NCBI GenBank assembly: GCA_001563905.1
Contig: LKMO01000001.1
Coordinates: forward strand, 17,286-81,285
DNA from: Nanohaloarchaea archaeon B1-Br10_U2g19
GTDB taxonomy: Archaea > Nanohalarchaeota > Nanosalinia > Nanosalinales > Nanosalinaceae
DNA length: 64,000 nt
Reading direction: 5' to 3'
Below the pieces are notes generated by a model. That model was not told the origin of the DNA and did no database searches. It worked only from the letters and a program-made list of their open reading frames with translations. Shown one piece after another: positions 1-64,000 of the stretch. The translations under genes and the position numbers were made by a program. Position 1 is the first letter of the stretch, and each line of letters begins with the position of its first letter.

Positions 1-125
1 TGATTGGTAAAGCTGAAAAAGTTATTATATTTTCATACAATAAAAATCAGGATTCAGTACTTATCTCAAGTAACTTTGTGAAACTGATATAATATCTAAA
101 AACCTTCTTGAGTAAAACAGTTGGT

Positions 126-428
126 ATGTCTGAAGAACTATTATCTGATGAAAAGGTTAGAGAAAAACTGGAAAATCTTACAATATGGGGTTTCGAGAAC
201 GATAAACTTGTTACAAGAGTAGAGTTTGAAAACTATAAGGAGTCTGTTTTCTTTGCAAACACTGTTTTTGCCGTTGCTGAAGCAGAGTTCCACCATCCTA
301 AAGTAGTTGTGGAGTACGGTGCTGTAGAAGTTGATTTATGGAGCCATGATGTTGGAGGCGTGACTGAAAGAGATATCAAACTGGCTCAAAGAATCGAGGA
401 GAAACTTTCGGAGATAAAATGGAGCTGA
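126..428 (+). CDS. pterin-4a-carbinolamine dehydratase family protein
   Basis: ORF 108..428 (TTG at 108, internal ATG at 126 preferred). FFANTVFAVAEAEFHHPKVVVEYGAVEVDLWSHDVGGVTERDIKLA matches the PCD core (HHP.. / W.H..GG.T..D..LA). Confidence 0.85.
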   Translation: MSEELLSDEKVREKLENLTIWGFENDKLVTRVEFENYKESVFFANTVFAVAEAEFHHPKVVVEYGAVEVDLWSHDVGGVTERDIKLAQRIEEKLSEIKWS

Positions 429-434
429 TAACGT

Positions 435-890
435 ATCAGAGTTCCTGAAGACGCCGACAGAGACTTCACAGCCGGAGCATTTATTGTTAAAGATGAGAAA
501 GTGCTGTTGTTGAAGCATAGAAAGCTTGGTTTCTGGGTTCAGCCAGGAGGACATGTAGAAGGTAGAGAAACTCCTGATGAGGCTGCTGTAAGAGAGGCTA
601 GAGAAGAAACAGGTTTAGAAGTCGAGATAGTGCAAAGTTACTTACCCAAAACTGATTTTGAAAGAGCAGAGGATCTGCCGCAACCCTTTAATGTAAATCT
701 TCACCCTATAACTGAGGATCACTATCACTGTGACTTCCAGTATCTATGCCGAGTAACAGAAAAGACGGAGGAAGATCCTGAGTATGAGAGCGAGGATGTA
801 GACTGGTTCTCTGCAGAAGAACTAGACGGTGTTGAAATGCCTGAAAATGCTAGGATAACTGCTTTGAGAGCTTTGGAAGCTGCGGATTAA
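435..890 (+). CDS. NUDIX hydrolase; start codon unresolved
   Basis: Nudix box GGHVEGRETPDEAAVREAREETGLEV. The first Nudix strand (AGAFIVKDEKVLLLKH) lies upstream of the GTG start of the ORF track, so the CDS must start earlier. No ATG/GTG/TTG is in frame between the 426-431 stops and this strand. Confidence 0.75.
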   Translation: MRVPEDADRDFTAGAFIVKDEKVLLLKHRKLGFWVQPGGHVEGRETPDEAAVREAREETGLEVEIVQSYLPKTDFERAEDLPQPFNVNLHPITEDHYHCDFQYLCRVTEKTEEDPEYESEDVDWFSAEELDGVEMPENARITALRALEAAD

Positions 891-1327
891 CGAGTGTCAA
901 TTAAGCGGTCTTCGGAAATTGTTTTCTTATCTTCAGCGTCTTTCAGCATCTTGTGTCTATTCTTTTTTCTCAAATCGAGTTTTTTAGCAGCATCTATTTT
1001 GTAGAATTTTGTGTCTATAATTTCGTTTTCGGTGTCAGGATTACTTTCTCCTTCACCTACTATCTCTGAAAGGTATGTGAATACTATTACGTCTTCTCCT
1101 GTTCTTGCGCTTTCCTCGAAGTATATGGCTTTGAGTTCTTTGGGCTCTATTATGTGGCCTGTTTCTTCTAGAACTTCTCTCTTAACTCCTTCTTTAGGTT
1201 TTTCGCCTTCTTCTAGTTTGCCTCCAGGAAAGTCCCATAATCCTTTAACGTGTTCTTTGCCTTCCTGTACTAGAAGTATTTCCTCTTCTTGGTTTCTTAC
1301 TATTGCGGCGGCTGCTAGAATTGTCAT
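887..1327 (-). CDS. NUDIX hydrolase (MutT-like)
   Basis: GGKLEEGEKPKEGVKREVLEETGH Nudix box. Confidence 0.85.
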   Translation of the reverse strand: MTILAAAAIVRNQEEEILLVQEGKEHVKGLWDFPGGKLEEGEKPKEGVKREVLEETGHIIEPKELKAIYFEESARTGEDVIVFTYLSEIVGEGESNPDTENEIIDTKFYKIDAAKKLDLRKKNRHKMLKDAEDKKTISEDRLIDTR

Positions 1328-1363
1328 TTTTAAAATAAAAATAGGAGAAATGGATATGTTTTT

Positions 1364-1939
1364 CTAGAGAGCTCCGATTTCTCGGAGGTTCTCTTTTAGT
1401 GCTTCGATTCCGTTTCTAACGTCGTCGTAGGTTCTTCCTCCTGTACAGACAATTCTGCCTGATGAGAACAGTAGGAATACTACTTTCGGTTCGTCGATAC
1501 GGTATACTAGTCCTGGGAACTGTTCTGGTTCATACTCTGTTCCAACTAGTTCGAATGCTATCCTGTTTAGGTTGAGTGTGTGTTCTAGCTCTGAGGATGC
1601 AACCATGTTCTGTACTGTGATTTCTGGCTTGTTTGGGATATCGATTTCTGCTTCTCTTAGTTCATCGATAATCTTGTGTACTGCTTCCTTTGCCATGTCT
1701 GGGCTCTGGGTTCCTGTACATACTACTTTTCCTGATCCGAAGAGTAGTGCTGCAGCCTTCGGTTCTTCTAGTCTGTATACTAGTCCTGGGAACTGTTCTG
1801 GTTCATACTCTGTGTTCTCTAAATAGATTGCTATCCTGTCTAGAGGCATTCTTCTGTCTAGGGTTGTTGATGCTACTACGTTCTCAATTTTTATACCGTC
1901 ATCGTCGTCGAAACCTTCTTCGCTCATTTTTAATACCAC
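1364..1939 (-). CDS. tbp: TATA-box binding protein
   Basis: Two direct TBP repeats (ENVVASTTLDRRMPLDRIAIYLENTEYEPEQFPGLVYRL...; QNMVASSELEHTLNLNRIAFELVGTEYEPEQFPGLVYRI...). Confidence 0.97.
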   Translation of the reverse strand: MVLKMSEEGFDDDDGIKIENVVASTTLDRRMPLDRIAIYLENTEYEPEQFPGLVYRLEEPKAAALLFGSGKVVCTGTQSPDMAKEAVHKIIDELREAEIDIPNKPEITVQNMVASSELEHTLNLNRIAFELVGTEYEPEQFPGLVYRIDEPKVVFLLFSSGRIVCTGGRTYDDVRNGIEALKENLREIGAL

Positions 1940-1953
1940 CTTAGTGTGAGGCT

Positions 1954-1971
1954 GACTCTGAAAAGAGAGTC
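1954..1971 (-). promoter_or_regulatory. hairpin GACTCT-gaaaag-AGAGTC in the tbp leader, with palindromic CCTATATAGG at 1983-1992 upstream
   Basis: Direct inspection; lies between the TATA-like elements and the tbp start. Confidence 0.4.
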
Positions 1972-2104
1972 CTTTTAAATAGCCTATATAGGTCCATTTA
2001 AAAATGAACTCTTTTAAAAGGTGTGATTACAGCAGCTCAAGGATTAACCTACATAGCTTTCAATAATTGTATAAAAACAGGACGTCTGTATTTTTCTTAA
2101 GAAG

Positions 2105-2305
2105 ATGGACAAGACTACTAGACAGACAGTTCTTTTCATATCATTCATGTCTATGCTGGTAGCGACCTTCTTGTTCCTGTTTGTCTACTCTCCAGAACCT
2201 CTAGATATCTACAGACCTAGTGCGGAAGACATTATAGAAGGCTCACTGAACTTCTTGGAATGGGTAGGAGACACAATAATAGCTATCTTCAGAAGTATAT
2301 TCTAA
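2105..2305 (+). CDS. small single-pass membrane protein, unknown
   Basis: 66-aa ORF with N-terminal hydrophobic segment. Confidence 0.5.
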   Translation: MDKTTRQTVLFISFMSMLVATFLFLFVYSPEPLDIYRPSAEDIIEGSLNFLEWVGDTIIAIFRSIF

Positions 2306-2338
2306 AAATTTAAGAGAAAAAATATGTTGAAACGGTTT

Positions 2339-2914
2339 TTACTTACCGCGGTTGTCGTTAGCTCTTTGAGAAGGTCTTACCTTTTCAGCTCCCTTACCTT
2401 TGTTTCTAAGTCCTCGGGACTCTTTAGCTGAAGGTGTCAAACCTCTTTCAACTCTGTCACGTTTCTCTGTTATCCAGTTGAGATCATCATCGTTCTGGAT
2501 TTCAGATGCTTCAGGGTCAACCATGATTACTTCGAACCATTTGTAGTTACCGTCTTCGATAACCCAGTAAGAGTCTAGTACTTCTAGGTTCTTGTACTTC
2601 TTAGAAGCTCTCTCTTCTGCAATAACTTGCTTAGACTTTTTGGAAGAGTAACGGTTCTGTCCTGCAGTTCTTGGTCTTCTTCCGCCGGAAGGTCTTTCTC
2701 TTTTGCTTCCCCCTTTCTTTACACGAGATCTTATTACTTTAATACCGTTTTTAGCTTTGTATCCTTTACTTCTGGCTTTTGGTATCCGTGTCGGGTTTTC
2801 TGATTCAACTAAAGATTCTTCTTGTCTCCATTCGACAAGTCTCTGCTGCCATATCTCGTCGAGATTCTCTTTCGGTTGTTCGTACTGTTCCCGAGCATAT
2901 TTGTAGTAACTCAT
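2339..2914 (-). CDS. rpl15e: 50S ribosomal protein L15e
   Basis: MSYYKYAREQYEQP...RQEESLVESENPTRIPKARSKGYKAKNGIKVIRSRVKKGG...RPSGGRRPR; the 100-aa extension in the ORF track is spurious. Confidence 0.95.
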   Translation of the reverse strand: MSYYKYAREQYEQPKENLDEIWQQRLVEWRQEESLVESENPTRIPKARSKGYKAKNGIKVIRSRVKKGGSKRERPSGGRRPRTAGQNRYSSKKSKQVIAEERASKKYKNLEVLDSYWVIEDGNYKWFEVIMVDPEASEIQNDDDLNWITEKRDRVERGLTPSAKESRGLRNKGKGAEKVRPSQRANDNRGK

Positions 2915-3047
2915 TTTTTGTAGCCTCTTACAACCTAAAAATGACAGGAAAATATTATAAACTCTATTCAGGTTTACCGTGACTTTTTTGCTGTTACGAC
3001 TCCGAAACACATAAAACATAGATGTGTTATTATTCCGATGTGATACT

Positions 3048-3422
3048 ATGCATCCAGCTATAAAAATTGCTTTTGGAGCCTTGATGGTAATCATCGGCGT
3101 ATTCAGTTCAGTAACCTTCTGGGAAGAGCTACTAACATTAGTCCAGGCAAGTATCGGGCCACTACTGGTGCTTGTAGGTGCCTTTATAGTCTGGCTTGAA
3201 AGCGACGAACTCAAGATGAGAAGAGAACAGAAAAAACAACAGAGAAAAGGTTTTGAGAAGTTCGCAAATGAGTCAGATCAAAAGAAGGAAAAGAAAGAGA
3301 AGAAGGAGAAGAAGGCTGCTGAAGAACCTGAAGAGCAAGAAGGACATACCTGTTCTGACTGTGGAAAAACTTTCGACACTCAGAGAGGTCTAAGCATCCA
3401 TCGGGCACAGAAACACAAATAA
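3048..3422 (+). CDS. membrane-anchored C2H2 zinc-finger protein
   Basis: Two N-terminal hydrophobic segments, basic/acidic linker, C-terminal CSDCGKTFDTQRGLSIHRAQKH (C-x2-C-x12-H-x4-H). Confidence 0.75.
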   Translation: MHPAIKIAFGALMVIIGVFSSVTFWEELLTLVQASIGPLLVLVGAFIVWLESDELKMRREQKKQQRKGFEKFANESDQKKEKKEKKEKKAAEEPEEQEGHTCSDCGKTFDTQRGLSIHRAQKHK

Positions 3423-3461
3423 CGCAGCATAAAAGCTGCAAAGATTTATTTCTTTATTTTC

Positions 3462-5129
3462 TTATTGGCTATCGTATAGACTCCTTACTTTCTCGACATT
3501 ATCAGCCTCGTTCTTATCTTCTCGAAACTGTTTAAGTCTAGGGAAACGTAGAGCATATCCTGAAGAGTAGTTTGGAGATTTCTGTATCTCTTCGTACTCT
3601 GCTTCCACAATAACGTCAGGCCTGATTTTTATTTCCCGGCCTTCTTCTCTAACTATTAAGGGTTCTAAACGTTCGGTGAGCTCTTCTAGCTGCTCGTCTG
3701 TCAGCCCGGTAGCCATCTTACCGACTTCTAGGTACTCGTCTTTCTCAGGACTGTAACAGCCAAGCCTTAGACTTCCTATCCAGCCTTTTCTTCGGCCTTC
3801 TCCCCATTCTCCGCCTATGATCGCGAGATCAAGAGTCTCCATAACAGGTTTCAGTTTAACCATGTAGCCTACTCGTGACCCGGGCTTGTACTTTGCGTCC
3901 TGTTTCTTCATCATTATTCCTTCGTGTCCTTCACTCAGGGCTTTTTGCTGCATAGATGTAACTTTCTCTTCTTTGTCGGTCACTGTCCTGTCCACTAGTC
4001 TCAGCTCTCCTTCGACTTCTTCCACTATTTCTTCTAGCTTTGACCATCTCTCAGTATACTTTTTGTCAAGAAGAGACTCTTCGGAGTAGATGATATCAAA
4101 AGGTCTGAGTTCTACAGGTATCTGTTTTTCCAGTTTCTGGATATCATACTTTCTCTTTATCCTCTTCGATAGTTTCTGGAACGGAATACTTGAACCGTCT
4201 TCAGGATCGTAAGCAACTACTTCGGTATCGATAATACAGTTGCAGGCTTCCAGATTGTTTTTAGCAGCTCTAACTATATCCGGGAACTGTTTGGTAACAT
4301 CTTCCAATCTGCGGGTGAAAACCTTTACCTCCCCATCTTTTACGTGTATTTGAGCTCTCATTCCATCATACTTGTAATCGATAACAGCAGGTTTTCCAAC
4401 GGTTTCAAAGCCTTCATCTATAGTATCTACTTTTTTTGCTAGCATAGATTTTATTGGACGGAAAACCTGTATTTCTATTCTTCTGACCTCTTCAATACCT
4501 TCGGTACAGGCCTTTGCCACCTTTGAGAAATCGGTAGAAAGATCGTAGGCTCTTTGAATATCATCTGCATATTCTCCGTCAAAGAATGCTTCAGAAAGTG
4601 CGTCTCGTACTATGCCTTCTCCTACGCCCAGTCTCAGATTCTGTAGGACTGTTCTTGTTATATAACGTGCTTCTTCAGGACTTGCTGAAGATATCAAGTC
4701 GGCAACATGCTTCTTTTTTGTATCCATGTCGACGGAGTCAAGACTTTTTTCGCTCATTTTCGCTACTTTTTCAAGTCTTTGAAGCACTTTCTCTACGGTA
4801 AGGTCTTGGGACATTAGTCTTTGCTGGGTCTTGGTTTCGACCATTTCCTCTGCTACTATTCCAAGATCTCCTTTGTCTCTCCAAGCATCTTCTACGTCTC
4901 CTTTGCTTTTACCGGTTGCCTGGCTTATGATCTCTACCATTGTCTTACTGGAGATACCGAGATCAAGATCCTTCCATTCTGGGAACGGACGTCCCATTGC
5001 AAGCAGAACTATGTCTTCAATATTTTTTTCTGAGTCTTCGAAAAGTTCGGCTAGTATACTTGTTTTTTCGAGAGTAGACTGGGTTTCTCCGAGTCTGCTG
5101 TAGGTTTCAACCAGTTTTGAGTACTCCAT
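3462..5129 (-). CDS. lig: ATP-dependent DNA ligase
   Basis: Active site YKYDGMRAQIH, EGIMMKKQDAKYKPGSR, archaeal ligase I N-terminal domain. Confidence 0.96.
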   Translation of the reverse strand: MEYSKLVETYSRLGETQSTLEKTSILAELFEDSEKNIEDIVLLAMGRPFPEWKDLDLGISSKTMVEIISQATGKSKGDVEDAWRDKGDLGIVAEEMVETKTQQRLMSQDLTVEKVLQRLEKVAKMSEKSLDSVDMDTKKKHVADLISSASPEEARYITRTVLQNLRLGVGEGIVRDALSEAFFDGEYADDIQRAYDLSTDFSKVAKACTEGIEEVRRIEIQVFRPIKSMLAKKVDTIDEGFETVGKPAVIDYKYDGMRAQIHVKDGEVKVFTRRLEDVTKQFPDIVRAAKNNLEACNCIIDTEVVAYDPEDGSSIPFQKLSKRIKRKYDIQKLEKQIPVELRPFDIIYSEESLLDKKYTERWSKLEEIVEEVEGELRLVDRTVTDKEEKVTSMQQKALSEGHEGIMMKKQDAKYKPGSRVGYMVKLKPVMETLDLAIIGGEWGEGRRKGWIGSLRLGCYSPEKDEYLEVGKMATGLTDEQLEELTERLEPLIVREEGREIKIRPDVIVEAEYEEIQKSPNYSSGYALRFPRLKQFREDKNEADNVEKVRSLYDSQ

Positions 5130-5190
5130 GTTGAATAGTTTCTGAACTGAAATGTTTAAACAGTAGGCTCTACAATAAATACTTAGTTAG

Positions 5191-5835
5191 ATGAGCACTT
5201 TCGAATCCGTGATGGAGTTATCTTCATTTGAGACTTGTAGGAAAGAAGTTATATCTAGAAAAACTATAGGAAGAATTCTGGAGGCAGGTAGACAGGCTCC
5301 TTCTCCAGGAAATGTTCAGTCTTTAGAGTTTATAGTAGTTGAAGATGAGGATAGAAGAGAGATGCTTTCAGAGTCTGTAAATGATGAGAGAGTTGCCGAA
5401 GCACCTACATCAGTTATATTGGTGGAGGATGTTGATAGGATGACGAGGCATGTAGGCCATGATTTGAGTCAAGAGTTCTGTAATGCTGAAGTCGCGTGTT
5501 CTGTTCAGAACATGCGTTTAACAGCTGCAGATGAAGGTATATCATCTTGTTGGATAAGCGGTTTTGACGAGATGGTTGTTGCTGACCAGTTCAGTGTGCC
5601 TGACGGTAAAACGCCTTTGGCTGTTGTATCTTTCTGTTATACGGATGATCCTGTGAAGAGACCTCAGAAGTTTGGTTTAAACAGTGTTTGTTTCTATGAT
5701 GAGTATGGTAACCAGGTAGGAAGCGTTTTTGATGACTTTGAGTTTCCGGGAATAAAGGAGTCGAGTGAAGTCTATGGTAAGAAGGCGAAAGGATTAACCG
5801 ATAAGTTGAGGAGAAAAGTAAGGGAGTTTTTATAA
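5191..5835 (+). CDS. nitroreductase family protein
   Basis: SRKTIGRILEAGRQAPSPGNVQSLEFIVVED ... AACSVQNMRLTAADEGISSCWISGFDE pattern. Confidence 0.8.
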   Translation: MSTFESVMELSSFETCRKEVISRKTIGRILEAGRQAPSPGNVQSLEFIVVEDEDRREMLSESVNDERVAEAPTSVILVEDVDRMTRHVGHDLSQEFCNAEVACSVQNMRLTAADEGISSCWISGFDEMVVADQFSVPDGKTPLAVVSFCYTDDPVKRPQKFGLNSVCFYDEYGNQVGSVFDDFEFPGIKESSEVYGKKAKGLTDKLRRKVREFL

Positions 5836-5957
5836 ATATTAAGAATAAAGTATTGTTTACCGGGTAATAGTAAACCAAGTTCTGAAAAGTTACAGAACCG
5901 CATAAGGTTTATAACTACCCGTAGAAAACGATTTGTTAAAGAACGGTGTAAAAAACA

Positions 5958-6779
5958 ATGGTTGCGAGCCAAGAGACGCTAGACAAGCTTGAAGATATCG
6001 GATTGAATATGTACGAAAGGAAAATTTATTCAGCTCTATTAGGAAGAGGTGTATCAACAGCTGGTGAACTGTCAGAGATGACAAACGTACCTCGATCAAG
6101 AGCGTATGACGTACTTGAGTCTCTTGCAGAGAAAGGCTTCTCTGTAATCAAATCTTCGCAGCCAATGGAGTATGTAGCAATCCCTCCACAACAAGCAATC
6201 GAAAACATAAAGAAACAGCACCAGAAAGAACTAGAAGAAAAACTAAACAGACTAGACAACTTCAAAGGCTCAGAAGCCGTAGATGAACTAGAAAACTTAT
6301 ACGACCAAGGATTAGAACTTGTTGAACCTGAAGAAATGTCCGGATCACTGAAAGGAAGACATCAGATCCAACAACATATGGGAACAATGTTCCAAGAAGC
6401 TGATGAAAGTATCAAAATGGTTACTTCTGAGAAAGGACTCAAAGACCTACATGACAATCATGCAGACTTCCTTGCAGAAGCTAAAGATAAAGGAGTAAAC
6501 GTGAGAATTCTAGCTCCAGTATCAGATAATAACAAAGCAGAGTTTGAAGAACTAAGCCAAGTAGCTGAAGTAAGACACATGGAGCATAAAGAAGAGTTCA
6601 ATGTTCCAGAAGGAAGCTTCGCAGTAATCGACAACGACGCACTAACAATGTCAATGACTCATGAAGACGTCCACCAGACACAGGACACAGCATTCTGGAC
6701 AAAAAGCGGTCACATGGCCGACAACATGATGGAGCCAGTATTTGACATGCTCTGGCACCACTCCCAAGATCCTAAGTAA
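5958..6779 (+). CDS. TrmB family transcriptional regulator
   Basis: N-terminal wHTH (GLNMYERKIYSALLGRGVSTAGELSEMTNVPRSRAYDVLESLAEKGF) plus C-terminal sensor-like domain. Confidence 0.85.
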   Translation: MVASQETLDKLEDIGLNMYERKIYSALLGRGVSTAGELSEMTNVPRSRAYDVLESLAEKGFSVIKSSQPMEYVAIPPQQAIENIKKQHQKELEEKLNRLDNFKGSEAVDELENLYDQGLELVEPEEMSGSLKGRHQIQQHMGTMFQEADESIKMVTSEKGLKDLHDNHADFLAEAKDKGVNVRILAPVSDNNKAEFEELSQVAEVRHMEHKEEFNVPEGSFAVIDNDALTMSMTHEDVHQTQDTAFWTKSGHMADNMMEPVFDMLWHHSQDPK

Positions 6780-6888
6780 GTCCTAATACTTTTTTCCACA
6801 TATCCTTTTCTATTTAATTTAGCTTTCTAAGAACCCTACTATACTTTGATAGAAGAAATAAAATAAGAAAAGTAATTCTCGGGTTTAT

Positions 6889-7758
6889 TTACCCAAGTCT
6901 TGAGCTTAGATGGTATTCTTGGAACAGGTTAAGACCTGAATCAACAAACAGAAGATCTAAGAAGTTAAACGGTTGCTCAGTTTCAACTTTGAAAGTACTA
7001 AGCTCTTTCTCTGTCATGTTCTCTGCTTCTGCAACAGCTTCGTTCTGCCGTCCAAGAGTATCAACCATGTTGAGCTCTTCTGCTTCAGATCCTAGGATAA
7101 CTCGGCCTGTTTCAATCTCTTCAAGATCTTCTTCAGTTATGTTACGTTCCTGTTCTACAGTTAGTAGAAACTCTTCATGTACTTGGTCTATCAGGTTTTC
7201 AAGTACTTCTAATTCTTCATCAGTAGCGTTTTGGAACGGAGATCCGACCTCTTTGTACTCTCCTCCTGTCACATTCACATAGTTTATACCGTAGTTGTCA
7301 AGCAGTTCTGAGAACTCTAAGTAAGATCCTGTTACGCCTATGCTTCCTGTTAAACTTGCGGAGTCTGAAACTATTTTGTCACATCCTAGGGATGCTAGAT
7401 AGGCTCCTGATGCCGAAACGTCTCTGAAACGGCATACTGTAGGTACTTCTACAGAGTCTATTGAGTCCATAACTTCTTTGGAGGCTACAACTGCTCCTCC
7501 TCCGGAGTTCCACTCGTATATTATCGCGTCCGCACCTTGTTCTACTGCTTGGTCGTTCAGTTCATCTACTCTTTCAGGAGTAATAGCTTCTGATCCGAAG
7601 CCTCCGCTTGAAGGCATTATCTGGCCGTCCATTGAGATTACTCCGGCCTGTCCTTGGGCAGCGTCCCAGTTGTCCCAGCTGCTCCAGTCCCAGTTTAGAA
7701 ATGCGGTACTTAATCCTGTTAACATCAGTAAAATCAGTATTATAGCGTACTTTCTCAT
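6889..7758 (-). CDS. sppA: signal peptide peptidase SppA-like S49 serine peptidase
   Basis: N-terminal TM; DVSASGAYLASLGCDKIVSDSASLTGSIGV; GEYKEVGSPF with catalytic Lys. Confidence 0.88.
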   Translation of the reverse strand: MRKYAIILILLMLTGLSTAFLNWDWSSWDNWDAAQGQAGVISMDGQIMPSSGGFGSEAITPERVDELNDQAVEQGADAIIYEWNSGGGAVVASKEVMDSIDSVEVPTVCRFRDVSASGAYLASLGCDKIVSDSASLTGSIGVTGSYLEFSELLDNYGINYVNVTGGEYKEVGSPFQNATDEELEVLENLIDQVHEEFLLTVEQERNITEEDLEEIETGRVILGSEAEELNMVDTLGRQNEAVAEAENMTEKELSTFKVETEQPFNFLDLLFVDSGLNLFQEYHLSSRLG

Positions 7759-7813
7759 ACAAAATGTTTAGTGGTTGTGTCTCTTTTTAACTCTTGATGC
7801 ATATCTCAACCAT

Positions 7814-9388
7814 ATGACTAGTTTAAAACAGATCTCCAGGAAGATAATTGAAGATATAGAAAGCTCAGATATAGAGTCCAAAGACGATATTGAACAGAAA
7901 AAGAAGCAGTTGTGTCGGGAAACCTCTTTTGACGGTATGCCTAAGAACAGTGATATACTCAGGTTTGTTGAAGATGATGAGAAAAAAGCTAAGCATCTCT
8001 TGAAGACAAAGCCTATGCGTACAATATCTGGTATCGCAAACATCGCAATAATGGCACGTCCCGCTCCCTGTGGCGGAGGATGTATCTACTGTCCTAAAGG
8101 AAAGGATGCTCCTCAAAGCTATACTGGTAAGGAGCCAGCGACAAGAAGAGCTATCAGAAACAACTACGATCCTTTCAACCAGGTACATGATAGACTGAAC
8201 CAGTACGAAAAAAACGGTCACTCGATCGACAAGTCCAAGCTTATCGTTATGGGAGGAACCTTCCCGTTCCAAGATCCGGACTACCAGAAAGAGTTTTTGA
8301 AGAGAGCTTTTGACGGCTTCAACACTTATAGAGAGGGTGAAGAGTCTGAAACACTTGAAGAAGCACAGAAACAGAACGAAACCGCAGAGATAAGGAACGT
8401 TGGAGTAACCTTCGAAACAAGACCAGACATCTGTGAGACAGAACATATAGACAGGATACTTGAGATGGGGGGAACCCGTGTAGAGATGGGTGTACAGACC
8501 ATCTTCGATGAGACACACGAGCTTACAAACAGAGGTCACGGAATGGACAAAGTGGTTGAGGCTACTAGAAAACTGAAGAACGCAGGCTTCAAAGTATGTT
8601 ACCACTTAATGCTGGGTCTTCCTGGAGAAGATTATGAAGACGATATCAGGAAGTTTGAAGAAGTATTCTCTGATGAAAGGTATCAGCCTGATGAGATCAA
8701 GATATATCCTTGTGAGGTAATCCAGGGTACAGAGCTTTACAGACGTTATGAGGAAGGAGATTTCGATCCTATAAATGATGAAGAAGCTAAAGAACGACTG
8801 AAAGAGGTTCAGAAAAATATTTTACCGCCTCATGTACGCGTAAAACGAGTTATGCGTGACATACCTTCAACAGAGGTTGATGCAGGACCACAGCTAACGA
8901 ATATGCGGCAAATGGCGCTACAAGAGCTTCATAAAGAAGGAGAAAGATGTAGGTGTATCCGCTGTAGAGAAGTAGGCCACGTAAAAAGAACACATGATCT
9001 TGAACCAGAGAACGCTGAGCTTGTGGAAAGAGTCTATGATGCTTCAGGTGGAAAAGAGTTCTTCTTAAGCTATGAAGATACTGAAAAAGATATAATCATA
9101 GGATTCCTGCGTTTAAGAGCTCCTGAACAGAGTTTCCGTCCGGAAATAGATGAGAACTCGCTTATAGTAAGACAGCTGAAAGTTATGGGGAGCTCAACAG
9201 CAATAGGTAAAGAAGGAGAAGTACAGCACCAAGGATACGGAACCAAACTGATGAAACACGCTGAAGAAAAAGCCAGAGAGCTAGGAAAGGACAAGGTTGT
9301 TGTAATCTCTGCTGTAGGTACCCGTGAGTACTACAGAAAGTTTGGATATGAGAAAGAAGGACCTTACATGGTTAAAGATATAGAGTAG
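7814..9388 (+). CDS. elp3: Elp3-type tRNA uridine(34) acetyltransferase (radical SAM + GNAT)
   Basis: CGGGCIYCPKG...PQSYTGKEPATRRAIRNNYDPF; FPFQDPDYQKEFLKRAFDG; C-terminal GNAT HQGYGTKLMKHAEEKARE. Confidence 0.95.
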   Translation: MTSLKQISRKIIEDIESSDIESKDDIEQKKKQLCRETSFDGMPKNSDILRFVEDDEKKAKHLLKTKPMRTISGIANIAIMARPAPCGGGCIYCPKGKDAPQSYTGKEPATRRAIRNNYDPFNQVHDRLNQYEKNGHSIDKSKLIVMGGTFPFQDPDYQKEFLKRAFDGFNTYREGEESETLEEAQKQNETAEIRNVGVTFETRPDICETEHIDRILEMGGTRVEMGVQTIFDETHELTNRGHGMDKVVEATRKLKNAGFKVCYHLMLGLPGEDYEDDIRKFEEVFSDERYQPDEIKIYPCEVIQGTELYRRYEEGDFDPINDEEAKERLKEVQKNILPPHVRVKRVMRDIPSTEVDAGPQLTNMRQMALQELHKEGERCRCIRCREVGHVKRTHDLEPENAELVERVYDASGGKEFFLSYEDTEKDIIIGFLRLRAPEQSFRPEIDENSLIVRQLKVMGSSTAIGKEGEVQHQGYGTKLMKHAEEKARELGKDKVVVISAVGTREYYRKFGYEKEGPYMVKDIE

Positions 9389-9491
9389 TTAGAAATAGTT
9401 CGCCTATAGTTTCTCAGATTGATGGTCTTGATAGGGCATAAAGTCTGTATATTTGACTAGGTTAAGGTAGAGTGTTAGAAAAAGAAAAAGT

Positions 9492-9523
9492 GTTGGTCTC
9501 CCCTCCCGTTGAGGAGACTAACC
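9492..9523. terminator. 10-bp GC-rich hairpin between convergent genes
   Basis: GTTGGTCTCC-cctcccgttga-GGAGACTAAC; a T-rich tract follows on the minus strand. Confidence 0.5.
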
Positions 9524-9532
9524 GATGAAGTT

Positions 9533-9814
9533 CTAGTTGGAATGGTTTGTCTTCAAGCTCTGCCACTTTTCTGAAAACTCGTCTTTCATGTGTTGGAGTA
9601 CTACTTTTTCCTCGTCGCTGAGTTCATTTGATTCAACTATATTTCTGTAAATCTTGTATGGATGGGTTGGCACATCTCTATTCATGTTATCCTTGAAGTC
9701 CTCTTCGAATTTGTGCCTATGCTGTTTTACCATCTCTTGAAATTCGCCATTGTCTTTCCATTCATCGGCGAGCTTCTCCTCAGTACTTTTACCGATGTCC
9801 CACAGGCTCGCCAT
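9533..9814 (-). CDS. hypothetical protein
   Basis: 93-aa acidic ORF. Confidence 0.55.
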   Translation of the reverse strand: MASLWDIGKSTEEKLADEWKDNGEFQEMVKQHRHKFEEDFKDNMNRDVPTHPYKIYRNIVESNELSDEEKVVLQHMKDEFSEKWQSLKTNHSN

Positions 9815-9968
9815 ATACTAGAGTGATGTAAAGTAACTCTTTTTAACATTTTGATTATAGAAAGTTTAAAGACGCGAATAAACAACTCTATGTTGTTTTT
9901 AACACGTAATAACAGTATAAGGGTTGTAAAAATTATTTTATATTCATAGCAGTACTTTAAGGAAATTA

Positions 9969-10658
9969 ATGTCCGGACTCTATAAGATCTTGAGAGACAG
10001 CTTAACTCTTCTAAAAGAGAAGCCGGTAATCTTTCTACCGAAGCTTTTCTCTGCTCTCGTAGGTTCTCTATGGTTTATAGGACTGGTGAGCGGCAGGATA
10101 AGCTTGCTTAATCTTCTACTCTTGTTCGGCCCTATTTCTATTATCGGTGTTCTAGCTTCTCTAATGGTTGCTTCAATGGTTAAACAAGGAGATATAAGTC
10201 TGAAAACATCTTTCTATATAGCTTTATCCAAATGGAGGCAGTCGTTACTCCTTATTATAGCTTTCTCTATGATGGGTTTCCTGATTTCATTACCTCTTTC
10301 TATAGGGATTTACTGGTATCTAATCACAGGCAGTAGTATAATTCTTACTTCCGCAGCTATCATAACTATCTCGCTTATGTTTGCATTTGTTTTTGCATCC
10401 TACTTTATACCTATAACAATTTTAGAAGAAAAAAACTTTAGATCAAGTATTAAAGAATCTTTGAAGGTGTCTAAGTCCAGACCTAAAGAAGTAACTCTTC
10501 TAACACTGTTTTCATTTCTTCTTTTAGGATTAACAACGGCTTCAAACGAGTACTTAGAAGCTTTAGGTTATATAGGATTTTTGCTAGGAAGATTAACTTC
10601 TTCTATAGCTACAACCTATATCTTTGTTGTCTCACCTAAATACTATCTCGAAGTTTAG
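9969..10658 (+). CDS. polytopic membrane protein, unknown
   Basis: 229-aa ORF with about six hydrophobic segments. Confidence 0.7.
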   Translation: MSGLYKILRDSLTLLKEKPVIFLPKLFSALVGSLWFIGLVSGRISLLNLLLLFGPISIIGVLASLMVASMVKQGDISLKTSFYIALSKWRQSLLLIIAFSMMGFLISLPLSIGIYWYLITGSSIILTSAAIITISLMFAFVFASYFIPITILEEKNFRSSIKESLKVSKSRPKEVTLLTLFSFLLLGLTTASNEYLEALGYIGFLLGRLTSSIATTYIFVVSPKYYLEV

Positions 10659-11224
10659 CTTCTAAGTGTTTCTACAAGCTTTTCAGCAGCTCTTTCCGCT
10701 CTACCATCACTGTTCTTTATTATCTGTAGGTAGGCTCCGGTCAGTACTGATCCTGCTGCAGCCATTTCCCGGGCTACTTTCCGGTACTCATCTATCTCTT
10801 CTACAGAGTCATGTTCTCTGCTCCGGCCTTCATCGCTTGTACTTCGGGAGTAGATCTCTTCTGCTGAAGCATCTAGAATTATTATTTTTGAAGGCTTCAG
10901 GTTCGCGACTGTCCATTTGGGAAGTCCTGGGATATATCCGAAAGGCGATTTTATCGCTGCGTGAGTATCGACTAAGACGTCTTGGTCTTCAGAGTCTTCA
11001 ACTATTGATTCTGCGGCAGTCCGTTGTATTCTCTTGTAAGTATCGGTATCCAGTTTTTTCATGTCGTCTCTGTGTTCAACTAGGCCTTCTTCTTTCGCTA
11101 CTTCGATCATTCTATCTCCATAGTTGATCACTTCATAGTCTTCGTCAGAAAGAAGCATTGCTTCTTCTATAACTGTTGATTTTCCTACTCCTGATAACCC
11201 TACCACAATATTTACTTCGCTCAA
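10655..11224 (-). CDS. adkA: archaeal-type adenylate kinase
   Basis: VVGLSGVGKSTVIEEA P-loop; DTHAAIKSPFGYIPGLP; archaeal AdkA-like length and architecture. Confidence 0.88.
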   Translation of the reverse strand: MSEVNIVVGLSGVGKSTVIEEAMLLSDEDYEVINYGDRMIEVAKEEGLVEHRDDMKKLDTDTYKRIQRTAAESIVEDSEDQDVLVDTHAAIKSPFGYIPGLPKWTVANLKPSKIIILDASAEEIYSRSTSDEGRSREHDSVEEIDEYRKVAREMAAAGSVLTGAYLQIIKNSDGRAERAAEKLVETLRS

Positions 11225-11231
11225 AGTTTGT

Positions 11232-12587
11232 TCACCTTTCCTTCTGTATGTTAAGTTTGTCTCCTAAGTAATTTAACCATTTTTCATCTCTCACAACTGT
11301 TTCTGAGAAACTGTAGTCCTCAATCTTCTCCGCCACGTAATGAGGTATACCTTTCTCTTCAAGATCTTCCGAGAGATAATGTTTCAGAAACTTTTTCGCA
11401 TCCGTAAACTCTCTATCTGTCTTGGCGTAAAGCCGGGTATCTTTGATATACGTATTGCTGTACTTTGAAGTAAACTGGCTTATATGGTTCTCTCCATGGA
11501 AAACACTAGGTCCTTTGACCTCTTCAGTCTTAGGAAGCTCTCTATCTATCTCAAAAAATATACGGGTCTTGTCTCCTACATGAAAACCGGATTCGAATAC
11601 TCTAAACTGTTTCTTTTTCAGCTCTGACTCCAGTCTTCCAAGGGTTTTACGCATCTGAGGATATACAACATCTTCAACTGCTTCAGGATTCTCAAACTCT
11701 ATCAAAATAAAATCTTTTCTTTTGTCTACTTCTTGTTGGACCTCGAACTCTGTATAACTGATTTCTACCTTTTCAAAGAACCTTATGCCCGGATTGTTTC
11801 TGAACTTCCAGCATAAGTATATGAAACGAGCGTAGTTTTCCTCTGTTAATACCGAAGCCACGTTTCTTTCTTCATCAACAGGATCAAGCACGACAAAAGG
11901 CTCGTCACTAAACTTTTTTTCGAGTTCTTCAGGAAGCTCTTCGTAATGTTCTTCGGTATCTATAACCTTCTTCTCCTCCCATTGTACAGCAGATTCTACA
12001 AGCTCTTTTAGACTTCCGTACTCTCCTATAAGGACTTCACAGAGATAACCTGAGAAGCCTTGAACTTTTAGTGATGAGCCGTAGACTCCTTCTGTATCCA
12101 GTAGTTTTTTGAGAAGTACGACGTCCTCTCTCTGTTCTTTATCAAGGTTTTCTTCAACCCATTTGGAATGATGAGGTGTTCTATCGACACTGCTTTTTAT
12201 GTTGTCAGGAGAGGTCTTGTAACAGGGAACAATCTCGACTTCGAAATCGTTTATGGTTCCTTTTGTGTAAGGATGTTCGGCGTAGTCTACTTCGTACTCT
12301 CCATCAAAGAACTGGAAAACCTGTTTACCAACTTTTAGTCCTTTGTTTTCTAGCTCCTTCTTCTTCAGAGACTCCGGGAATAAAACAAATATGTCTAAGT
12401 CATTATCTCCTTTCATACCGGTTCCACGGGATGCAGAACCTGCAAAATGTGTTTCTAAATCAAACTCTTTCTCTATATGCTCTGAAATTCTTTTATACTG
12501 TTTTTGAGTCGCTTCCATCTCTTTCTCTGAAGGATATACTTTCCCCAGAACTTTTTCTCGGAGTCGTTCCCAGTTCATATATTTCAC
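11232..12587 (-). CDS. cca: CCA tRNA nucleotidyltransferase, archaeal class I
   Basis: HFAGSASRGTGMKGDNDLDIFVLFP; VDYAEHPYTKG; LLKKLLDTEGVYGSSLKVQGFSGYLCEVLI. Confidence 0.95.
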   Translation of the reverse strand: MKYMNWERLREKVLGKVYPSEKEMEATQKQYKRISEHIEKEFDLETHFAGSASRGTGMKGDNDLDIFVLFPESLKKKELENKGLKVGKQVFQFFDGEYEVDYAEHPYTKGTINDFEVEIVPCYKTSPDNIKSSVDRTPHHSKWVEENLDKEQREDVVLLKKLLDTEGVYGSSLKVQGFSGYLCEVLIGEYGSLKELVESAVQWEEKKVIDTEEHYEELPEELEKKFSDEPFVVLDPVDEERNVASVLTEENYARFIYLCWKFRNNPGIRFFEKVEISYTEFEVQQEVDKRKDFILIEFENPEAVEDVVYPQMRKTLGRLESELKKKQFRVFESGFHVGDKTRIFFEIDRELPKTEEVKGPSVFHGENHISQFTSKYSNTYIKDTRLYAKTDREFTDAKKFLKHYLSEDLEEKGIPHYVAEKIEDYSFSETVVRDEKWLNYLGDKLNIQKER

Positions 12588-12669
12588 GATACGGTTCCAG
12601 AACTATTAATGCTTCGACAGATAAGTTCTTAGAGAAGGTTTTTATGTAAGCTAAATATATTTTGTTAGT

Positions 12670-13080
12670 ATGAAACGTAAAGGTCTATCCCCGCTTATTG
12701 CCGCAGTACTTCTTATCGCCTTTGTAATGGCCATAGGCGCAATGTTTAGTGAATGGTCTCAAGAACTTGTACAGGACCGTACAGAAGCTACTGGTGAACA
12801 CCAGGGAGAGCTTCTTGACTGCAGCGGCAATACAATAGAGTTTGTGGAGGTAGAGGAAAATCTTGAGGATGAGGAAGTTGAGGTAATACTTCAGGCTAGA
12901 GGAGGGCAGCTAGGAGAAATTATACTAACAGCACGTCCTTCAAACCAGCAAGGTGAAACAGTTTTAGAAGGTGACAATGATCTTGCAACAGCAGTTATTG
13001 AAGATATAACTGAAGAACAGGATCAGATTGAGGCTTCATCAGTTCCTTGTGATGTAAGAAGCACATATGACCTGAATTAG
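12670..13080 (+). CDS. archaeal type IV pilin-like protein
   Basis: Class III signal peptide KRKGLSPLIAAVLLIAFVMAIGAMFSEW. Confidence 0.85.
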   Translation: MKRKGLSPLIAAVLLIAFVMAIGAMFSEWSQELVQDRTEATGEHQGELLDCSGNTIEFVEVEENLEDEEVEVILQARGGQLGEIILTARPSNQQGETVLEGDNDLATAVIEDITEEQDQIEASSVPCDVRSTYDLN

Positions 13081-13118
13081 ATAGAACTGTATAAAATAAG
13101 AAATAAGGTATAAGGAGT

Positions 13119-13499
13119 TTATTTCACTCCTTTCACAAGCTTTCTGTCATCAATTTCCCAGAACTTTATCTCTTCTCCTTCAGAAACATCTAAGTCTTCA
13201 GGAAGCTGCATTTCTTCTGTCTCGTAAGTATCCATATCCATTACTTGTGCTATATCTCCTTCTTTGGAAACGATTTGTCCTACTTTCTTACTGATGTCGG
13301 GACTCATCATCATAGCGTCTCCTGGCTTTGTTATATGTCTATCTTTTTCGTCAAAGATTCCGCGCGCCTTTATCTTAGCTTTTGCGGATCCGTGTTTTCC
13401 TGGACTGGACTTAGATACTCCTCTGACTTCACAGGGTTCGTCATCGATTATTATGTAGCTTCCTTTTCTGACGCTGGAAGCTTCTACTTGTTTAGGCAT
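13119..13499 (-). CDS. eif5a: translation initiation factor aIF5A
   Basis: SSPGKHGSAKAKIKARGIF hypusination loop. Confidence 0.95.
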   Translation of the reverse strand: MPKQVEASSVRKGSYIIIDDEPCEVRGVSKSSPGKHGSAKAKIKARGIFDEKDRHITKPGDAMMMSPDISKKVGQIVSKEGDIAQVMDMDTYETEEMQLPEDLDVSEGEEIKFWEIDDRKLVKGVK

Positions 13500-13506
13500 T
13501 AATAGA

Positions 13507-13704
13507 TCACTGTGTTGCCATTTCGATGTCAGATCGCTTAACAGTTTTTCTTTCTGCGTGGTCAGCGACTCTTACTGCGTCTCGAGCAATATCTTCGCCT
13601 GCTTCTTCTACAGCAGCTTTAAGTTCTTCTACTGCGTCTTTTGAAACTCTTTCTGCTCCTGCTTTCCTTATAATTCTTTCAATTGGTGCGTTAGGTAGAC
13701 TCAT
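13507..13704 (-). CDS. archaeal histone
   Basis: [61 protein letters not shown]. Confidence 0.97.
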
Positions 13705-13816
13705 TGTTAATCACGTTCAACAATACTCGAGACAGTTTTTAATATGAATTGGTTCTACACAGGGTTTCTTAGGTTGACAGCGGAAGAGTTATCAGGGTTG
13801 CCACCTATTCTAGGAC

Positions 13817-14281
13817 ATGGAGAAAGTTGTGGACGCAAACGTGTTCATACACGGAAAAGGAAGCTATCCTTTCACTAAAGCATTAGTTATTCCTGAGGTT
13901 TTAGAAGAGATTCAGAGCCAGAACGCAAGAAATCTTCTGATTAATACAGATTACCAGGTCAAAACTCCGTCAGAGAAGAATGTCGACAAAGTCAAGGAGA
14001 AGGCTAGCGAGATCAACTCTCCAACATCTGAGGCGGACGAAAAGCTTTTGGCCTTGGCTTTAGAGACGGATAAAAATATTTTAACAGATGATAAAGCTCT
14101 TCAGAATCTTGCCTTACATCTAGAGACAGGTTTTGAAGGCTTTTTAGACAAGGCTACAGACCAGAAGTTTGTCTGGGAGAAGTACTGTGGAAACTGTGGT
14201 AGAAAGGTGTCAGGTTCTAAATGTGGTTCATGCGGATCTACTCATCTTTCGAAGAAACAAGTTCGCTGTAGTTCAGAATAA
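13817..14281 (+). CDS. nob1: rRNA maturation endonuclease Nob1 (PIN + Zn ribbon)
   Basis: VDANVFIHG, TDDKALQNLA, CGNCGRKVSGSKCGSCGS. Confidence 0.88.
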   Translation: MEKVVDANVFIHGKGSYPFTKALVIPEVLEEIQSQNARNLLINTDYQVKTPSEKNVDKVKEKASEINSPTSEADEKLLALALETDKNILTDDKALQNLALHLETGFEGFLDKATDQKFVWEKYCGNCGRKVSGSKCGSCGSTHLSKKQVRCSSE

Positions 14282-15275
14282 ACTCTTTACTTAGTATGAG
14301 CATGATAGGTCCAAGAATTATGCCTTTAAGTCCTAATGTTAAGGGTCCTGCCAAGAAACCTACAAATATGAGTAGAGGATGTTCGTCTAGCTGTTTGGCG
14401 CCGATGTAAGGTCTTAAGAATACTTCTGGAAGAATGTTAACTACTAGTGTTCCGAACATTAGTATTAGTGTTCCTTTGATTGGCTCTCCGAAAGCTAGAT
14501 AGTATAATCCCATTGGTGCGTAGACCATGAATCCTGCGACTACAGGTAGTAGTGCTGCTACAGCTATTATCAGCGACCAGAATAATGTGAACTGTATTGG
14601 AGTGGTAAGCCAGCCTATTGTGTAGAATCCTATAGAGGTCATAATTCCGATTATCATAGCTACCATGAACTGTGTTAGGAAGACTCCTCTGAAGATTGAG
14701 TCGATAGAGTTTACAAGTGTTTTAGAGATTTTCTGTTCTTCTTCTGGTAGACTCTGGATTACGGAGAAAAGTTTTCTTTTGATTCTGCCGCCGTCTTTGT
14801 ATAGGTAGATGGTTGTGAATAGGTAGATACCGATATCTATCATGACTCGGGGTATGGATGCTAGTGTACCTCTCAGATAGTTTTCAAGACTGACGGAGAG
14901 GGTGCTGATAAATCCTACTACTTGTGCTCTAAAGTTTTCTGGTAGGTAGAGTGCTTCTATTATGTTGTTGACGTTTTGTTGTAGATCTTGTGCGAAAAGA
15001 TTCAGTGAGTAGATTATGTCGTAGAAGTTGTTTATGAAGAGGAATACTGCTAGACTGATTGTTCCTACTACTGAAGTTATGATTATCAGTGAGGATATTA
15101 AGTCGTTTCTTATTCTTCTGTTTAGTTTTTGGTGTGCGAACCTTAGGAGGTATGCGGAGGCAGCACCTAGTATCAAGGCGTCAAGGAAGGGGTATACGAT
15201 TAGTAGGCTTCCTAGCATTAGTAGTAGAGCTACACCGAGTATCTCTCTTTTGAAACGGAGTTCTTGCTCTACCAT
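14238..15275 (-). CDS. AI-2E/PerM family transporter
   Basis: 345 aa; polytopic; FLAGPLTLGLKGIILGPIML C-terminal signature. Confidence 0.88.
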   Translation of the reverse strand: MVEQELRFKREILGVALLLMLGSLLIVYPFLDALILGAASAYLLRFAHQKLNRRIRNDLISSLIIITSVVGTISLAVFLFINNFYDIIYSLNLFAQDLQQNVNNIIEALYLPENFRAQVVGFISTLSVSLENYLRGTLASIPRVMIDIGIYLFTTIYLYKDGGRIKRKLFSVIQSLPEEEQKISKTLVNSIDSIFRGVFLTQFMVAMIIGIMTSIGFYTIGWLTTPIQFTLFWSLIIAVAALLPVVAGFMVYAPMGLYYLAFGEPIKGTLILMFGTLVVNILPEVFLRPYIGAKQLDEHPLLIFVGFLAGPLTLGLKGIILGPIMLILSKEFILNYSELVSSKDE

Positions 15276-15456
15276 ATACTATTGTGGTTAGGTGTATCCA
15301 TAAATTAACTTCGATTAATCCTGTTGTTACTTTTCTGTGAAAAAACCAGGAAAAGATATATAAAAGTTGTGGGTTCTTACTTTATATTACGACGTTTGAA
15401 GAAACCGAACAAACTTACTATAAATTACAATTCATTAGAGGAGGTATAAAAATACT

Positions 15457-16569
15457 ATGACTGACCAAGCGCATAACATCCCACGCAGAGAATTTGACGA
15501 CTACCAGATTCCAGAGGAATGGAAAAAGGAAGAAGAGGAAGAAGAACAAAAAACAGAAAAAGAAGAGGAACAAGCAGAACAAGAAGCTGAAACCGGATCC
15601 GAAAAAGTATCAGCAGAATCAGGCTACGAAGTAAGAAGAGAAGAAGCCAAAGAAGGAGACACAGTCCTAACATGTCCAGAATGTGGGGCACAAAGATTCG
15701 AACAGAACTCCGCACAAGGAGAACTAGTATGTGTAGACTGTGGACTTGTAATCGACGAAAACCGTATCGACGAATCCGCAGAATGGAGAGCATTCAACGA
15801 AGAAGAAAGAGAGAAAAAAGCAAGAGCAGGACAACCACTAACATACACAAAACACGACATGGGAGTCTCAACAGAGATAGGAAAAGGCTCAGGAGAACTA
15901 TACAAAGTCTCAGGAAACAAAAGAGCCCAGTACTACAGACTAAGAAAATGGCATAAAAGACTAACAAAGTCCAAAGACAGAAACCTAGGATTCGCACTAA
16001 GCGAACTAAACTCGATGGTTTCAAACCTAAACCTGCCGGAAAGCGTACACGAAGAAGTCGCAAGACTATACGAGAAAGCAGTTGACCAAGGACTAGTTAG
16101 AGGACGATCCATGGAGTCAATCATCTCAGCACTACTCTACATTGTAGCAAGAAAACAAGGAACACCAAGAACGCTTGACGAAATCAGTGAAGCATCAGGA
16201 ATCGAAAAAAGAGAGATCGGAAGAGCCTACAGATACGTAGCAAGAGAACTAGGACTAAGAATCCTGCCGGCAAAACCGCAGGACTACGTACCAAGATTTG
16301 CAGGAAAGCTACAGCTATCAGGAGAAGTCCAAGCTAGAGCTAGACAAATCCTCAAAGAAGCAAGAGAGAAAGATCTTCTTTCAGGAAAGGGACCAACAGG
16401 TCTAGCAGCTGCGGCACTGTATATTGCAGCAGTACTTGAAGGAGAGAAAAGAACACAGAGAGAAGTAGCAGATGTAGTAGGAGTAACAGAAGTAACAATC
16501 AGGAACCGTTACAAAGAACTAGCTGAGAAACTAGAGCTTGAAGAGGAACTTGAAGAAAAGAGCAATTAA
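15457..16569 (+). CDS. tfb: transcription initiation factor IIB (TFB)
   Basis: Zn ribbon CPECGAQRF..LVCVDCGLVIDENRID; two cyclin folds; SD aggaggt before ATG; TATA box gatatataaaag near 15354. Confidence 0.96.
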   Translation: MTDQAHNIPRREFDDYQIPEEWKKEEEEEEQKTEKEEEQAEQEAETGSEKVSAESGYEVRREEAKEGDTVLTCPECGAQRFEQNSAQGELVCVDCGLVIDENRIDESAEWRAFNEEEREKKARAGQPLTYTKHDMGVSTEIGKGSGELYKVSGNKRAQYYRLRKWHKRLTKSKDRNLGFALSELNSMVSNLNLPESVHEEVARLYEKAVDQGLVRGRSMESIISALLYIVARKQGTPRTLDEISEASGIEKREIGRAYRYVARELGLRILPAKPQDYVPRFAGKLQLSGEVQARARQILKEAREKDLLSGKGPTGLAAAALYIAAVLEGEKRTQREVADVVGVTEVTIRNRYKELAEKLELEEELEEKSN

Positions 16570-16588
16570 ACGCTCTTATCTTTTCCTC

Positions 16589-17068
16589 TTATTTATCTTC
16601 TAAAGTGTCTATAATATTTTTCCAAGAACTCCAACTCTGACTTTCTACAGTCTCACACTGTCGTTCATTGGTGGAAAGTAAGTTGTCTAAGCCGCTATAA
16701 GACTCTGAGATATGTCTATAAAGCTTTGATAAACGTGAGTCGTTGGGTAGGTAAGTTCTCTCTACTTCTACTGTTATAAAGCCGTTTGTGTCTTCGTGAG
16801 AAGGATGATCTGTCCAGGTAACAGTTAATTCTGGTTCTTTAACGTCGTATCCTTTCATGGAAATTTCAAGAGGTCCTCCAAGATATTTTTCTATATTCTC
16901 AAAATCTTTTTCTGGCCTTAGAGTATATTCTCTGCTTATCGTGTTGTTCGTTGCTCCAGAAGTGATATAGGGATTGTCTCTATCTTCTTTCGTGTTAGGA
17001 ATGGTTTCAGATGTTTTAGAGCGTGCTTCAGAGGTTTCGGAGCCGGATGTTCTACCTATGGAGGACAT
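16589..17068 (-). CDS. hypothetical protein
   Basis: 159-aa acidic ORF, no recognised motif. Confidence 0.5.
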   Translation of the reverse strand: MSSIGRTSGSETSEARSKTSETIPNTKEDRDNPYITSGATNNTISREYTLRPEKDFENIEKYLGGPLEISMKGYDVKEPELTVTWTDHPSHEDTNGFITVEVERTYLPNDSRLSKLYRHISESYSGLDNLLSTNERQCETVESQSWSSWKNIIDTLEDK

Positions 17069-17247
17069 TAGATGCGACCTATAATATGTAATTGGTATTC
17101 TGGCTTATATAGGATTTATTACTTTATTGTAAATGTTATTTTAGCGCTTTAATAATCTAAATATGAAAATCCGACGGTATTTTAAATTAAAACATGGTTA
17201 ATAAGCACCGGTTAATAATAAAATTTCTAACAAACTCTAAAAACTGG

Positions 17248-18345
17248 TTAAACAGGTATATTCTTTATTATATCTTTGATATCTTCTATAGGTGCATCAG
17301 TTCTAAAGCCGGTTGGTGATAGATGCGTACGGGATACAGGATAGCCTTTCTTCTCAAGAGCTTCCAAGACTTTTTCTCTTTTCGGTACAGAGATCTTCAT
17401 ATTAGAAGCAAGCTCATGTATATCGTAGAACGGTGTTAACAGTTCTCCTTCGCTGTGAAGCATATCTAGCAGATCCGAGCTCTCTTCCCAGTCTTCAGGG
17501 ATTTTTTCCTTCATCTTCTCAGTAAAACGGATATCAACGATTTTACCTGTCCATAAAGGACCGGCAATCTTTGTAGACGATCCGCAGTTCTCACATTTCT
17601 CTAGTCTTTCAAGCTTCCTCCATCTACACTGAGGACAGTAAGAGAGGAATCCGATATTGTCAAGATTCTGGTTGGCCCTCTTCTTTGACTCGGTTACACG
17701 CCCCATTATCCTGCTATAATGTTTCTCATGGAAACATAGGCGAGGTTCGAACGCTTTATCGAAACGAGCAAAGTTTTCGAACACCTCCTTAATATATATT
17801 CTGAGAGCGGTTTCGTGCATAAAACTGTTTTTCACAGGTTCTGAACTGTAACGTCTCCGACATGTTTTAGGGTAGCTGCCTGTAGGTGCGGCGTTATCTG
17901 TCGCGGTAAGACCTATGAAACTTTGATGGTTTGCTGCTCTACATGTAGAGTCAAGATAAGTAGTGAAAGGTCCGAAAGGATCCACGTCTATTAAGTGGAA
18001 GAAGTTCCTGTGCTGGCTTAAAAGTACGTTAGCATCTTTATTAGATACTTCTGCCTCGATATCGTTGGCTTCTTTGGCTTTTTCAATACTTTTTACGGCT
18101 TCAGGGTTGGCATCGTTCAAGAAAATTTCTGTTGCGACGTTAGAGTATCTCAAACCTCTTATCCCTGAACCTGAGAGAGGATCACATACTCGAAACTCTT
18201 CGTTTTTTATCTGTTCTTTGAATACTTCTCCGGCTACTTCTGAAAGATCCCGGTTAACCAGCATTTCTTTGTTGTAGAATACTTCGGAGTCTTTACCGGG
18301 CTCCTCTTCTTCAGGTACGAAAAGTTTGTAGCCTCTCTCTTCCAT
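17248..18345 (-). CDS. trm1: tRNA (guanine26-N2) dimethyltransferase Trm1
   Basis: VDPFGPFTTYLDSTCRA...GLTATDNAAPTGSYPKTCRRRYSSEP; CPQCRWRKLERLEKCENCG. Confidence 0.95.
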   Translation of the reverse strand: MEERGYKLFVPEEEEPGKDSEVFYNKEMLVNRDLSEVAGEVFKEQIKNEEFRVCDPLSGSGIRGLRYSNVATEIFLNDANPEAVKSIEKAKEANDIEAEVSNKDANVLLSQHRNFFHLIDVDPFGPFTTYLDSTCRAANHQSFIGLTATDNAAPTGSYPKTCRRRYSSEPVKNSFMHETALRIYIKEVFENFARFDKAFEPRLCFHEKHYSRIMGRVTESKKRANQNLDNIGFLSYCPQCRWRKLERLEKCENCGSSTKIAGPLWTGKIVDIRFTEKMKEKIPEDWEESSDLLDMLHSEGELLTPFYDIHELASNMKISVPKREKVLEALEKKGYPVSRTHLSPTGFRTDAPIEDIKDIIKNIPV

Positions 18346-18485
18346 AGATTAAAACCGTTAACCAAACTTTTTTAAGCCGGTAGACAGCTGGTTTCAGAAA
18401 ACATTTATTTATTTTATGCTCAAACTCGCTGCGGACAGGGTTTATAAGTTTCCCCGTTTTAGAGCTTAATGCGGTGTATTAAAAA

Positions 18486-18803
18486 GTGGTTAACGTAGTT
18501 AAGGAAGTCAAGAAAGCCGAAGAACAAGCAGACTCAATGCTGGAAAAGGCTAGAACTGAAAAGGAAGAAATTATACAGAATGCTGAGACTAAAGCTGAAG
18601 AAATAGTTGAAGAGGCAGAGAATAAAGCTGAAAAGGAAAGCTTAAAGGAAATGGACAACTTCAAAGACGAAGTAAACGAAGAGAAAGAGGATATAATTGA
18701 AGAAGGACGTAAAGAAGCAAATAAAATAAGAGAAACAGCTTCCGATAATCTTGAAGAAGTAGAGAACTTTCTTTGGGAAAAATTCAGTTCAGACTTCTTA
18801 TAG
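18486..18803 (+). CDS. atpH: A-type ATP synthase subunit H
   Basis: GTG start; Ala/Glu/Lys coiled-coil; first gene of the ATPase operon. Confidence 0.85.
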   Translation: MVNVVKEVKKAEEQADSMLEKARTEKEEIIQNAETKAEEIVEEAENKAEKESLKEMDNFKDEVNEEKEDIIEEGRKEANKIRETASDNLEEVENFLWEKFSSDFL

Positions 18804-18830
18804 AGGTGGACAGAAATCAAACCAGCACAA

Positions 18831-20609
18831 ATGAACAAAATATCAGTTACAGGATCAAGTAAAGACTTAGAAACAGTAATAGACAAGCTACACGAACTTG
18901 AGGTACTGGATATAGAGTACTATGAAGGAGAGCTAGAAACAGGATCTCCGCTAGAAAATTCTGAAGACTTATCCGAACTGCTGGTTGATATAAGGTCCCT
19001 ACAGTCAAAACTGCCAGAAGCTGAAGACTCTGAGGACCGAAATTTTTCTATAGACAATTTAAAAGAAAAAATACCTGAAATAAATGCTAAAATAGAGGAA
19101 ATAGAGAAAGAAAAAGGAGAAATACAAAGAAATATCTCCTCAATAAGTGAAGAAGCCAAATATTTCAGAAAACTAAAAGGAGTAGAAGTAAACTACAGCG
19201 ACCTTGAAGAGACAGAAAACCTAGACATATTCATAGGAAAACTAGACCTAGAAAAGTTCGAGAAAAACGCGCCTGAAGGAAGATATCATATCTACCAAGG
19301 TAAAAACGCGCATATACTAGTATACGAAAAAAACGTCGACAAAATAAACAACGCGTTAAAACGGACAATAGAAGAGACTTACGGCAAAATAGATACTGAG
19401 CTTAAAGGAACGCCAGAACAGATTCTAAAGAAATTAGAGGACAGAAAACACAAGCTGAAAGAAGAGAGAAAACAGAAAAAAAGAGAACTAAAAGAGCTCT
19501 CAAAAAAATGGTCAGGAACACTTCAAAGTAAAGAAGAGTTTTTAACTGAAAAAGTTGAGAAAGCAGAGGCACCAATAAACTTTGCAACAACAAAAAACGC
19601 GTTCATAGCTCAAGGATGGGTTCCTACAGAAAGATATAGAGAAATAAAAGAAGAACTAGCAGAGGTAACCCAAGGCAAAGTATACGTACAAAAAGAGGAG
19701 ACTGATGAAGAACCTCCTGTAAAACACCAGAACAATAAGCTGGTAAAGCCGTTTGAAGGTATGACAGACCTTATCGCGGTACCAAGATATAATGAAATCG
19801 ATCCTTCATTCATGCTTTTACTTACATTCCCATTATTCTTTGGACTGATGATCGGAGATATGGGATACGGTCTCTCAAGCGCGTTAGTATTTATAGCAGG
19901 AGCGAGACTTGTACCAGAAGCTGCAGACATGTTCAAAGCACTTCTCTGGACGTCCGCAGCAACAATACTTTTCGGAGCAATCTACGGAGAAATGTTCGGA
20001 TTCCAGATATACGAGTCACCTTTCTACAGGGCAGACTACTGGACAGAGATATTTTACTTAGCACTAGGTATAGGTGTCGCACATATTAATCTAGGACTGC
20101 TCTTCGGAGCATACAACGAATATGTCAACCACGGCCTACTTGAAGCAGTATACGCTAAGCTATCCTGGATATTATTACAGGTTGCCGCAGTAGGAGGATA
20201 CCTAGCATTCGGAGCATTTGGAGACACAGCAGGAACAGCAATCGCAATGGGGCTAGGAATCCCTGCAATCGCAATGATCTACAAAGGAGAAGGAGTAGAA
20301 GGCGTAGTAGAGATACCAAGTCTAGTCTCAAACATAATATCGTACCTAAGAATATTCGGTGTATGTATGGCAGCTTACACCTTAGCAGGTACGGCAAACG
20401 CCATTGCAGCACCAGGACTAACATCGGGAACTATTGTTGGTGTAGTATCAGGAATATTTATCCTAGTAGCAGCACACACAATGCTTACATTCATTAAAAT
20501 CTTAGAAGGCGCCATTCAAGGCATCCGACTTCACTACGTGGAGATGTTCGGATGGTTCTATGAAGGCGGCGGTAAAAAATACGCTCCATTCGGAGCAAAA
20601 TCTAGTTAA
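18831..20609 (+). CDS. atpI: A-type ATP synthase subunit I (a)
   Basis: FPLFFGLMIGDMGYGL; LVSNIISYLRIFGVCMAAYTLA. Confidence 0.95.
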   Translation: MNKISVTGSSKDLETVIDKLHELEVLDIEYYEGELETGSPLENSEDLSELLVDIRSLQSKLPEAEDSEDRNFSIDNLKEKIPEINAKIEEIEKEKGEIQRNISSISEEAKYFRKLKGVEVNYSDLEETENLDIFIGKLDLEKFEKNAPEGRYHIYQGKNAHILVYEKNVDKINNALKRTIEETYGKIDTELKGTPEQILKKLEDRKHKLKEERKQKKRELKELSKKWSGTLQSKEEFLTEKVEKAEAPINFATTKNAFIAQGWVPTERYREIKEELAEVTQGKVYVQKEETDEEPPVKHQNNKLVKPFEGMTDLIAVPRYNEIDPSFMLLLTFPLFFGLMIGDMGYGLSSALVFIAGARLVPEAADMFKALLWTSAATILFGAIYGEMFGFQIYESPFYRADYWTEIFYLALGIGVAHINLGLLFGAYNEYVNHGLLEAVYAKLSWILLQVAAVGGYLAFGAFGDTAGTAIAMGLGIPAIAMIYKGEGVEGVVEIPSLVSNIISYLRIFGVCMAAYTLAGTANAIAAPGLTSGTIVGVVSGIFILVAAHTMLTFIKILEGAIQGIRLHYVEMFGWFYEGGGKKYAPFGAKSS

Positions 20610-20640
20610 AAACAATATTTCGAGGTGAAAACCTAACAAA

Positions 20641-20859
20641 ATGGCAGTAGACGGACTAGTAGCAATCGGTGCAGCGCTTGCAATCAGCGTTACAGCACTT
20701 GCAACAGCATGGGCACAAGCGAAGATTGGAAGCGCAGGAATCGGAGCACTAGCAGAAGATGACAGCTTATTCGGAAACGTATTCCTATTAGCTGTAATAC
20801 CTGAAACTATGGTTATCTTCGGGCTAGTTGTTGCACTGGTTGTAACAGGATTCATTTAA
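20641..20859 (+). CDS. atpK: A-type ATP synthase subunit K (c, proteolipid)
   Basis: 72-aa hairpin with AVIPETMVIFGLVVALVV. Confidence 0.95.
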   Translation: MAVDGLVAIGAALAISVTALATAWAQAKIGSAGIGALAEDDSLFGNVFLLAVIPETMVIFGLVVALVVTGFI

Positions 20860-20870
20860 AAAATTCAAAG

Positions 20871-20890
20871 GAGGGGCCTCAAGGCCCTTC
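20871..20890 (+). promoter_or_regulatory. intra-operon hairpin between atpK and atpE
   Basis: GAGGGGCC-UCAA-GGCCCUUC, 8 bp with one G-U. Confidence 0.7.
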
Positions 20891-20947
20891 AAACTATTAT
20901 TTATTAACAAAAAAAAGACGAGACCAAAAGAGGACGTGAAAAATACT

Positions 20948-21484
20948 ATGGGACTTGAAGAAGTTAAATCAGATATATTGGATGAAGCTGAGGCAAAAGC
21001 AGATCAGATAATCCAAGAAGCAGAAAAAGAAAAACAAAAGATTATAACAGAAGCAAAAGAAAAAGCTGAAAAGATAAAACAAGAGCACCAAGAAAAGTTG
21101 GACGAAGAAAAAGAAGTCTATAGACGTAAAGCCATCTCAAGTGCACGGATGAAGGCAAAGGAAGAGAAGCTGCACGCAAGAGAGGAAAGCTTATCTAAAG
21201 TGTTTAAAGGATTTAGAGAAAGTCTAGGAGAGATGAGCGAGGAAGAAAAAGAAAGTTATGTTGAAGAATGCCTGCAGAAGCCTGAGTTTGATATTGGGAA
21301 AGTAGTTGGTTCGGAAGAGTTTGAACAGTTTGTGGATGAAGATTTTGAAGTAGATAACAGTGTGAACGGCGTTATAGTAATTTCTGAAGATGAAGCAAGA
21401 AGACAGAACTTCAGCTTCGATAAAATCGTTGAGCAGTACAAAAGCAGTTATAGAAAACAGGTAGCTGAGAAGCTTTTTGAGTGA
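20948..21484 (+). CDS. atpE: A-type ATP synthase subunit E
   Basis: Coiled-coil N-terminus plus C-terminal GVIVISEDEARRQNFSFDKIVEQYK. Confidence 0.9.
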   Translation: MGLEEVKSDILDEAEAKADQIIQEAEKEKQKIITEAKEKAEKIKQEHQEKLDEEKEVYRRKAISSARMKAKEEKLHAREESLSKVFKGFRESLGEMSEEEKESYVEECLQKPEFDIGKVVGSEEFEQFVDEDFEVDNSVNGVIVISEDEARRQNFSFDKIVEQYKSSYRKQVAEKLFE

Positions 21485-21490
21485 TAAAAG

Positions 21491-22492
21491 ATGTTTAGCC
21501 GAGACTATCCTTACATGTATGCACGTGTAAGTGCTAAGAAAGCCAAGCTCTTAGATGAGAGAGATTATGACAATCTTTGGAAAATGCAGCCTAACGGTAT
21601 AGCAAGAAATCTGGGAGAAAGAGATTACAAGAAGGATATAGATAGTCTTGGCTCAGCATATGAAGGAGTGACCTTAGTCGAGCTTGCTTTAATGAGAAAT
21701 ATCTCACGGACTATGAGCCACCTAGTTGAAATATCTCCAGACAGATTAAAACCGGTTATAAGCGGATATCTAAGACGTTATGATATTCTAAGTATTAAGA
21801 GGCTTCTAAGATGGAAACAAGGGGGAGAACAAGGAGACATAAGTAGTTTCTTGATTCCTGTAGGGAGCTATACTTTAGAAGAACTTGAAGAACTCTCCGA
21901 AAAATCATTTGAAGAGATAGTAGATTCTATAGAGTTCTCCGAGTCAGACATCAACTACAAAGAAGAGTTAACAGATCAAACAGATATAAGAAAAATTGAA
22001 AGAGACCTAGATCGTGCTTATTACAAAGATTTGCAAAGTATTAAAGGAAAAGTAAGTAGCATCTGGTTCGATAAATTTATAGACCGGGAGATAGAGTATG
22101 AAAATCTAAAAATTGCTTTGAGACTCAAAAAGCATGGTTTAGGTGAAGAAGAGATTAATGAATGGCTGGTTAGTGAAGAGAAATCTTCTCTAGTTAACGA
22201 TGTTATAGGTTCAGACAGCTTCAATGAGGCTTTAGAAGTAGTTAAAACTTCTATTGGACGCGAAAAGTTTGATAACGGAAGCTCTCTAGAAGAAGTAGAA
22301 AAAGCTATTGAGACTGAAAGACTTGAAAGAGCTATGAGAACAGTACACGTTGAACCATTAAGCGCAACATCGATTCTAGGATATATTGTTGCAAAAGTTA
22401 CAGAGGTAAATAACCTTAGAATGCTTATAAGAGCTAAAGAAACCGATATCAAGAATGAAGAAACAATCAAAAAGAACTTGGTGGTAGCATGA
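21491..22492 (+). CDS. atpC: A-type ATP synthase subunit C
   Basis: YPYMYARVSAKKAKLLDERDY; GYIVAKVTEVNNLRMLIRAKE. Confidence 0.92.
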   Translation: MFSRDYPYMYARVSAKKAKLLDERDYDNLWKMQPNGIARNLGERDYKKDIDSLGSAYEGVTLVELALMRNISRTMSHLVEISPDRLKPVISGYLRRYDILSIKRLLRWKQGGEQGDISSFLIPVGSYTLEELEELSEKSFEEIVDSIEFSESDINYKEELTDQTDIRKIERDLDRAYYKDLQSIKGKVSSIWFDKFIDREIEYENLKIALRLKKHGLGEEEINEWLVSEEKSSLVNDVIGSDSFNEALEVVKTSIGREKFDNGSSLEEVEKAIETERLERAMRTVHVEPLSATSILGYIVAKVTEVNNLRMLIRAKETDIKNEETIKKNLVVA

Positions 22493-22794
22493 AACAAGAA
22501 AAAAAGAGTATTGCAGTAATAGGTAGAGAAGACTTTACTCTAGGCTTCAAACTAGCTGGGATACAGAAAATATTCGATACAGAAAATTACGAGAAGAAAA
22601 TTCAAGACCTAGTCAAGAGAGATGATATAGGTATAGTTGTCGCAGAACAGAGAGATTTAGACCAGCTACCATCACATGTAGAACAAAGAGTAACAGGATC
22701 AGTTGATCCAGTAGTTGTACCATTATCCGAAGAAGCAGAAGCAATGGGGCTACAAGACAAAATCCAGAAAGTAATTGGAATCGACTTATCTTAA
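22489..22794 (+). CDS. atpF: A-type ATP synthase subunit F
   Basis: IAVIGREDFTLGFKLAGIQ; operon position; overlaps atpC stop. Confidence 0.92.
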   Translation: MKQEKKSIAVIGREDFTLGFKLAGIQKIFDTENYEKKIQDLVKRDDIGIVVAEQRDLDQLPSHVEQRVTGSVDPVVVPLSEEAEAMGLQDKIQKVIGIDLS

Positions 22795-22825
22795 AAACAA
22801 ATACTATAAGGTGAATTAATCAAAA

Positions 22826-24556
22826 ATGACAGAAGGCGAAATCTACAAAGTTGCAGGACCTGTAGTCATCGCAACAGGAATGGAACCACAGATGTACGAC
22901 GTGGTTCATGTTGGTGACGAAGGACTGATGGGAGAAGTTATCCAAATCGAAGACGAAAAAGCATACATCCAAGTATACGAAGATACAACAGGTGTAAAAC
23001 CAGGAGAACCAGTCGAAAACACTGGACAACCACTATCCGTACAGCTTGGACCAGGACTACTAACATCAATCTACGACGGTCTACAAAGACCTCTAGTAAC
23101 ATTACAAGAAAAGACAGGAGACTTCATTGAAAGAGGAGAAGCAGCAGATGGAATCGACCACGATGAAGAGTACGACTTCCAGCCTGAAGTAGAAGAAGGC
23201 GATGAAGTAGCACAAGGAGATGTTATAGGAACTGTAGAAGTTGCATACGGAGAACACAAAGTACTACTACCTCCAAACACAGAAGGAGAAGTAGAAGAGA
23301 TCAAAGAAGGCAGCCATACAGTAGACGAAACAGTCGCTGTAGTAGATGGTGAAGAAGTCTCAATGAAACAGGAATGGCCGATCAGAGATGCCAGACCTGT
23401 AGAAGAAAATCTAAAACCTGAAATACCGCTTATAACAGGACAAAGAGTACTAGATGGACTGTTCCCGCTAGCGAAAGGAGGGACAGCCGCAATTCCGGGA
23501 CCATTCGGATCTGGAAAAACAGTTACGCAACAGTCTCTAGCAAAATACTCTGACGCAGACATCATTGTCTACATCGGATGTGGAGAAAGAGGAAACGAGA
23601 TGACAGAAGTACTGGAAGAATTCCCAGAGCTGGAGGACCCTCAGACAGGAGACAAGATCATAAACCGTACCGTACTTATTGCAAACACATCGAACATGCC
23701 TGTAGCAGCAAGAGAAGCATCAATCTACACCGGAGTAACCATCGCGGAGTACTTTAGAGACCAAGGATTAGACGTCGCACTGATGGCAGACTCAACTTCC
23801 CGATGGGCAGAAGCAATGCGTGAAGTATCCGCAAGACTAGAAGAGATGCCTGGAGAAAGAGGATACCCGGCATACCTAGCTTCAAGACTGGCAGAGTTCT
23901 ACGAAAGAGCAGGAAGAGTAACACCTCTAGGAGTAGACGAATCAGGATCAGTCTCAATAATCGGAGCAGTAAGCCCTCCAGGAGGAGACTTCTCCGAACC
24001 AGTTACACAGAACACATTAAGAGTTGTCAAAAACTTCTGGGCACTAGACGCAGATCTAGCAGAAAGAAGACACTTCCCAGCAATTAACTGGGACGACTCA
24101 TACTCCGGATACAACAAGACACTTTCAAACTACTTTGAATCAAACGTAGATCTTGACTGGAGTGAAAACATTCAAAGAATGAGAGACATATTACAGAAAG
24201 ACTCCGAACTACAGGAAACAGTACAACTAGTAGGTAAGGACGCACTACCAGACAGAGAAAGACTCACACTGGAGATTGCAGACATGATTAAGAAGTTCTA
24301 CCTACAACAGAACGCATTCCATCCTGTAGACGAGTACTCAGACCCAGAAAAAACCTTCGATATCCTAGAGCTAGTACTGGAATGGGGCGACCAAGCCTAC
24401 GAAGCACTTGAAGAAGGTGCATTAGTAGAGAACATAGTTACCCTAGACTCCAAGAACAGGGTATCAGAACTCAAATTCAATGAAAACTACAAAGAAATCA
24501 GAGACGAACTCCAAGAACAGATGGAAGAAGAGTTCGAACAGGTTGTAGAGGAATAA
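22826..24556 (+). CDS. atpA: A-type ATP synthase subunit A (catalytic)
   Basis: [17 protein letters not shown]; non-homologous region; [17 protein letters not shown]. Confidence 0.97.
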
Positions 24557-24574
24557 AAACGAGGTAGAAGAAAA

Positions 24575-25966
24575 ATGCAACAAGAATACAAGACAATCAG
24601 TCAAGTAAAAGGACCACTCGTATTTGTGGAAAAAACCGATGACATCGCCTACGGAGACATCGTAGAAGTAGAGACGCCGAACGGCGAAGTCAAAAAAGGA
24701 GAAGTACTCGAAACCAGCAAAGACGTAGTAATCGTACAGGTATACGAAGAAACACAAGGAATAGGACAAGACGCAAGAGTAAGATTCCTAGACCAGAACG
24801 TAAAGATGCCTGTAACAGAAGACCTACTAGGAAGAGTACTAGATGGTACAGGAAACCCTATCGACGGAGGACCAGAAGTAGTACCGGAAAGCGAAGAAGA
24901 TATTGTAGGACAAGCAATCAACCCTTCCTCAAGAGAGCTACCTGAAGACTTCATTCAGACAGGAGTCTCGACAATCGACGTCATGAACACACTGGTTCGT
25001 GGACAGAAACTACCAATCTTCTCAGGATCAGGTCTTCCACACAACGAACTAGCTATGCAGATCGCAAGACAGGCAGACGTACAAGGAGAAGACGAAGAGT
25101 TCGCAGTAGTATTCGCAGGAATGGGTATCACAGAAGAAGAATCCCAAGACTTTATCGAAGAGTTCAGAGAGACAGGAGCACTAGAACGTTCCGTAGTATT
25201 CCTGAACAAAGCTTCAGACCCTGCACCGGAAAGAATCATCACGCCAAGAATGGCACTAACAACAGCAGAGTACCTAGCATACGAAAAAGGAATGGAGGTA
25301 CTCGTGATTCTAACCGACATGACAAACTACTGTAACGCACTAAGAGAAGTATCAGCAGCAAGAGAAGAAGTCCCAGGAAGAAGAGGATACCCGGGATACA
25401 TGTATACCGATCTTGCAAACATCTATGAAAGAGCAGGAATTATCGATGGAAGAGAAGGAAGCGTTACACAGATCCCGATCTTAACCATGGTTGGAGACGA
25501 CATCACACACCCAATCCCTGACCTAACAGGATACATTACAGAAGGACAGATCGTAGTCGGCAGAGACCTAGACAACCAAGGTTATGAACCGCCGATAGAT
25601 GTACTTCCAAGCCTATCCCGACTGATGGACAACGGAATAGGAGAAGGATATACAAGAGAAGATCACGGAGATGTAAAAGACCAGCTCTACGCAATGTACG
25701 CAGAAGGACAGAGCCTAAGAGATCTCGTGGCAATTGTCGGAGAAGATGCATTAAGCGAGAAAGACGAGAAAATCCTTGACTTCACAAAGAAATACGAAAA
25801 ATACTTTGTAAGCCAAGGAACCCGTGAAAACAGAGATATAGAAGAATCACTAGAACTAGCATGGGATTTACTCTCCGTAATACCTTCATCAGAACTCACA
25901 AGAATCGACGCAGAAACCAGGGAAGAATACCTAGAAAACCGTGAACCAAACTTCGAGGAAGAGTAA
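24575..25966 (+). CDS. atpB: A-type ATP synthase subunit B
   Basis: [55 protein letters not shown]. Confidence 0.97.
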
Positions 25967-25988
25967 AATCTTCCTCAGGTGAATTTCA

Positions 25989-26621
25989 ATGTCACTAGAC
26001 GTAAAACCAACCCGAAGCGAAGAACTAAGGCTTAAAGACCGTATAGAACTAGCAGAAAACGGCCACAGCATCTTAGAAAAAAAACGTGACGGACTAATCC
26101 ACGAGTTCATGGAGATAGCAGGAGACGCAAAAGAAGTAAACCAAGAACTAGCAGACACTTACTCCCAAGCTAAGCTCAAACTGCTTCTCGCAAAAGTATA
26201 CGACGGAGAAGACACAATAAGAGCTAACGCATTCCCGATCACTAAAGAGCCAAAAGTCTACTCAGAAACCAGTAACATTATGGGGGTTGTAGTGCCAGAA
26301 ATCGAGTCCGAAGATATAAGGAAGGGAATACTCGACAAAGAGTACGGCCTAACCTCGGCAACTTCTCGTATAGACTCTACAGCCGACAAGTACGAAGAAC
26401 TGCTTGAAAATATTGTAGAGGCTGCAGAGACACAGACCAAGATACTCAAGCTCTTGGAAGAGATAGAGAAGACTAAGAGACGAGTGAACGCATTAGAACA
26501 TAAAGTGATTCCTGAACAGAAAGCAGCTCTTTCCAAAGTATCTCAGATGTTAGAAGAGACAGAAAGGGAAGAGACATTCCGTATGAAGAAGATTAAGGAA
26601 ATGCAAGAAGAGGAAGCTTAA
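25989..26621 (+). CDS. atpD: A-type ATP synthase subunit D
   Basis: KPTRSEELRLKDRIELAENGHSILEKKRDGLI; RVNALEHKVIPEQ. Confidence 0.95.
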   Translation: MSLDVKPTRSEELRLKDRIELAENGHSILEKKRDGLIHEFMEIAGDAKEVNQELADTYSQAKLKLLLAKVYDGEDTIRANAFPITKEPKVYSETSNIMGVVVPEIESEDIRKGILDKEYGLTSATSRIDSTADKYEELLENIVEAAETQTKILKLLEEIEKTKRRVNALEHKVIPEQKAALSKVSQMLEETEREETFRMKKIKEMQEEEA

Positions 26622-26680
26622 AACATATACTCTTACTTCTTATTTTTAATAAAAAAAATAGAGTTAGAAGATAGAGTGAT

Positions 26681-27919
26681 TTACTTCTCTTCTTCCTCTT
26701 CTACTTCTTTCTCAGCTTTCTCTTCGAGATTAGGTACTATCTCTTCTGTATCTGCTGCTTTAGCGATTGAGGAAGTGTCCATGTTTGGCGCCATTTCTTC
26801 TGTCTTCTCTTCTCTCATCTTTTTGAGATCTCTGCCTACTTCAGATACAAACTCTTTTGTCTCTGTTTTAAGTTCGTAGATCTCTTTCTCGTTGACGTCT
26901 TCCATGTCTTTGTTCTTTATTTTCTCTATAACGTCTTCCCATCTGTCAAACATTTCTACGTGTGCTTCGCCTTTGTCGAGCTCTTCTGCAACTACTTCTG
27001 GTAGTTCGTCTCTTTCTTCAGGTGGTTCTATATCCCTTGCTTTGAGTGCGGCAACGTTTGCCTTCAGGAACTGTTTGTAATCTTCTACAATGTTTCTTAC
27101 TTTTTTCTGTGCTCCTAACTGGCTTACTAGCTGATGCATTCTTCTTACGAAGTCGTCTGCTTTCTCTAAATGTTCTTCTACTGCTTCTCCTGTAACTTTT
27201 TCTGGTTCTTTTTCTCCTAGGTCTCCGAAGTCGTATAGTTCTCGAGCTACTTCGATATATTCTTCTTCTAAGAGTTCGTGTTCAACGAACATTTCTTCTA
27301 GTACGTCTGGTACTTTTTCTTTTGGTGGTGGTGTCTTTCCTTCAAGCATTATTGGTGCTTGTCCTGCGTTTGCCATTACTTGTTCGAGTTTGTGCGGGAT
27401 CGAGGATTTGAAGTTTTTCTCTGCTTTTTTGTAGCCTGCTGCGGCTAGTTTTAACCGTTTTTTCACGGATTCTCTTGTTGCCTCGATTTTTCCTCTTTGT
27501 AATAGTCTTTTTGCAGGCATGAAGATCCCTGTGTCGTATACTGCGTGTCCGTTTCTTACTGCTTCGATTGCTAGTGGTTCTCCTTTTCTTAGGCTGTCCC
27601 AGAACTCTGTTAGGAACGGGAAGTACTGTATTGTTATTCTGTCATCGGTTTCTTTGGCTGCTTCGGTTACTTTCTGTTGTATCTTTTTTCTTGCGTCGTC
27701 AGGTACATCGTCTCTTAGTTTGGTGTCGTCTAGTATTACAAGTGTGTCGATGTCGCTGTCGTAGCCGTGTTCTCCTTTCGGTACGCTTCCCCAGACGGCT
27801 ACTACCATTAGTTTGTCTCCTAGTTTTTCTTGAAGTTTCTCTGAGAATTCTTCTGCGGCTTTTATCCTACGTTCTTGGGATTTCTTTCGCATCTCTTTCA
27901 TCTTGTCTTTTGAACTCAT
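26681..27919 (-). CDS. minimal nucleotidyltransferase domain fused to a long helical C-terminal region
   Basis: VVAVWGSVPKGEHGYDSDIDTLVILDD NTase motif. Confidence 0.75.
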   Translation of the reverse strand: MSSKDKMKEMRKKSQERRIKAAEEFSEKLQEKLGDKLMVVAVWGSVPKGEHGYDSDIDTLVILDDTKLRDDVPDDARKKIQQKVTEAAKETDDRITIQYFPFLTEFWDSLRKGEPLAIEAVRNGHAVYDTGIFMPAKRLLQRGKIEATRESVKKRLKLAAAGYKKAEKNFKSSIPHKLEQVMANAGQAPIMLEGKTPPPKEKVPDVLEEMFVEHELLEEEYIEVARELYDFGDLGEKEPEKVTGEAVEEHLEKADDFVRRMHQLVSQLGAQKKVRNIVEDYKQFLKANVAALKARDIEPPEERDELPEVVAEELDKGEAHVEMFDRWEDVIEKIKNKDMEDVNEKEIYELKTETKEFVSEVGRDLKKMREEKTEEMAPNMDTSSIAKAADTEEIVPNLEEKAEKEVEEEEEK

Positions 27920-27978
27920 AGAACCACGTTTAATCCTCGTCTCACAAGCTTAAAAGCTTTGTTAATCATTGTTACTAC

Positions 27979-28563
27979 ATGGTAGATAAAAAACATATAG
28001 TGGAGTACCTTACTTTTGCAGATGTCCACGAAACTCTCAACGATGAAGACTCAGAAGAGTTTTACGATACGTTCTTCAACACTAAAGAAGACGGTACAGA
28101 CTTCAGCCAGCCAGACTACATACTACTACACGGAGGACCCGACACAAAAGAAGAATACCAACGTTTCTCGGCATTCGAAGACTTAATGCAGGTTACTGAG
28201 AACGACAAACTACCGTACCTAATTACAACACCTTCATACAAAAATAAGATAGATAACTCCTCTAAAGTAACAGAAAACGACTTCATATACGTCAAAATGG
28301 AGCCTGAAAGCACACATGAAGAACTTGAAAAGCTCTCAGAAAGAATAAAACCCGGGGAAACAGCTATATCAATAACCAACGACTACCACGTACCCCGAAC
28401 AGAGTCATTGATGAACAGTATGATAGAAGAAGATAACGAATACTTAGTAATAGGCGCGGAATACGATTTCAGAGAGACAGAATACGGAGACAAATGGAGA
28501 TCAGAACTTGTAAGAACAGTAATACCTCAAAATATTAAAGATCTAGGTAAAAAACTGCTTTAA
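27979..28563 (+). CDS. hypothetical; possible divergent DUF218/YdcF-like fold
   Basis: DYILLHGGP... and AISITNDYHVPRTESLMNSM loosely resemble DUF218 motifs. Confidence 0.4.
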   Translation: MVDKKHIVEYLTFADVHETLNDEDSEEFYDTFFNTKEDGTDFSQPDYILLHGGPDTKEEYQRFSAFEDLMQVTENDKLPYLITTPSYKNKIDNSSKVTENDFIYVKMEPESTHEELEKLSERIKPGETAISITNDYHVPRTESLMNSMIEEDNEYLVIGAEYDFRETEYGDKWRSELVRTVIPQNIKDLGKKLL

Positions 28564-28566
28564 ACT

Positions 28567-31239
28567 TTATTTGTACTCTTCTCCCATCCAGTCACGAGGC
28601 TGATTACCTTCCTCAATTGCAGCACTACTTGTATGGGTATGACCGAACTCTTCAGCGGAAAGAAGACCCTGAAGAGGATCAAAAGCATGTTCCTCAATCT
28701 TAGCCCACTCACGATCATAAGTAGGACGATCCATACCAAAGAAGCGCGCCATCAACGCCTCTTTCTCATCTCTATACTCTTTGCCAGGATCAACCTTAGA
28801 AGGATCTAGCTCATCAGGTGTAACACCTAACTCTATAAGGTTCATAGCTACTCTAGCAATATACACCGTTCCTCTGTCGTCTCCGCCAACCTCGTACATG
28901 ATATATGCTTTCTCGTCTTCGTTTCTTGCAAAACCCGCGTAAATCATCTTGTAAAGCTGTTCATAAAGCTGTGTGTCTCCAGGATCCCAAGGACCGTGAA
29001 GTGTCTCAGACTGAGAGGTCTCTAAACCGGCTCTCATCAGGTGCCACATACGTAGAATCTTGGCCAGAGGCTTGCTCTTATCGATTTTAATATCGTATTT
29101 CTCTGCTAAACTGCTTTCAGCAAGACTGGCTTCTTGTTCAATAAGCTCCTCCATAGTGTCCCAAGGATCATCTCCAAAGGTAGCGGTGTGTTCCAAGTCA
29201 ATCGTAAATTTAGCAGGCATCTCATCAAGTTCGGGATGCATACTGTCTAATTCTTTTCTAGCAGTAATATTTATCGCTCTAGCTGCTGCAGCAATATCCT
29301 TTGGCCTCCAGATCTTATACATCTGCTGAGGACTACCGGGCATAGCTTCCAAGTTGACGCCTATACCGAACTTGTTCATCCATTCAATCCAAGTCATCTC
29401 AACTTCATTATGTTCTACTTCTTCACCACTGAAAGCAGTCTTTAGAATACGGTCGTTTAGCTTAAACCGTGCTTTGTTCTGCGTGAAATGGCTCCATACA
29501 TATGCACCTGCTGAAGCCGCAGCAACATCTCTTTGAAACTCTTCATTCTCTTCTAACAAGTCAAGAAAACCTTTTTCATCTTCTTTTCCTCTAGGATGGA
29601 GGAGATCTATAGTCTCTCCTCTTTCTTCCTCCCATTTTTGTTTTACCAGCAGCTCCCAGAGGAATTTAGGTGCTTCCCAGCCTGTATGTCCTTTTTCGTT
29701 TTCCTCCTTTTCTGAGTCATAATCTGCTACATCCAGCCATGCAGGGATAATCTGGTATAAACTGTTAGACTCCATCCACATTTGTCGTTCAAAATTACGT
29801 ATAAAGACTCTTAGGAAACGTTCGTATTGTTTTTCAGGATTTATTTCTTCATTTTTATCGTGTTTGAATGATTCTGGATCTCCTGCAAACATATTCGCTA
29901 CTTCCTGTCTTAGATCGGATTTATTGTCTCGGAATGCTTCTTCAGCTACTTTACCTTGAGGGATTTCCAGCTGTTGGGTTAAACCACTAACTTTCGCTTG
30001 AACAGGGATCAAAGAAACTTTTCTTTCATCTTCGGTGTCTTCTTCTCGCCAAAGTTTATCTAAAGCTTTTTCTATAGATTTTTTGGCTTGTTCCCACAAT
30101 TTTTCTTGGAAGCCGTCCTCAGGTATCTTGAGATCAACTTCACCTCCATATCTTCTAGATCTGACCCGATCAAGCTCTTGAGACTCCATGAAATACAGCA
30201 GATTGGAAAGAGTTCTTAATTCTGAGAGCCTATATCTTTGGCTCAATGCGGCTCTAATAAAGTCGTCAAGATCTTTCAAATTACTTATAGATGTTAACTC
30301 GGCCTCACTCTCTACAAGGCCAGCCAAAGCTGTGTTAGGAGGTATGGTTACAGGATTTTGAAACTCAAACTCTTCTTTAGGTAGCAAGGTCAGCCATTCT
30401 TTCTGTATTGCAGGATCTGCAGCTGATACTGCAGAAATCACATCTGCTTTATCTTCTAAAGGATCTTTTCCATTTCCTCCCGTCATAGTGTTATAATATC
30501 TCTCAGCTACATCGTTCTGAGCTTTCCGCCATTCCTTGTCAAATTTAGGTGAGAAAGAAGAAAGGTTTTGGTAGTACTGATATTCGTTGTCTCCAAACTC
30601 TTCGGCTATAAACACTCTGTAAAGTCGTCTAAGAAACTTAGGATTTTTGTAGATGTTTTTACCTTGTTCGGTTTTTTCTTCCATCACGTCTTCTTTCAGA
30701 TCGGTCAAACTGTATCCGAACGGGTCTAGTCCTGTTCCCCCAGCTCTCTCCTCTTCTAATGCAGGTAAAGGATCTGTGGAGATGTGAGGGTTTATACGGG
30801 TAATATTGAATCCTTCGAAGTTGTTGTCGTCTTTTTCTGATCTTTTTTCTACATCTCTTTTGAATGATGCGAACTGTTCTAAGTACTTAGTAAAGTAGTT
30901 GTGCGTAGGATCATAACTCGCTCTGTATGTTGAAGTGTAGCCGACGCTTGGATCGCTGTGGATAGATATATCGATTTCAAGTCCGTTGATAACATTCAGC
31001 ATTTTTTCTCGATCGATTTGGAAGGTGGAAGGATTGTTGATTATTACTTCCATTACGCTTCCTCCTCGCTGTGCTAGGCTTCCTATACGCTCATCCATTG
31101 CTGAAGGCACGCCAGGCGCAATATCTAGTCCTGAGGTGTTACCTACTTCATAATTCAGGTCGGGAAAGCCTTGGTTCTCATACTTGTCTTCGGCTTCGAA
31201 CTTCTCTTTCACCGCGTCTAGAATAAATTTGAAGCTCAT
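28567..31239 (-). CDS. 890-aa uncharacterised protein; putative AP-endonuclease-2/sugar-isomerase-like TIM barrel with large insertion
   Basis: EVIINNPSTFQIDREKMLNVINGLEIDISIHSDP (N-terminal); FTIDLEHTATFGDDPWDTMEEL; TLHGPWDPGDTQLYEQLYKMI...AYIMYEVGGDD (C-terminal). Confidence 0.6.
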   Translation of the reverse strand: MSFKFILDAVKEKFEAEDKYENQGFPDLNYEVGNTSGLDIAPGVPSAMDERIGSLAQRGGSVMEVIINNPSTFQIDREKMLNVINGLEIDISIHSDPSVGYTSTYRASYDPTHNYFTKYLEQFASFKRDVEKRSEKDDNNFEGFNITRINPHISTDPLPALEEERAGGTGLDPFGYSLTDLKEDVMEEKTEQGKNIYKNPKFLRRLYRVFIAEEFGDNEYQYYQNLSSFSPKFDKEWRKAQNDVAERYYNTMTGGNGKDPLEDKADVISAVSAADPAIQKEWLTLLPKEEFEFQNPVTIPPNTALAGLVESEAELTSISNLKDLDDFIRAALSQRYRLSELRTLSNLLYFMESQELDRVRSRRYGGEVDLKIPEDGFQEKLWEQAKKSIEKALDKLWREEDTEDERKVSLIPVQAKVSGLTQQLEIPQGKVAEEAFRDNKSDLRQEVANMFAGDPESFKHDKNEEINPEKQYERFLRVFIRNFERQMWMESNSLYQIIPAWLDVADYDSEKEENEKGHTGWEAPKFLWELLVKQKWEEERGETIDLLHPRGKEDEKGFLDLLEENEEFQRDVAAASAGAYVWSHFTQNKARFKLNDRILKTAFSGEEVEHNEVEMTWIEWMNKFGIGVNLEAMPGSPQQMYKIWRPKDIAAAARAINITARKELDSMHPELDEMPAKFTIDLEHTATFGDDPWDTMEELIEQEASLAESSLAEKYDIKIDKSKPLAKILRMWHLMRAGLETSQSETLHGPWDPGDTQLYEQLYKMIYAGFARNEDEKAYIMYEVGGDDRGTVYIARVAMNLIELGVTPDELDPSKVDPGKEYRDEKEALMARFFGMDRPTYDREWAKIEEHAFDPLQGLLSAEEFGHTHTSSAAIEEGNQPRDWMGEEYK

Positions 31240-32876
31240 TATTTCATCGTATGGAGACCCATTCCAAGTTTCAGGTCGTAGTAGTAGCTGAATTTTAACT
31301 CGGTTTTCAGATCGCTTAAAGGACTTAGATCTCCTAAGTAGTATTCGTCGTAGTTACCCGTGAACTTTCTTACAGCCTTTTTGAAATCTTCCTCTTTGGA
31401 CCCGCCCCCGTTTTCACTGTCTCCATCTCCTTTTGAGTAAGAGGTATCAAGTATATTATCTAAAGCCTCTAGATATCCGTCGCCGTATTTTTCAGCTATA
31501 AGTTTTGGAGAGTCAAAACCGTCTTCAACTCTTCTAATTGTTGAAGAAAGTTCTAAAGGCGGTTTTTCTTCTACTTCTTCACCTATTTTTTCCCGGAGCG
31601 CTCTTACACTGATTTCTTTCTTGTTGCGAGCGTCTTTAAGATCTTTACCTTCTCCTTTATCGAAATCTCCGGTGTAATCATCCATTAACTGTTCGAAAAG
31701 CTCTTTACTCCGGTTTATCTTTTTTTCAATAATATTCTCGAAAACGTGTTTACAGACGATCGCAGGTCTCCAGAAGACTACTGCAACAGTAGGACCTTCT
31801 ACAGGACTGTTAGGGTTTTCTCCGCCCGAAATATTTACATGGACGGCGTGTATATGCACAACTTTGTAATGAGTGATTTCTTTTTCGTTATCTGATTCTA
31901 CTAATGCACCTTCCTCTTTTACTAAGCCTTGGTGAGCTATAAACTCGAGCTCTTTGTACATGGTTGCGTAGCCAACGAAGCTTCCGTACTCGTTTATATC
32001 GTTGCCTATCTCGTCTCGCGTCTTCTGGTTTATCATAACCATGTCTCGGGCGTAAGGTTCAAGCCATTCTTTGGTTTCTTCTATCGCTCTTTCGATACGT
32101 CTAAGCTCTTTTTTCAGGTCGTTAAGCTTTCTCTGTATTTCGCTGCCGTACATGTCCTTCCATTTTTCGAACATGGTGTACTTCTTTTTCAGTATTGCTT
32201 TTTCGTTTGCAGGCAGGTTTGATAGTTTTCCGCCTTCCTCAAGATCTTCTAGAGACTCCATCTCATTGAAATCGGATACGATTGTAGGGTAGATATTGTT
32301 GTCTCTGAGGAATCTCAGGGCCTGTTCGTCAGCTCCTTGACCTCCGGCACCAGCACCGTCCACCAACTGTACAAAGTCTCCTTTGATTACGACATCGTCT
32401 CCTGTCTGAAGATCTTCTACACGTGAACGCAGCTTTCTAATATCGTGTTGCAGTAAGTGTTTTGATTTTCTGAGCTGTTCCAAACCTTGCATACTGGTCT
32501 TGATATTCTGTTCTGCCTGTTGTCTTCTCTGGTTCATTTCTTGGTGCATTGTGTTCTGAGGGCTGACAAAGATCTTCTCATCAGTTTTCACAATATCCCA
32601 GTCTAGATCTGTGTCAAACTTGTCTGCCGCTACCAAAATAAACGTGTAAGGCATTCCTTGGCTTCCAGAAACAACTTTAACGTTTTTATAAGGATCTCCC
32701 ATAACCCCTATGAAAGAATAAGGGTCATCTGCATCTTCTTGAGCCTTACTAAGATCTTCTAAACTACTTATTTCACCGCTCTCTATATCTTCTGCAAACG
32801 GCGAGCTCCCGTTAACTTCGAAAACATGTCCAAAGTCGCATGTATCGTCTTCGTCCCCAGAGTGTCCAGAGCTCAT
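31239..32876 (-). CDS. 545-aa uncharacterised coiled-coil protein, 1-nt overlap with the downstream 890-aa gene
   Basis: Long ORF; coiled-coil segments RQQAEQNIKTSMQGLEQLRKSKHLLQHDIRKLRSRVEDL and IQRKLNDLKKELRRIERAIEETKEWLEP; TAATG overlap. Confidence 0.7.
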   Translation of the reverse strand: MSSGHSGDEDDTCDFGHVFEVNGSSPFAEDIESGEISSLEDLSKAQEDADDPYSFIGVMGDPYKNVKVVSGSQGMPYTFILVAADKFDTDLDWDIVKTDEKIFVSPQNTMHQEMNQRRQQAEQNIKTSMQGLEQLRKSKHLLQHDIRKLRSRVEDLQTGDDVVIKGDFVQLVDGAGAGGQGADEQALRFLRDNNIYPTIVSDFNEMESLEDLEEGGKLSNLPANEKAILKKKYTMFEKWKDMYGSEIQRKLNDLKKELRRIERAIEETKEWLEPYARDMVMINQKTRDEIGNDINEYGSFVGYATMYKELEFIAHQGLVKEEGALVESDNEKEITHYKVVHIHAVHVNISGGENPNSPVEGPTVAVVFWRPAIVCKHVFENIIEKKINRSKELFEQLMDDYTGDFDKGEGKDLKDARNKKEISVRALREKIGEEVEEKPPLELSSTIRRVEDGFDSPKLIAEKYGDGYLEALDNILDTSYSKGDGDSENGGGSKEEDFKKAVRKFTGNYDEYYLGDLSPLSDLKTELKFSYYYDLKLGMGLHTMK

Positions 32877-32973
32877 ATATTACTCTATTACTCTAGTTTT
32901 TACTTAAAGTATTCTTGGAAGAAACTATGTGAATACCTAAACCTTATCAACAACTCTCCTAAATAGTTGTGTA

Positions 32974-33531
32974 ATGAGTGTCTTTGACGACTTAAAAGAT
33001 TCTTTAAACGGATCGGACCGTTCTAACAATAGTTCCGGGAATAACTCTTTTGATTCAGACTTCAGCTCGGATCTCGACTCCGATCTAGATATGGATTCAG
33101 GACCAAGTACAGAGAGAAATAATTCTCCTCCTAGACAGGAGCCGCAGGACAGTCCAAGAAATCCTCAGTCAAGAACCTCAGAGCCTAATAACCAGATGCA
33201 AGGAGGACCCAGACAGACCCGTAATAGAGGCCAAAAACGTTCACAGAACCCGGGTCAGAACTCTCAAAGACAGAACAGTGTAGATACACCTAATGCTCAA
33301 GCAGGAAGACCTCAGAAAGGTTCTCCAAAACCTCAGTTAAGCGGTCAGACACAGAGGAAAATGGAGAACGCAGGACTGGAACAGAATACAAGATCCGGTG
33401 GTCAAGGACAGACAGAGCCCGTATCTAACCAGAGATCAGATTTTGAAGAGCTAAAGGCACAGAACGAACAGATAATTGAGTTGTTGAAAAGACTGAATCA
33501 AAGCCTTAATAATGGTAGACACCAACGTTAG
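32974..33531 (+). CDS. low-complexity (Q/N/S/R/P-rich) predicted disordered protein
   Basis: 185-aa ORF, S/D-rich N-terminus, short C-terminal coiled-coil ELKAQNEQIIELLKRLNQSL. Confidence 0.6.
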   Translation: MSVFDDLKDSLNGSDRSNNSSGNNSFDSDFSSDLDSDLDMDSGPSTERNNSPPRQEPQDSPRNPQSRTSEPNNQMQGGPRQTRNRGQKRSQNPGQNSQRQNSVDTPNAQAGRPQKGSPKPQLSGQTQRKMENAGLEQNTRSGGQGQTEPVSNQRSDFEELKAQNEQIIELLKRLNQSLNNGRHQR

Positions 33532-33539
33532 ATACTGTT

Positions 33540-33701
33540 ATGGATATAGAGTCGGAGCTACCAGAAGATTTTGAAGATTTTTCTACAGATAGAAAGATTC
33601 AGGAGTTAGAGAAGCTGGATTCAAATCTTGATTCTTCAACTGATTCCGGAGCCATAAAGAAGAGAATGGTTCAGGAACTTATCAGACATTACCAAGAGTA
33701 G
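33540..33701 (+). CDS. 53-aa small protein not in the ORF track
   Basis: ATG GAT ATA GAG ... translates to MDIESELPEDFEDFSTDRKIQELEKLDSNLDSSTDSGAIKKRMVQELIRHYQE*, directly after the 185-aa ORF. Confidence 0.5.
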   Translation: MDIESELPEDFEDFSTDRKIQELEKLDSNLDSSTDSGAIKKRMVQELIRHYQE

Positions 33702-33703
33702 TT

Positions 33704-34027
33704 CTACATAGACATAAAGCTTGAGAAAGTCCATAAACCTTTCAAGAACAGTAGTCCTGCGATAATATTCTTGTAATCTGCCATGACGGGAGGTGTGCCT
33801 GTAAGAAGTATTGCTGCTGAAAGTATATCTGCGGCACCACCGAGTAAGTAGATAGGTAGCAGGATTGAAGGCGGATTAGCTCCAAAATCAATAAAACCGA
33901 TAAATCCTTTCAAAAACAGGAATACGGAGTGAGCATGGGCTACCGGCTCAGGTATGGGAGAAACTGTGAAATAAAGCAGTATCGCTGCAGTTATATCTAT
34001 CCAGCCCAGCAAATTGAAATTGAACAT
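33704..34027 (-). CDS. small polytopic membrane protein
   Basis: 107 aa, about four hydrophobic segments. Confidence 0.6.
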   Translation of the reverse strand: MFNFNLLGWIDITAAILLYFTVSPIPEPVAHAHSVFLFLKGFIGFIDFGANPPSILLPIYLLGGAADILSAAILLTGTPPVMADYKNIIAGLLFLKGLWTFSSFMSM

Positions 34028-34037
34028 TGTTACAGTG

Positions 34038-34502
34038 TTATTCTATTTCTATAACATTGTCGGCAGCATTTTGTAATGCTGTTGAAAATCCTGGAGCCAT
34101 CCCGATAACTACAGTCTCTTTACCATGTTCTTTCGCCTTTTGTATGACAGGCAGGAAGTCTGCGTCACGTGTTACAACTACTATAACATCTATTGCATCG
34201 TTATGGACTGCTTCCATTGCATTTACAGCCATATATACGTCTACATCGCTTTCTTTATCTTTTTCTCCGCCTAGTCCTAGTGAGGCTTCAAATCCTTGTG
34301 AAACGATAGCTTCAATCAGTTTTTCTGATGCGTACTGGTTTAGAAAGACTTTACCTATTTTTATGGTTCCGAACTCTTCGACTCTTTCTCTTAGTAAGTC
34401 TAAGTCAAGATCGAACTCTTTTCTTATCACGTTAGGTCCGTCAATAAAAATAGCTACTCCTGGCTCCGAACCAACTTTATCTTTGAATCTTTCAAGTACC
34501 AT
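34038..34502 (-). CDS. NYN domain (LabA/DUF88-like) putative nuclease
   Basis: VAIFIDGPNVI; VDVYMAVNAMEAVHNDAIDVIVVVTRDADFLPVI. Confidence 0.88.
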   Translation of the reverse strand: MVLERFKDKVGSEPGVAIFIDGPNVIRKEFDLDLDLLRERVEEFGTIKIGKVFLNQYASEKLIEAIVSQGFEASLGLGGEKDKESDVDVYMAVNAMEAVHNDAIDVIVVVTRDADFLPVIQKAKEHGKETVVIGMAPGFSTALQNAADNVIEIE

Positions 34503-34549
34503 AAACTAAATTTTAAAGATAAAGTATATAGTAATAATCTTTCCCCTTT

Positions 34550-35290
34550 TTATTGACCAAATATTCTTTTAGCAGTAGACGTTGTCTTTTCAACTACTTT
34601 CTCTTTTTCAACAGATTTCAGTTTTGAAATCTTCTCCGCTGATTCCTCGACGTTCACAGGTTCGTTACGTTCTCCTCGGTAGAGGAATGGAGAATCTGTC
34701 TCTAAGACAATGTCGTTGAGACTCAGTGTTTCTACTATCTTCTGAACTCTGTTTGAGTAAAGTACTTGGGTTGTAACACCTATAGTCATTCCTTTTTGAG
34801 CAGCTTCTTCTGCAAGCGCCGGACTACCATTAAAGCAGTGTAGAAAGATTTCTGGCAAGTCATAGTTTTCTAGGATTTCCACTGCTTTGTGTTCAGCGTC
34901 TCTTGAATGGATGACAACCGGTTTCTGGAGTTCTTCTGCTAAAGATAGAAGTTCTCTGAAAACTTGTTCTTGTTTATTTCGTAAATCTTGGTCTTTGACA
35001 TGGTGATGGTCTAAACCTATTTCACCTACTGCAACAGGATCTTCGGCTCTTATCTGCTGTTTTACTTCTTCTAACTCGCTGAAATTATCTGTGTAGACAG
35101 GGTGTAACCCTAGATTAGATTTTATTATATCATATTTTTCTTGGAGTTCTAAAGCAGATTTATTGTTTTCTAAAGTGCTTCCTGCACTTACAACGAACTC
35201 CAGATTCTCTCTACATCTTTCGACTACTTTAGCTCTATCTTCGTCGAACTGTTCGAAGTCTAGATGGCAGTGACAGTCTACAGGCTTCAT
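34550..35290 (-). CDS. TatD family hydrolase
   Basis: DCHCHLDFEQFD; GEIGLDHHH; VIHSRDAEHKAVEIL; LETDSPFL. Confidence 0.93.
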   Translation of the reverse strand: MKPVDCHCHLDFEQFDEDRAKVVERCRENLEFVVSAGSTLENNKSALELQEKYDIIKSNLGLHPVYTDNFSELEEVKQQIRAEDPVAVGEIGLDHHHVKDQDLRNKQEQVFRELLSLAEELQKPVVIHSRDAEHKAVEILENYDLPEIFLHCFNGSPALAEEAAQKGMTIGVTTQVLYSNRVQKIVETLSLNDIVLETDSPFLYRGERNEPVNVEESAEKISKLKSVEKEKVVEKTTSTAKRIFGQ

Positions 35291-35298
35291 AAGAAGTT

Positions 35299-35877
35299 CT
35301 ACCGTTTCTCTTTTCCTAGTCTTGAACCGGTGGCGCCGGTCTGTCCCATGTATTTTGTGTCTTTTTTGCTTCCGTAAGGCTTCTCTGCTTCAGAGGTCAT
35401 GGTTTCGAACACGATCTGGCAGACACGGTCTTCAGGGTAGAGTTTGACGGGTGCGTTACCAAGGTTCTGTATTTCAAGAGTTATATCTCCTGAGAAACCT
35501 GGATCGATATATCCTGCGGTTGCGTGTACTATGATTCCTAGTCGGCCGTAGCTGCTTCTTCCTTCTACACGTGCAACTAAGTCGTTTGGAACGTTGACTG
35601 TTTCAAGTGTTGATCCGAGTATGAACTCTCCTGGATGTATGACTACGCCTTCTTCTGCAGAGTGTGTCTCTTTTTTGATATAGTTGTTGTATTTCTGCAT
35701 GTTTTTTGTGTCGACTATATCGACTTTACGTGTGTTTAAGACACCGAAATCATAGCCTAGCCGTAAATCAAGTGAGGAAGGCCCTAACTGTAAGTCTAGA
35801 TCTAGGTCTTTTTCGCTTTCAACCGCTTTTTGTTCTTTCACTATTTTCTTGATTTCTTTATCGGAGAGTATAGCCAT
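35299..35877 (-). CDS. dcd: dCTP deaminase
   Basis: EGRSSYGRLGIIVHATAGYIDPGFSGDITLEIQNLGNAPVKLYP. Confidence 0.94.
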   Translation of the reverse strand: MAILSDKEIKKIVKEQKAVESEKDLDLDLQLGPSSLDLRLGYDFGVLNTRKVDIVDTKNMQKYNNYIKKETHSAEEGVVIHPGEFILGSTLETVNVPNDLVARVEGRSSYGRLGIIVHATAGYIDPGFSGDITLEIQNLGNAPVKLYPEDRVCQIVFETMTSEAEKPYGSKKDTKYMGQTGATGSRLGKEKR

Positions 35878-35930
35878 ACAGTTACTATTTGTATGGAAAG
35901 ATTCTTTTATTCATAATCCAAACTACGTGT

Positions 35931-37382
35931 ATGAAGAAAGCCTTTGTTTTTCTAGCTGTAATACTTTTTACGGCTGTAGCTGTTGCAGAAGTCCAGTATG
36001 AGGTAGAGTTTGATGAAAAAGAGGTTTATACTAATGTTTCAATAGTCTCTGACTGTGATCAGGTCTGTCCGGGTCTTTCATGGAGGTTGATGGAGGGTTC
36101 TAAGGTTTTAGATGTTGATGATGGTTCAGGAGAGTTAGAGTATAGTCGTGAAGATGATGTTTTGAATATTGAAGGAGAACGTACCCGGGAAGAGAACCGT
36201 ACGGTTAAGATACAGTCTGTAGTCAACTCTTCTGCAGAACATGTTCATGAAGGTCTTTACGAGCGACAGATCTCGCTTCCATCGTTCCAAGATAAGAAGA
36301 CTACAGGAGTACTGAAAAATCCTGATATAATCTCCGGGAGAGCTGACAGAAGCTTTGAATCTTCTTTTGGAGAGGACAGGATAGAGTTCAAGGGTGAAGG
36401 ACCTACCAATATAATAGTTAACTTCGGACAAGGATACAGTACAGAGTATTTCGAGTTTTTCGGAGATGTACATGAAGATCCTGATGATGCATTCCGTCTT
36501 GCTGTAGGAACGCTTGAAGTCGGTCCACAGTTCGAACGTTTTGCCGTATCTGTAATGAACGAGGAGGAGTACATGGCAGAACATGAGTCTTGGAGTGCTG
36601 GACAGTACCGTTCAGGAAGTATAAAGCTGAGAAATGATCTAGACGACAACTTTCTAAGGGTTTTAGCTCATGAAACAGCTCATGGATTAAATGATAGAAA
36701 GCTTTCATGGGATGAGACATCTTCAAGCTACTTTGATGAAGGTACCTCAGAATACGTAGAGTTTCTAATGCAGAAAAAACGTTACAGAGAGGAAAAGACA
36801 GATATAGGCCCTCAAGAACTGTTCGGTGAGGAAACACAGTACACTGATACAGATAACCCTAACCGGTACTACCAAGTTCCGCCACAAGGCGATAAAGAAC
36901 AGTTATGGAACTACTACCGTCAGGAAGAAGATTTTATGAAGTACTGGTCTCCTGCTGAAAGCGCCGAGCATAGAAACTTTGGTTACGCTTACTCTCAGCT
37001 TGTTATCCGTAACTATATCAAAGAGAACGGCACGCTCAATGAAGTATATGAGGAGATGGACTCCCTAGAAACTACGGAAAGCTACGATACTAAATGGAGC
37101 TTCTTCTCAAACCATATGGATATGAAGCCATGTAACTACGAGTCTAGAGAAAGATTTGAACAGTGCTTAGACGATATAAACAGTTTTGATTACGAGATAA
37201 ACATGGCGGACCACGACTATAAACAAGGAGAGCTTGAAATAGACCGTATAAACTTACCGAACAGAACAAGAGAAAGTTCTGGTGAATTGGGAGGCGAAGA
37301 AGTAGAAAGATTCTTATTCAATCTGTCGCAGCTAGTAGATCGTCTTATTCAAAGCTTTCAAGATCTAATAAATACTTTTTAA
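35931..37382 (+). CDS. secreted HEXXH zinc metallopeptidase-like protein
   Basis: Signal peptide MKKAFVFLAVILFTAVAVAEV; LAHETAHGLNDR...YFDEGTSEYVEFLMQ (HExxH and downstream E). Confidence 0.75.
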   Translation: MKKAFVFLAVILFTAVAVAEVQYEVEFDEKEVYTNVSIVSDCDQVCPGLSWRLMEGSKVLDVDDGSGELEYSREDDVLNIEGERTREENRTVKIQSVVNSSAEHVHEGLYERQISLPSFQDKKTTGVLKNPDIISGRADRSFESSFGEDRIEFKGEGPTNIIVNFGQGYSTEYFEFFGDVHEDPDDAFRLAVGTLEVGPQFERFAVSVMNEEEYMAEHESWSAGQYRSGSIKLRNDLDDNFLRVLAHETAHGLNDRKLSWDETSSSYFDEGTSEYVEFLMQKKRYREEKTDIGPQELFGEETQYTDTDNPNRYYQVPPQGDKEQLWNYYRQEEDFMKYWSPAESAEHRNFGYAYSQLVIRNYIKENGTLNEVYEEMDSLETTESYDTKWSFFSNHMDMKPCNYESRERFEQCLDDINSFDYEINMADHDYKQGELEIDRINLPNRTRESSGELGGEEVERFLFNLSQLVDRLIQSFQDLINTF

Positions 37383-37725
37383 GCTTGGAGCTGTACTTGT
37401 AACCTCCTAAACCGTTAGCACTGATCACGCGGTGGCAGGGAATAATTACGGGAACAGGGTTCCTTCCACACGCCTGTCCTACAGCTATAGCCGAAGAATC
37501 AATATTGTCTGCAATCTCTCCATAAGTCTTTGTACTGCCGTAAGGTATAGCCTGAATCTCTCTTAGTACTTGGTCCGTGAAGTCTTTTGAAAGCTCTACC
37601 TCAAAGTTGAACCAGGTTCTCTCCTTATCTAAATACTGTCTTACCTGTTTCCTAATTTCCTCGGAGGACTTATCTAGAAGGCTTTCTCTGATATCTACAG
37701 CCTCTTTGTTGATCCTGATCTCCAT
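37345..37725 (-). CDS. ogt: methylated-DNA--protein-cysteine methyltransferase
   Basis: IPYGSTKTYGEIA; GRNPVPVIIPCHRVISANGLGGYKYS. Confidence 0.95.
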   Translation of the reverse strand: MEIRINKEAVDIRESLLDKSSEEIRKQVRQYLDKERTWFNFEVELSKDFTDQVLREIQAIPYGSTKTYGEIADNIDSSAIAVGQACGRNPVPVIIPCHRVISANGLGGYKYSSKLKKYLLDLESFE

Positions 37726-37799
37726 AAGTTAAACTGGTTCAAAGACTTATCTAAAACTAATAGTTACTTTAATAGAATCGGACTGAATACGTTTTATCA

Positions 37800-38750
37800 A
37801 TGGGTTCCAACAGTCTTAGAGAATGGATAACAGTATATCTTAAAGGCTTAGCTATGGGAGCTGCAGGAGCCGTACCAGGGGTTTCAGGAGGCACTATCGC
37901 CTTAATCACAGGTATATATCAGAGGCTTATAACCTCGTTAACCTCGGTAAACAAGAAGAATGCCTGGAAGTTTTTACAAAGTTTCCAAGTATTAGATCTG
38001 TCTTCTCTTAAAAAACAGTTTTTAGAAATGGATTTACTTTTTTTGACTGTATTAGGACTAGGCATCGTTACCGCAGTAATAACTGTATCAAACTTAGTTG
38101 CTTACCTGCTAACATACTATCCTATACCTACTTTCGGATTCTTTTTCGGACTTATACTGGTTTCCGCAGTCATACTATCTAAAAATGTTGATATATCCTC
38201 TGGAAAAACCAGGTTTGCAGCTTTATCAGGATTCTTAACTGCTTTCTTGGTCTCAGGTTATGCTACAACCGCTTTAGGTAGTAGTTTGCCAGTAGTATTT
38301 TTTGCAGGCATGTTCGCTATAAGTGCTCAAATCCTTCCCGGTATCTCAGGCTCACTGGTTCTGATGATTCTAGGACAGTACGATTACATGGCTGAAGCCT
38401 TGTCCAAATTTACAGATTCAGTTTTATCGTTCTTCATTAACGGCAGTTCAAAAGGTTTATTGGAGACAGCGCCGCCTGTTGTAACCTTTGTTTCAGGAGC
38501 AGTTATAGGATTGTTTACGGTAGCGCATGCTGTACGTTGGTCTTTAGAGAATCACAGACAGGTTACAGTAGCTTTCCTAGTCAGCCTGATCTTCGGGGCT
38601 TTAAGAGCGCCGGTTGAAGAGACACGGCAGATAGTACTTGATCAAGGTCTTACATGGTTACAGGTTTTACCGGAGTTCACTGTGTTAGCTTTAGTTGGAG
38701 GACTGTCTATTTTTGTACTCGACTACTATACAGGTATGATTGAGTACTGA
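37800..38750 (+). CDS. DUF368 family membrane protein
   Basis: LKGLAMGAAGAVPGVSGGTIALITGIYQRLI; ISAQILPGISGSLVLMILGQYDY. Confidence 0.92.
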   Translation: MGSNSLREWITVYLKGLAMGAAGAVPGVSGGTIALITGIYQRLITSLTSVNKKNAWKFLQSFQVLDLSSLKKQFLEMDLLFLTVLGLGIVTAVITVSNLVAYLLTYYPIPTFGFFFGLILVSAVILSKNVDISSGKTRFAALSGFLTAFLVSGYATTALGSSLPVVFFAGMFAISAQILPGISGSLVLMILGQYDYMAEALSKFTDSVLSFFINGSSKGLLETAPPVVTFVSGAVIGLFTVAHAVRWSLENHRQVTVAFLVSLIFGALRAPVEETRQIVLDQGLTWLQVLPEFTVLALVGGLSIFVLDYYTGMIEY

Positions 38751-38756
38751 AGACTT

Positions 38757-39359
38757 TCAGTATTTAGATTCTCTTCTCTCTGCTTGTTCTAAAGAGCTTT
38801 GTATCTGTTCGTTAGCATTTTGGCCGACCATATCTTCATGACCGGGATAAAACGTGTCGACATCTAGAGTTGTTATTTTCTTGATTGAGTTGATTAAAAG
38901 CTCTCTGTCTCCTTCTTCTAGATCTGTTCTTCCGAAACCGCCTTCAGGAAAGATTAAGTCTCCGGTAAACAATATTTTTTCTTCCTCAGAGTATAGACAT
39001 ACTGAGTCATCTTTATGTCCGGGTGTATGGATTATCTGAAACTCTGTATCTGAAAGTGTTAGTCTATCATTTTCGGAGATTTTAACGGCGTCTACATCTA
39101 AGTTCTCAGGTTTGTAAGCATAGATTTCTGGAGAGTACTTTTCCTTAACTTTGGTTAGATTGTCTACGTGGTCGTAATGAGAATGGGTTATAACAACTTT
39201 ATCAACTTCTTCAAGCTCTCTGATACTTTTCCAGGAGTCGCCTGTACCTACATCTACAAGTATTTTTTCAGAACCGTCTATATACCAGATGTTTCCTGTA
39301 AAGTCTTCAGCTTGTTCAGCAAGATTGGATATATTCATAGGAATTAGTTTATGAACCAA
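38757..39359 (-). CDS. MBL-fold metallohydrolase
   Basis: VITHSHYDHVDN; HTPGHKDDSVCLYSEEEKILFTGDLIF; YPGHED. Confidence 0.9.
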   Translation of the reverse strand: MVHKLIPMNISNLAEQAEDFTGNIWYIDGSEKILVDVGTGDSWKSIRELEEVDKVVITHSHYDHVDNLTKVKEKYSPEIYAYKPENLDVDAVKISENDRLTLSDTEFQIIHTPGHKDDSVCLYSEEEKILFTGDLIFPEGGFGRTDLEEGDRELLINSIKKITTLDVDTFYPGHEDMVGQNANEQIQSSLEQAERRESKY

Positions 39360-39367
39360 TGTTTAAT

Positions 39368-40615
39368 TTATCTTATCCGGTAACGCATTATTGCTGCTAT
39401 ACCGCTCATGTTCATCAGTCTCTGACCTTCTTCATGGTCAGTAGATATTATTTCAATATCTGAGCTCATCTCTTCAGCTTTCTCAGCTAATACATCTACG
39501 ATGTCCTGCATCTCTTCCAGATCCATGTCTTCATTACATTCGTCACATTCTACGGAGTCGCTTATATGTGGCTCTTGTTCATATACGTGTTTTTCGTGGC
39601 CGTTAGGACATTCGTAGGTTGCTTCAAACATTTCTATATCTTCTGATATAAGCACTGTTTCTACAGCACCCATTTCTAGAGCTTTCATAACCTGTTCCCG
39701 GCCGTATTCAGACTTACCGTTCTCTTGTTTAAGGTTCTGGAAAAACTCGTTAACCAGCTTCTTCTCTATGACAACTTCGGAGTCTTCTATAGAGTCTTCT
39801 GCCTTCTCTACAAGCTCTTCAAGCGCTTCCTCTCCAGAGTAGTTGAGAGATTCCTGTGCTATAACTCTTTCTTCTAGTTCGTTATGGAGATATCCATCAT
39901 TCATTATCTTGTCTTTAGTGAATCCAGGACCTCCTACAATTATTCCTAACAGTTTTCCTTCGCGAGCCTTATCCATGAAAGCGTTCTTTGCCTTTTCAGC
40001 GATATCAGACATAAACGTTTCATACATGGATTTACGTAGTCGTTCGAAACGTTGTGCGGACTGTCCTCCTGCACGAGTCTTACCAGGAACGTTAGACTCC
40101 ATCGAGTAAACAGTTTTAACACGTGAGCCTTGTAGGTAGCCGATTGCAGCCTCACTTTTATCTGCTACAATCAAACCGTAGACGCGGTCGTCTACAACCA
40201 TGTTTTTCAAAGGATCTAAGACAAACTCTTTGTCACAACGGTAGCGCCGGGATTCTACAGGCTGTGGAGGTATTACTTGCCATAGCTGGATATCCGGTCT
40301 TCCTTCCTGTTCGGAAACATTTCCTGAGAAGAATACGACCCCGTTCTCTGGTGTTACAGGTTCTTCTTTCACTTTTCTTCCAATTTTATCGAGTGCAGCC
40401 TGAACATTTTTTCTAGTGTTCTTAGATTTAATGTTCTTAGCTTCCGAAGCCTCAGAAGTCACAAAATCAGATATTTTTGCCATATCGTAGCCAGCTGGTA
40501 TGTAAAGACTGACTAACTCGGTATTTCTACCTCTAATATCTTCAAGCTTCTTTATCAACCGTTTAAGCTCGTACTTTGACATTTCTCGGTGCTTTTTATC
40601 TTGGCTCATAAACAT
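39368..40615 (-). CDS. prf1: peptide chain release factor aRF1
   Basis: NIKS motif (AKNIKSKNTRKNV), GGQ motif (TRAGGQSAQRFERLR). Confidence 0.96.
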   Translation of the reverse strand: MFMSQDKKHREMSKYELKRLIKKLEDIRGRNTELVSLYIPAGYDMAKISDFVTSEASEAKNIKSKNTRKNVQAALDKIGRKVKEEPVTPENGVVFFSGNVSEQEGRPDIQLWQVIPPQPVESRRYRCDKEFVLDPLKNMVVDDRVYGLIVADKSEAAIGYLQGSRVKTVYSMESNVPGKTRAGGQSAQRFERLRKSMYETFMSDIAEKAKNAFMDKAREGKLLGIIVGGPGFTKDKIMNDGYLHNELEERVIAQESLNYSGEEALEELVEKAEDSIEDSEVVIEKKLVNEFFQNLKQENGKSEYGREQVMKALEMGAVETVLISEDIEMFEATYECPNGHEKHVYEQEPHISDSVECDECNEDMDLEEMQDIVDVLAEKAEEMSSDIEIISTDHEEGQRLMNMSGIAAIMRYRIR

Positions 40616-40732
40616 ACTTGATGTAGAAATTCTTTTATTAACCCAGAATCTATATAGAATTTCCTAGAGTATGGTGCTATACGAATCCGGAAATCAGATC
40701 CTAATATAACTTTTTACATGCTGTCTAATATT

Positions 40733-41319
40733 ATGGCCTTAGATAGAATAACGTTTAGTAGAGGAGATTCTAAAGCAGAAAGATTCGGTTATCTAGAATA
40801 TGCAGATATAACTTGTCCCTTAGGTTTTTTGATGAGGTAGATAACGGTAAGAGAATATTCCAGGGGTCAGTTCATTCTTATCTTCACGGACTTCCAAACG
40901 CATCTCAGCCTACGGCAGTTAGATGTCTTGAAATAGCTATCAAAGAAAAGTATAGAAGAGAAGAAAATGAGGAACCTTCTGATAATCTCAAAAATTTAAT
41001 TGATTGGTCTGGAGATCACTTGGGAGCCTACACAGAAATACAGCAAGGTCTTAGGCTGATGAGAAATTATATACATGAAAATAAATTGGTAAAAGAGGTA
41101 GATGCGCTGGAATCTATTAGACATACTGCAGAATTTCTGAATAAACTTTTTCCTCCTCCACAAGAAGAAGTAGAGTATGAACATAACTGTCTTTATTGTG
41201 AGAGCTCTTTCATGGGGACTAGAAAACCTAAAGAACTTATCTTAGGTTATGAAATGGAGAAAAAATGTACTAACTGCAATAAGATAAACGGATATAGGTT
41301 CTTAGGAAGCAGCTGGTGA
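40733..41319 (+). CDS. HEPN-like helical domain + Zn ribbon protein; reading frame interrupted by a -1 frame change at T TTT TTG
   Basis: Frame 2 (MALDRITFSRGDSKAERFGYLEYADITCPLGF...) joins frame 1 (FDEVDNGKRIFQGSVHSYLHG...RLMRNYIHEN...CLYCESSF...CTNCNK) at 40825-40831. Confidence 0.55.
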
Positions 41320-41335
41320 AGTTACTTCTTTATAG

Positions 41336-42091
41336 CTATGCCTCATTAAACCAGCCTTCCAACTTCTGTTTTGACAGTAGCTGGTAGTCGTTGTCTTCCG
41401 TAAAGATCTCCATACACCAGGTTCCTTCGAAGTCTTCTAATCTATCGATTAGAGGCTGGAACTCAATCTCTGAGCTTCCAAGCGGTAGATGCATATCTCG
41501 TCCTTCACGTGTATCGGTCAAATGAAGGTGTGAAATCAGGTGGGAGTATTCTTCAAGAAATTCTTCTGTTTCTTCCTGTCCGGCTTCTGAGAAAGCATGT
41601 CCTGTATCGAAACACATGGAAACATTTAGTTCTTCAAGTAAAGGTCCTAGCTCAAACAGTTCTAATCCTCTCCACTGTCCAAGATTTTCGAAACAGACTT
41701 CGACTCCGTGTTTCTCTCCTAGTTTATCCAGTTTTTCGATTTGTTCAGGAAGTTTTTCTATCTCATCCTCAGCATCATCATATCGCATATCGGCGTGTGC
41801 CACAACTTTTTCTGCTCCAAGCTGTTTAGCGAACTTCATCATACGTTCATGGTAGTTCAGAAGTCCTTCATTGATCTCAGGTACTGAGGTGGATAAAGGC
41901 TGTTTGAAAGGTAAGTGAACTGTTATTTCAAAATCTTTGTCTTCTAAAGCCTTTCTAACCTTTTCAGATTCTATCTCTTCTACAGGTCGTTCATGTTCTC
42001 CTATCCCGAACTCTATGAAGTCAAATTCTTCTGAAATAGAGTTTATATGTTCTATTAGATCTCCTTCTGGACCTAGACTGATTCCTATCAT
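41336..42091 (-). CDS. sugar phosphate isomerase/epimerase-like TIM barrel (AP endonuclease 2 family)
   Basis: FIEFGIGE..., VVAHADMRYD, VCFENLG, MCFDTGHAF, HLHLTDT, WCMEIF. Confidence 0.85.
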   Translation of the reverse strand: MIGISLGPEGDLIEHINSISEEFDFIEFGIGEHERPVEEIESEKVRKALEDKDFEITVHLPFKQPLSTSVPEINEGLLNYHERMMKFAKQLGAEKVVAHADMRYDDAEDEIEKLPEQIEKLDKLGEKHGVEVCFENLGQWRGLELFELGPLLEELNVSMCFDTGHAFSEAGQEETEEFLEEYSHLISHLHLTDTREGRDMHLPLGSSEIEFQPLIDRLEDFEGTWCMEIFTEDNDYQLLSKQKLEGWFNEA

Positions 42092-44652
42092 TTGACTACT
42101 ACCGTTATGTTTTCTGTTTCAATCATTTTTCCTTCTCCTTGGAATGTTCTTTCTTCTCTAACGTTAAACATCTCTGGTTTGAGCTGTTCATCTGCTACTC
42201 TAAGTCTTCCGTCCATGAGGTTCCATTCATTGTTTTCAAGTGCTTCTTCGATTTCTGATACTTTGTCGCCGTATTTAGGACCTGCTTTCGAGTAGTCAAG
42301 CTTTATCTCCACGATTTCGTTCTCTGTTTCTGGCCGGTTTTCTTTGTCTAGTTCGAGTTTCTTTACGTGCATTACTTCTTTCACTGCTTCTTCAAAGCCT
42401 TCTATATCTCCGTAGACTGTTACTTCTTCTAGTTCTGCGGTTGGAGACATCTGGTTGTCTGACTTGTATTTTCTGAGTGCAGAGATTACTTCTATAGCTG
42501 TCTCTCCTTTCTGGAGGTCTGCTTCTAAGCCAAGTGTTTCAGGCCATTTGGAGTTGTGTATGCTTTTCTTTGAGTACATGTCGTTCCAGATTTCTTCGGT
42601 TACGTGTGATAGGAACGGTGCGAAAAGCTTTAGGAATGTTTCATGGCACCGGGAAAGCGTGTATTCTGCGGAAGGATCTCTTTCTTCGTCTAGTCTCTGT
42701 TTTGCGATTTCTAGGTAGTTGTCGCAGAAGGTGTTCCAGAAGACGTGTCTTATATGGTCTCTTGCTTTTGAGAATTCGTAGTTCTCCATTTTTTCTGTTG
42801 TAAACTCTACGAGTTGGTCGAGTTCTGCGAGCATCCAGCGGTCTAGTTCTTCTAGGTCTTCTTCATCTATCTCTCCGCTTTCTGGTACGAGCATCTCTAC
42901 TAGTTTTGAAGCGTTCCAGAGTTTACGGATAACTTTCTCTCCAGAGACCAGGTCTTTTTCTTTGAATGCTAGGTCGTCTCCTACCTGTGTTCCTGCACTC
43001 CAGTAACGTGCTGCATCAACAGGATACTCTTCAATAACGTTCTGTGGTAGCACTACGTTTCCACGGCTTTTACTCATTTTCTCCCGGTTTTCGTCTAGTA
43101 CGTGGCCATGGTTCATTACCTGTTTGAAAGGTACTTCGCCGGTATGTTCAATACATTTTACAACTGTGTGGAAAAGCCAGAAGCTGATGATGTCGTGGCC
43201 CTGGTAACGTAGATCGAACTGGTAGAGCTCCGGCCTCTGAAGTTCTTCTCCGTCCCACTTGGCGTTGATTAGAGGGGTTAAACTTGATGTCGCCCATGTG
43301 TCTAGTACGTCGGTCTCCGGCTTATACTCTTCCGGGTTGTCGACAGGCGGTTCATCCTGTAAAGGGTCTACCGGTAGCTGCTCTTTCTCAGCTACAACAG
43401 GTTCTCCGGTTTCTTTATGGTACCATACAGGGATCGGTATTCCGCTGTCTCTCTGACGGCTGATACACCAGTCCCACTGTAGTCCTTCAATCCAGTTTTT
43501 GTAACGTGTAAACATTTTCTCTGGATACCATTCCATCTGTTCTCCGGCTTCTAAGTATTTTTCTTTATTTTCTAAAACCTTGATGTACCACTGAGGTTTT
43601 ACAAGGAACTCAATAGGTGTATCACATCTTTCATGTGCTTGAACGGTGTGAGTTATCTTTCTTTTGTCGAGCAAGAACTTTTCTTCGTCTAGGTCTTTCA
43701 CTATTTCCTTCCTAGCTTCTTCGGTAGTTAATCCTTCATACTCGTTAGCTTCCTCTGTCATTACTCCGGATTCATCTATTGCGACTCTTAGGTCGAGTCC
43801 ATGCGCCTGGTACCATTCAATATCGTTCTGATCTCCGAAGGTACAGCACATAACGATTCCTGAACCTGTCTCCATATCGACTCTTTCATCTTCAATAATC
43901 GGTACTTTCTGGTAGAATAAAGGTACTTTCGCCTCTTCACCGACTAGATGCTGGTTTTCCTCGTCGTCAGGATGTACAAATACTGCTACGCAAGCCGGTA
44001 AAAGTTCTGGTCTGGTTGTTGAGATAGTGAAGGAGTCGCCATCAACAACATCGAACTCTATATCATGGAAATGAGCTTTCTTCTCTAAGTCTTCTGTTTC
44101 AACCTGGCTTATAGCGGTCTCACACTCTGGACACCAGATTGCCGGAGCTTTTTCACGGTACTGAAGATTTTTTTCATGTAAATCAAGGAAAGATAGCTGA
44201 CTGATTTTCTGTACACGTGGCTCTATAGTCTTGTAGGTATTGTTCCAGTCCATTGAGAATCCGAAGTCTCTCATAAGATCTTCGAACTCTTCTTCATAGT
44301 CTTCACAGACTTTACGTACTTTTTTCTGGAACTCTCTACGTGTAAAGTCTTGATGCCTTATATCTAGTTCTCTTTCAGTAAGTCTTTCAGAAGCGATACC
44401 GTTGTTGTCATAGCCGAAAGGATAGTAAACGCTTTTACCCTGCATTCGTTCAAAACGTGCTTTGAAATCAGCTAAAGTATTTCCGTACGTATGCCCGAAG
44501 TGTAGATTGCCTGATACTGTTGGGGGAGGTGTGTCTATAGAGAACACTTCTTCACTGTCGCCAGGTTTTTCATACTTGTAGGTTTCTTCTTCAATCCATT
44601 TTTTACGCCACTTCGGCTCGATAACATCTGGTTTATATTCTCCTTCAGGCAT
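42088..44652 (-). CDS. valS: valyl-tRNA synthetase
   Basis: PPTVSGNLHFGHTYGNTLADFKARFERMQG; PFGYDNNGIASERLTE; EKMSKSRGNVV. Confidence 0.95.
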   Translation of the reverse strand: MPEGEYKPDVIEPKWRKKWIEEETYKYEKPGDSEEVFSIDTPPPTVSGNLHFGHTYGNTLADFKARFERMQGKSVYYPFGYDNNGIASERLTERELDIRHQDFTRREFQKKVRKVCEDYEEEFEDLMRDFGFSMDWNNTYKTIEPRVQKISQLSFLDLHEKNLQYREKAPAIWCPECETAISQVETEDLEKKAHFHDIEFDVVDGDSFTISTTRPELLPACVAVFVHPDDEENQHLVGEEAKVPLFYQKVPIIEDERVDMETGSGIVMCCTFGDQNDIEWYQAHGLDLRVAIDESGVMTEEANEYEGLTTEEARKEIVKDLDEEKFLLDKRKITHTVQAHERCDTPIEFLVKPQWYIKVLENKEKYLEAGEQMEWYPEKMFTRYKNWIEGLQWDWCISRQRDSGIPIPVWYHKETGEPVVAEKEQLPVDPLQDEPPVDNPEEYKPETDVLDTWATSSLTPLINAKWDGEELQRPELYQFDLRYQGHDIISFWLFHTVVKCIEHTGEVPFKQVMNHGHVLDENREKMSKSRGNVVLPQNVIEEYPVDAARYWSAGTQVGDDLAFKEKDLVSGEKVIRKLWNASKLVEMLVPESGEIDEEDLEELDRWMLAELDQLVEFTTEKMENYEFSKARDHIRHVFWNTFCDNYLEIAKQRLDEERDPSAEYTLSRCHETFLKLFAPFLSHVTEEIWNDMYSKKSIHNSKWPETLGLEADLQKGETAIEVISALRKYKSDNQMSPTAELEEVTVYGDIEGFEEAVKEVMHVKKLELDKENRPETENEIVEIKLDYSKAGPKYGDKVSEIEEALENNEWNLMDGRLRVADEQLKPEMFNVREERTFQGEGKMIETENITVVVK

Positions 44653-44782
44653 TTTGGTATCAGCTCTTGAAAAAACACTGTTTAGAGAATCTTAAAAGGT
44701 TTTTACTTAGGGAATCAGAGCTGCCAGTTTAGAGGAAAAACATGAGATGGTTTATATTGTTTCAGCAGTATAGTAAAGGTAG

Positions 44783-46288
44783 ATGAGTCAGGAAGCTGAA
44801 GACCCTGAAGAGAAATCAGAGGATTACTCTCTGGAAGAGTTCGATAGTACTTTACAGCTTGGAGATACAGAGCTGAACGGCGTCCCTTATGATGAGATAA
44901 TCGATAATTATGGTTCAGATGATGTTGATCAGATTGTATTCCACGGTGACGCTTCCAAAAAAGAGGGTAAAGACGTTGGCACGGTTTCTCCCGATGTATA
45001 TTTTAATCAGTTGAAAGAGACGTACCAAGATTTGGATAAACTAGGCGAGGAGCTGGATGCAGATGTTCTGGTTCTTCCAGGAAACCATTCTCCAATAGAA
45101 GGTTCGCATGGTTATGAAGAAGGTAAGGATAAACAACATGTTGAGTATGTTGAGAAAATGCTCGAAGAGGAATATGAAGAGTTCTCAGAGTATGAAGGGA
45201 ACGCATATGAATTCTTTATAGATTTACATGAAAATCTTACAGATTTAACAGAAACTGAGTATGAGACAGAAGAAGGTAACACGATAATAGGTATGTCGGA
45301 CCATTTCAGTCCTGAGATAGATACTCAGAATTATGAACTTCTCAAAGTAGGTGAGGATATAGAGAAGCTGGGTTATGATAGAGAAGAGGTCGCTGATAAA
45401 TTATATGAGTTACAAGATAAAGATGGAGCGGATAACTCTAAAAGAAAGATCAAAAGTTTTTTCGATAAACCGAAAGTAAAGTGGTGGATTCAACCAGTTG
45501 GTTCTGGCCCGGTAGACGCGGCGAAAGAAGAGAATAAGGAGGTAGGGGACATCGATCCTGAAAATATAACTAGAGAGACTATAGAAAATCTGCCTGAAGA
45601 TGTTAAAGAAGAAATTATGACTTCAGAGCACCAGCAGTATCTACAGATGGTTGATGAACATATGGAGTTAAGTGATGAAGAACAGAAAGCGTTTAGGGAA
45701 GAAGTTGCTCGTCTGGGAGGCAGAATAGAAAATGCGGACGGGAAGGTGCATGTAGTCCACCATTCAACACCATACCATAGTGACCGAAATCAGTATGGTT
45801 CCGTAGTGCTCGCAGATGCTATAGAGAAACACGGAGATAAAATTGAGGTTGTCAGCGGAGGACATACTCATGGAGGTAAAGGCGAGTATAAATTAGGAGG
45901 TGTACATGTCCTAAACGCCGCTGAAACATACTCCGAAATTGGCTTAGGAGAAAAGTTACATACGGAGATAAATAAGATGGATGTTGAAGAGCCTGCGAGA
46001 AAACACCACGAACCTACTCCTGAAGAGGAGGAATCTCAATACCGAAAAGTGTTCGAAGAAATAGAGAGTTTGGGAAGTCTTGAAGAATTCTTTTCTAGAC
46101 AGGAAGATAGACATCGACAGATGCTTGATAGTGCGGCAGAAAGAGGTCTAGTGCCTGAAGAGGAAAAGGATCAGGAGTGGGAGAAGATGAAAAAGGCTCT
46201 CGAACCGCAAAGAGAAGAAATTAGGGAAATGTGGGAATCTGGCGAGTATGAACAGTATTTAGAAGAAGATGAAGAAAGCGAAGAGTAA
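44783..46288 (+). CDS. calcineurin-like metallophosphoesterase with large acidic insertion
   Basis: IVFHGDASKKEG; VLVLPGNHSPIEG; HVVHHSTPYHSDRNQYGS; VVSGGHTHGGKGEYKLGGVHVLNAA. Confidence 0.75.
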   Translation: MSQEAEDPEEKSEDYSLEEFDSTLQLGDTELNGVPYDEIIDNYGSDDVDQIVFHGDASKKEGKDVGTVSPDVYFNQLKETYQDLDKLGEELDADVLVLPGNHSPIEGSHGYEEGKDKQHVEYVEKMLEEEYEEFSEYEGNAYEFFIDLHENLTDLTETEYETEEGNTIIGMSDHFSPEIDTQNYELLKVGEDIEKLGYDREEVADKLYELQDKDGADNSKRKIKSFFDKPKVKWWIQPVGSGPVDAAKEENKEVGDIDPENITRETIENLPEDVKEEIMTSEHQQYLQMVDEHMELSDEEQKAFREEVARLGGRIENADGKVHVVHHSTPYHSDRNQYGSVVLADAIEKHGDKIEVVSGGHTHGGKGEYKLGGVHVLNAAETYSEIGLGEKLHTEINKMDVEEPARKHHEPTPEEEESQYRKVFEEIESLGSLEEFFSRQEDRHRQMLDSAAERGLVPEEEKDQEWEKMKKALEPQREEIREMWESGEYEQYLEEDEESEE

Positions 46289-46292
46289 TGTT

Positions 46293-47072
46293 TCAGAAGC
46301 TATCTAGACTCATATTACCAGGATAGGTCATATTGTCTTCTGCAAAAACTACTTTACAGTCAACTTCTTTTTTCAGCCAGTTTTCTTGTTTTTCCAGGTC
46401 TGATTCTAGAAACTTGTAGCCGAAATGTGTTAGGATAATAGTTTGAGGATCCGTCTTCTCTACTATCTTAGGTATGTCGTTTAGGTGAGTGTGTGACGGG
46501 ATTTTACTATCTTTTGGTCTTGCACAGTAAACTACTAGTGTGTCGCAGTCTTCATAGAACTTGGTTAGTTCTTCTGAGTATTCTGTGTCTGTCCAGAACC
46601 CTATTGTTTTGTTTTTGTTTGATATTTTAAGGCCTTGAGTCTTTGGGTCTGAGTGGAACATTATTTGGCTTTCAATTTTTATGTCTTTGAACTGGTGTTC
46701 GGAGTTTTCTTCTAGTTTTTCGACTCTACTGCAAAGGTTTTGGTGATAGTTGGATACTGCTTTCTCTATATCTGAGAAGCCTTTCAATACAGTTTCGTTA
46801 GCGAACAGTGCTCCGGGATTTTCGTAACACTCCGTAATCATCTCTATTACTGGTTCTGCGTCGTTACAGTGGTCTGGATGGCCATGAGATGTTATTACTG
46901 CTTCTGTTTCTTCAGGGTTATCTAATTCTTTATTGGCGTAGATTAGGGCTCCGGGTCCTGGATCGATATGTAGCTGTGTTTCTTCTGTTTTGAGTATTAT
47001 TCCGGCGGTTCTGCGTTTCTGTCTACCTGTTACGTATCTTCCGCCTCCGGTTCCTAGAAAGGTTAGCTTCAT
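46293..47072 (-). CDS. MBL-fold metallohydrolase
   Basis: LTFLGTGGGRYVTG; HIDPGPGALIYA; VITSHGHPDHCNDAEP; LTHFGYK. Confidence 0.85.
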   Translation of the reverse strand: MKLTFLGTGGGRYVTGRQKRRTAGIILKTEETQLHIDPGPGALIYANKELDNPEETEAVITSHGHPDHCNDAEPVIEMITECYENPGALFANETVLKGFSDIEKAVSNYHQNLCSRVEKLEENSEHQFKDIKIESQIMFHSDPKTQGLKISNKNKTIGFWTDTEYSEELTKFYEDCDTLVVYCARPKDSKIPSHTHLNDIPKIVEKTDPQTIILTHFGYKFLESDLEKQENWLKKEVDCKVVFAEDNMTYPGNMSLDSF

Positions 47073-47151
47073 TGTTTAGGACTGCGAGAGTGAAGTTTTT
47101 TAACCGATTCTTCTTTAGATTTAAACAGTTATAGGTATAACATATTTTATC

Positions 47152-47490
47152 ATGGGTTTACCAGAGATTAAGGATATCTTGGAAGGAGAAGTAATGACAT
47201 ATTATGAGATAGATCTTCCCAGCTGCTCACAAGAATATAACCTCAAAAGACTAGATTTTAGAGAAGATAATACTCAGTACACTCTTTATAGTATACTGGA
47301 GGGAGAGGATGCTAGAGGAGGTTTACTGATGAACGAAGATGGTGAAGTAGAGCGTGTCGAAGGTTATACTGGTTTTGATGACTTTAAACAGGACTGGGAT
47401 GTTGTAAGAGGTTCGGGACAGGATATTCCTTTGTTTACTGAGGACTTTCTTTCAGGAACTTATCCTGATACTGCGGAAACCTACCGCTAA
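47152..47490 (+). CDS. hypothetical acidic protein
   Basis: 112-aa ORF. Confidence 0.5.
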   Translation: MGLPEIKDILEGEVMTYYEIDLPSCSQEYNLKRLDFREDNTQYTLYSILEGEDARGGLLMNEDGEVERVEGYTGFDDFKQDWDVVRGSGQDIPLFTEDFLSGTYPDTAETYR

Positions 47491-47545
47491 GTTTGTAGCT
47501 TCTTTTTATTGGTCTGGCTTATATTCTGTTTTTTGCTGTATTCTA

Positions 47546-47570
47546 CCACAACATTTATATGTTGTTACTA
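47546..47570 (+). promoter_or_regulatory. palindrome-embedded TATA box
   Basis: CC-ACAACA-TTTATA-TGTTGT-TACTA. Confidence 0.6.
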
Positions 47571-47584
47571 CTAAATAATAACAT

Positions 47585-47701
47585 ATGAGAGTGGTTCAAA
47601 AAATGTACGAAGATGTTGCAAACAAAGACCTAGAAGATCTTAAGAACCAAGTTGGAAGCGGAAAAACCGAGTTAAAGAAGATGAAGATATACACGGTGTA
47701 A
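47585..47701 (+). CDS. small ORF (32-38 aa)
   Basis: MRVVQKMYEDVANKDLEDLKNQVGSGKTELKKMKIYTV*, lies between the palindromic promoter and the 113-aa ORF; alternative start at 47603. Confidence 0.4.
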   Translation: MRVVQKMYEDVANKDLEDLKNQVGSGKTELKKMKIYTV

Positions 47702-47703
47702 AA

Positions 47704-48045
47704 ATGACAAACTGGATTATAGACGAAGACTTTGGCTATGAGGAGTCAGAGCTGAGAAGAACACTAGAGACTGAAGACTACCTATTTGAAGAAGAAAAAA
47801 TAGGAGACAGTAAAGAACCAGACTACACAGTAATGAGAGCATTCGATCAAGAACAAAATCTCTTATCTGCAACAACATACAGGGCGGATGGAGACAACCT
47901 AGAAAACGCTTCAGAAGAGCTTGAACTAGGAGAATTCGAATATGAAGAGCCAGTAAGACTTCTAAATAGAATCAATAGAGATAACTATGGTCAGGATTCA
48001 GAAAATAAAACAGTTGCGGATGGAGGAGTAGACCCGCTCTTCTAA
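47704..48045 (+). CDS. hypothetical acidic protein
   Basis: 113-aa ORF immediately after the small ORF. Confidence 0.55.
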   Translation: MTNWIIDEDFGYEESELRRTLETEDYLFEEEKIGDSKEPDYTVMRAFDQEQNLLSATTYRADGDNLENASEELELGEFEYEEPVRLLNRINRDNYGQDSENKTVADGGVDPLF

Positions 48046-48069
48046 AAAATCTTATATCTCTCTTTATTT

Positions 48070-48549
48070 ATGAACAGAAAACACGATCTACCTTGGAAAC
48101 TAGAAGATCTCAACGGAGCTAATCTGTCCGACAACAGAACTTATGTCGAGAGAGAAGAACTTAACAATTTAGCGGAGCCTTACGACCATCACTGCCAAGA
48201 AAACAAGATAATCTTAGGTGATGGGAAAAATATCTACGAATTAAAAATAAATGCGGAATTACCTGGCTCAGAAGACCTTTTCGACGTTACAGGTTCATGC
48301 TTAGGCGTATGCAACCCTGAAAAATATCAAGGCTTAATGAAAGAAGAAGAAGGCTTCGAGGCAGTCATAGAATATGTTACAGCTCCAGAATACAAGCCAA
48401 GATACGACGGGGAAATGGTTATCAGTAACCTGGAAGAGGTGCCGAGATACGTTCCGGAGAAAGGACTGGTCTACCCAGAAGTAGAGACTGATAGCTACGG
48501 CGATGTCAATAATACCGATTTTGCCAAAGGAAAAATTCTGGAAGATTAA
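48070..48549 (+). CDS. hypothetical acidic protein
   Basis: 159-aa ORF. Confidence 0.55.
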   Translation: MNRKHDLPWKLEDLNGANLSDNRTYVEREELNNLAEPYDHHCQENKIILGDGKNIYELKINAELPGSEDLFDVTGSCLGVCNPEKYQGLMKEEEGFEAVIEYVTAPEYKPRYDGEMVISNLEEVPRYVPEKGLVYPEVETDSYGDVNNTDFAKGKILED

Positions 48550-48583
48550 ACGGCTTTTTGAAAAAATCCATTAAAACCGGCTT

Positions 48584-48641
48584 TGTTCGAAAAGTAGTTT
48601 CTGTTCGAAAACCTTATTCTGTGTTCAAAAAATCCGTGTTC
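48584..48641. repeat. four operator-like TGTTC(G/A)AAAA repeats
   Basis: TGTTC at 48584, 48602, 48622, 48637, each followed by GAAAA/AAAAA. Confidence 0.5.
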
Positions 48642-48672
48642 AAAAAGGGTTCTTGGACGAAGCCCGACTTAA

Positions 48673-48700
48673 CCACAACATTTATAACTTGTTGTGACTA
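48673..48700 (+). promoter_or_regulatory. second palindrome-embedded TATA box
   Basis: CC-ACAACA-TTTATAACT-TGTTGT-GACTA. Confidence 0.6.
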
Positions 48701-48725
48701 ACTAGTAACTATAAGGTGGACAAAA

Positions 48726-49127
48726 ATGCTAAACACATCAGTCGATAAAATAGGTCAAGACCTGCAAGAACCTACCGTAACAGAACAAGATATAAACGAA
48801 TACCAAGGAGAAAGTGACTTCAACCTGACAGACTACAGAGAAGTCGCAGTAACAGAACAAGAGGGTGTTTACGGATCCAACTGTACTCTCAACGGAGAGG
48901 TAGTAGAAACATTAACAGGTGAGGACATAAAAGGAATTCTCTCTGTAAGTGAAGAAGGAAACGGCAAAGGCCAATTAAGTACTGATACAGTTGATGAAAA
49001 ATTTGCTGCATGGGATATGCCTTATGCTGTAACAGCAGAAGGATACCTGCAGCCAAGAGAAGGGCAGTCAACAGATACAGTCTACCAGTCTCCTTTCGCA
49101 AACGATCCAATCGACAGAATCGATTAA
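48726..49127 (+). CDS. hypothetical acidic protein
   Basis: 133-aa ORF, RBS ggtgg before ATG. Confidence 0.6.
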   Translation: MLNTSVDKIGQDLQEPTVTEQDINEYQGESDFNLTDYREVAVTEQEGVYGSNCTLNGEVVETLTGEDIKGILSVSEEGNGKGQLSTDTVDEKFAAWDMPYAVTAEGYLQPREGQSTDTVYQSPFANDPIDRID

Positions 49128-49161
49128 AAAACTTCAACCCTACCTTTATTTTTCATTTATT

Positions 49162-49665
49162 ATGAAAGAAGCATTACTCCTCATACATCCTCATTACGGG
49201 TATGACCAAGGAATAACGGAAGAAACTGTTTTAGAAGTCTTAGAAAGCTTTGAGGGTGATAAATACTGTGTATATTCAGAGAGTAACTCGAGATGTGACA
49301 GGCCTTACGGTGATTCTGTAGCGTATACAGATATATTTCCGGAGGATAAGTCCCGAAGCGTTAAGAAGGGGAAAGGATTTCCGGATCAAGAAGAGATAGA
49401 AAAACTGCTTCAAGATTACGACCACATCCGTTTTGGAGGAGGATACCTCAACCAGTGCTTGAAAGCCTCTTATCTCCGGTTTGAAGAGTCAAGAAACGAG
49501 ATTGGACAAGACACAGATTTTAGTATTGCTCCAGAAATAACTTACTACCAGACAGGTATGGGAAAAATGTATACTGGAGAGCATTTAATGGACGTGACGG
49601 GCGAAGAATACGTTTTAGACTGTTTGGAACCTCTCAAACCTTCTTTTAAGAACATAGAAAGATAG
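49162..49665 (+). CDS. hypothetical; possible divergent isochorismatase-like fold
   Basis: MKEALLLIHPHYGYD... and YDHIRFGGGYLNQCLKASYLRF, weak resemblance only. Confidence 0.4.
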   Translation: MKEALLLIHPHYGYDQGITEETVLEVLESFEGDKYCVYSESNSRCDRPYGDSVAYTDIFPEDKSRSVKKGKGFPDQEEIEKLLQDYDHIRFGGGYLNQCLKASYLRFEESRNEIGQDTDFSIAPEITYYQTGMGKMYTGEHLMDVTGEEYVLDCLEPLKPSFKNIER

Positions 49666-49689
49666 AGAAAAGGTAAGTAAAAACTCTTT

Positions 49690-51762
49690 CTACTTGACTT
49701 TGCTCCCTGTCTTCATATCTTTCTCAGGTTGCAGAAGCGCAACGTTGTCTTCCTCATCTTCTGCAGCAAGCATCATACACTCGCTTTTCTCTCCTCTAAG
49801 CTCCGCAGGCTCAAGATTAGCTAGTACAACAACTTTTTTGCCTTCAAGCTCTTCCGGTTCATAATGGTTCTTTAAACCGGCACAGGTCTGTAGCTCTGTT
49901 TCCCCAACATCAATCTTTACTTTGTAAAGCCTGTCCGCATTAGGATGATCTTCAACAGTTAAGACTTCTCCGACTCTGATTTTCATGTCCTGGAAATCTT
50001 CGAAACTTACCGTATCTGTGTTGTAAACATTTTCCATATTATCTTCTTCCTCTTCTTGTTTGTCTTCAACATCTATCTTTTCAAACAGTATCTCCCGTTC
50101 TCCAAGCTCATGTCCTGACTCAATACCGCCGAGTAAAGGATCTAATAGCTCGTTGAATCCTTCTTCGGTATGTATCTCTGTATTAAGCATTTCTCCGATT
50201 TTTTCGCTGGTTTCTGGTGTAAACGGATAAAGTGTTACGCCTAGAGCTCGGATAAGTCTTACTGCGACATGGATGGTTTCATTTCTTCTATCTTCGTTGT
50301 TCCATGGCTCTTCTTCTGAAAGATACCGGTCTCCAAGTCTTGCAAGCTCTATAGACTTGTCCAAAGCCTCTTTCAAGTTATGGTCGTCGAACTGTTTTTG
50401 GTACTCTTTAACTATTTCCTCGGCTTCGCTGATTACTTCTTCATCTCTGGTTTCGAGATCTGCTACAGGAACCTTGTTGTCAAACCACTGCTCTGTCAAA
50501 CTTAGAGTACGGTTCACGAAGTTTCCTACTGTATCGTTGAGAGTATTGTTGATTTCTTTCTCTAAGTCGTTCCATGAAAACTTGGTGTCATGGTTTCTAG
50601 GGATGTTCCGGGCTAGATAAAATCTCCAATAGTCTGTAGGATACATTTCTAAAGCATCTTCAGTACTTAGACCGGTACCTTTAGATTTGGAGAACTGTGC
50701 GTCTTCCGCCATCAAGTACTGCTGTATAAACTCGTAATGAGGCAGACTATACTGCTCCTCTTCAGTTGAGGCGCCCATCAACATACTTGGCCAGATAACT
50801 GTGTGGAAAATAGTGTTGTCTTTACCTATAGAGTAGTAGACATCACTTCTATCGTTAATCCAGTAGTCTTTCCATTCTTCGTTGTCTTGGAAAAGCTCTC
50901 TCGTAAAACCTATATAGCCTATAGGTGCGTCAAACCAGACGTAGAGTACTTTCTCTCCGTAAACTGAGGAGTCTAGTTTCGGTACATCTAAATCTTCATT
51001 TTCTATACGGTTGTTAACCCTCTCCACAGGTATACTGAATCCCCAGTCGATATCTCGGGTTATAGCTCTTTGTTCGGTCTCTTCTATAGCGTTCTGTACT
51101 TCTTTGTAGGATGAGTCTGGAACCGGTTTTGTCTCCGCGTTCTCCAGCCATTCCTCTAGATTTTCTTTGAACTGAGGAAGATCTAAGAAAAGATGAGTTG
51201 TCTCTTTAAACTCGATATCTGTAGCTCCGGAGATAGTTGAGTAAGGATTTACTAGTTCTTGAGGCTCTAAAAGTGTTCCACATTCGTCACACTGGTCTCC
51301 TCTAGCGGTTTCACCACATTCATGACAGTCTCCTTCCACATATCTGTCCGGAAGAAATCTTCCGTCTGTCTCAGAGTAAGCCATTTCTTGAGTATTCTCT
51401 TTTATGAATCCGTTACAGTAAAGCTCTACAAACATATCGTGTGTCTGTTTACGGTTATAATCTGAGTGAGTGTCTGAGTAAATAGAGAAATCTAGGTTAA
51501 ATCTTTCTAATACGTCTTTAACTTTCTCATGGTTCTCCTCTTTCAGTTTTTCCACAGGCATATCTCTTTCCAGCGCTTCCAAAGCAAGAGGGGTGCCGTG
51601 GACATCACTTCCACAGATAAATACGTTGTCAACTCCTCTAATATCTAGATATCTGTGGAATATATCTGCAGGAAGCATGCTTCCTACAATATTTCCTAGA
51701 TGTGGTACGCCGTGGATATATGGTAATGCTGATGTTACTGTTACTTTTCTGTTTCCGGAGAT
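49690..51762 (-). CDS. metS: methionyl-tRNA synthetase with C-terminal tRNA-binding domain; non-canonical start inferred
   Basis: Upstream in-frame ISGNRKVTVTSALPYIHGVPHLGNIVGS contains the HIGH-type motif; QFSKSKG; C-terminal MKIRVGEVLTVEDHPNADRLYKVKIDVG. Confidence 0.92.
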   Translation of the reverse strand: MSGNRKVTVTSALPYIHGVPHLGNIVGSMLPADIFHRYLDIRGVDNVFICGSDVHGTPLALEALERDMPVEKLKEENHEKVKDVLERFNLDFSIYSDTHSDYNRKQTHDMFVELYCNGFIKENTQEMAYSETDGRFLPDRYVEGDCHECGETARGDQCDECGTLLEPQELVNPYSTISGATDIEFKETTHLFLDLPQFKENLEEWLENAETKPVPDSSYKEVQNAIEETEQRAITRDIDWGFSIPVERVNNRIENEDLDVPKLDSSVYGEKVLYVWFDAPIGYIGFTRELFQDNEEWKDYWINDRSDVYYSIGKDNTIFHTVIWPSMLMGASTEEEQYSLPHYEFIQQYLMAEDAQFSKSKGTGLSTEDALEMYPTDYWRFYLARNIPRNHDTKFSWNDLEKEINNTLNDTVGNFVNRTLSLTEQWFDNKVPVADLETRDEEVISEAEEIVKEYQKQFDDHNLKEALDKSIELARLGDRYLSEEEPWNNEDRRNETIHVAVRLIRALGVTLYPFTPETSEKIGEMLNTEIHTEEGFNELLDPLLGGIESGHELGEREILFEKIDVEDKQEEEEDNMENVYNTDTVSFEDFQDMKIRVGEVLTVEDHPNADRLYKVKIDVGETELQTCAGLKNHYEPEELEGKKVVVLANLEPAELRGEKSECMMLAAEDEEDNVALLQPEKDMKTGSKVK

Positions 51763-52022
51763 AGTGGTTTCACCTAAAGAAGTTTTTACCGTATAAATTC
51801 TTTAAACTACTTGACTTTTTTCAACCTGTTTGGCTGTAAAAACTATCTGTTGAGCGAAAACCAGGTAGAACAGGTTTTTAGGATTCAGAAAATTTTATGC
51901 CGACTGAAGCCGATAAATGTTGTTGAAAACAAGTTATTTAGGTTATAACGTGTTATGAAGCTATATTCTAACGTTTGGAGCACCAGGGTTAGGTTTTTCA
52001 ATTCTGTTGGATAGAGAGCATT

Positions 52023-53438
52023 ATGGAGCAGAAAAAGACTAAAATAGTTGCTACTATAGGACCAGCATCGGACTCTAAGAGAGCAATAACCGAATTACTA
52101 GAAGAAGGAGTAGACGTTTTCAGATTCAATCTTTCTCACGTAGACCATGAAACCCACGGGAAAATATTTGATAGAGTTAGAGAAATATCGAAAGATACTG
52201 CTTTGATGTTAGATACTAAAGGAACTGAAATAAGACTAAGAGATGTTGAAGAAAATACAACTATTTCAGGAGGAGATAGTATAGAGATAACTTCGGAAGA
52301 AGTAAAAGGTAACAGCAGTCGACTAGCCGTAAATCAGGAAGGTTTAGAAGAAAGGTTAGAGGAAGCCGACAGAATTATTCTAGGAGATGGAAAAATTGTT
52401 CTAAGAGTTCAAGAAGTTGAAGAAAAAGTAAGCTGTGTTGTAGAAAACGGCGGAAAACTAAGCTCTCAACAGTCGGTTAATATACCGGGTAAAGATGTCG
52501 GTCTATCAGCTCCTACCCCGAAAGATATAGAAGATTTAGAGTTTGGGGCTGAGAAAGGTTTCGACTTTGTAGCGCTGTCTTTTGTGAAAGAGGCTAAAGA
52601 CGTAGAAGAAGTTAGAGAGTTTCTGGAACAGAAAGGATCTAACGCAGATATAATATCCAAAATAGAGCATTTAAAAGCAGTAGAAAACTTTGAAGAAATA
52701 CTAGAAGCTTCTGACGGAGTCATGATTGCTAGAGGAGATCTAGGTGTTGAAGCAGATCCTGCAAGAGTGCCTATAATACAGAAAGAGTATATTAGAAAAG
52801 CTAACGAAGCCTCCAAACCGGTTATAACTGCGACACAGATGCTAGAGTCGATGGTAGAGAACCCTATGGCGACTCGAGCAGAAGCAGCCGACGTTGCAAA
52901 TGCTGTAATGGATGGTACCGATGCAGTAATGCTTTCAGGAGAAACAGCAATAGGAGACTATCCGGTTGAAGCAGTCAAATTTATGAAAGAGATTGTTGAA
53001 GAGGTTGAATCATCTAAAAAGGATAGCATCCACCACACTGTAAAACAGAAGTCTGAAACAGTTTCAGAGACAATTTCAAAAAACGTATGGCAGTCAACAA
53101 AAGATCTAGACGCGAAGTTCATAGTAGCTCACACGTCTTCAGGCTCTACAGCCAGAAATATTGCTAAATACCGTCCTGATAAACCTATAATGGCGTTTAC
53201 AAATAAGGAAGAGGTTAAGAGAAAGCTGAACTTGGTTTGGGGTGTAAAACCGTTTTACTCGGAACTCTCTGACTCTGTAGACCGAATAGTCTATAACTCG
53301 GCGGAAACGTTATACGATAAAGGCTTTGTGGACGAGGAGGACTTAATAGTTTTAACGGCAGGAGTACCTACCGGAGTATCAGGAACCACAAATATGATGG
53401 AGATAAGAAAAATTGGAGACTTACTAGAGGAAGTTTAG
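52023..53438 (+). CDS. pyk: pyruvate kinase
   Basis: TKIVATIGPASDS; VMIARGDLGVE; ATQMLESMVENPMATRAEAADVANAVMDGTDAVMLSGETAIGDYP. Confidence 0.96.
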   Translation: MEQKKTKIVATIGPASDSKRAITELLEEGVDVFRFNLSHVDHETHGKIFDRVREISKDTALMLDTKGTEIRLRDVEENTTISGGDSIEITSEEVKGNSSRLAVNQEGLEERLEEADRIILGDGKIVLRVQEVEEKVSCVVENGGKLSSQQSVNIPGKDVGLSAPTPKDIEDLEFGAEKGFDFVALSFVKEAKDVEEVREFLEQKGSNADIISKIEHLKAVENFEEILEASDGVMIARGDLGVEADPARVPIIQKEYIRKANEASKPVITATQMLESMVENPMATRAEAADVANAVMDGTDAVMLSGETAIGDYPVEAVKFMKEIVEEVESSKKDSIHHTVKQKSETVSETISKNVWQSTKDLDAKFIVAHTSSGSTARNIAKYRPDKPIMAFTNKEEVKRKLNLVWGVKPFYSELSDSVDRIVYNSAETLYDKGFVDEEDLIVLTAGVPTGVSGTTNMMEIRKIGDLLEEV

Positions 53439-54202
53439 ATATGCCTCTTCAGTCTTGTTAAGCTTGAGAGACCATAATCAGGTTCTCTAAAGTCTTCAGC
53501 TTCTTTAAGGTCGTCTCTGTCTACATCACCAGACATTACTGCTGCAGTAGCCATGCCAAGACGGTTACCGGTTTCAATATCCGCGAATCGGTCGCCTATG
53601 AACACAGATTTCTCCGGGAAGTAGCTGAAATACTTTTTGAACTCTTTTCTGAATACTGAGCTCGGTTTACCGGTTAAAGTGGGCTGGGTGATAAAGTCTA
53701 AAGCTCTGTTGTAGGTTCCTTGATGTGGTTTAACCTGTTTCGTGGTTCTGAATGATGACTCTGTACTACATATTATTAGTTCGCCACCTTCATTCAGGAT
53801 TTTGAACGCTCTAGAAAGTTTTTCATAGTTAAACTGTCTATCAAAACCTACGAGAACGGTTTCACAGTCTTGGGATACATCAATATCTTTCTCGTTTAAT
53901 TCATCAATCAGTCCTTGTTCGCCGATAACATATGTTTTGCTTATGTTCCTTCTAGCGAGATAGTTTGCGGCTACGTATCCGGAGGTAAGTATATCTTCTT
54001 TCTCTGCGGGTATACCAAAATCTGTAAGTTTCTTAGCATACTCTCTTCTAGATAGCCGGGTGTTGTCTGTATGGAAGTAAACTTCTTTACCTGCTTCTCT
54101 AAGGCTGTCAATAGTGTCTTCTGCTCCTATAACTGTTTTATCCCAGTTCCAGATAGTCTTGTCAAGATCAAAGAAGAAGTAGTTGAGTTCGTCAAAATCC
54201 AT
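53435..54202 (-). CDS. HAD-superfamily hydrolase (NagD/HAD-IIA-like)
   Basis: YFFFDLDKTIWNWDKTVIGA; FHTDNTRLSRREYAKKL; GKPSSVF; VFIGDRFADIETGNRLGM. Confidence 0.85.
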   Translation of the reverse strand: MDFDELNYFFFDLDKTIWNWDKTVIGAEDTIDSLREAGKEVYFHTDNTRLSRREYAKKLTDFGIPAEKEDILTSGYVAANYLARRNISKTYVIGEQGLIDELNEKDIDVSQDCETVLVGFDRQFNYEKLSRAFKILNEGGELIICSTESSFRTTKQVKPHQGTYNRALDFITQPTLTGKPSSVFRKEFKKYFSYFPEKSVFIGDRFADIETGNRLGMATAAVMSGDVDRDDLKEAEDFREPDYGLSSLTRLKRHI

Positions 54203-54363
54203 ACAAAGGTATTTTATCTTCAAAATTCTTATACGTGTTTAATATTCGGTACAGGTTTATACACCAAATTATTTTGACAATATAAGTTTTACAGCAGGAT
54301 ACCTTTTTGTTTAAAAGGTTTTAATACGTTTTTAGGTCGGGAAATATATCTTCAGAAAATACA

Positions 54364-56193
54364 TTGTCTGGTTTGAAAAAGAACTTTGCAGAGAAAGGAT
54401 CAAGGTTCGACAGTTTAGGAGAGGTACTTTTACTTGTATATCTTGCAGTTTTCCTGATCTATACCGTACACGGATCTTATATCATTGAACAAGGCAGTGA
54501 TGAATGGTCGGTCTCAGGATATACAACCTCGGAGCCTGTTGAAGAATGGTACGGTAGCGAGCCTTTCCCGGAAGAAGACGAATTTGTTCTTTCTATGCAC
54601 CAGTATGAAGGTGAAGGAGAGCAGAGCCTAGTCTTTTTCTCAGGCGCCGATGACTCCGCGGCAACAATAGCGCTTGACGATATTCCGGACGAATCTGGTG
54701 TAAGAGTATCGGAAGAGTCAGGAGACTTCTCACTCGCCCAGAGCCCTGAAGGAGACTGGAACTGGGGTTCAGGAAGCGTAGGAGGAGCTCTAGAGCTTCT
54801 AGGAGTATGGGAGACTTTGGAGATCGAACCTGATACAGAGCCAAGCCTTATATATTCAGGAGAAGATGGTGTAACAGATTTAGAGAGCGATGAGACTATA
54901 ACAGTCACTTGGGAAGGGGTTCATCCTCCATATGATCCTGATGCTGAAGATGAAGAGGTTGTACAGTCTGAAGAAACCGAGATATCTGCTGTCTATGACC
55001 ACGCAGAAGGAGATACAGGGTCAATGACGCTCTACAACGAATCAGATGACAGTGTTATAGAAGAATGTCTGGACTTAAGTCCTGGCGACAGATGTTCAAC
55101 AGAATGGGAGCTAGACATAGATGAGAACGACTGGTACGGGATAGCTAGTGATGGTGAAGACAGTAGAAGAAGTCCTGTATGGCAAGTAGTTTACAACAAC
55201 GAGCCAGAGATTGACGGACCTCAAAACCCTGAGGAAGGTGAAAGAATATACGATGACTCCGTAGTTCTTGAAGTTGATGTTGAGGATGAAGACGGAGACG
55301 ACCTAGAGATAGAGTTCTACAAAAATGGTAGCCAAGCAGAAAACGTACAGTTCGTTGAGGATGGTCAAGGCACAGCCAGTATTGAGACTGATGTGGATAG
55401 AGGAGAGTACTATGAATGGTATGTAAACGTCTCCAACGACTATTCAACGATACAGAGTGATACTTGGAGCTTTGATGTAAACCCTCTTCCAACGATTACA
55501 AGTCCTGAGCCTTCGGATGGAGGTCTAGTAACTGAAGACGAAGTTGATATATCAGTTGTTGCAGACAGTGATGAGTATGATGAGCTTGATGTCTATTTCG
55601 AGAACCAGACAGGAGTAATAGGTAGAGAAACTATTGAAGCCGGGGAAAGAGCAGAACAGGAATGGAGAGGTCTTGATGTAGGAGAAACCTACGAATGGCA
55701 AGTAAACGTAAGTGACGGTTTTGAAAACCAGACTAGTGACGTATTCGAGTTCACAAGACTTACCTCGGAAAGCTACCGTGTTGACAAAGACCTGGAGTAT
55801 GAGTATACGACACTGATTGTTACTGAGGGGGAAAGAGTAGATTTCTTGTTCACTGTTGAGAACAGAATTGATTCGAGTCAGACGCTTGAAACATTTTTAG
55901 AAGGTCCTAACCCTGAGTTTATCGATTCGGGAGAGTCGTCGGCAGAGTACTCTTTAGATCCTTATGAGAGTAGAGAGTTTCATATAGAGTTAGAAGCTGA
56001 TGAACCTGGAAGTAAAGAACTAAGAATGATTACTCAAGACCAGAGAACCGGTATAAATACAACAGAAACTGTTCCTGTACATGTTAGGGAACATCCTCCG
56101 GTACATCAGGTAAGAGAGGTTCCTGGTATAGGAACCATTCAGATATTGCTGGTAGCTTTATTAGCTACTTGTCTTTATTTTGTACGACTCTAA
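54364..56193 (+). CDS. predicted cell-surface protein with Ig/FN3-like modules and terminal TM segments
   Basis: N-terminal TM, repeated YEWYVNVSNDYS / YEWQVNVSDGFENQT modules, C-terminal TM TIQILLVALLATCLYFVRL; TTG start. Confidence 0.75.
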   Translation: MSGLKKNFAEKGSRFDSLGEVLLLVYLAVFLIYTVHGSYIIEQGSDEWSVSGYTTSEPVEEWYGSEPFPEEDEFVLSMHQYEGEGEQSLVFFSGADDSAATIALDDIPDESGVRVSEESGDFSLAQSPEGDWNWGSGSVGGALELLGVWETLEIEPDTEPSLIYSGEDGVTDLESDETITVTWEGVHPPYDPDAEDEEVVQSEETEISAVYDHAEGDTGSMTLYNESDDSVIEECLDLSPGDRCSTEWELDIDENDWYGIASDGEDSRRSPVWQVVYNNEPEIDGPQNPEEGERIYDDSVVLEVDVEDEDGDDLEIEFYKNGSQAENVQFVEDGQGTASIETDVDRGEYYEWYVNVSNDYSTIQSDTWSFDVNPLPTITSPEPSDGGLVTEDEVDISVVADSDEYDELDVYFENQTGVIGRETIEAGERAEQEWRGLDVGETYEWQVNVSDGFENQTSDVFEFTRLTSESYRVDKDLEYEYTTLIVTEGERVDFLFTVENRIDSSQTLETFLEGPNPEFIDSGESSAEYSLDPYESREFHIELEADEPGSKELRMITQDQRTGINTTETVPVHVREHPPVHQVREVPGIGTIQILLVALLATCLYFVRL

Positions 56194-56356
56194 CTATGTA
56201 GCCTGCGACTCGGTTTCTTAACGTCTTTGAGTTGAACTCTTCAAACTCTTTGAGCTCTTCTTTGTTTTCATCGAAGTCTTCACTGAATCTTTCAGAGTCA
56301 GCGTCTACAAGATCTTTAGCTAGTCGTTTAATGTATGTAGGTCTTACGCGTCCCAT
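56165..56356 (-). CDS. rps17e: 30S ribosomal protein S17e
   Basis: MGRVRPTYIKRLAKDLVDADSERFSEDFDENKEEL. Confidence 0.93.
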   Translation of the reverse strand: MGRVRPTYIKRLAKDLVDADSERFSEDFDENKEELKEFEEFNSKTLRNRVAGYIVRVVQNKDK

Positions 56357-56412
56357 CAACCACTAAGTCGAAGCCAACATTCTTAAACCACAGGGTCGCT
56401 CAATTTTTATAG

Positions 56413-56649
56413 ATGAGAAAAATCCGTGAAACCTTGTACTCGGTTATACCTGAACAGGTATCAGCTAAGCTTGTAGCGGTTTATAGACTGTTTAAGATCT
56501 TCACTTTCTTCTACATCGTCTTAGTCGGTATGTGGATAATGATCACTAGAAGTATAATTATAGGAGTAATGTTCATGTTCTTCAAGTTCGGAACATTTTG
56601 GCTGACCGCGATATTCGCGTCTTCAACAGTTGCTAGCAGTATAGAGTAA
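56413..56649 (+). CDS. small membrane protein, unknown
   Basis: 78 aa, two hydrophobic segments. Confidence 0.55.
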   Translation: MRKIRETLYSVIPEQVSAKLVAVYRLFKIFTFFYIVLVGMWIMITRSIIIGVMFMFFKFGTFWLTAIFASSTVASSIE

Positions 56650-56694
56650 GGAAATAGAAACCATGTTAAAAACTGGGCTACCAACTTAGAGTAT

Positions 56695-57414
56695 ATGGAA
56701 AGCCTTCTCTACCTCCCGGATAATGAGTACCAGAAAAGCTTTGAATCAGAAGTAACCAAAACTAAAGAAGACGACAAATACATAGTTTTAGAGAAGACAC
56801 TTTTGTACAAAGAAGGTGGAGGACAGCCTTCAGACAGAGGAAAAATTAGCTGGAAAGACGGAGAGGCAGAAGTAGTTGACGTACAGAAAAGACAGGGAGA
56901 AGTAAGACACTACCTTGAAGGAGATATACCTGAGCCAGGAACCAAAGTTAACGGTGAGATTAACTGGGAAAGACGTTACAAACATATGCGGATGCATACA
57001 GCCCAACACATACTTTCTTGGGTGGTGCTGAACATGTTTGATGCTTCTACGGCCGGCAATCAAATCCATGAGGACTACTCTCGTATAGATTTCAAGCCTG
57101 TAGAGTTTTCAGAAAGAGATGTAGAGAAAATTGAGAAAGCAGCCAACTCACTTATACAGAAAGAGTTAGAGGTTGAAAAAAAGATGATGGACCGTGAACT
57201 ACTTGAGGATAGAGTCCAAGAAGGCCGAACTAATATTGATATAATTCCTTCAGGAATCGATCCGTTGAGAATAGTGGTTATAGGAGGAGAAGATATCTGT
57301 CCTTGTGGCGGAACACATGTCGATAATCTGAAAGAGATCGGGAAGATAAGGATAACAAACCGGAAAAGTAAAGGAGCAAACGCTGAACGAATAGAGTTCG
57401 AACTAGAAGAGTAG
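56695..57414 (+). CDS. alaX: alanyl-tRNA editing protein AlaX-like
   Basis: LYKEGGGQPSDRGKI; MRMHTAQHILSWVV; CPCGGTHVDNLKEIG. Confidence 0.93.
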   Translation: MESLLYLPDNEYQKSFESEVTKTKEDDKYIVLEKTLLYKEGGGQPSDRGKISWKDGEAEVVDVQKRQGEVRHYLEGDIPEPGTKVNGEINWERRYKHMRMHTAQHILSWVVLNMFDASTAGNQIHEDYSRIDFKPVEFSERDVEKIEKAANSLIQKELEVEKKMMDRELLEDRVQEGRTNIDIIPSGIDPLRIVVIGGEDICPCGGTHVDNLKEIGKIRITNRKSKGANAERIEFELEE

Positions 57415-57425
57415 CCTAGCTTATC

Positions 57426-57665
57426 TTAAGGGCAAATTTCTTTTCCATCTAATTTTATCTTGGCATCTTCTTCCAGGATTATAGGGACTTCATGTTTGAA
57501 GATTCCTATGACTCGAGTGTTTTCAAGTTCTAAGCCTTTTTCGCTAAGTTTCTTGAGAAGTAGTTCTCTTGGATTCTCTTTGTCAGCTACTTCATCGGTT
57601 AGCTCTGTCTTTATGAAGGCTATATCTTCGTCGCCGCGTGAAAAATCTATATCTGAACGTTCCAT
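57426..57665 (-). CDS. hypothetical 79-aa protein, overlaps the abce1 stop (TAATG)
   Basis: MERSDIDFSRGDEDIAFIKTEL... Confidence 0.6.
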   Translation of the reverse strand: MERSDIDFSRGDEDIAFIKTELTDEVADKENPRELLLKKLSEKGLELENTRVIGIFKHEVPIILEEDAKIKLDGKEICP

Positions 57666-59452
57666 TATTTTTCGTAGTACTCGTTTGCTTTACGTTGTTT
57701 TTTGTCTTTCTGGCTTTCTGGTTTGTTGGCTCTTGGTCTCCCGGTTTCAGGATCTTTCCTGAATGTTATTCCTACTTCTTTTAGGAAGGTGTCCATGGCG
57801 TCTCCTATCTTCATTGGTTCTGTGGAGTATCCTTCTTTCCCGGGTTCTCCTTTGAATACTATTCCTCTGTCGGCCATGTAGTCAAGCATCAGTAGGTCGT
57901 GGTCGATAACCATTAACGGTTTCTCTGTTTTTCTTGCAAACTTTTTCAGCATCTTTCCCAGTCTTACACGTGATTCAACATCTAAGTATGCGGATGGCTC
58001 GTCTAGAAGATATAGATCTGCTTTTTTAGCTAGACAGATTGCTATACCTACTTTCTGTAACTCTCCTCCGGAAAGATCTTTCAGGTTGTTTTCATACAGT
58101 TTTTCAAGATCTAAAGGATTGGAGATCCTGTTTTCGAACCTCTTGCTGTCTATATTGGCGTGTTTTCTTAGTACTGTTTCTACTGTTGCGTCGCTGGCTT
58201 CAAGATACTGAGGCTTGTAAGATATTGAGATGTCTGGTGTTTCTCCTTCATCCGGTTTTACTGCGTCTGCCAGCATCTTGGCGAACACTGTTTTTCCTAA
58301 ACCGTTTTCTCCGAAGATTGCGAGTACTTCTTCTTTGTGGATTGCACCTTCACAGGTCTCAAGTTTGAACTCTCCTTCTCCAAAGTCCTTCACCATTTCT
58401 GGGAACTCTACTACTGTATTGTTTCTTTCAACTTGGGAGCGTTTTGTACGGTTGAACTTTATCTCGTCGCCTCTGAAACGTACGTTGTGGGTTGGAAGGT
58501 AGCCTTCTAAGTAACGGTTTACTCCTTCCTTGCTTGATAGAGAGTCGGATACCATACCGTAGCTGGCTGGTTCCCCGAAAAAGATGTGTATATTGTCTGA
58601 GACTAGGTCTAGTGTAGCCAAGTCGTGTTCAACCACCATCACTGATTTTTCTTCTCCAAGTTTTCGGATCTCTCTACCGGTTTTTAATCTTTGTTTGACG
58701 TCTAGGAAAGATGAGGATTCGTCGAACATGTACAGGTCGACATCTTTCAGTATTGTTGAGGCGACAGCAACCCTCTGTAGCTCTCCGCCTGAAAGCTGTT
58801 CAAGCTCTCTATCAAGTAGATGATCTATATCCAATTTCTCAGCCACTTCTTCAACCCGGGTCTCATCAATTTTAGCTAGTAGCTCTCTTACCTTTCCATC
58901 GTAGACTTCTGGTAGTCTTTCAACCTGTTGAGGTTTGTAAGCTGACTCTATATTATTTTCAGTTAGTTTCTCGAAATGTGTCTGTAAACCGGTTCCTCTA
59001 AACTCTTTGGTTACTTCTTCTAGGTTTGGAGGGTTTTCATAGTCTCCAAGATTAGGCTCTATATCACCACTCAGTATTTTCAGGGAGACAGATTTTCCTA
59101 TACCGTTTTCTCCTATTAAGCCTACTACGCGTCCTTTATCAGGTTCTGGAAGTCCGTAAAGTCTGAAACTGTTTTCTCCAAACTGGTGTATTTTTTCTCC
59201 TTCTTCATGAGGGAGCTGTATCATCTTGATAGCTCCATCGTAAGGATACTTGTTTATAGCCATTTTATGGGCTTCCATGACGTCTTCGTCGTCAATATGC
59301 AGTGTTCCTTCCTCTGTGAGGTAGAAGCCTCCTTCTTTACCTGCACGGTTTAAAGGATCGAAGTTGATTACTGTTTCACGAGCTATATCAGGCTCTATTT
59401 TCTCCTGGTCTATCACTACGATAAACTTTTTCGAGTTTTTCTCTGTTGCCAT
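57665..59452 (-). CDS. abce1: ABCE1/Rli1 ribosome-recycling ATPase lacking Fe-S cysteines
   Basis: Two NBDs (GENGIGKS, LSGGELQRVAVAS; GENGLGKT, LSGGELQKVGIAI), C-terminal VGITFRKDPETGRPRANK; cysteine-free N-terminal domain. Confidence 0.95.
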   Translation of the reverse strand: MATEKNSKKFIVVIDQEKIEPDIARETVINFDPLNRAGKEGGFYLTEEGTLHIDDEDVMEAHKMAINKYPYDGAIKMIQLPHEEGEKIHQFGENSFRLYGLPEPDKGRVVGLIGENGIGKSVSLKILSGDIEPNLGDYENPPNLEEVTKEFRGTGLQTHFEKLTENNIESAYKPQQVERLPEVYDGKVRELLAKIDETRVEEVAEKLDIDHLLDRELEQLSGGELQRVAVASTILKDVDLYMFDESSSFLDVKQRLKTGREIRKLGEEKSVMVVEHDLATLDLVSDNIHIFFGEPASYGMVSDSLSSKEGVNRYLEGYLPTHNVRFRGDEIKFNRTKRSQVERNNTVVEFPEMVKDFGEGEFKLETCEGAIHKEEVLAIFGENGLGKTVFAKMLADAVKPDEGETPDISISYKPQYLEASDATVETVLRKHANIDSKRFENRISNPLDLEKLYENNLKDLSGGELQKVGIAICLAKKADLYLLDEPSAYLDVESRVRLGKMLKKFARKTEKPLMVIDHDLLMLDYMADRGIVFKGEPGKEGYSTEPMKIGDAMDTFLKEVGITFRKDPETGRPRANKPESQKDKKQRKANEYYEK

Positions 59453-59532
59453 ACTGGAAAAAACGTATAGAAGATTTAATTAAATAAGGTGGATATAGAA
59501 GTTAGAAAAAGATAAGTGAAGAGAATTATTTT

Positions 59533-60036
59533 TTATTCGAAGGAAAGCTGGTAGCTTTCTCCGGTTATCTCTCTAATAATCTCTTCGAACTCTTCGACTG
59601 AGAGATTGATTTTTCCGTCGTACTCTTCGTTGACTACGATCTTCTTACTCTGTCCTTCAGGAGAGAAGACTGTGTTTACTGACTCTACTTCTGCAGGGCT
59701 TAGTAGTCCTTTGATTGTTTCTAAGTGTTCTGGTGATTTTTCGACTACTCTTATTGATTTGTCGATCCTTTCCGCTATCTTTTTTACTATCTCTCCGCTT
59801 CTTCCAACGACTTTTGCACCGTCACCTTCAGCGGTTATAAGTACGATTACGTTCTCCATATCGAAGATTTTAAGGATTTCTGAGTCTCTAAGTGATGCGT
59901 GTTCGCTGCTTAGGTCTTGAAGTATACGAGATACTTCTACATCTGTTTCTGTTATTTCTCCGTTTTCCAGTTTTTCTTCGCACCCGCTGCAGAGCACATC
60001 ACTCTTTAGACATACATTACATATTGGAGTCTTCAT
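59533..60036 (-). CDS. Zn-finger + KH domain (archaeal NusA-like) protein
   Basis: CNVCLKSDVLCSGC and VVGRSGEIVKKIAERIDKSIRVVEKS. Confidence 0.8.
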   Translation of the reverse strand: MKTPICNVCLKSDVLCSGCEEKLENGEITETDVEVSRILQDLSSEHASLRDSEILKIFDMENVIVLITAEGDGAKVVGRSGEIVKKIAERIDKSIRVVEKSPEHLETIKGLLSPAEVESVNTVFSPEGQSKKIVVNEEYDGKINLSVEEFEEIIREITGESYQLSFE

Positions 60037-60121
60037 ACAAAGAATTGGAACTATCAAGAATTAAATAGTTGAGGCGGACGACCTGTTTTTAGATAGCTGG
60101 AGGTTGCCGGTGTGAACTATC

Positions 60122-60628
60122 TCAAATTTTTTTGTCGTAAATCATTCTGATAGAGTCGTAAAGAGCTATTAGTGTTATAAGAAGTACAGAGTAGAAGATA
60201 TAGTATATATTAACTTCAGAGAGTATGAGGCCGGCTGAAAGAGCTAAAATTCGGATATCCTGACCTATGAAAGGTGTTGTTAGCTCTCTAAGCTCTCTTG
60301 AGAATCCGTGTTCAATAATTTTAGTTAGTAAAACTGAGATTAGGGAAATTCCGATAAGATAACCAGGTATAATATCTGAGAAAACTACGCCTAGAAGTAT
60401 AACTGCTTCGTATAGGGGAGAAATGAGGACAAGAGTCATTTTCATGTTCTGTGTCTTACTTCTTTTACTGGCTTCAGCAAGAGCTAGTCTCATAGTGAAA
60501 AATCCGGATAAGACCATGAAACCAGCTAAGAAGCCAGAATAACTTTCCAATATGTTGAAAGTTACTGCTGCAGCAAAAGCGAATAGGAATACAAGTGCAG
60601 AGTAGGTATAGAACTTTTGATCCTTCAC
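60122..60628 (-). CDS. membrane protein, unknown; start uncertain (GTG proposed)
   Basis: Polytopic ORF; the 43-aa N-terminal extension in the ORF track is encoded by the structured-RNA candidate and looks spurious. Confidence 0.55.
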   Translation of the reverse strand: MKDQKFYTYSALVFLFAFAAAVTFNILESYSGFLAGFMVLSGFFTMRLALAEASKRSKTQNMKMTLVLISPLYEAVILLGVVFSDIIPGYLIGISLISVLLTKIIEHGFSRELRELTTPFIGQDIRILALSAGLILSEVNIYYIFYSVLLITLIALYDSIRMIYDKKI

Positions 60629-60679
60629 ATATCCGATATTTTGTAAAAACTGTTTTACGGTTTTCGATAGTTCTGAGAA

Positions 60680-60790
60680 ATAAAAGGAAAAATTAGACCT
60701 CCGTATAGGGGGGGAGGGGAGTGTTCGTTGGAGACCGACGGGGTTTAAGTTTTCCATCGGCCTCCTTGAAGGGGACGGAGGTCTAAGGGG
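60680..60790 (-). ncRNA. structured RNA candidate downstream of ftsZ with 3' U-rich tract
   Basis: Outer stem UUAGACCUCCGU/ACGGAGGUCUAA (60775-60786 with 60693-60704), inner stem GGAGGCCGAUGG/CCGUCGGUCUCC with two G-U pairs only on the minus strand. Confidence 0.6.
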
Positions 60791-60820
60791 TATTAAAGGG
60801 GGAAATATTAGTTGTGAATA

Positions 60821-61882
60821 TTATTTCATGACTTCAAGTCCTAAGTCGTTTACGTCGCTTACCTCGGTTTCTTGTTCTTCTTCTACTTCGCCAAGGACGT
60901 AAGGTGATTTTACTCCGGTTATAATTGATATCACTTGAAGCTTGCCTTCCAGTTCTTCTCTGACTCTTGCTCCCCAGATTACTTGTGCTTGAGGATCAAG
61001 ATTGTTTTTGACTGACTGGCCTACGGCGTTGATTTCGTTGAGTGTTAGGTCTTGTCCGCCTGCTACGTGTAGAAGTGCTCCGTTTGCACCGTCGAACTCT
61101 ACATCTAGTAGAGGGTTGGATAGTGCTTCATGGATTGCTTCTTCTCCTTTGTTGTTTGTGTCGCTTTCTCCGTATCCTACTACTGCGACGCCTCCTTCGT
61201 TCATGATTGCTTTGACGTCTGCGTAGTCTAGGTTGACAAGGCTTGGTTTGGAGATTGTTTCTGTTACGCCTTTGATCATGGTTGTGATTAGTTCGTCTGC
61301 CACTCCGAATGCTTGGTCTAGTGGCATGTCTCCGGCGATATCTAGTAGTTTGTCGTTTTCGATCACGATTGCGGTGTCTACGTGTTGTCTTAGTTTGTAG
61401 AGTCCTTCTTCTGCTTTACTCATTCTTGCGCCTTCGATTTCGAAAGGCATTGTGACTGTTCCGATTACGATACAGTCTTCTTTTTTAGCTATTTCTGCTA
61501 GAACCGGTGTTACTCCTGTTCCTGTTCCTCCTCCTAGTCCGCATGTTAGGAATACCATGTCTGCGTCTTTGAAGAGGTTGCGGAGTTCTGCACGGTTTTC
61601 TTCTGCTGCTCGTGCTCCTTTTTCTGGATGTCCTCCTGCTCCGAGTCCTTTTGTAAGGTCTCGTCCTACTAGGATTTTTCTATCTGCTGAGGACATTTCT
61701 AGGTGCTGTTTATCTGTGTTGATTACAACTGTTTCTGCGCCTTCTACATCTTTCTTTTGTATACGGGTGACCTGGTTGTTGCCTGCGCCTCCTGCACCGA
61801 CTACCAGGATTTTAGCATCCTTTACGTCGTCCAGATTTTGAACGTCTTTTTTCGATTCTGTATTATTGATTATTGATTCCAT
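60821..61882 (-). CDS. ftsZ: cell division protein FtsZ
   Basis: GAGGAGNNQVTRI; GLGGGTGTGVTPVLAEIAKK tubulin signature. Confidence 0.97.
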   Translation of the reverse strand: MESIINNTESKKDVQNLDDVKDAKILVVGAGGAGNNQVTRIQKKDVEGAETVVINTDKQHLEMSSADRKILVGRDLTKGLGAGGHPEKGARAAEENRAELRNLFKDADMVFLTCGLGGGTGTGVTPVLAEIAKKEDCIVIGTVTMPFEIEGARMSKAEEGLYKLRQHVDTAIVIENDKLLDIAGDMPLDQAFGVADELITTMIKGVTETISKPSLVNLDYADVKAIMNEGGVAVVGYGESDTNNKGEEAIHEALSNPLLDVEFDGANGALLHVAGGQDLTLNEINAVGQSVKNNLDPQAQVIWGARVREELEGKLQVISIITGVKSPYVLGEVEEEQETEVSDVNDLGLEVMK

Positions 61883-61956
61883 TTGAACATCACGGTATCG
61901 TTATGCCTAACTTTTTTAAAGCAGCATATCTAATTCTACCTTAGAATAAACGTAAT

Positions 61957-62083
61957 TTCAAGTCCCAACTTGAATGCCCAAATGTGATTTCGGATTCAAT
62001 GCCCAACATCGAATCCAGTCCGATCGTACTCGCGCCCAAACGAGTGCTGATCAGTAGTCTCGAGTTCATGGCCCAACATGAAC
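61957..62083 (-). promoter_or_regulatory. array of hairpins with common UUGGG(C) loops in the putative ftsZ 5' leader
   Basis: H4 62064-62083, H3 62028-62045, H2 61992-62016, H1 61957-61974; extra loop motif at 61976-61981; TATA-like TTTATAAA at 62122-62129. Confidence 0.75.
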
Positions 62084-62272
62084 ACAAGATTTATGTTATA
62101 TTCTAACCTTTATTTGCCTAGTTTATAAAAGTTTGGCTATTTACCCACAATTTACGCTGTTCACTGAAGACGAACATGTACTGTTCATAACCGTTCACGA
62201 AGACCATTTAATCAGGATATAGCGTTATTTCATATGGTTACAAAAAGCTTCGCTCCAACTTTCAACATAACG

Positions 62273-62551
62273 ATGGTAGGAAAAGACGAAGTCAAAAAAG
62301 TGGCTGAGAACGCAAGAATCAACCTTACCGAAGAAGAAACAGAAAAGTTCTCAAAAGAGTTTGAAACCATCCTAGAGGTCTTCAACAAGCTTGAAGAAGT
62401 AGATACAGAAAACGTAGAACCTGCCTTCCATCCGATCGATACAGACTCCGAAACACGTCAAGACAAAGAGGAAGAAACCTTATCAAAAGAAAAAGTCTTC
62501 CAGAATACAGACAACGAAGAAGAAGGATGGTTCAAAGGACCATCAGCATAA
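62273..62551 (+). CDS. gatC: Asp/Glu-tRNA amidotransferase subunit C
   Basis: VKKVAENARINLTEEETEKFSKEFETILEVFNKLEEVDTENVEPAFHP. Confidence 0.92.
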   Translation: MVGKDEVKKVAENARINLTEEETEKFSKEFETILEVFNKLEEVDTENVEPAFHPIDTDSETRQDKEEETLSKEKVFQNTDNEEEGWFKGPSA

Positions 62552-62552
62552 A

Positions 62553-63086
62553 CTAGTTTAAACGTTTCTTATACCTTTCAAACTCCTCTCTACTTATATA
62601 ACCTGCTTCAAAGCCGTTAGCTTTCGCTGCCAGCTCTGAATCCTTTAACTCTTCTGGACTCAGCTCTTCAAACTCCTCCATCAAATCCGAACTACGTAGA
62701 TAATACTTTTGATGATAGTCTTCCGCATCAGTAAACGTTTCAAGCCTCTCAATACCGGTCACAGAGTTAGCTTTCTTAGACTCCATAGCCTTCTTTTCCT
62801 GATCTTCGGAGATGTAAAAGATCTTGGAAGCATACTGGCTTTTCCGTTTCTTACCATGATCATGACTGCTCCAGAAAACCTCTAGAAGCCTATCATAACT
62901 AATCTTTGAGGGATCGTACTCAACCATTACAACTTCTGTATGGTCGCCAAGACTATGGTAAGTAGGATTATCTTTCGATCCTCCAGCATAACCTACACGG
63001 GTTCTCACAACACCTTTCAACGAACCAAACAAGGCTTCCGGCTTCCAAAAACATCTCATTCCAAACACGGCTTTTCTCAAACTCAT
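62553..63086 (-). CDS. msrA: peptide methionine sulfoxide reductase A
   Basis: GMRCFWKPEALFGSLKGVVRTRVGYAGG; PTYHSLGDHTEVVMVEYDP; SQYASKIFYI. Confidence 0.94.
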   Translation of the reverse strand: MSLRKAVFGMRCFWKPEALFGSLKGVVRTRVGYAGGSKDNPTYHSLGDHTEVVMVEYDPSKISYDRLLEVFWSSHDHGKKRKSQYASKIFYISEDQEKKAMESKKANSVTGIERLETFTDAEDYHQKYYLRSSDLMEEFEELSPEELKDSELAAKANGFEAGYISREEFERYKKRLN

Positions 63087-63131
63087 GTTAAACCAGTCTA
63101 GTATTCAAGATTTAAACAGTGGTAGGAAAAG

Positions 63132-64000
63132 TCAGTCCGAAACAGCGTATTTACTGGTAAAATCCTGTAAAGTAACAGCCTTCTCAATATTTTCCAAACC
63201 GTACTCTTCCAGATACTGCTCAATATCTGCCTGGTGTGCGGCACCAGCAACAAGCCATATTTCGCCTTCACGTTCCTCATAACCTCTTCTGACAGCCTCA
63301 TGAAGCATGTATTTTGAACGTTCTAAACCGATTACTTCATGAGCTCCTTGATACTTCTTCTCCCCTCTAACCTTCTTCAAACCGGCTTTAAGGATACCTA
63401 GCTCGTAACTATTCCTCAAACTATCTTTAACGCCTTCAGGTTCGTAATCTTCCCGTCTTTCAATCTGGTTTTCTAGAAACTCTTCTCTCTCCATCAAACT
63501 ATCCCTCCGTTTCTCAAAAAGATCTTTTCTGAAACGATAGGGCAGAGTATGAGCTTTGACATACTGTTGTAGCTGAGGAATGTTTTCCGGCTTATCAAGA
63601 GCATCCATAGAAGCAGACATAACCTGGTTTCTACCTCCTTCTTCGCTTGCACTCCTCCGTTTCAAGTTGTAAACGGTATCAATTATAGGTCCTGCAAAAT
63701 ACTTCTGTAAGTATTTACCGACCAAACCGGGTTCTCTGTCCTCTGTTATCCCTAGAAGTTTACGGTCATCCAACTCTTCCACATTATAACTGTCTTCGAA
63801 ATAGGTGTCAAAAACTGTAGAGTCGAAACCGTCCTCCATGTACACTTTAGAGTCTTCAGAAATGTCTTCAATTTCGTCTCTAAGATAATCTCTAACATCA
63901 TCACTCATCTTAGCAAAATACTCTTGACCATGTGCTATACCCGCCACATTTAGATCCATACGGAAATAGCCATTAGGCCCAAGCTCCAGTTTATAACTGT
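63132..64000 (-). CDS. hypothetical, weak TraB/PrgY-like resemblance; truncated by the window edge
   Basis: ORF remains open upstream of the ATG at 63959 to the window end (YKLELGPNGYFRMDLNVAGIAHG); C-terminal EIWLVAGAAHQADIEQYLEEYG. Confidence 0.45.
   Translation of the reverse strand, partial: SYKLELGPNGYFRMDLNVAGIAHGQEYFAKMSDDVRDYLRDEIEDISEDSKVYMEDGFDSTVFDTYFEDSYNVEELDDRKLLGITEDREPGLVGKYLQKYFAGPIIDTVYNLKRRSASEEGGRNQVMSASMDALDKPENIPQLQQYVKAHTLPYRFRKDLFEKRRDSLMEREEFLENQIERREDYEPEGVKDSLRNSYELGILKAGLKKVRGEKKYQGAHEVIGLERSKYMLHEAVRRGYEEREGEIWLVAGAAHQADIEQYLEEYGLENIEKAVTLQDFTSKYAVSD

Follow-up and report, generated by a model that had tools for sequence, protein, structure and literature searches.

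Directly 5′ of ftsZ, nanohaloarchaea carry a tandem array of hairpins whose stems are unrelated in sequence and whose loops share a UGG-type core. The array was found at this position in 28 of the 28 nanohaloarchaeal species searched (five families) and in between about half and three quarters of the 70 ftsZ leaders read from a second DPANN phylum. It is real and not a product of chance, and comparison of the leaders establishes at the sequence level that structure, loop, strand and linkage to ftsZ are conserved. The region probably constitutes a cis-acting 5′ leader of the ftsZ mRNA, representing a new family, that would recruit an RNA-binding factor. In the window, i.e., the whole 64,000-nucleotide stretch of DNA that was analysed, the minus-strand array has a TTTATAAA box (62129-62122) 5′ of it and the start codon of ftsZ (61882) 3′ of it. 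Its parts are as follows.

62122..62129, minus strand: distal TATA box TTTATAAA, a TATA-like element 5′ of the array and putative promoter P1 of the leader
62064..62083, minus strand: hairpin 1, GUUCAUG-UUGGGC-CAUGAAC (sequence and fold; in the first hairpin of relatives the stem letters differ and the loop is identical)
62028..62045, minus strand: hairpin 2, ACUCGU-UUGGGC-GCGAGU (sequence, fold and relatives)
61992..62016, minus strand: hairpin 3, GGAUUCGAUG-UUGGG-CAUUGAAUCC (sequence, fold and relatives)
61976..61982, minus strand: motif 4, UUUGGGC, without a stable stem (sequence; several relatives have an unstemmed UUGGG near here)
61957..61974, minus strand: hairpin 5, UUCAAG-UUGGGA-CUUGAA, a hexaloop (sequence and fold)
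61931..61946, minus strand: conserved 3′ element UUCUAAGGUAGAAUUA (UUCUA element), whose distance to the TTTAAAAA box hardly varies among nanohaloarchaea
61902..61928, minus strand: 3′ hairpin UAUGCU...GGCAUA around TTTAAAAA (61920-61913; possible second TATA box, P2) (covariation)
60821..61882, minus strand: ftsZ, the gene downstream of the leader, a 353-aa ORF (ORF and FtsZ homology)

All five UUGGG motifs and the TATA-like box that a first-pass annotation had placed here are present. Hairpins 1 to 3 stand as that annotation drew them, and the UUUGGGC copy to which it had ascribed a weak stem has no real stem; its last hairpin, written as UUCAAGU-uggg-ACUUGAA, is better described as the UUGGGA hexaloop of hairpin 5. 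Unstemmed UUGGG copies around the third or fourth array position occur in the window (61982-61976) and in L028, L034, L037, L038, L042 and L043. The fold check that the annotation had proposed gave −55.2 kcal/mol for the array region, better than all 200 dinucleotide shuffles (z = −4.1). Three findings go beyond that annotation: the array also occurs in a second DPANN phylum, its loops change in concert, and a conserved 3′ element with a possible second TATA box lies next to the start codon.

Conservation of the array and its linkage to ftsZ

Relatives were gathered by an FtsZ-guided search that yielded 12 named loci and whole-genome matches in every one of the 28 nanohaloarchaeal species. For 27 of these, leaders were read (L026-L052), each with the array and at least two GG-loop hairpins; in the 28th (G007) the array lies beside a partial ftsZ. 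The first-pass annotation had tied its proposal to conservation in relatives, and such conservation is general among these species. When 121 loop motifs of the 27 leaders were chosen by sequence alone, ignoring stems, a stem of at least five pairs was present at 61%, as opposed to 4.4% with shuffled flanks. GG-loop hairpins of at least six Watson-Crick pairs numbered 49, against 0.3 in dinucleotide shuffles, and a GG loop was found in 49 of the 54 hexaloop hairpins with stems of this length.

The hairpin arms are devoid of conserved letters, conservation being confined to the loop. With stems selected by their loop only, 62 distinct UUGGGC sites were paired in 62% of cells and reached a covariation score of 0.530, while sliding one arm by one to three columns lowered pairing to 34-41% (maximum 40.6%) and the score to at most 0.228. 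The same comparison at 63 distinct UUGGCG sites of the second phylum gave 72% of cells paired and a score of 0.649, against at most 0.258 when slid. This covariation of independent stems supports the view, already advanced from the window by itself, that selection acts on both the pairing and the loop.

The gene 5′ of the array is mostly a divergent gatC, replaced by AsnRS in G001 and G002 and by other genes in G004 and G009. Since the upstream neighbour varies while the array stays, the array belongs with ftsZ. The arrangement expected of a cis-acting leader, a fixed downstream gene behind a variable upstream gene, is thus found in all 28 nanohaloarchaea and in many second-phylum genomes, the downstream gene always being ftsZ. 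A search for UUGGG-loop hairpins elsewhere, likewise suggested by the annotation, was carried out in the complete relative G026, where they cluster at ftsZ only; ftsZ is the single one of its 657 genes with more than two. A three-motif pattern run across the 28 nanohaloarchaeal genomes matched solely ftsZ leaders. With all pattern matches at ftsZ and single hairpins elsewhere in G026 at control frequency, a genome-wide family of arrays in nanohaloarchaea was rejected; GGAGGT hairpin repeats in G026 resembled a coding repeat and were set aside. Nearly all of the 28 genomes contain two ftsZ genes, about 50% identical, and the few leaders of the paralogous ftsZ that were read (L053-L055) are without the array.

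The three-motif pattern was also run on 382 genomes belonging to the same phylum as L014, a ‘Nanoarchaeota’ MAG; it returned many chance matches in coding sequence as well as G104 and G163, each directly 5′ of an ftsZ about 59% identical to that of the window. The 70 second-phylum leaders are the best FtsZ-homology matches to the FtsZ of G104 and hence not a random sample of the phylum; 53 of them contain at least one UGG-loop hairpin (at least four pairs) and 31 at least two, about a quarter having none. Together they hold 39 GG-loop hairpins, compared with 0.8 in shuffles. Their commonest hexaloop is UUGGCG (35 copies), which is also the loop of the nanohaloarchaeon G001, other loops being UUGGGC, CUGGAC or UUGGUC. 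A UUGGCG pattern applied to 58 genomes again retrieved ftsZ leaders (L252-L254), plus chance matches. As an outgroup, 30 Asgard ftsZ upstream regions lack the array and show background only (9 sense, 6 antisense), and nothing systematic was seen in 12 other archaeal and bacterial ftsZ upstream regions.

Two side observations concern further sequences met in these searches. Upstream of ftsZ in L198, L202 and L238, which display no clear UGG-loop array, a GGCUCUCC...GGAGAGCC stem surrounds a C-rich ACCACCCCCCAAACCCACA-type stretch, the CCCAAA of which would pair with UUUGGG. Away from ftsZ, nine second-phylum genomes (L169-L177; e.g., L171:2210-2330) carry TTGGGA clusters (TTGGGACTATNTTGGGAATATG) with an 11-nt period and no hairpins. 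A divergent coiled-coil gene lies on one side of them and a methyltransferase/rpoL-like gene pair on the other, and they are possibly an array of DNA-binding sites.

Strand, promoters and extent of the transcript

UGG-loop hairpins lie almost exclusively on the ftsZ-sense strand, the ratio of sense to antisense being 63:0 in nanohaloarchaea and 50:1 in the second phylum, in agreement with the orientation first proposed. The argument originally offered for that orientation, namely G-U pairs that close only on the minus strand, had to be given up: inside stems, nanohaloarchaea have 9 G-U pairs to 11 A-C mismatches and the second phylum has 3 to 9 (12:20 in total). The loop-closing pair alone displays an excess of G-U (15 G-U to 2 A-C), many of these instances being homologous. 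The stems of array-bearing leaders have at least as many A-C mismatches as G-U pairs, an odd pattern for conserved RNA helices.

A TATA-like element, in most cases TTTATAA, precedes the array in 27 of the 27 nanohaloarchaeal leaders read, and in 14 of the 23 leaders measured the first hairpin begins 38-47 nt past it, which places it roughly 10-20 nt downstream of where transcription should start. The data support a leader that would start at the distal box, as the first-pass annotation had suggested. Further 5′, at 62150-62200 of the window, repeated TGAACRGT / GTTCA half-sites are kept in many nanohaloarchaeal relatives and likely form a transcription-factor operator.

On the 3′ side, the array is followed by the conserved UUCUA element and by a TATA-like box rich in A and U (TTTAAAAA, with TATAWAWA as the second-phylum form), which usually lies 25-60 nt 5′ of the start codon and may be a second promoter, P2; many second-phylum leaders have a related UUCUAAAAGG-type element 3′ of the array. 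The whole 3′ structure of nanohaloarchaea covaries (score 0.221 versus at most 0.111 when slid), and in the helix of the 3′ hairpin four of seven pairs change on both sides, with 71% of cells paired. Stems enclosing the TATA-like box are moderately enriched in the 73 leaders tested; RNAalifold, applied to the same 3′ alignment, retained only the UUCUA hairpin and not the box-enclosing stem, which is less certain than the array. Paired structure extends almost to the ftsZ start codon. If these 3′ pairs form in RNA, the RNA of the array would run nearly to ftsZ, which makes it a leader.

Strand bias, unconserved arms and, in most leaders measured, the position of the distal promoter before the first hairpin together favour an RNA read in the ftsZ direction. 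The same strand bias (an asymmetric loop that almost always falls on one strand) renders it highly improbable that the element acts as DNA, either as inverted repeats that extrude or as sites of a DNA-binding protein between two promoters, and arms without conserved letters offer such a protein nothing to read; we keep this alternative at low weight because the lack of G-U preference within stems is not fully explained, and possible TATA boxes do flank the array on both sides. The TATA-like element near the start codon raises a different choice, that between a leader and an independent small RNA that would arise from the distal promoter, end before ftsZ and sequester a loop-binding protein in trans, as CsrB does for CsrA, while ftsZ would use its own proximal promoter. 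Conservation of the TTTAAAAA / TATAWAWA box at a core-promoter-like distance from the start codon, a Shine-Dalgarno-like site that, where present, is downstream of the expected proximal start, and the confinement of the array to one locus, as for a sponge, are all consistent with such an RNA. It nevertheless appears unlikely, as the array remains linked to ftsZ when the gene on its other side differs, the proximal box is spanned by paired structure, and G026 is elsewhere without the clustered or enriched UUGGG-loop hairpins that would serve as mRNA targets of a sponge; stems reaching the proximal element favour the leader. Points against the leader itself are that an ftsZ mRNA lacking the array could originate at the proximal box, that G-U does not prevail over A-C inside stems, and that roughly one second-phylum leader in four is without a UGG-loop hairpin.

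Loops, candidate ligand and known systems

The ftsZ leader, which would be transcribed from the distal TATA box, has two to six tandem hairpins, the stems of which would serve only to present a UGG-type loop, usually a hexaloop, reading UUGGGC, UUGGCG, GUGGGA, UUGGUC or CUGGAC depending on the lineage; the UUCUA element and then a hairpin beside the start codon follow. Several loops may be bound at once by a single trans-acting factor, most probably a protein that binds RNA, which would control translation or stability/decay of the ftsZ mRNA. Loop core identity is much higher within than between leaders (0.66 versus 0.46, and 0.56 versus 0.27), a difference attained in 0 of 2000 permutations. 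Shared ancestry adds to this concertedness, although joint change of the individual hairpins within a leader is still required. Since the loops of one leader change together despite unrelated stems, the simplest account, which the data suggest, is a single trans-acting ligand that recognises all copies and drifts along with them. The factor could be FtsZ itself or a dedicated regulator, FtsZ being a candidate since, in the one complete genome scanned, the array occurs nowhere but at the ftsZ locus.

Hairpins that passively stabilise the 5′ end of an mRNA, with a loop kept for folding well and not read by any ligand, would suit an array near the expected 5′ end. Recurring UUGGG copies without stems and the joint shift of loop letters within a leader speak against this explanation, to which we assign little probability, and we know of no unusually stable loop family with these letters. 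Two further ideas were dropped: a G-quadruplex built from the GGG runs of the loops, as G001 and most second-phylum loops carry only GG, and anticodon mimicry (UU-GGG-C), as the loops are mainly hexaloops in which other letters occur.

Repeated hairpins with a conserved GG-containing loop are known from CsrA/RsmA sites and the CsrB/RsmY sponge RNAs (PMC7652899), a likeness that the first-pass annotation had itself called formal and that is no more than formal. Both systems present one shared loop motif on several hairpins, but in the ftsZ array UGG is followed by GC, CG, GA, AC or UC, whereas the CsrA motif is GGA. The array loops are mainly UUGGGC, UUGGCG, CGGGCA or alike, GGA being found in some lineages only (GUGGGA, UUGGGA, UUGGAC, CUGGAC). 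The array stems are also longer, CsrA selection having preferred stems of at most four pairs (PMC7652899), and the array fronts one gene and is not a known global regulator. CsrA (PF02599) was detected in none of the 28 nanohaloarchaeal genomes, with E. coli, B. subtilis and T. maritima as positive controls, and was rejected as the ligand.

Smaug elements occur in copies within one mRNA (nanos). The recognition element of Smaug/Vts1, eukaryotic SAM-domain proteins, is a CNGGN0-3 loop on a non-specific stem (PMC4053848), to which the NUGGNN loops of the ftsZ array, equally on non-specific stems, are similar in form; the array differs in being archaeal and in a first loop base that is mostly U or G. 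The SAM_1 domain (PF00536) had no match in the 28 genomes, the control genomes being equally without a match. In haloarchaea, ftsZ transcription is controlled by CdrS, a ribbon-helix-helix protein that binds DNA at promoters (PMC8406309); it shares with the proposed role of the array the control of ftsZ expression in halophilic archaea and differs in acting on promoter DNA instead of a leader RNA. Post-transcriptional control of ftsZ2 by RNA processing is possible (PMC8303175), and ftsZ does not appear in a 104-motif survey (PMC2864571). A leader RNA array of this kind at ftsZ was not found in the freely accessible literature searched. Described riboswitches and leaders represented in Rfam were rejected for lack of a covariance-model match: Rfam 15 gave none in the window and, with E values of up to 5 admitted, none in the leader, and among 31 relatives none reached the gathering score, save one tRNA in L195 outside the leader.

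A wider reading can be offered tentatively: the arrays may form an ancient class of DPANN regulatory RNA whose ligand, FtsZ or a dedicated division regulator, would bind or count a row of identical loops on the ftsZ mRNA and co-evolve with the loop letters. How archaea control the level of FtsZ is poorly understood, and for DPANN symbionts no study of the matter was found. An array conserved across two phyla and outside any Rfam family points to an undescribed, ancient switch on cell division and predicts a UGG-loop-binding factor that regulates division, for the discovery of which the lineage-specific loop classes constitute natural specificity swaps. If this is true, the array would be, within the literature searched, the first described case of cell division controlled by a leader RNA in archaea.
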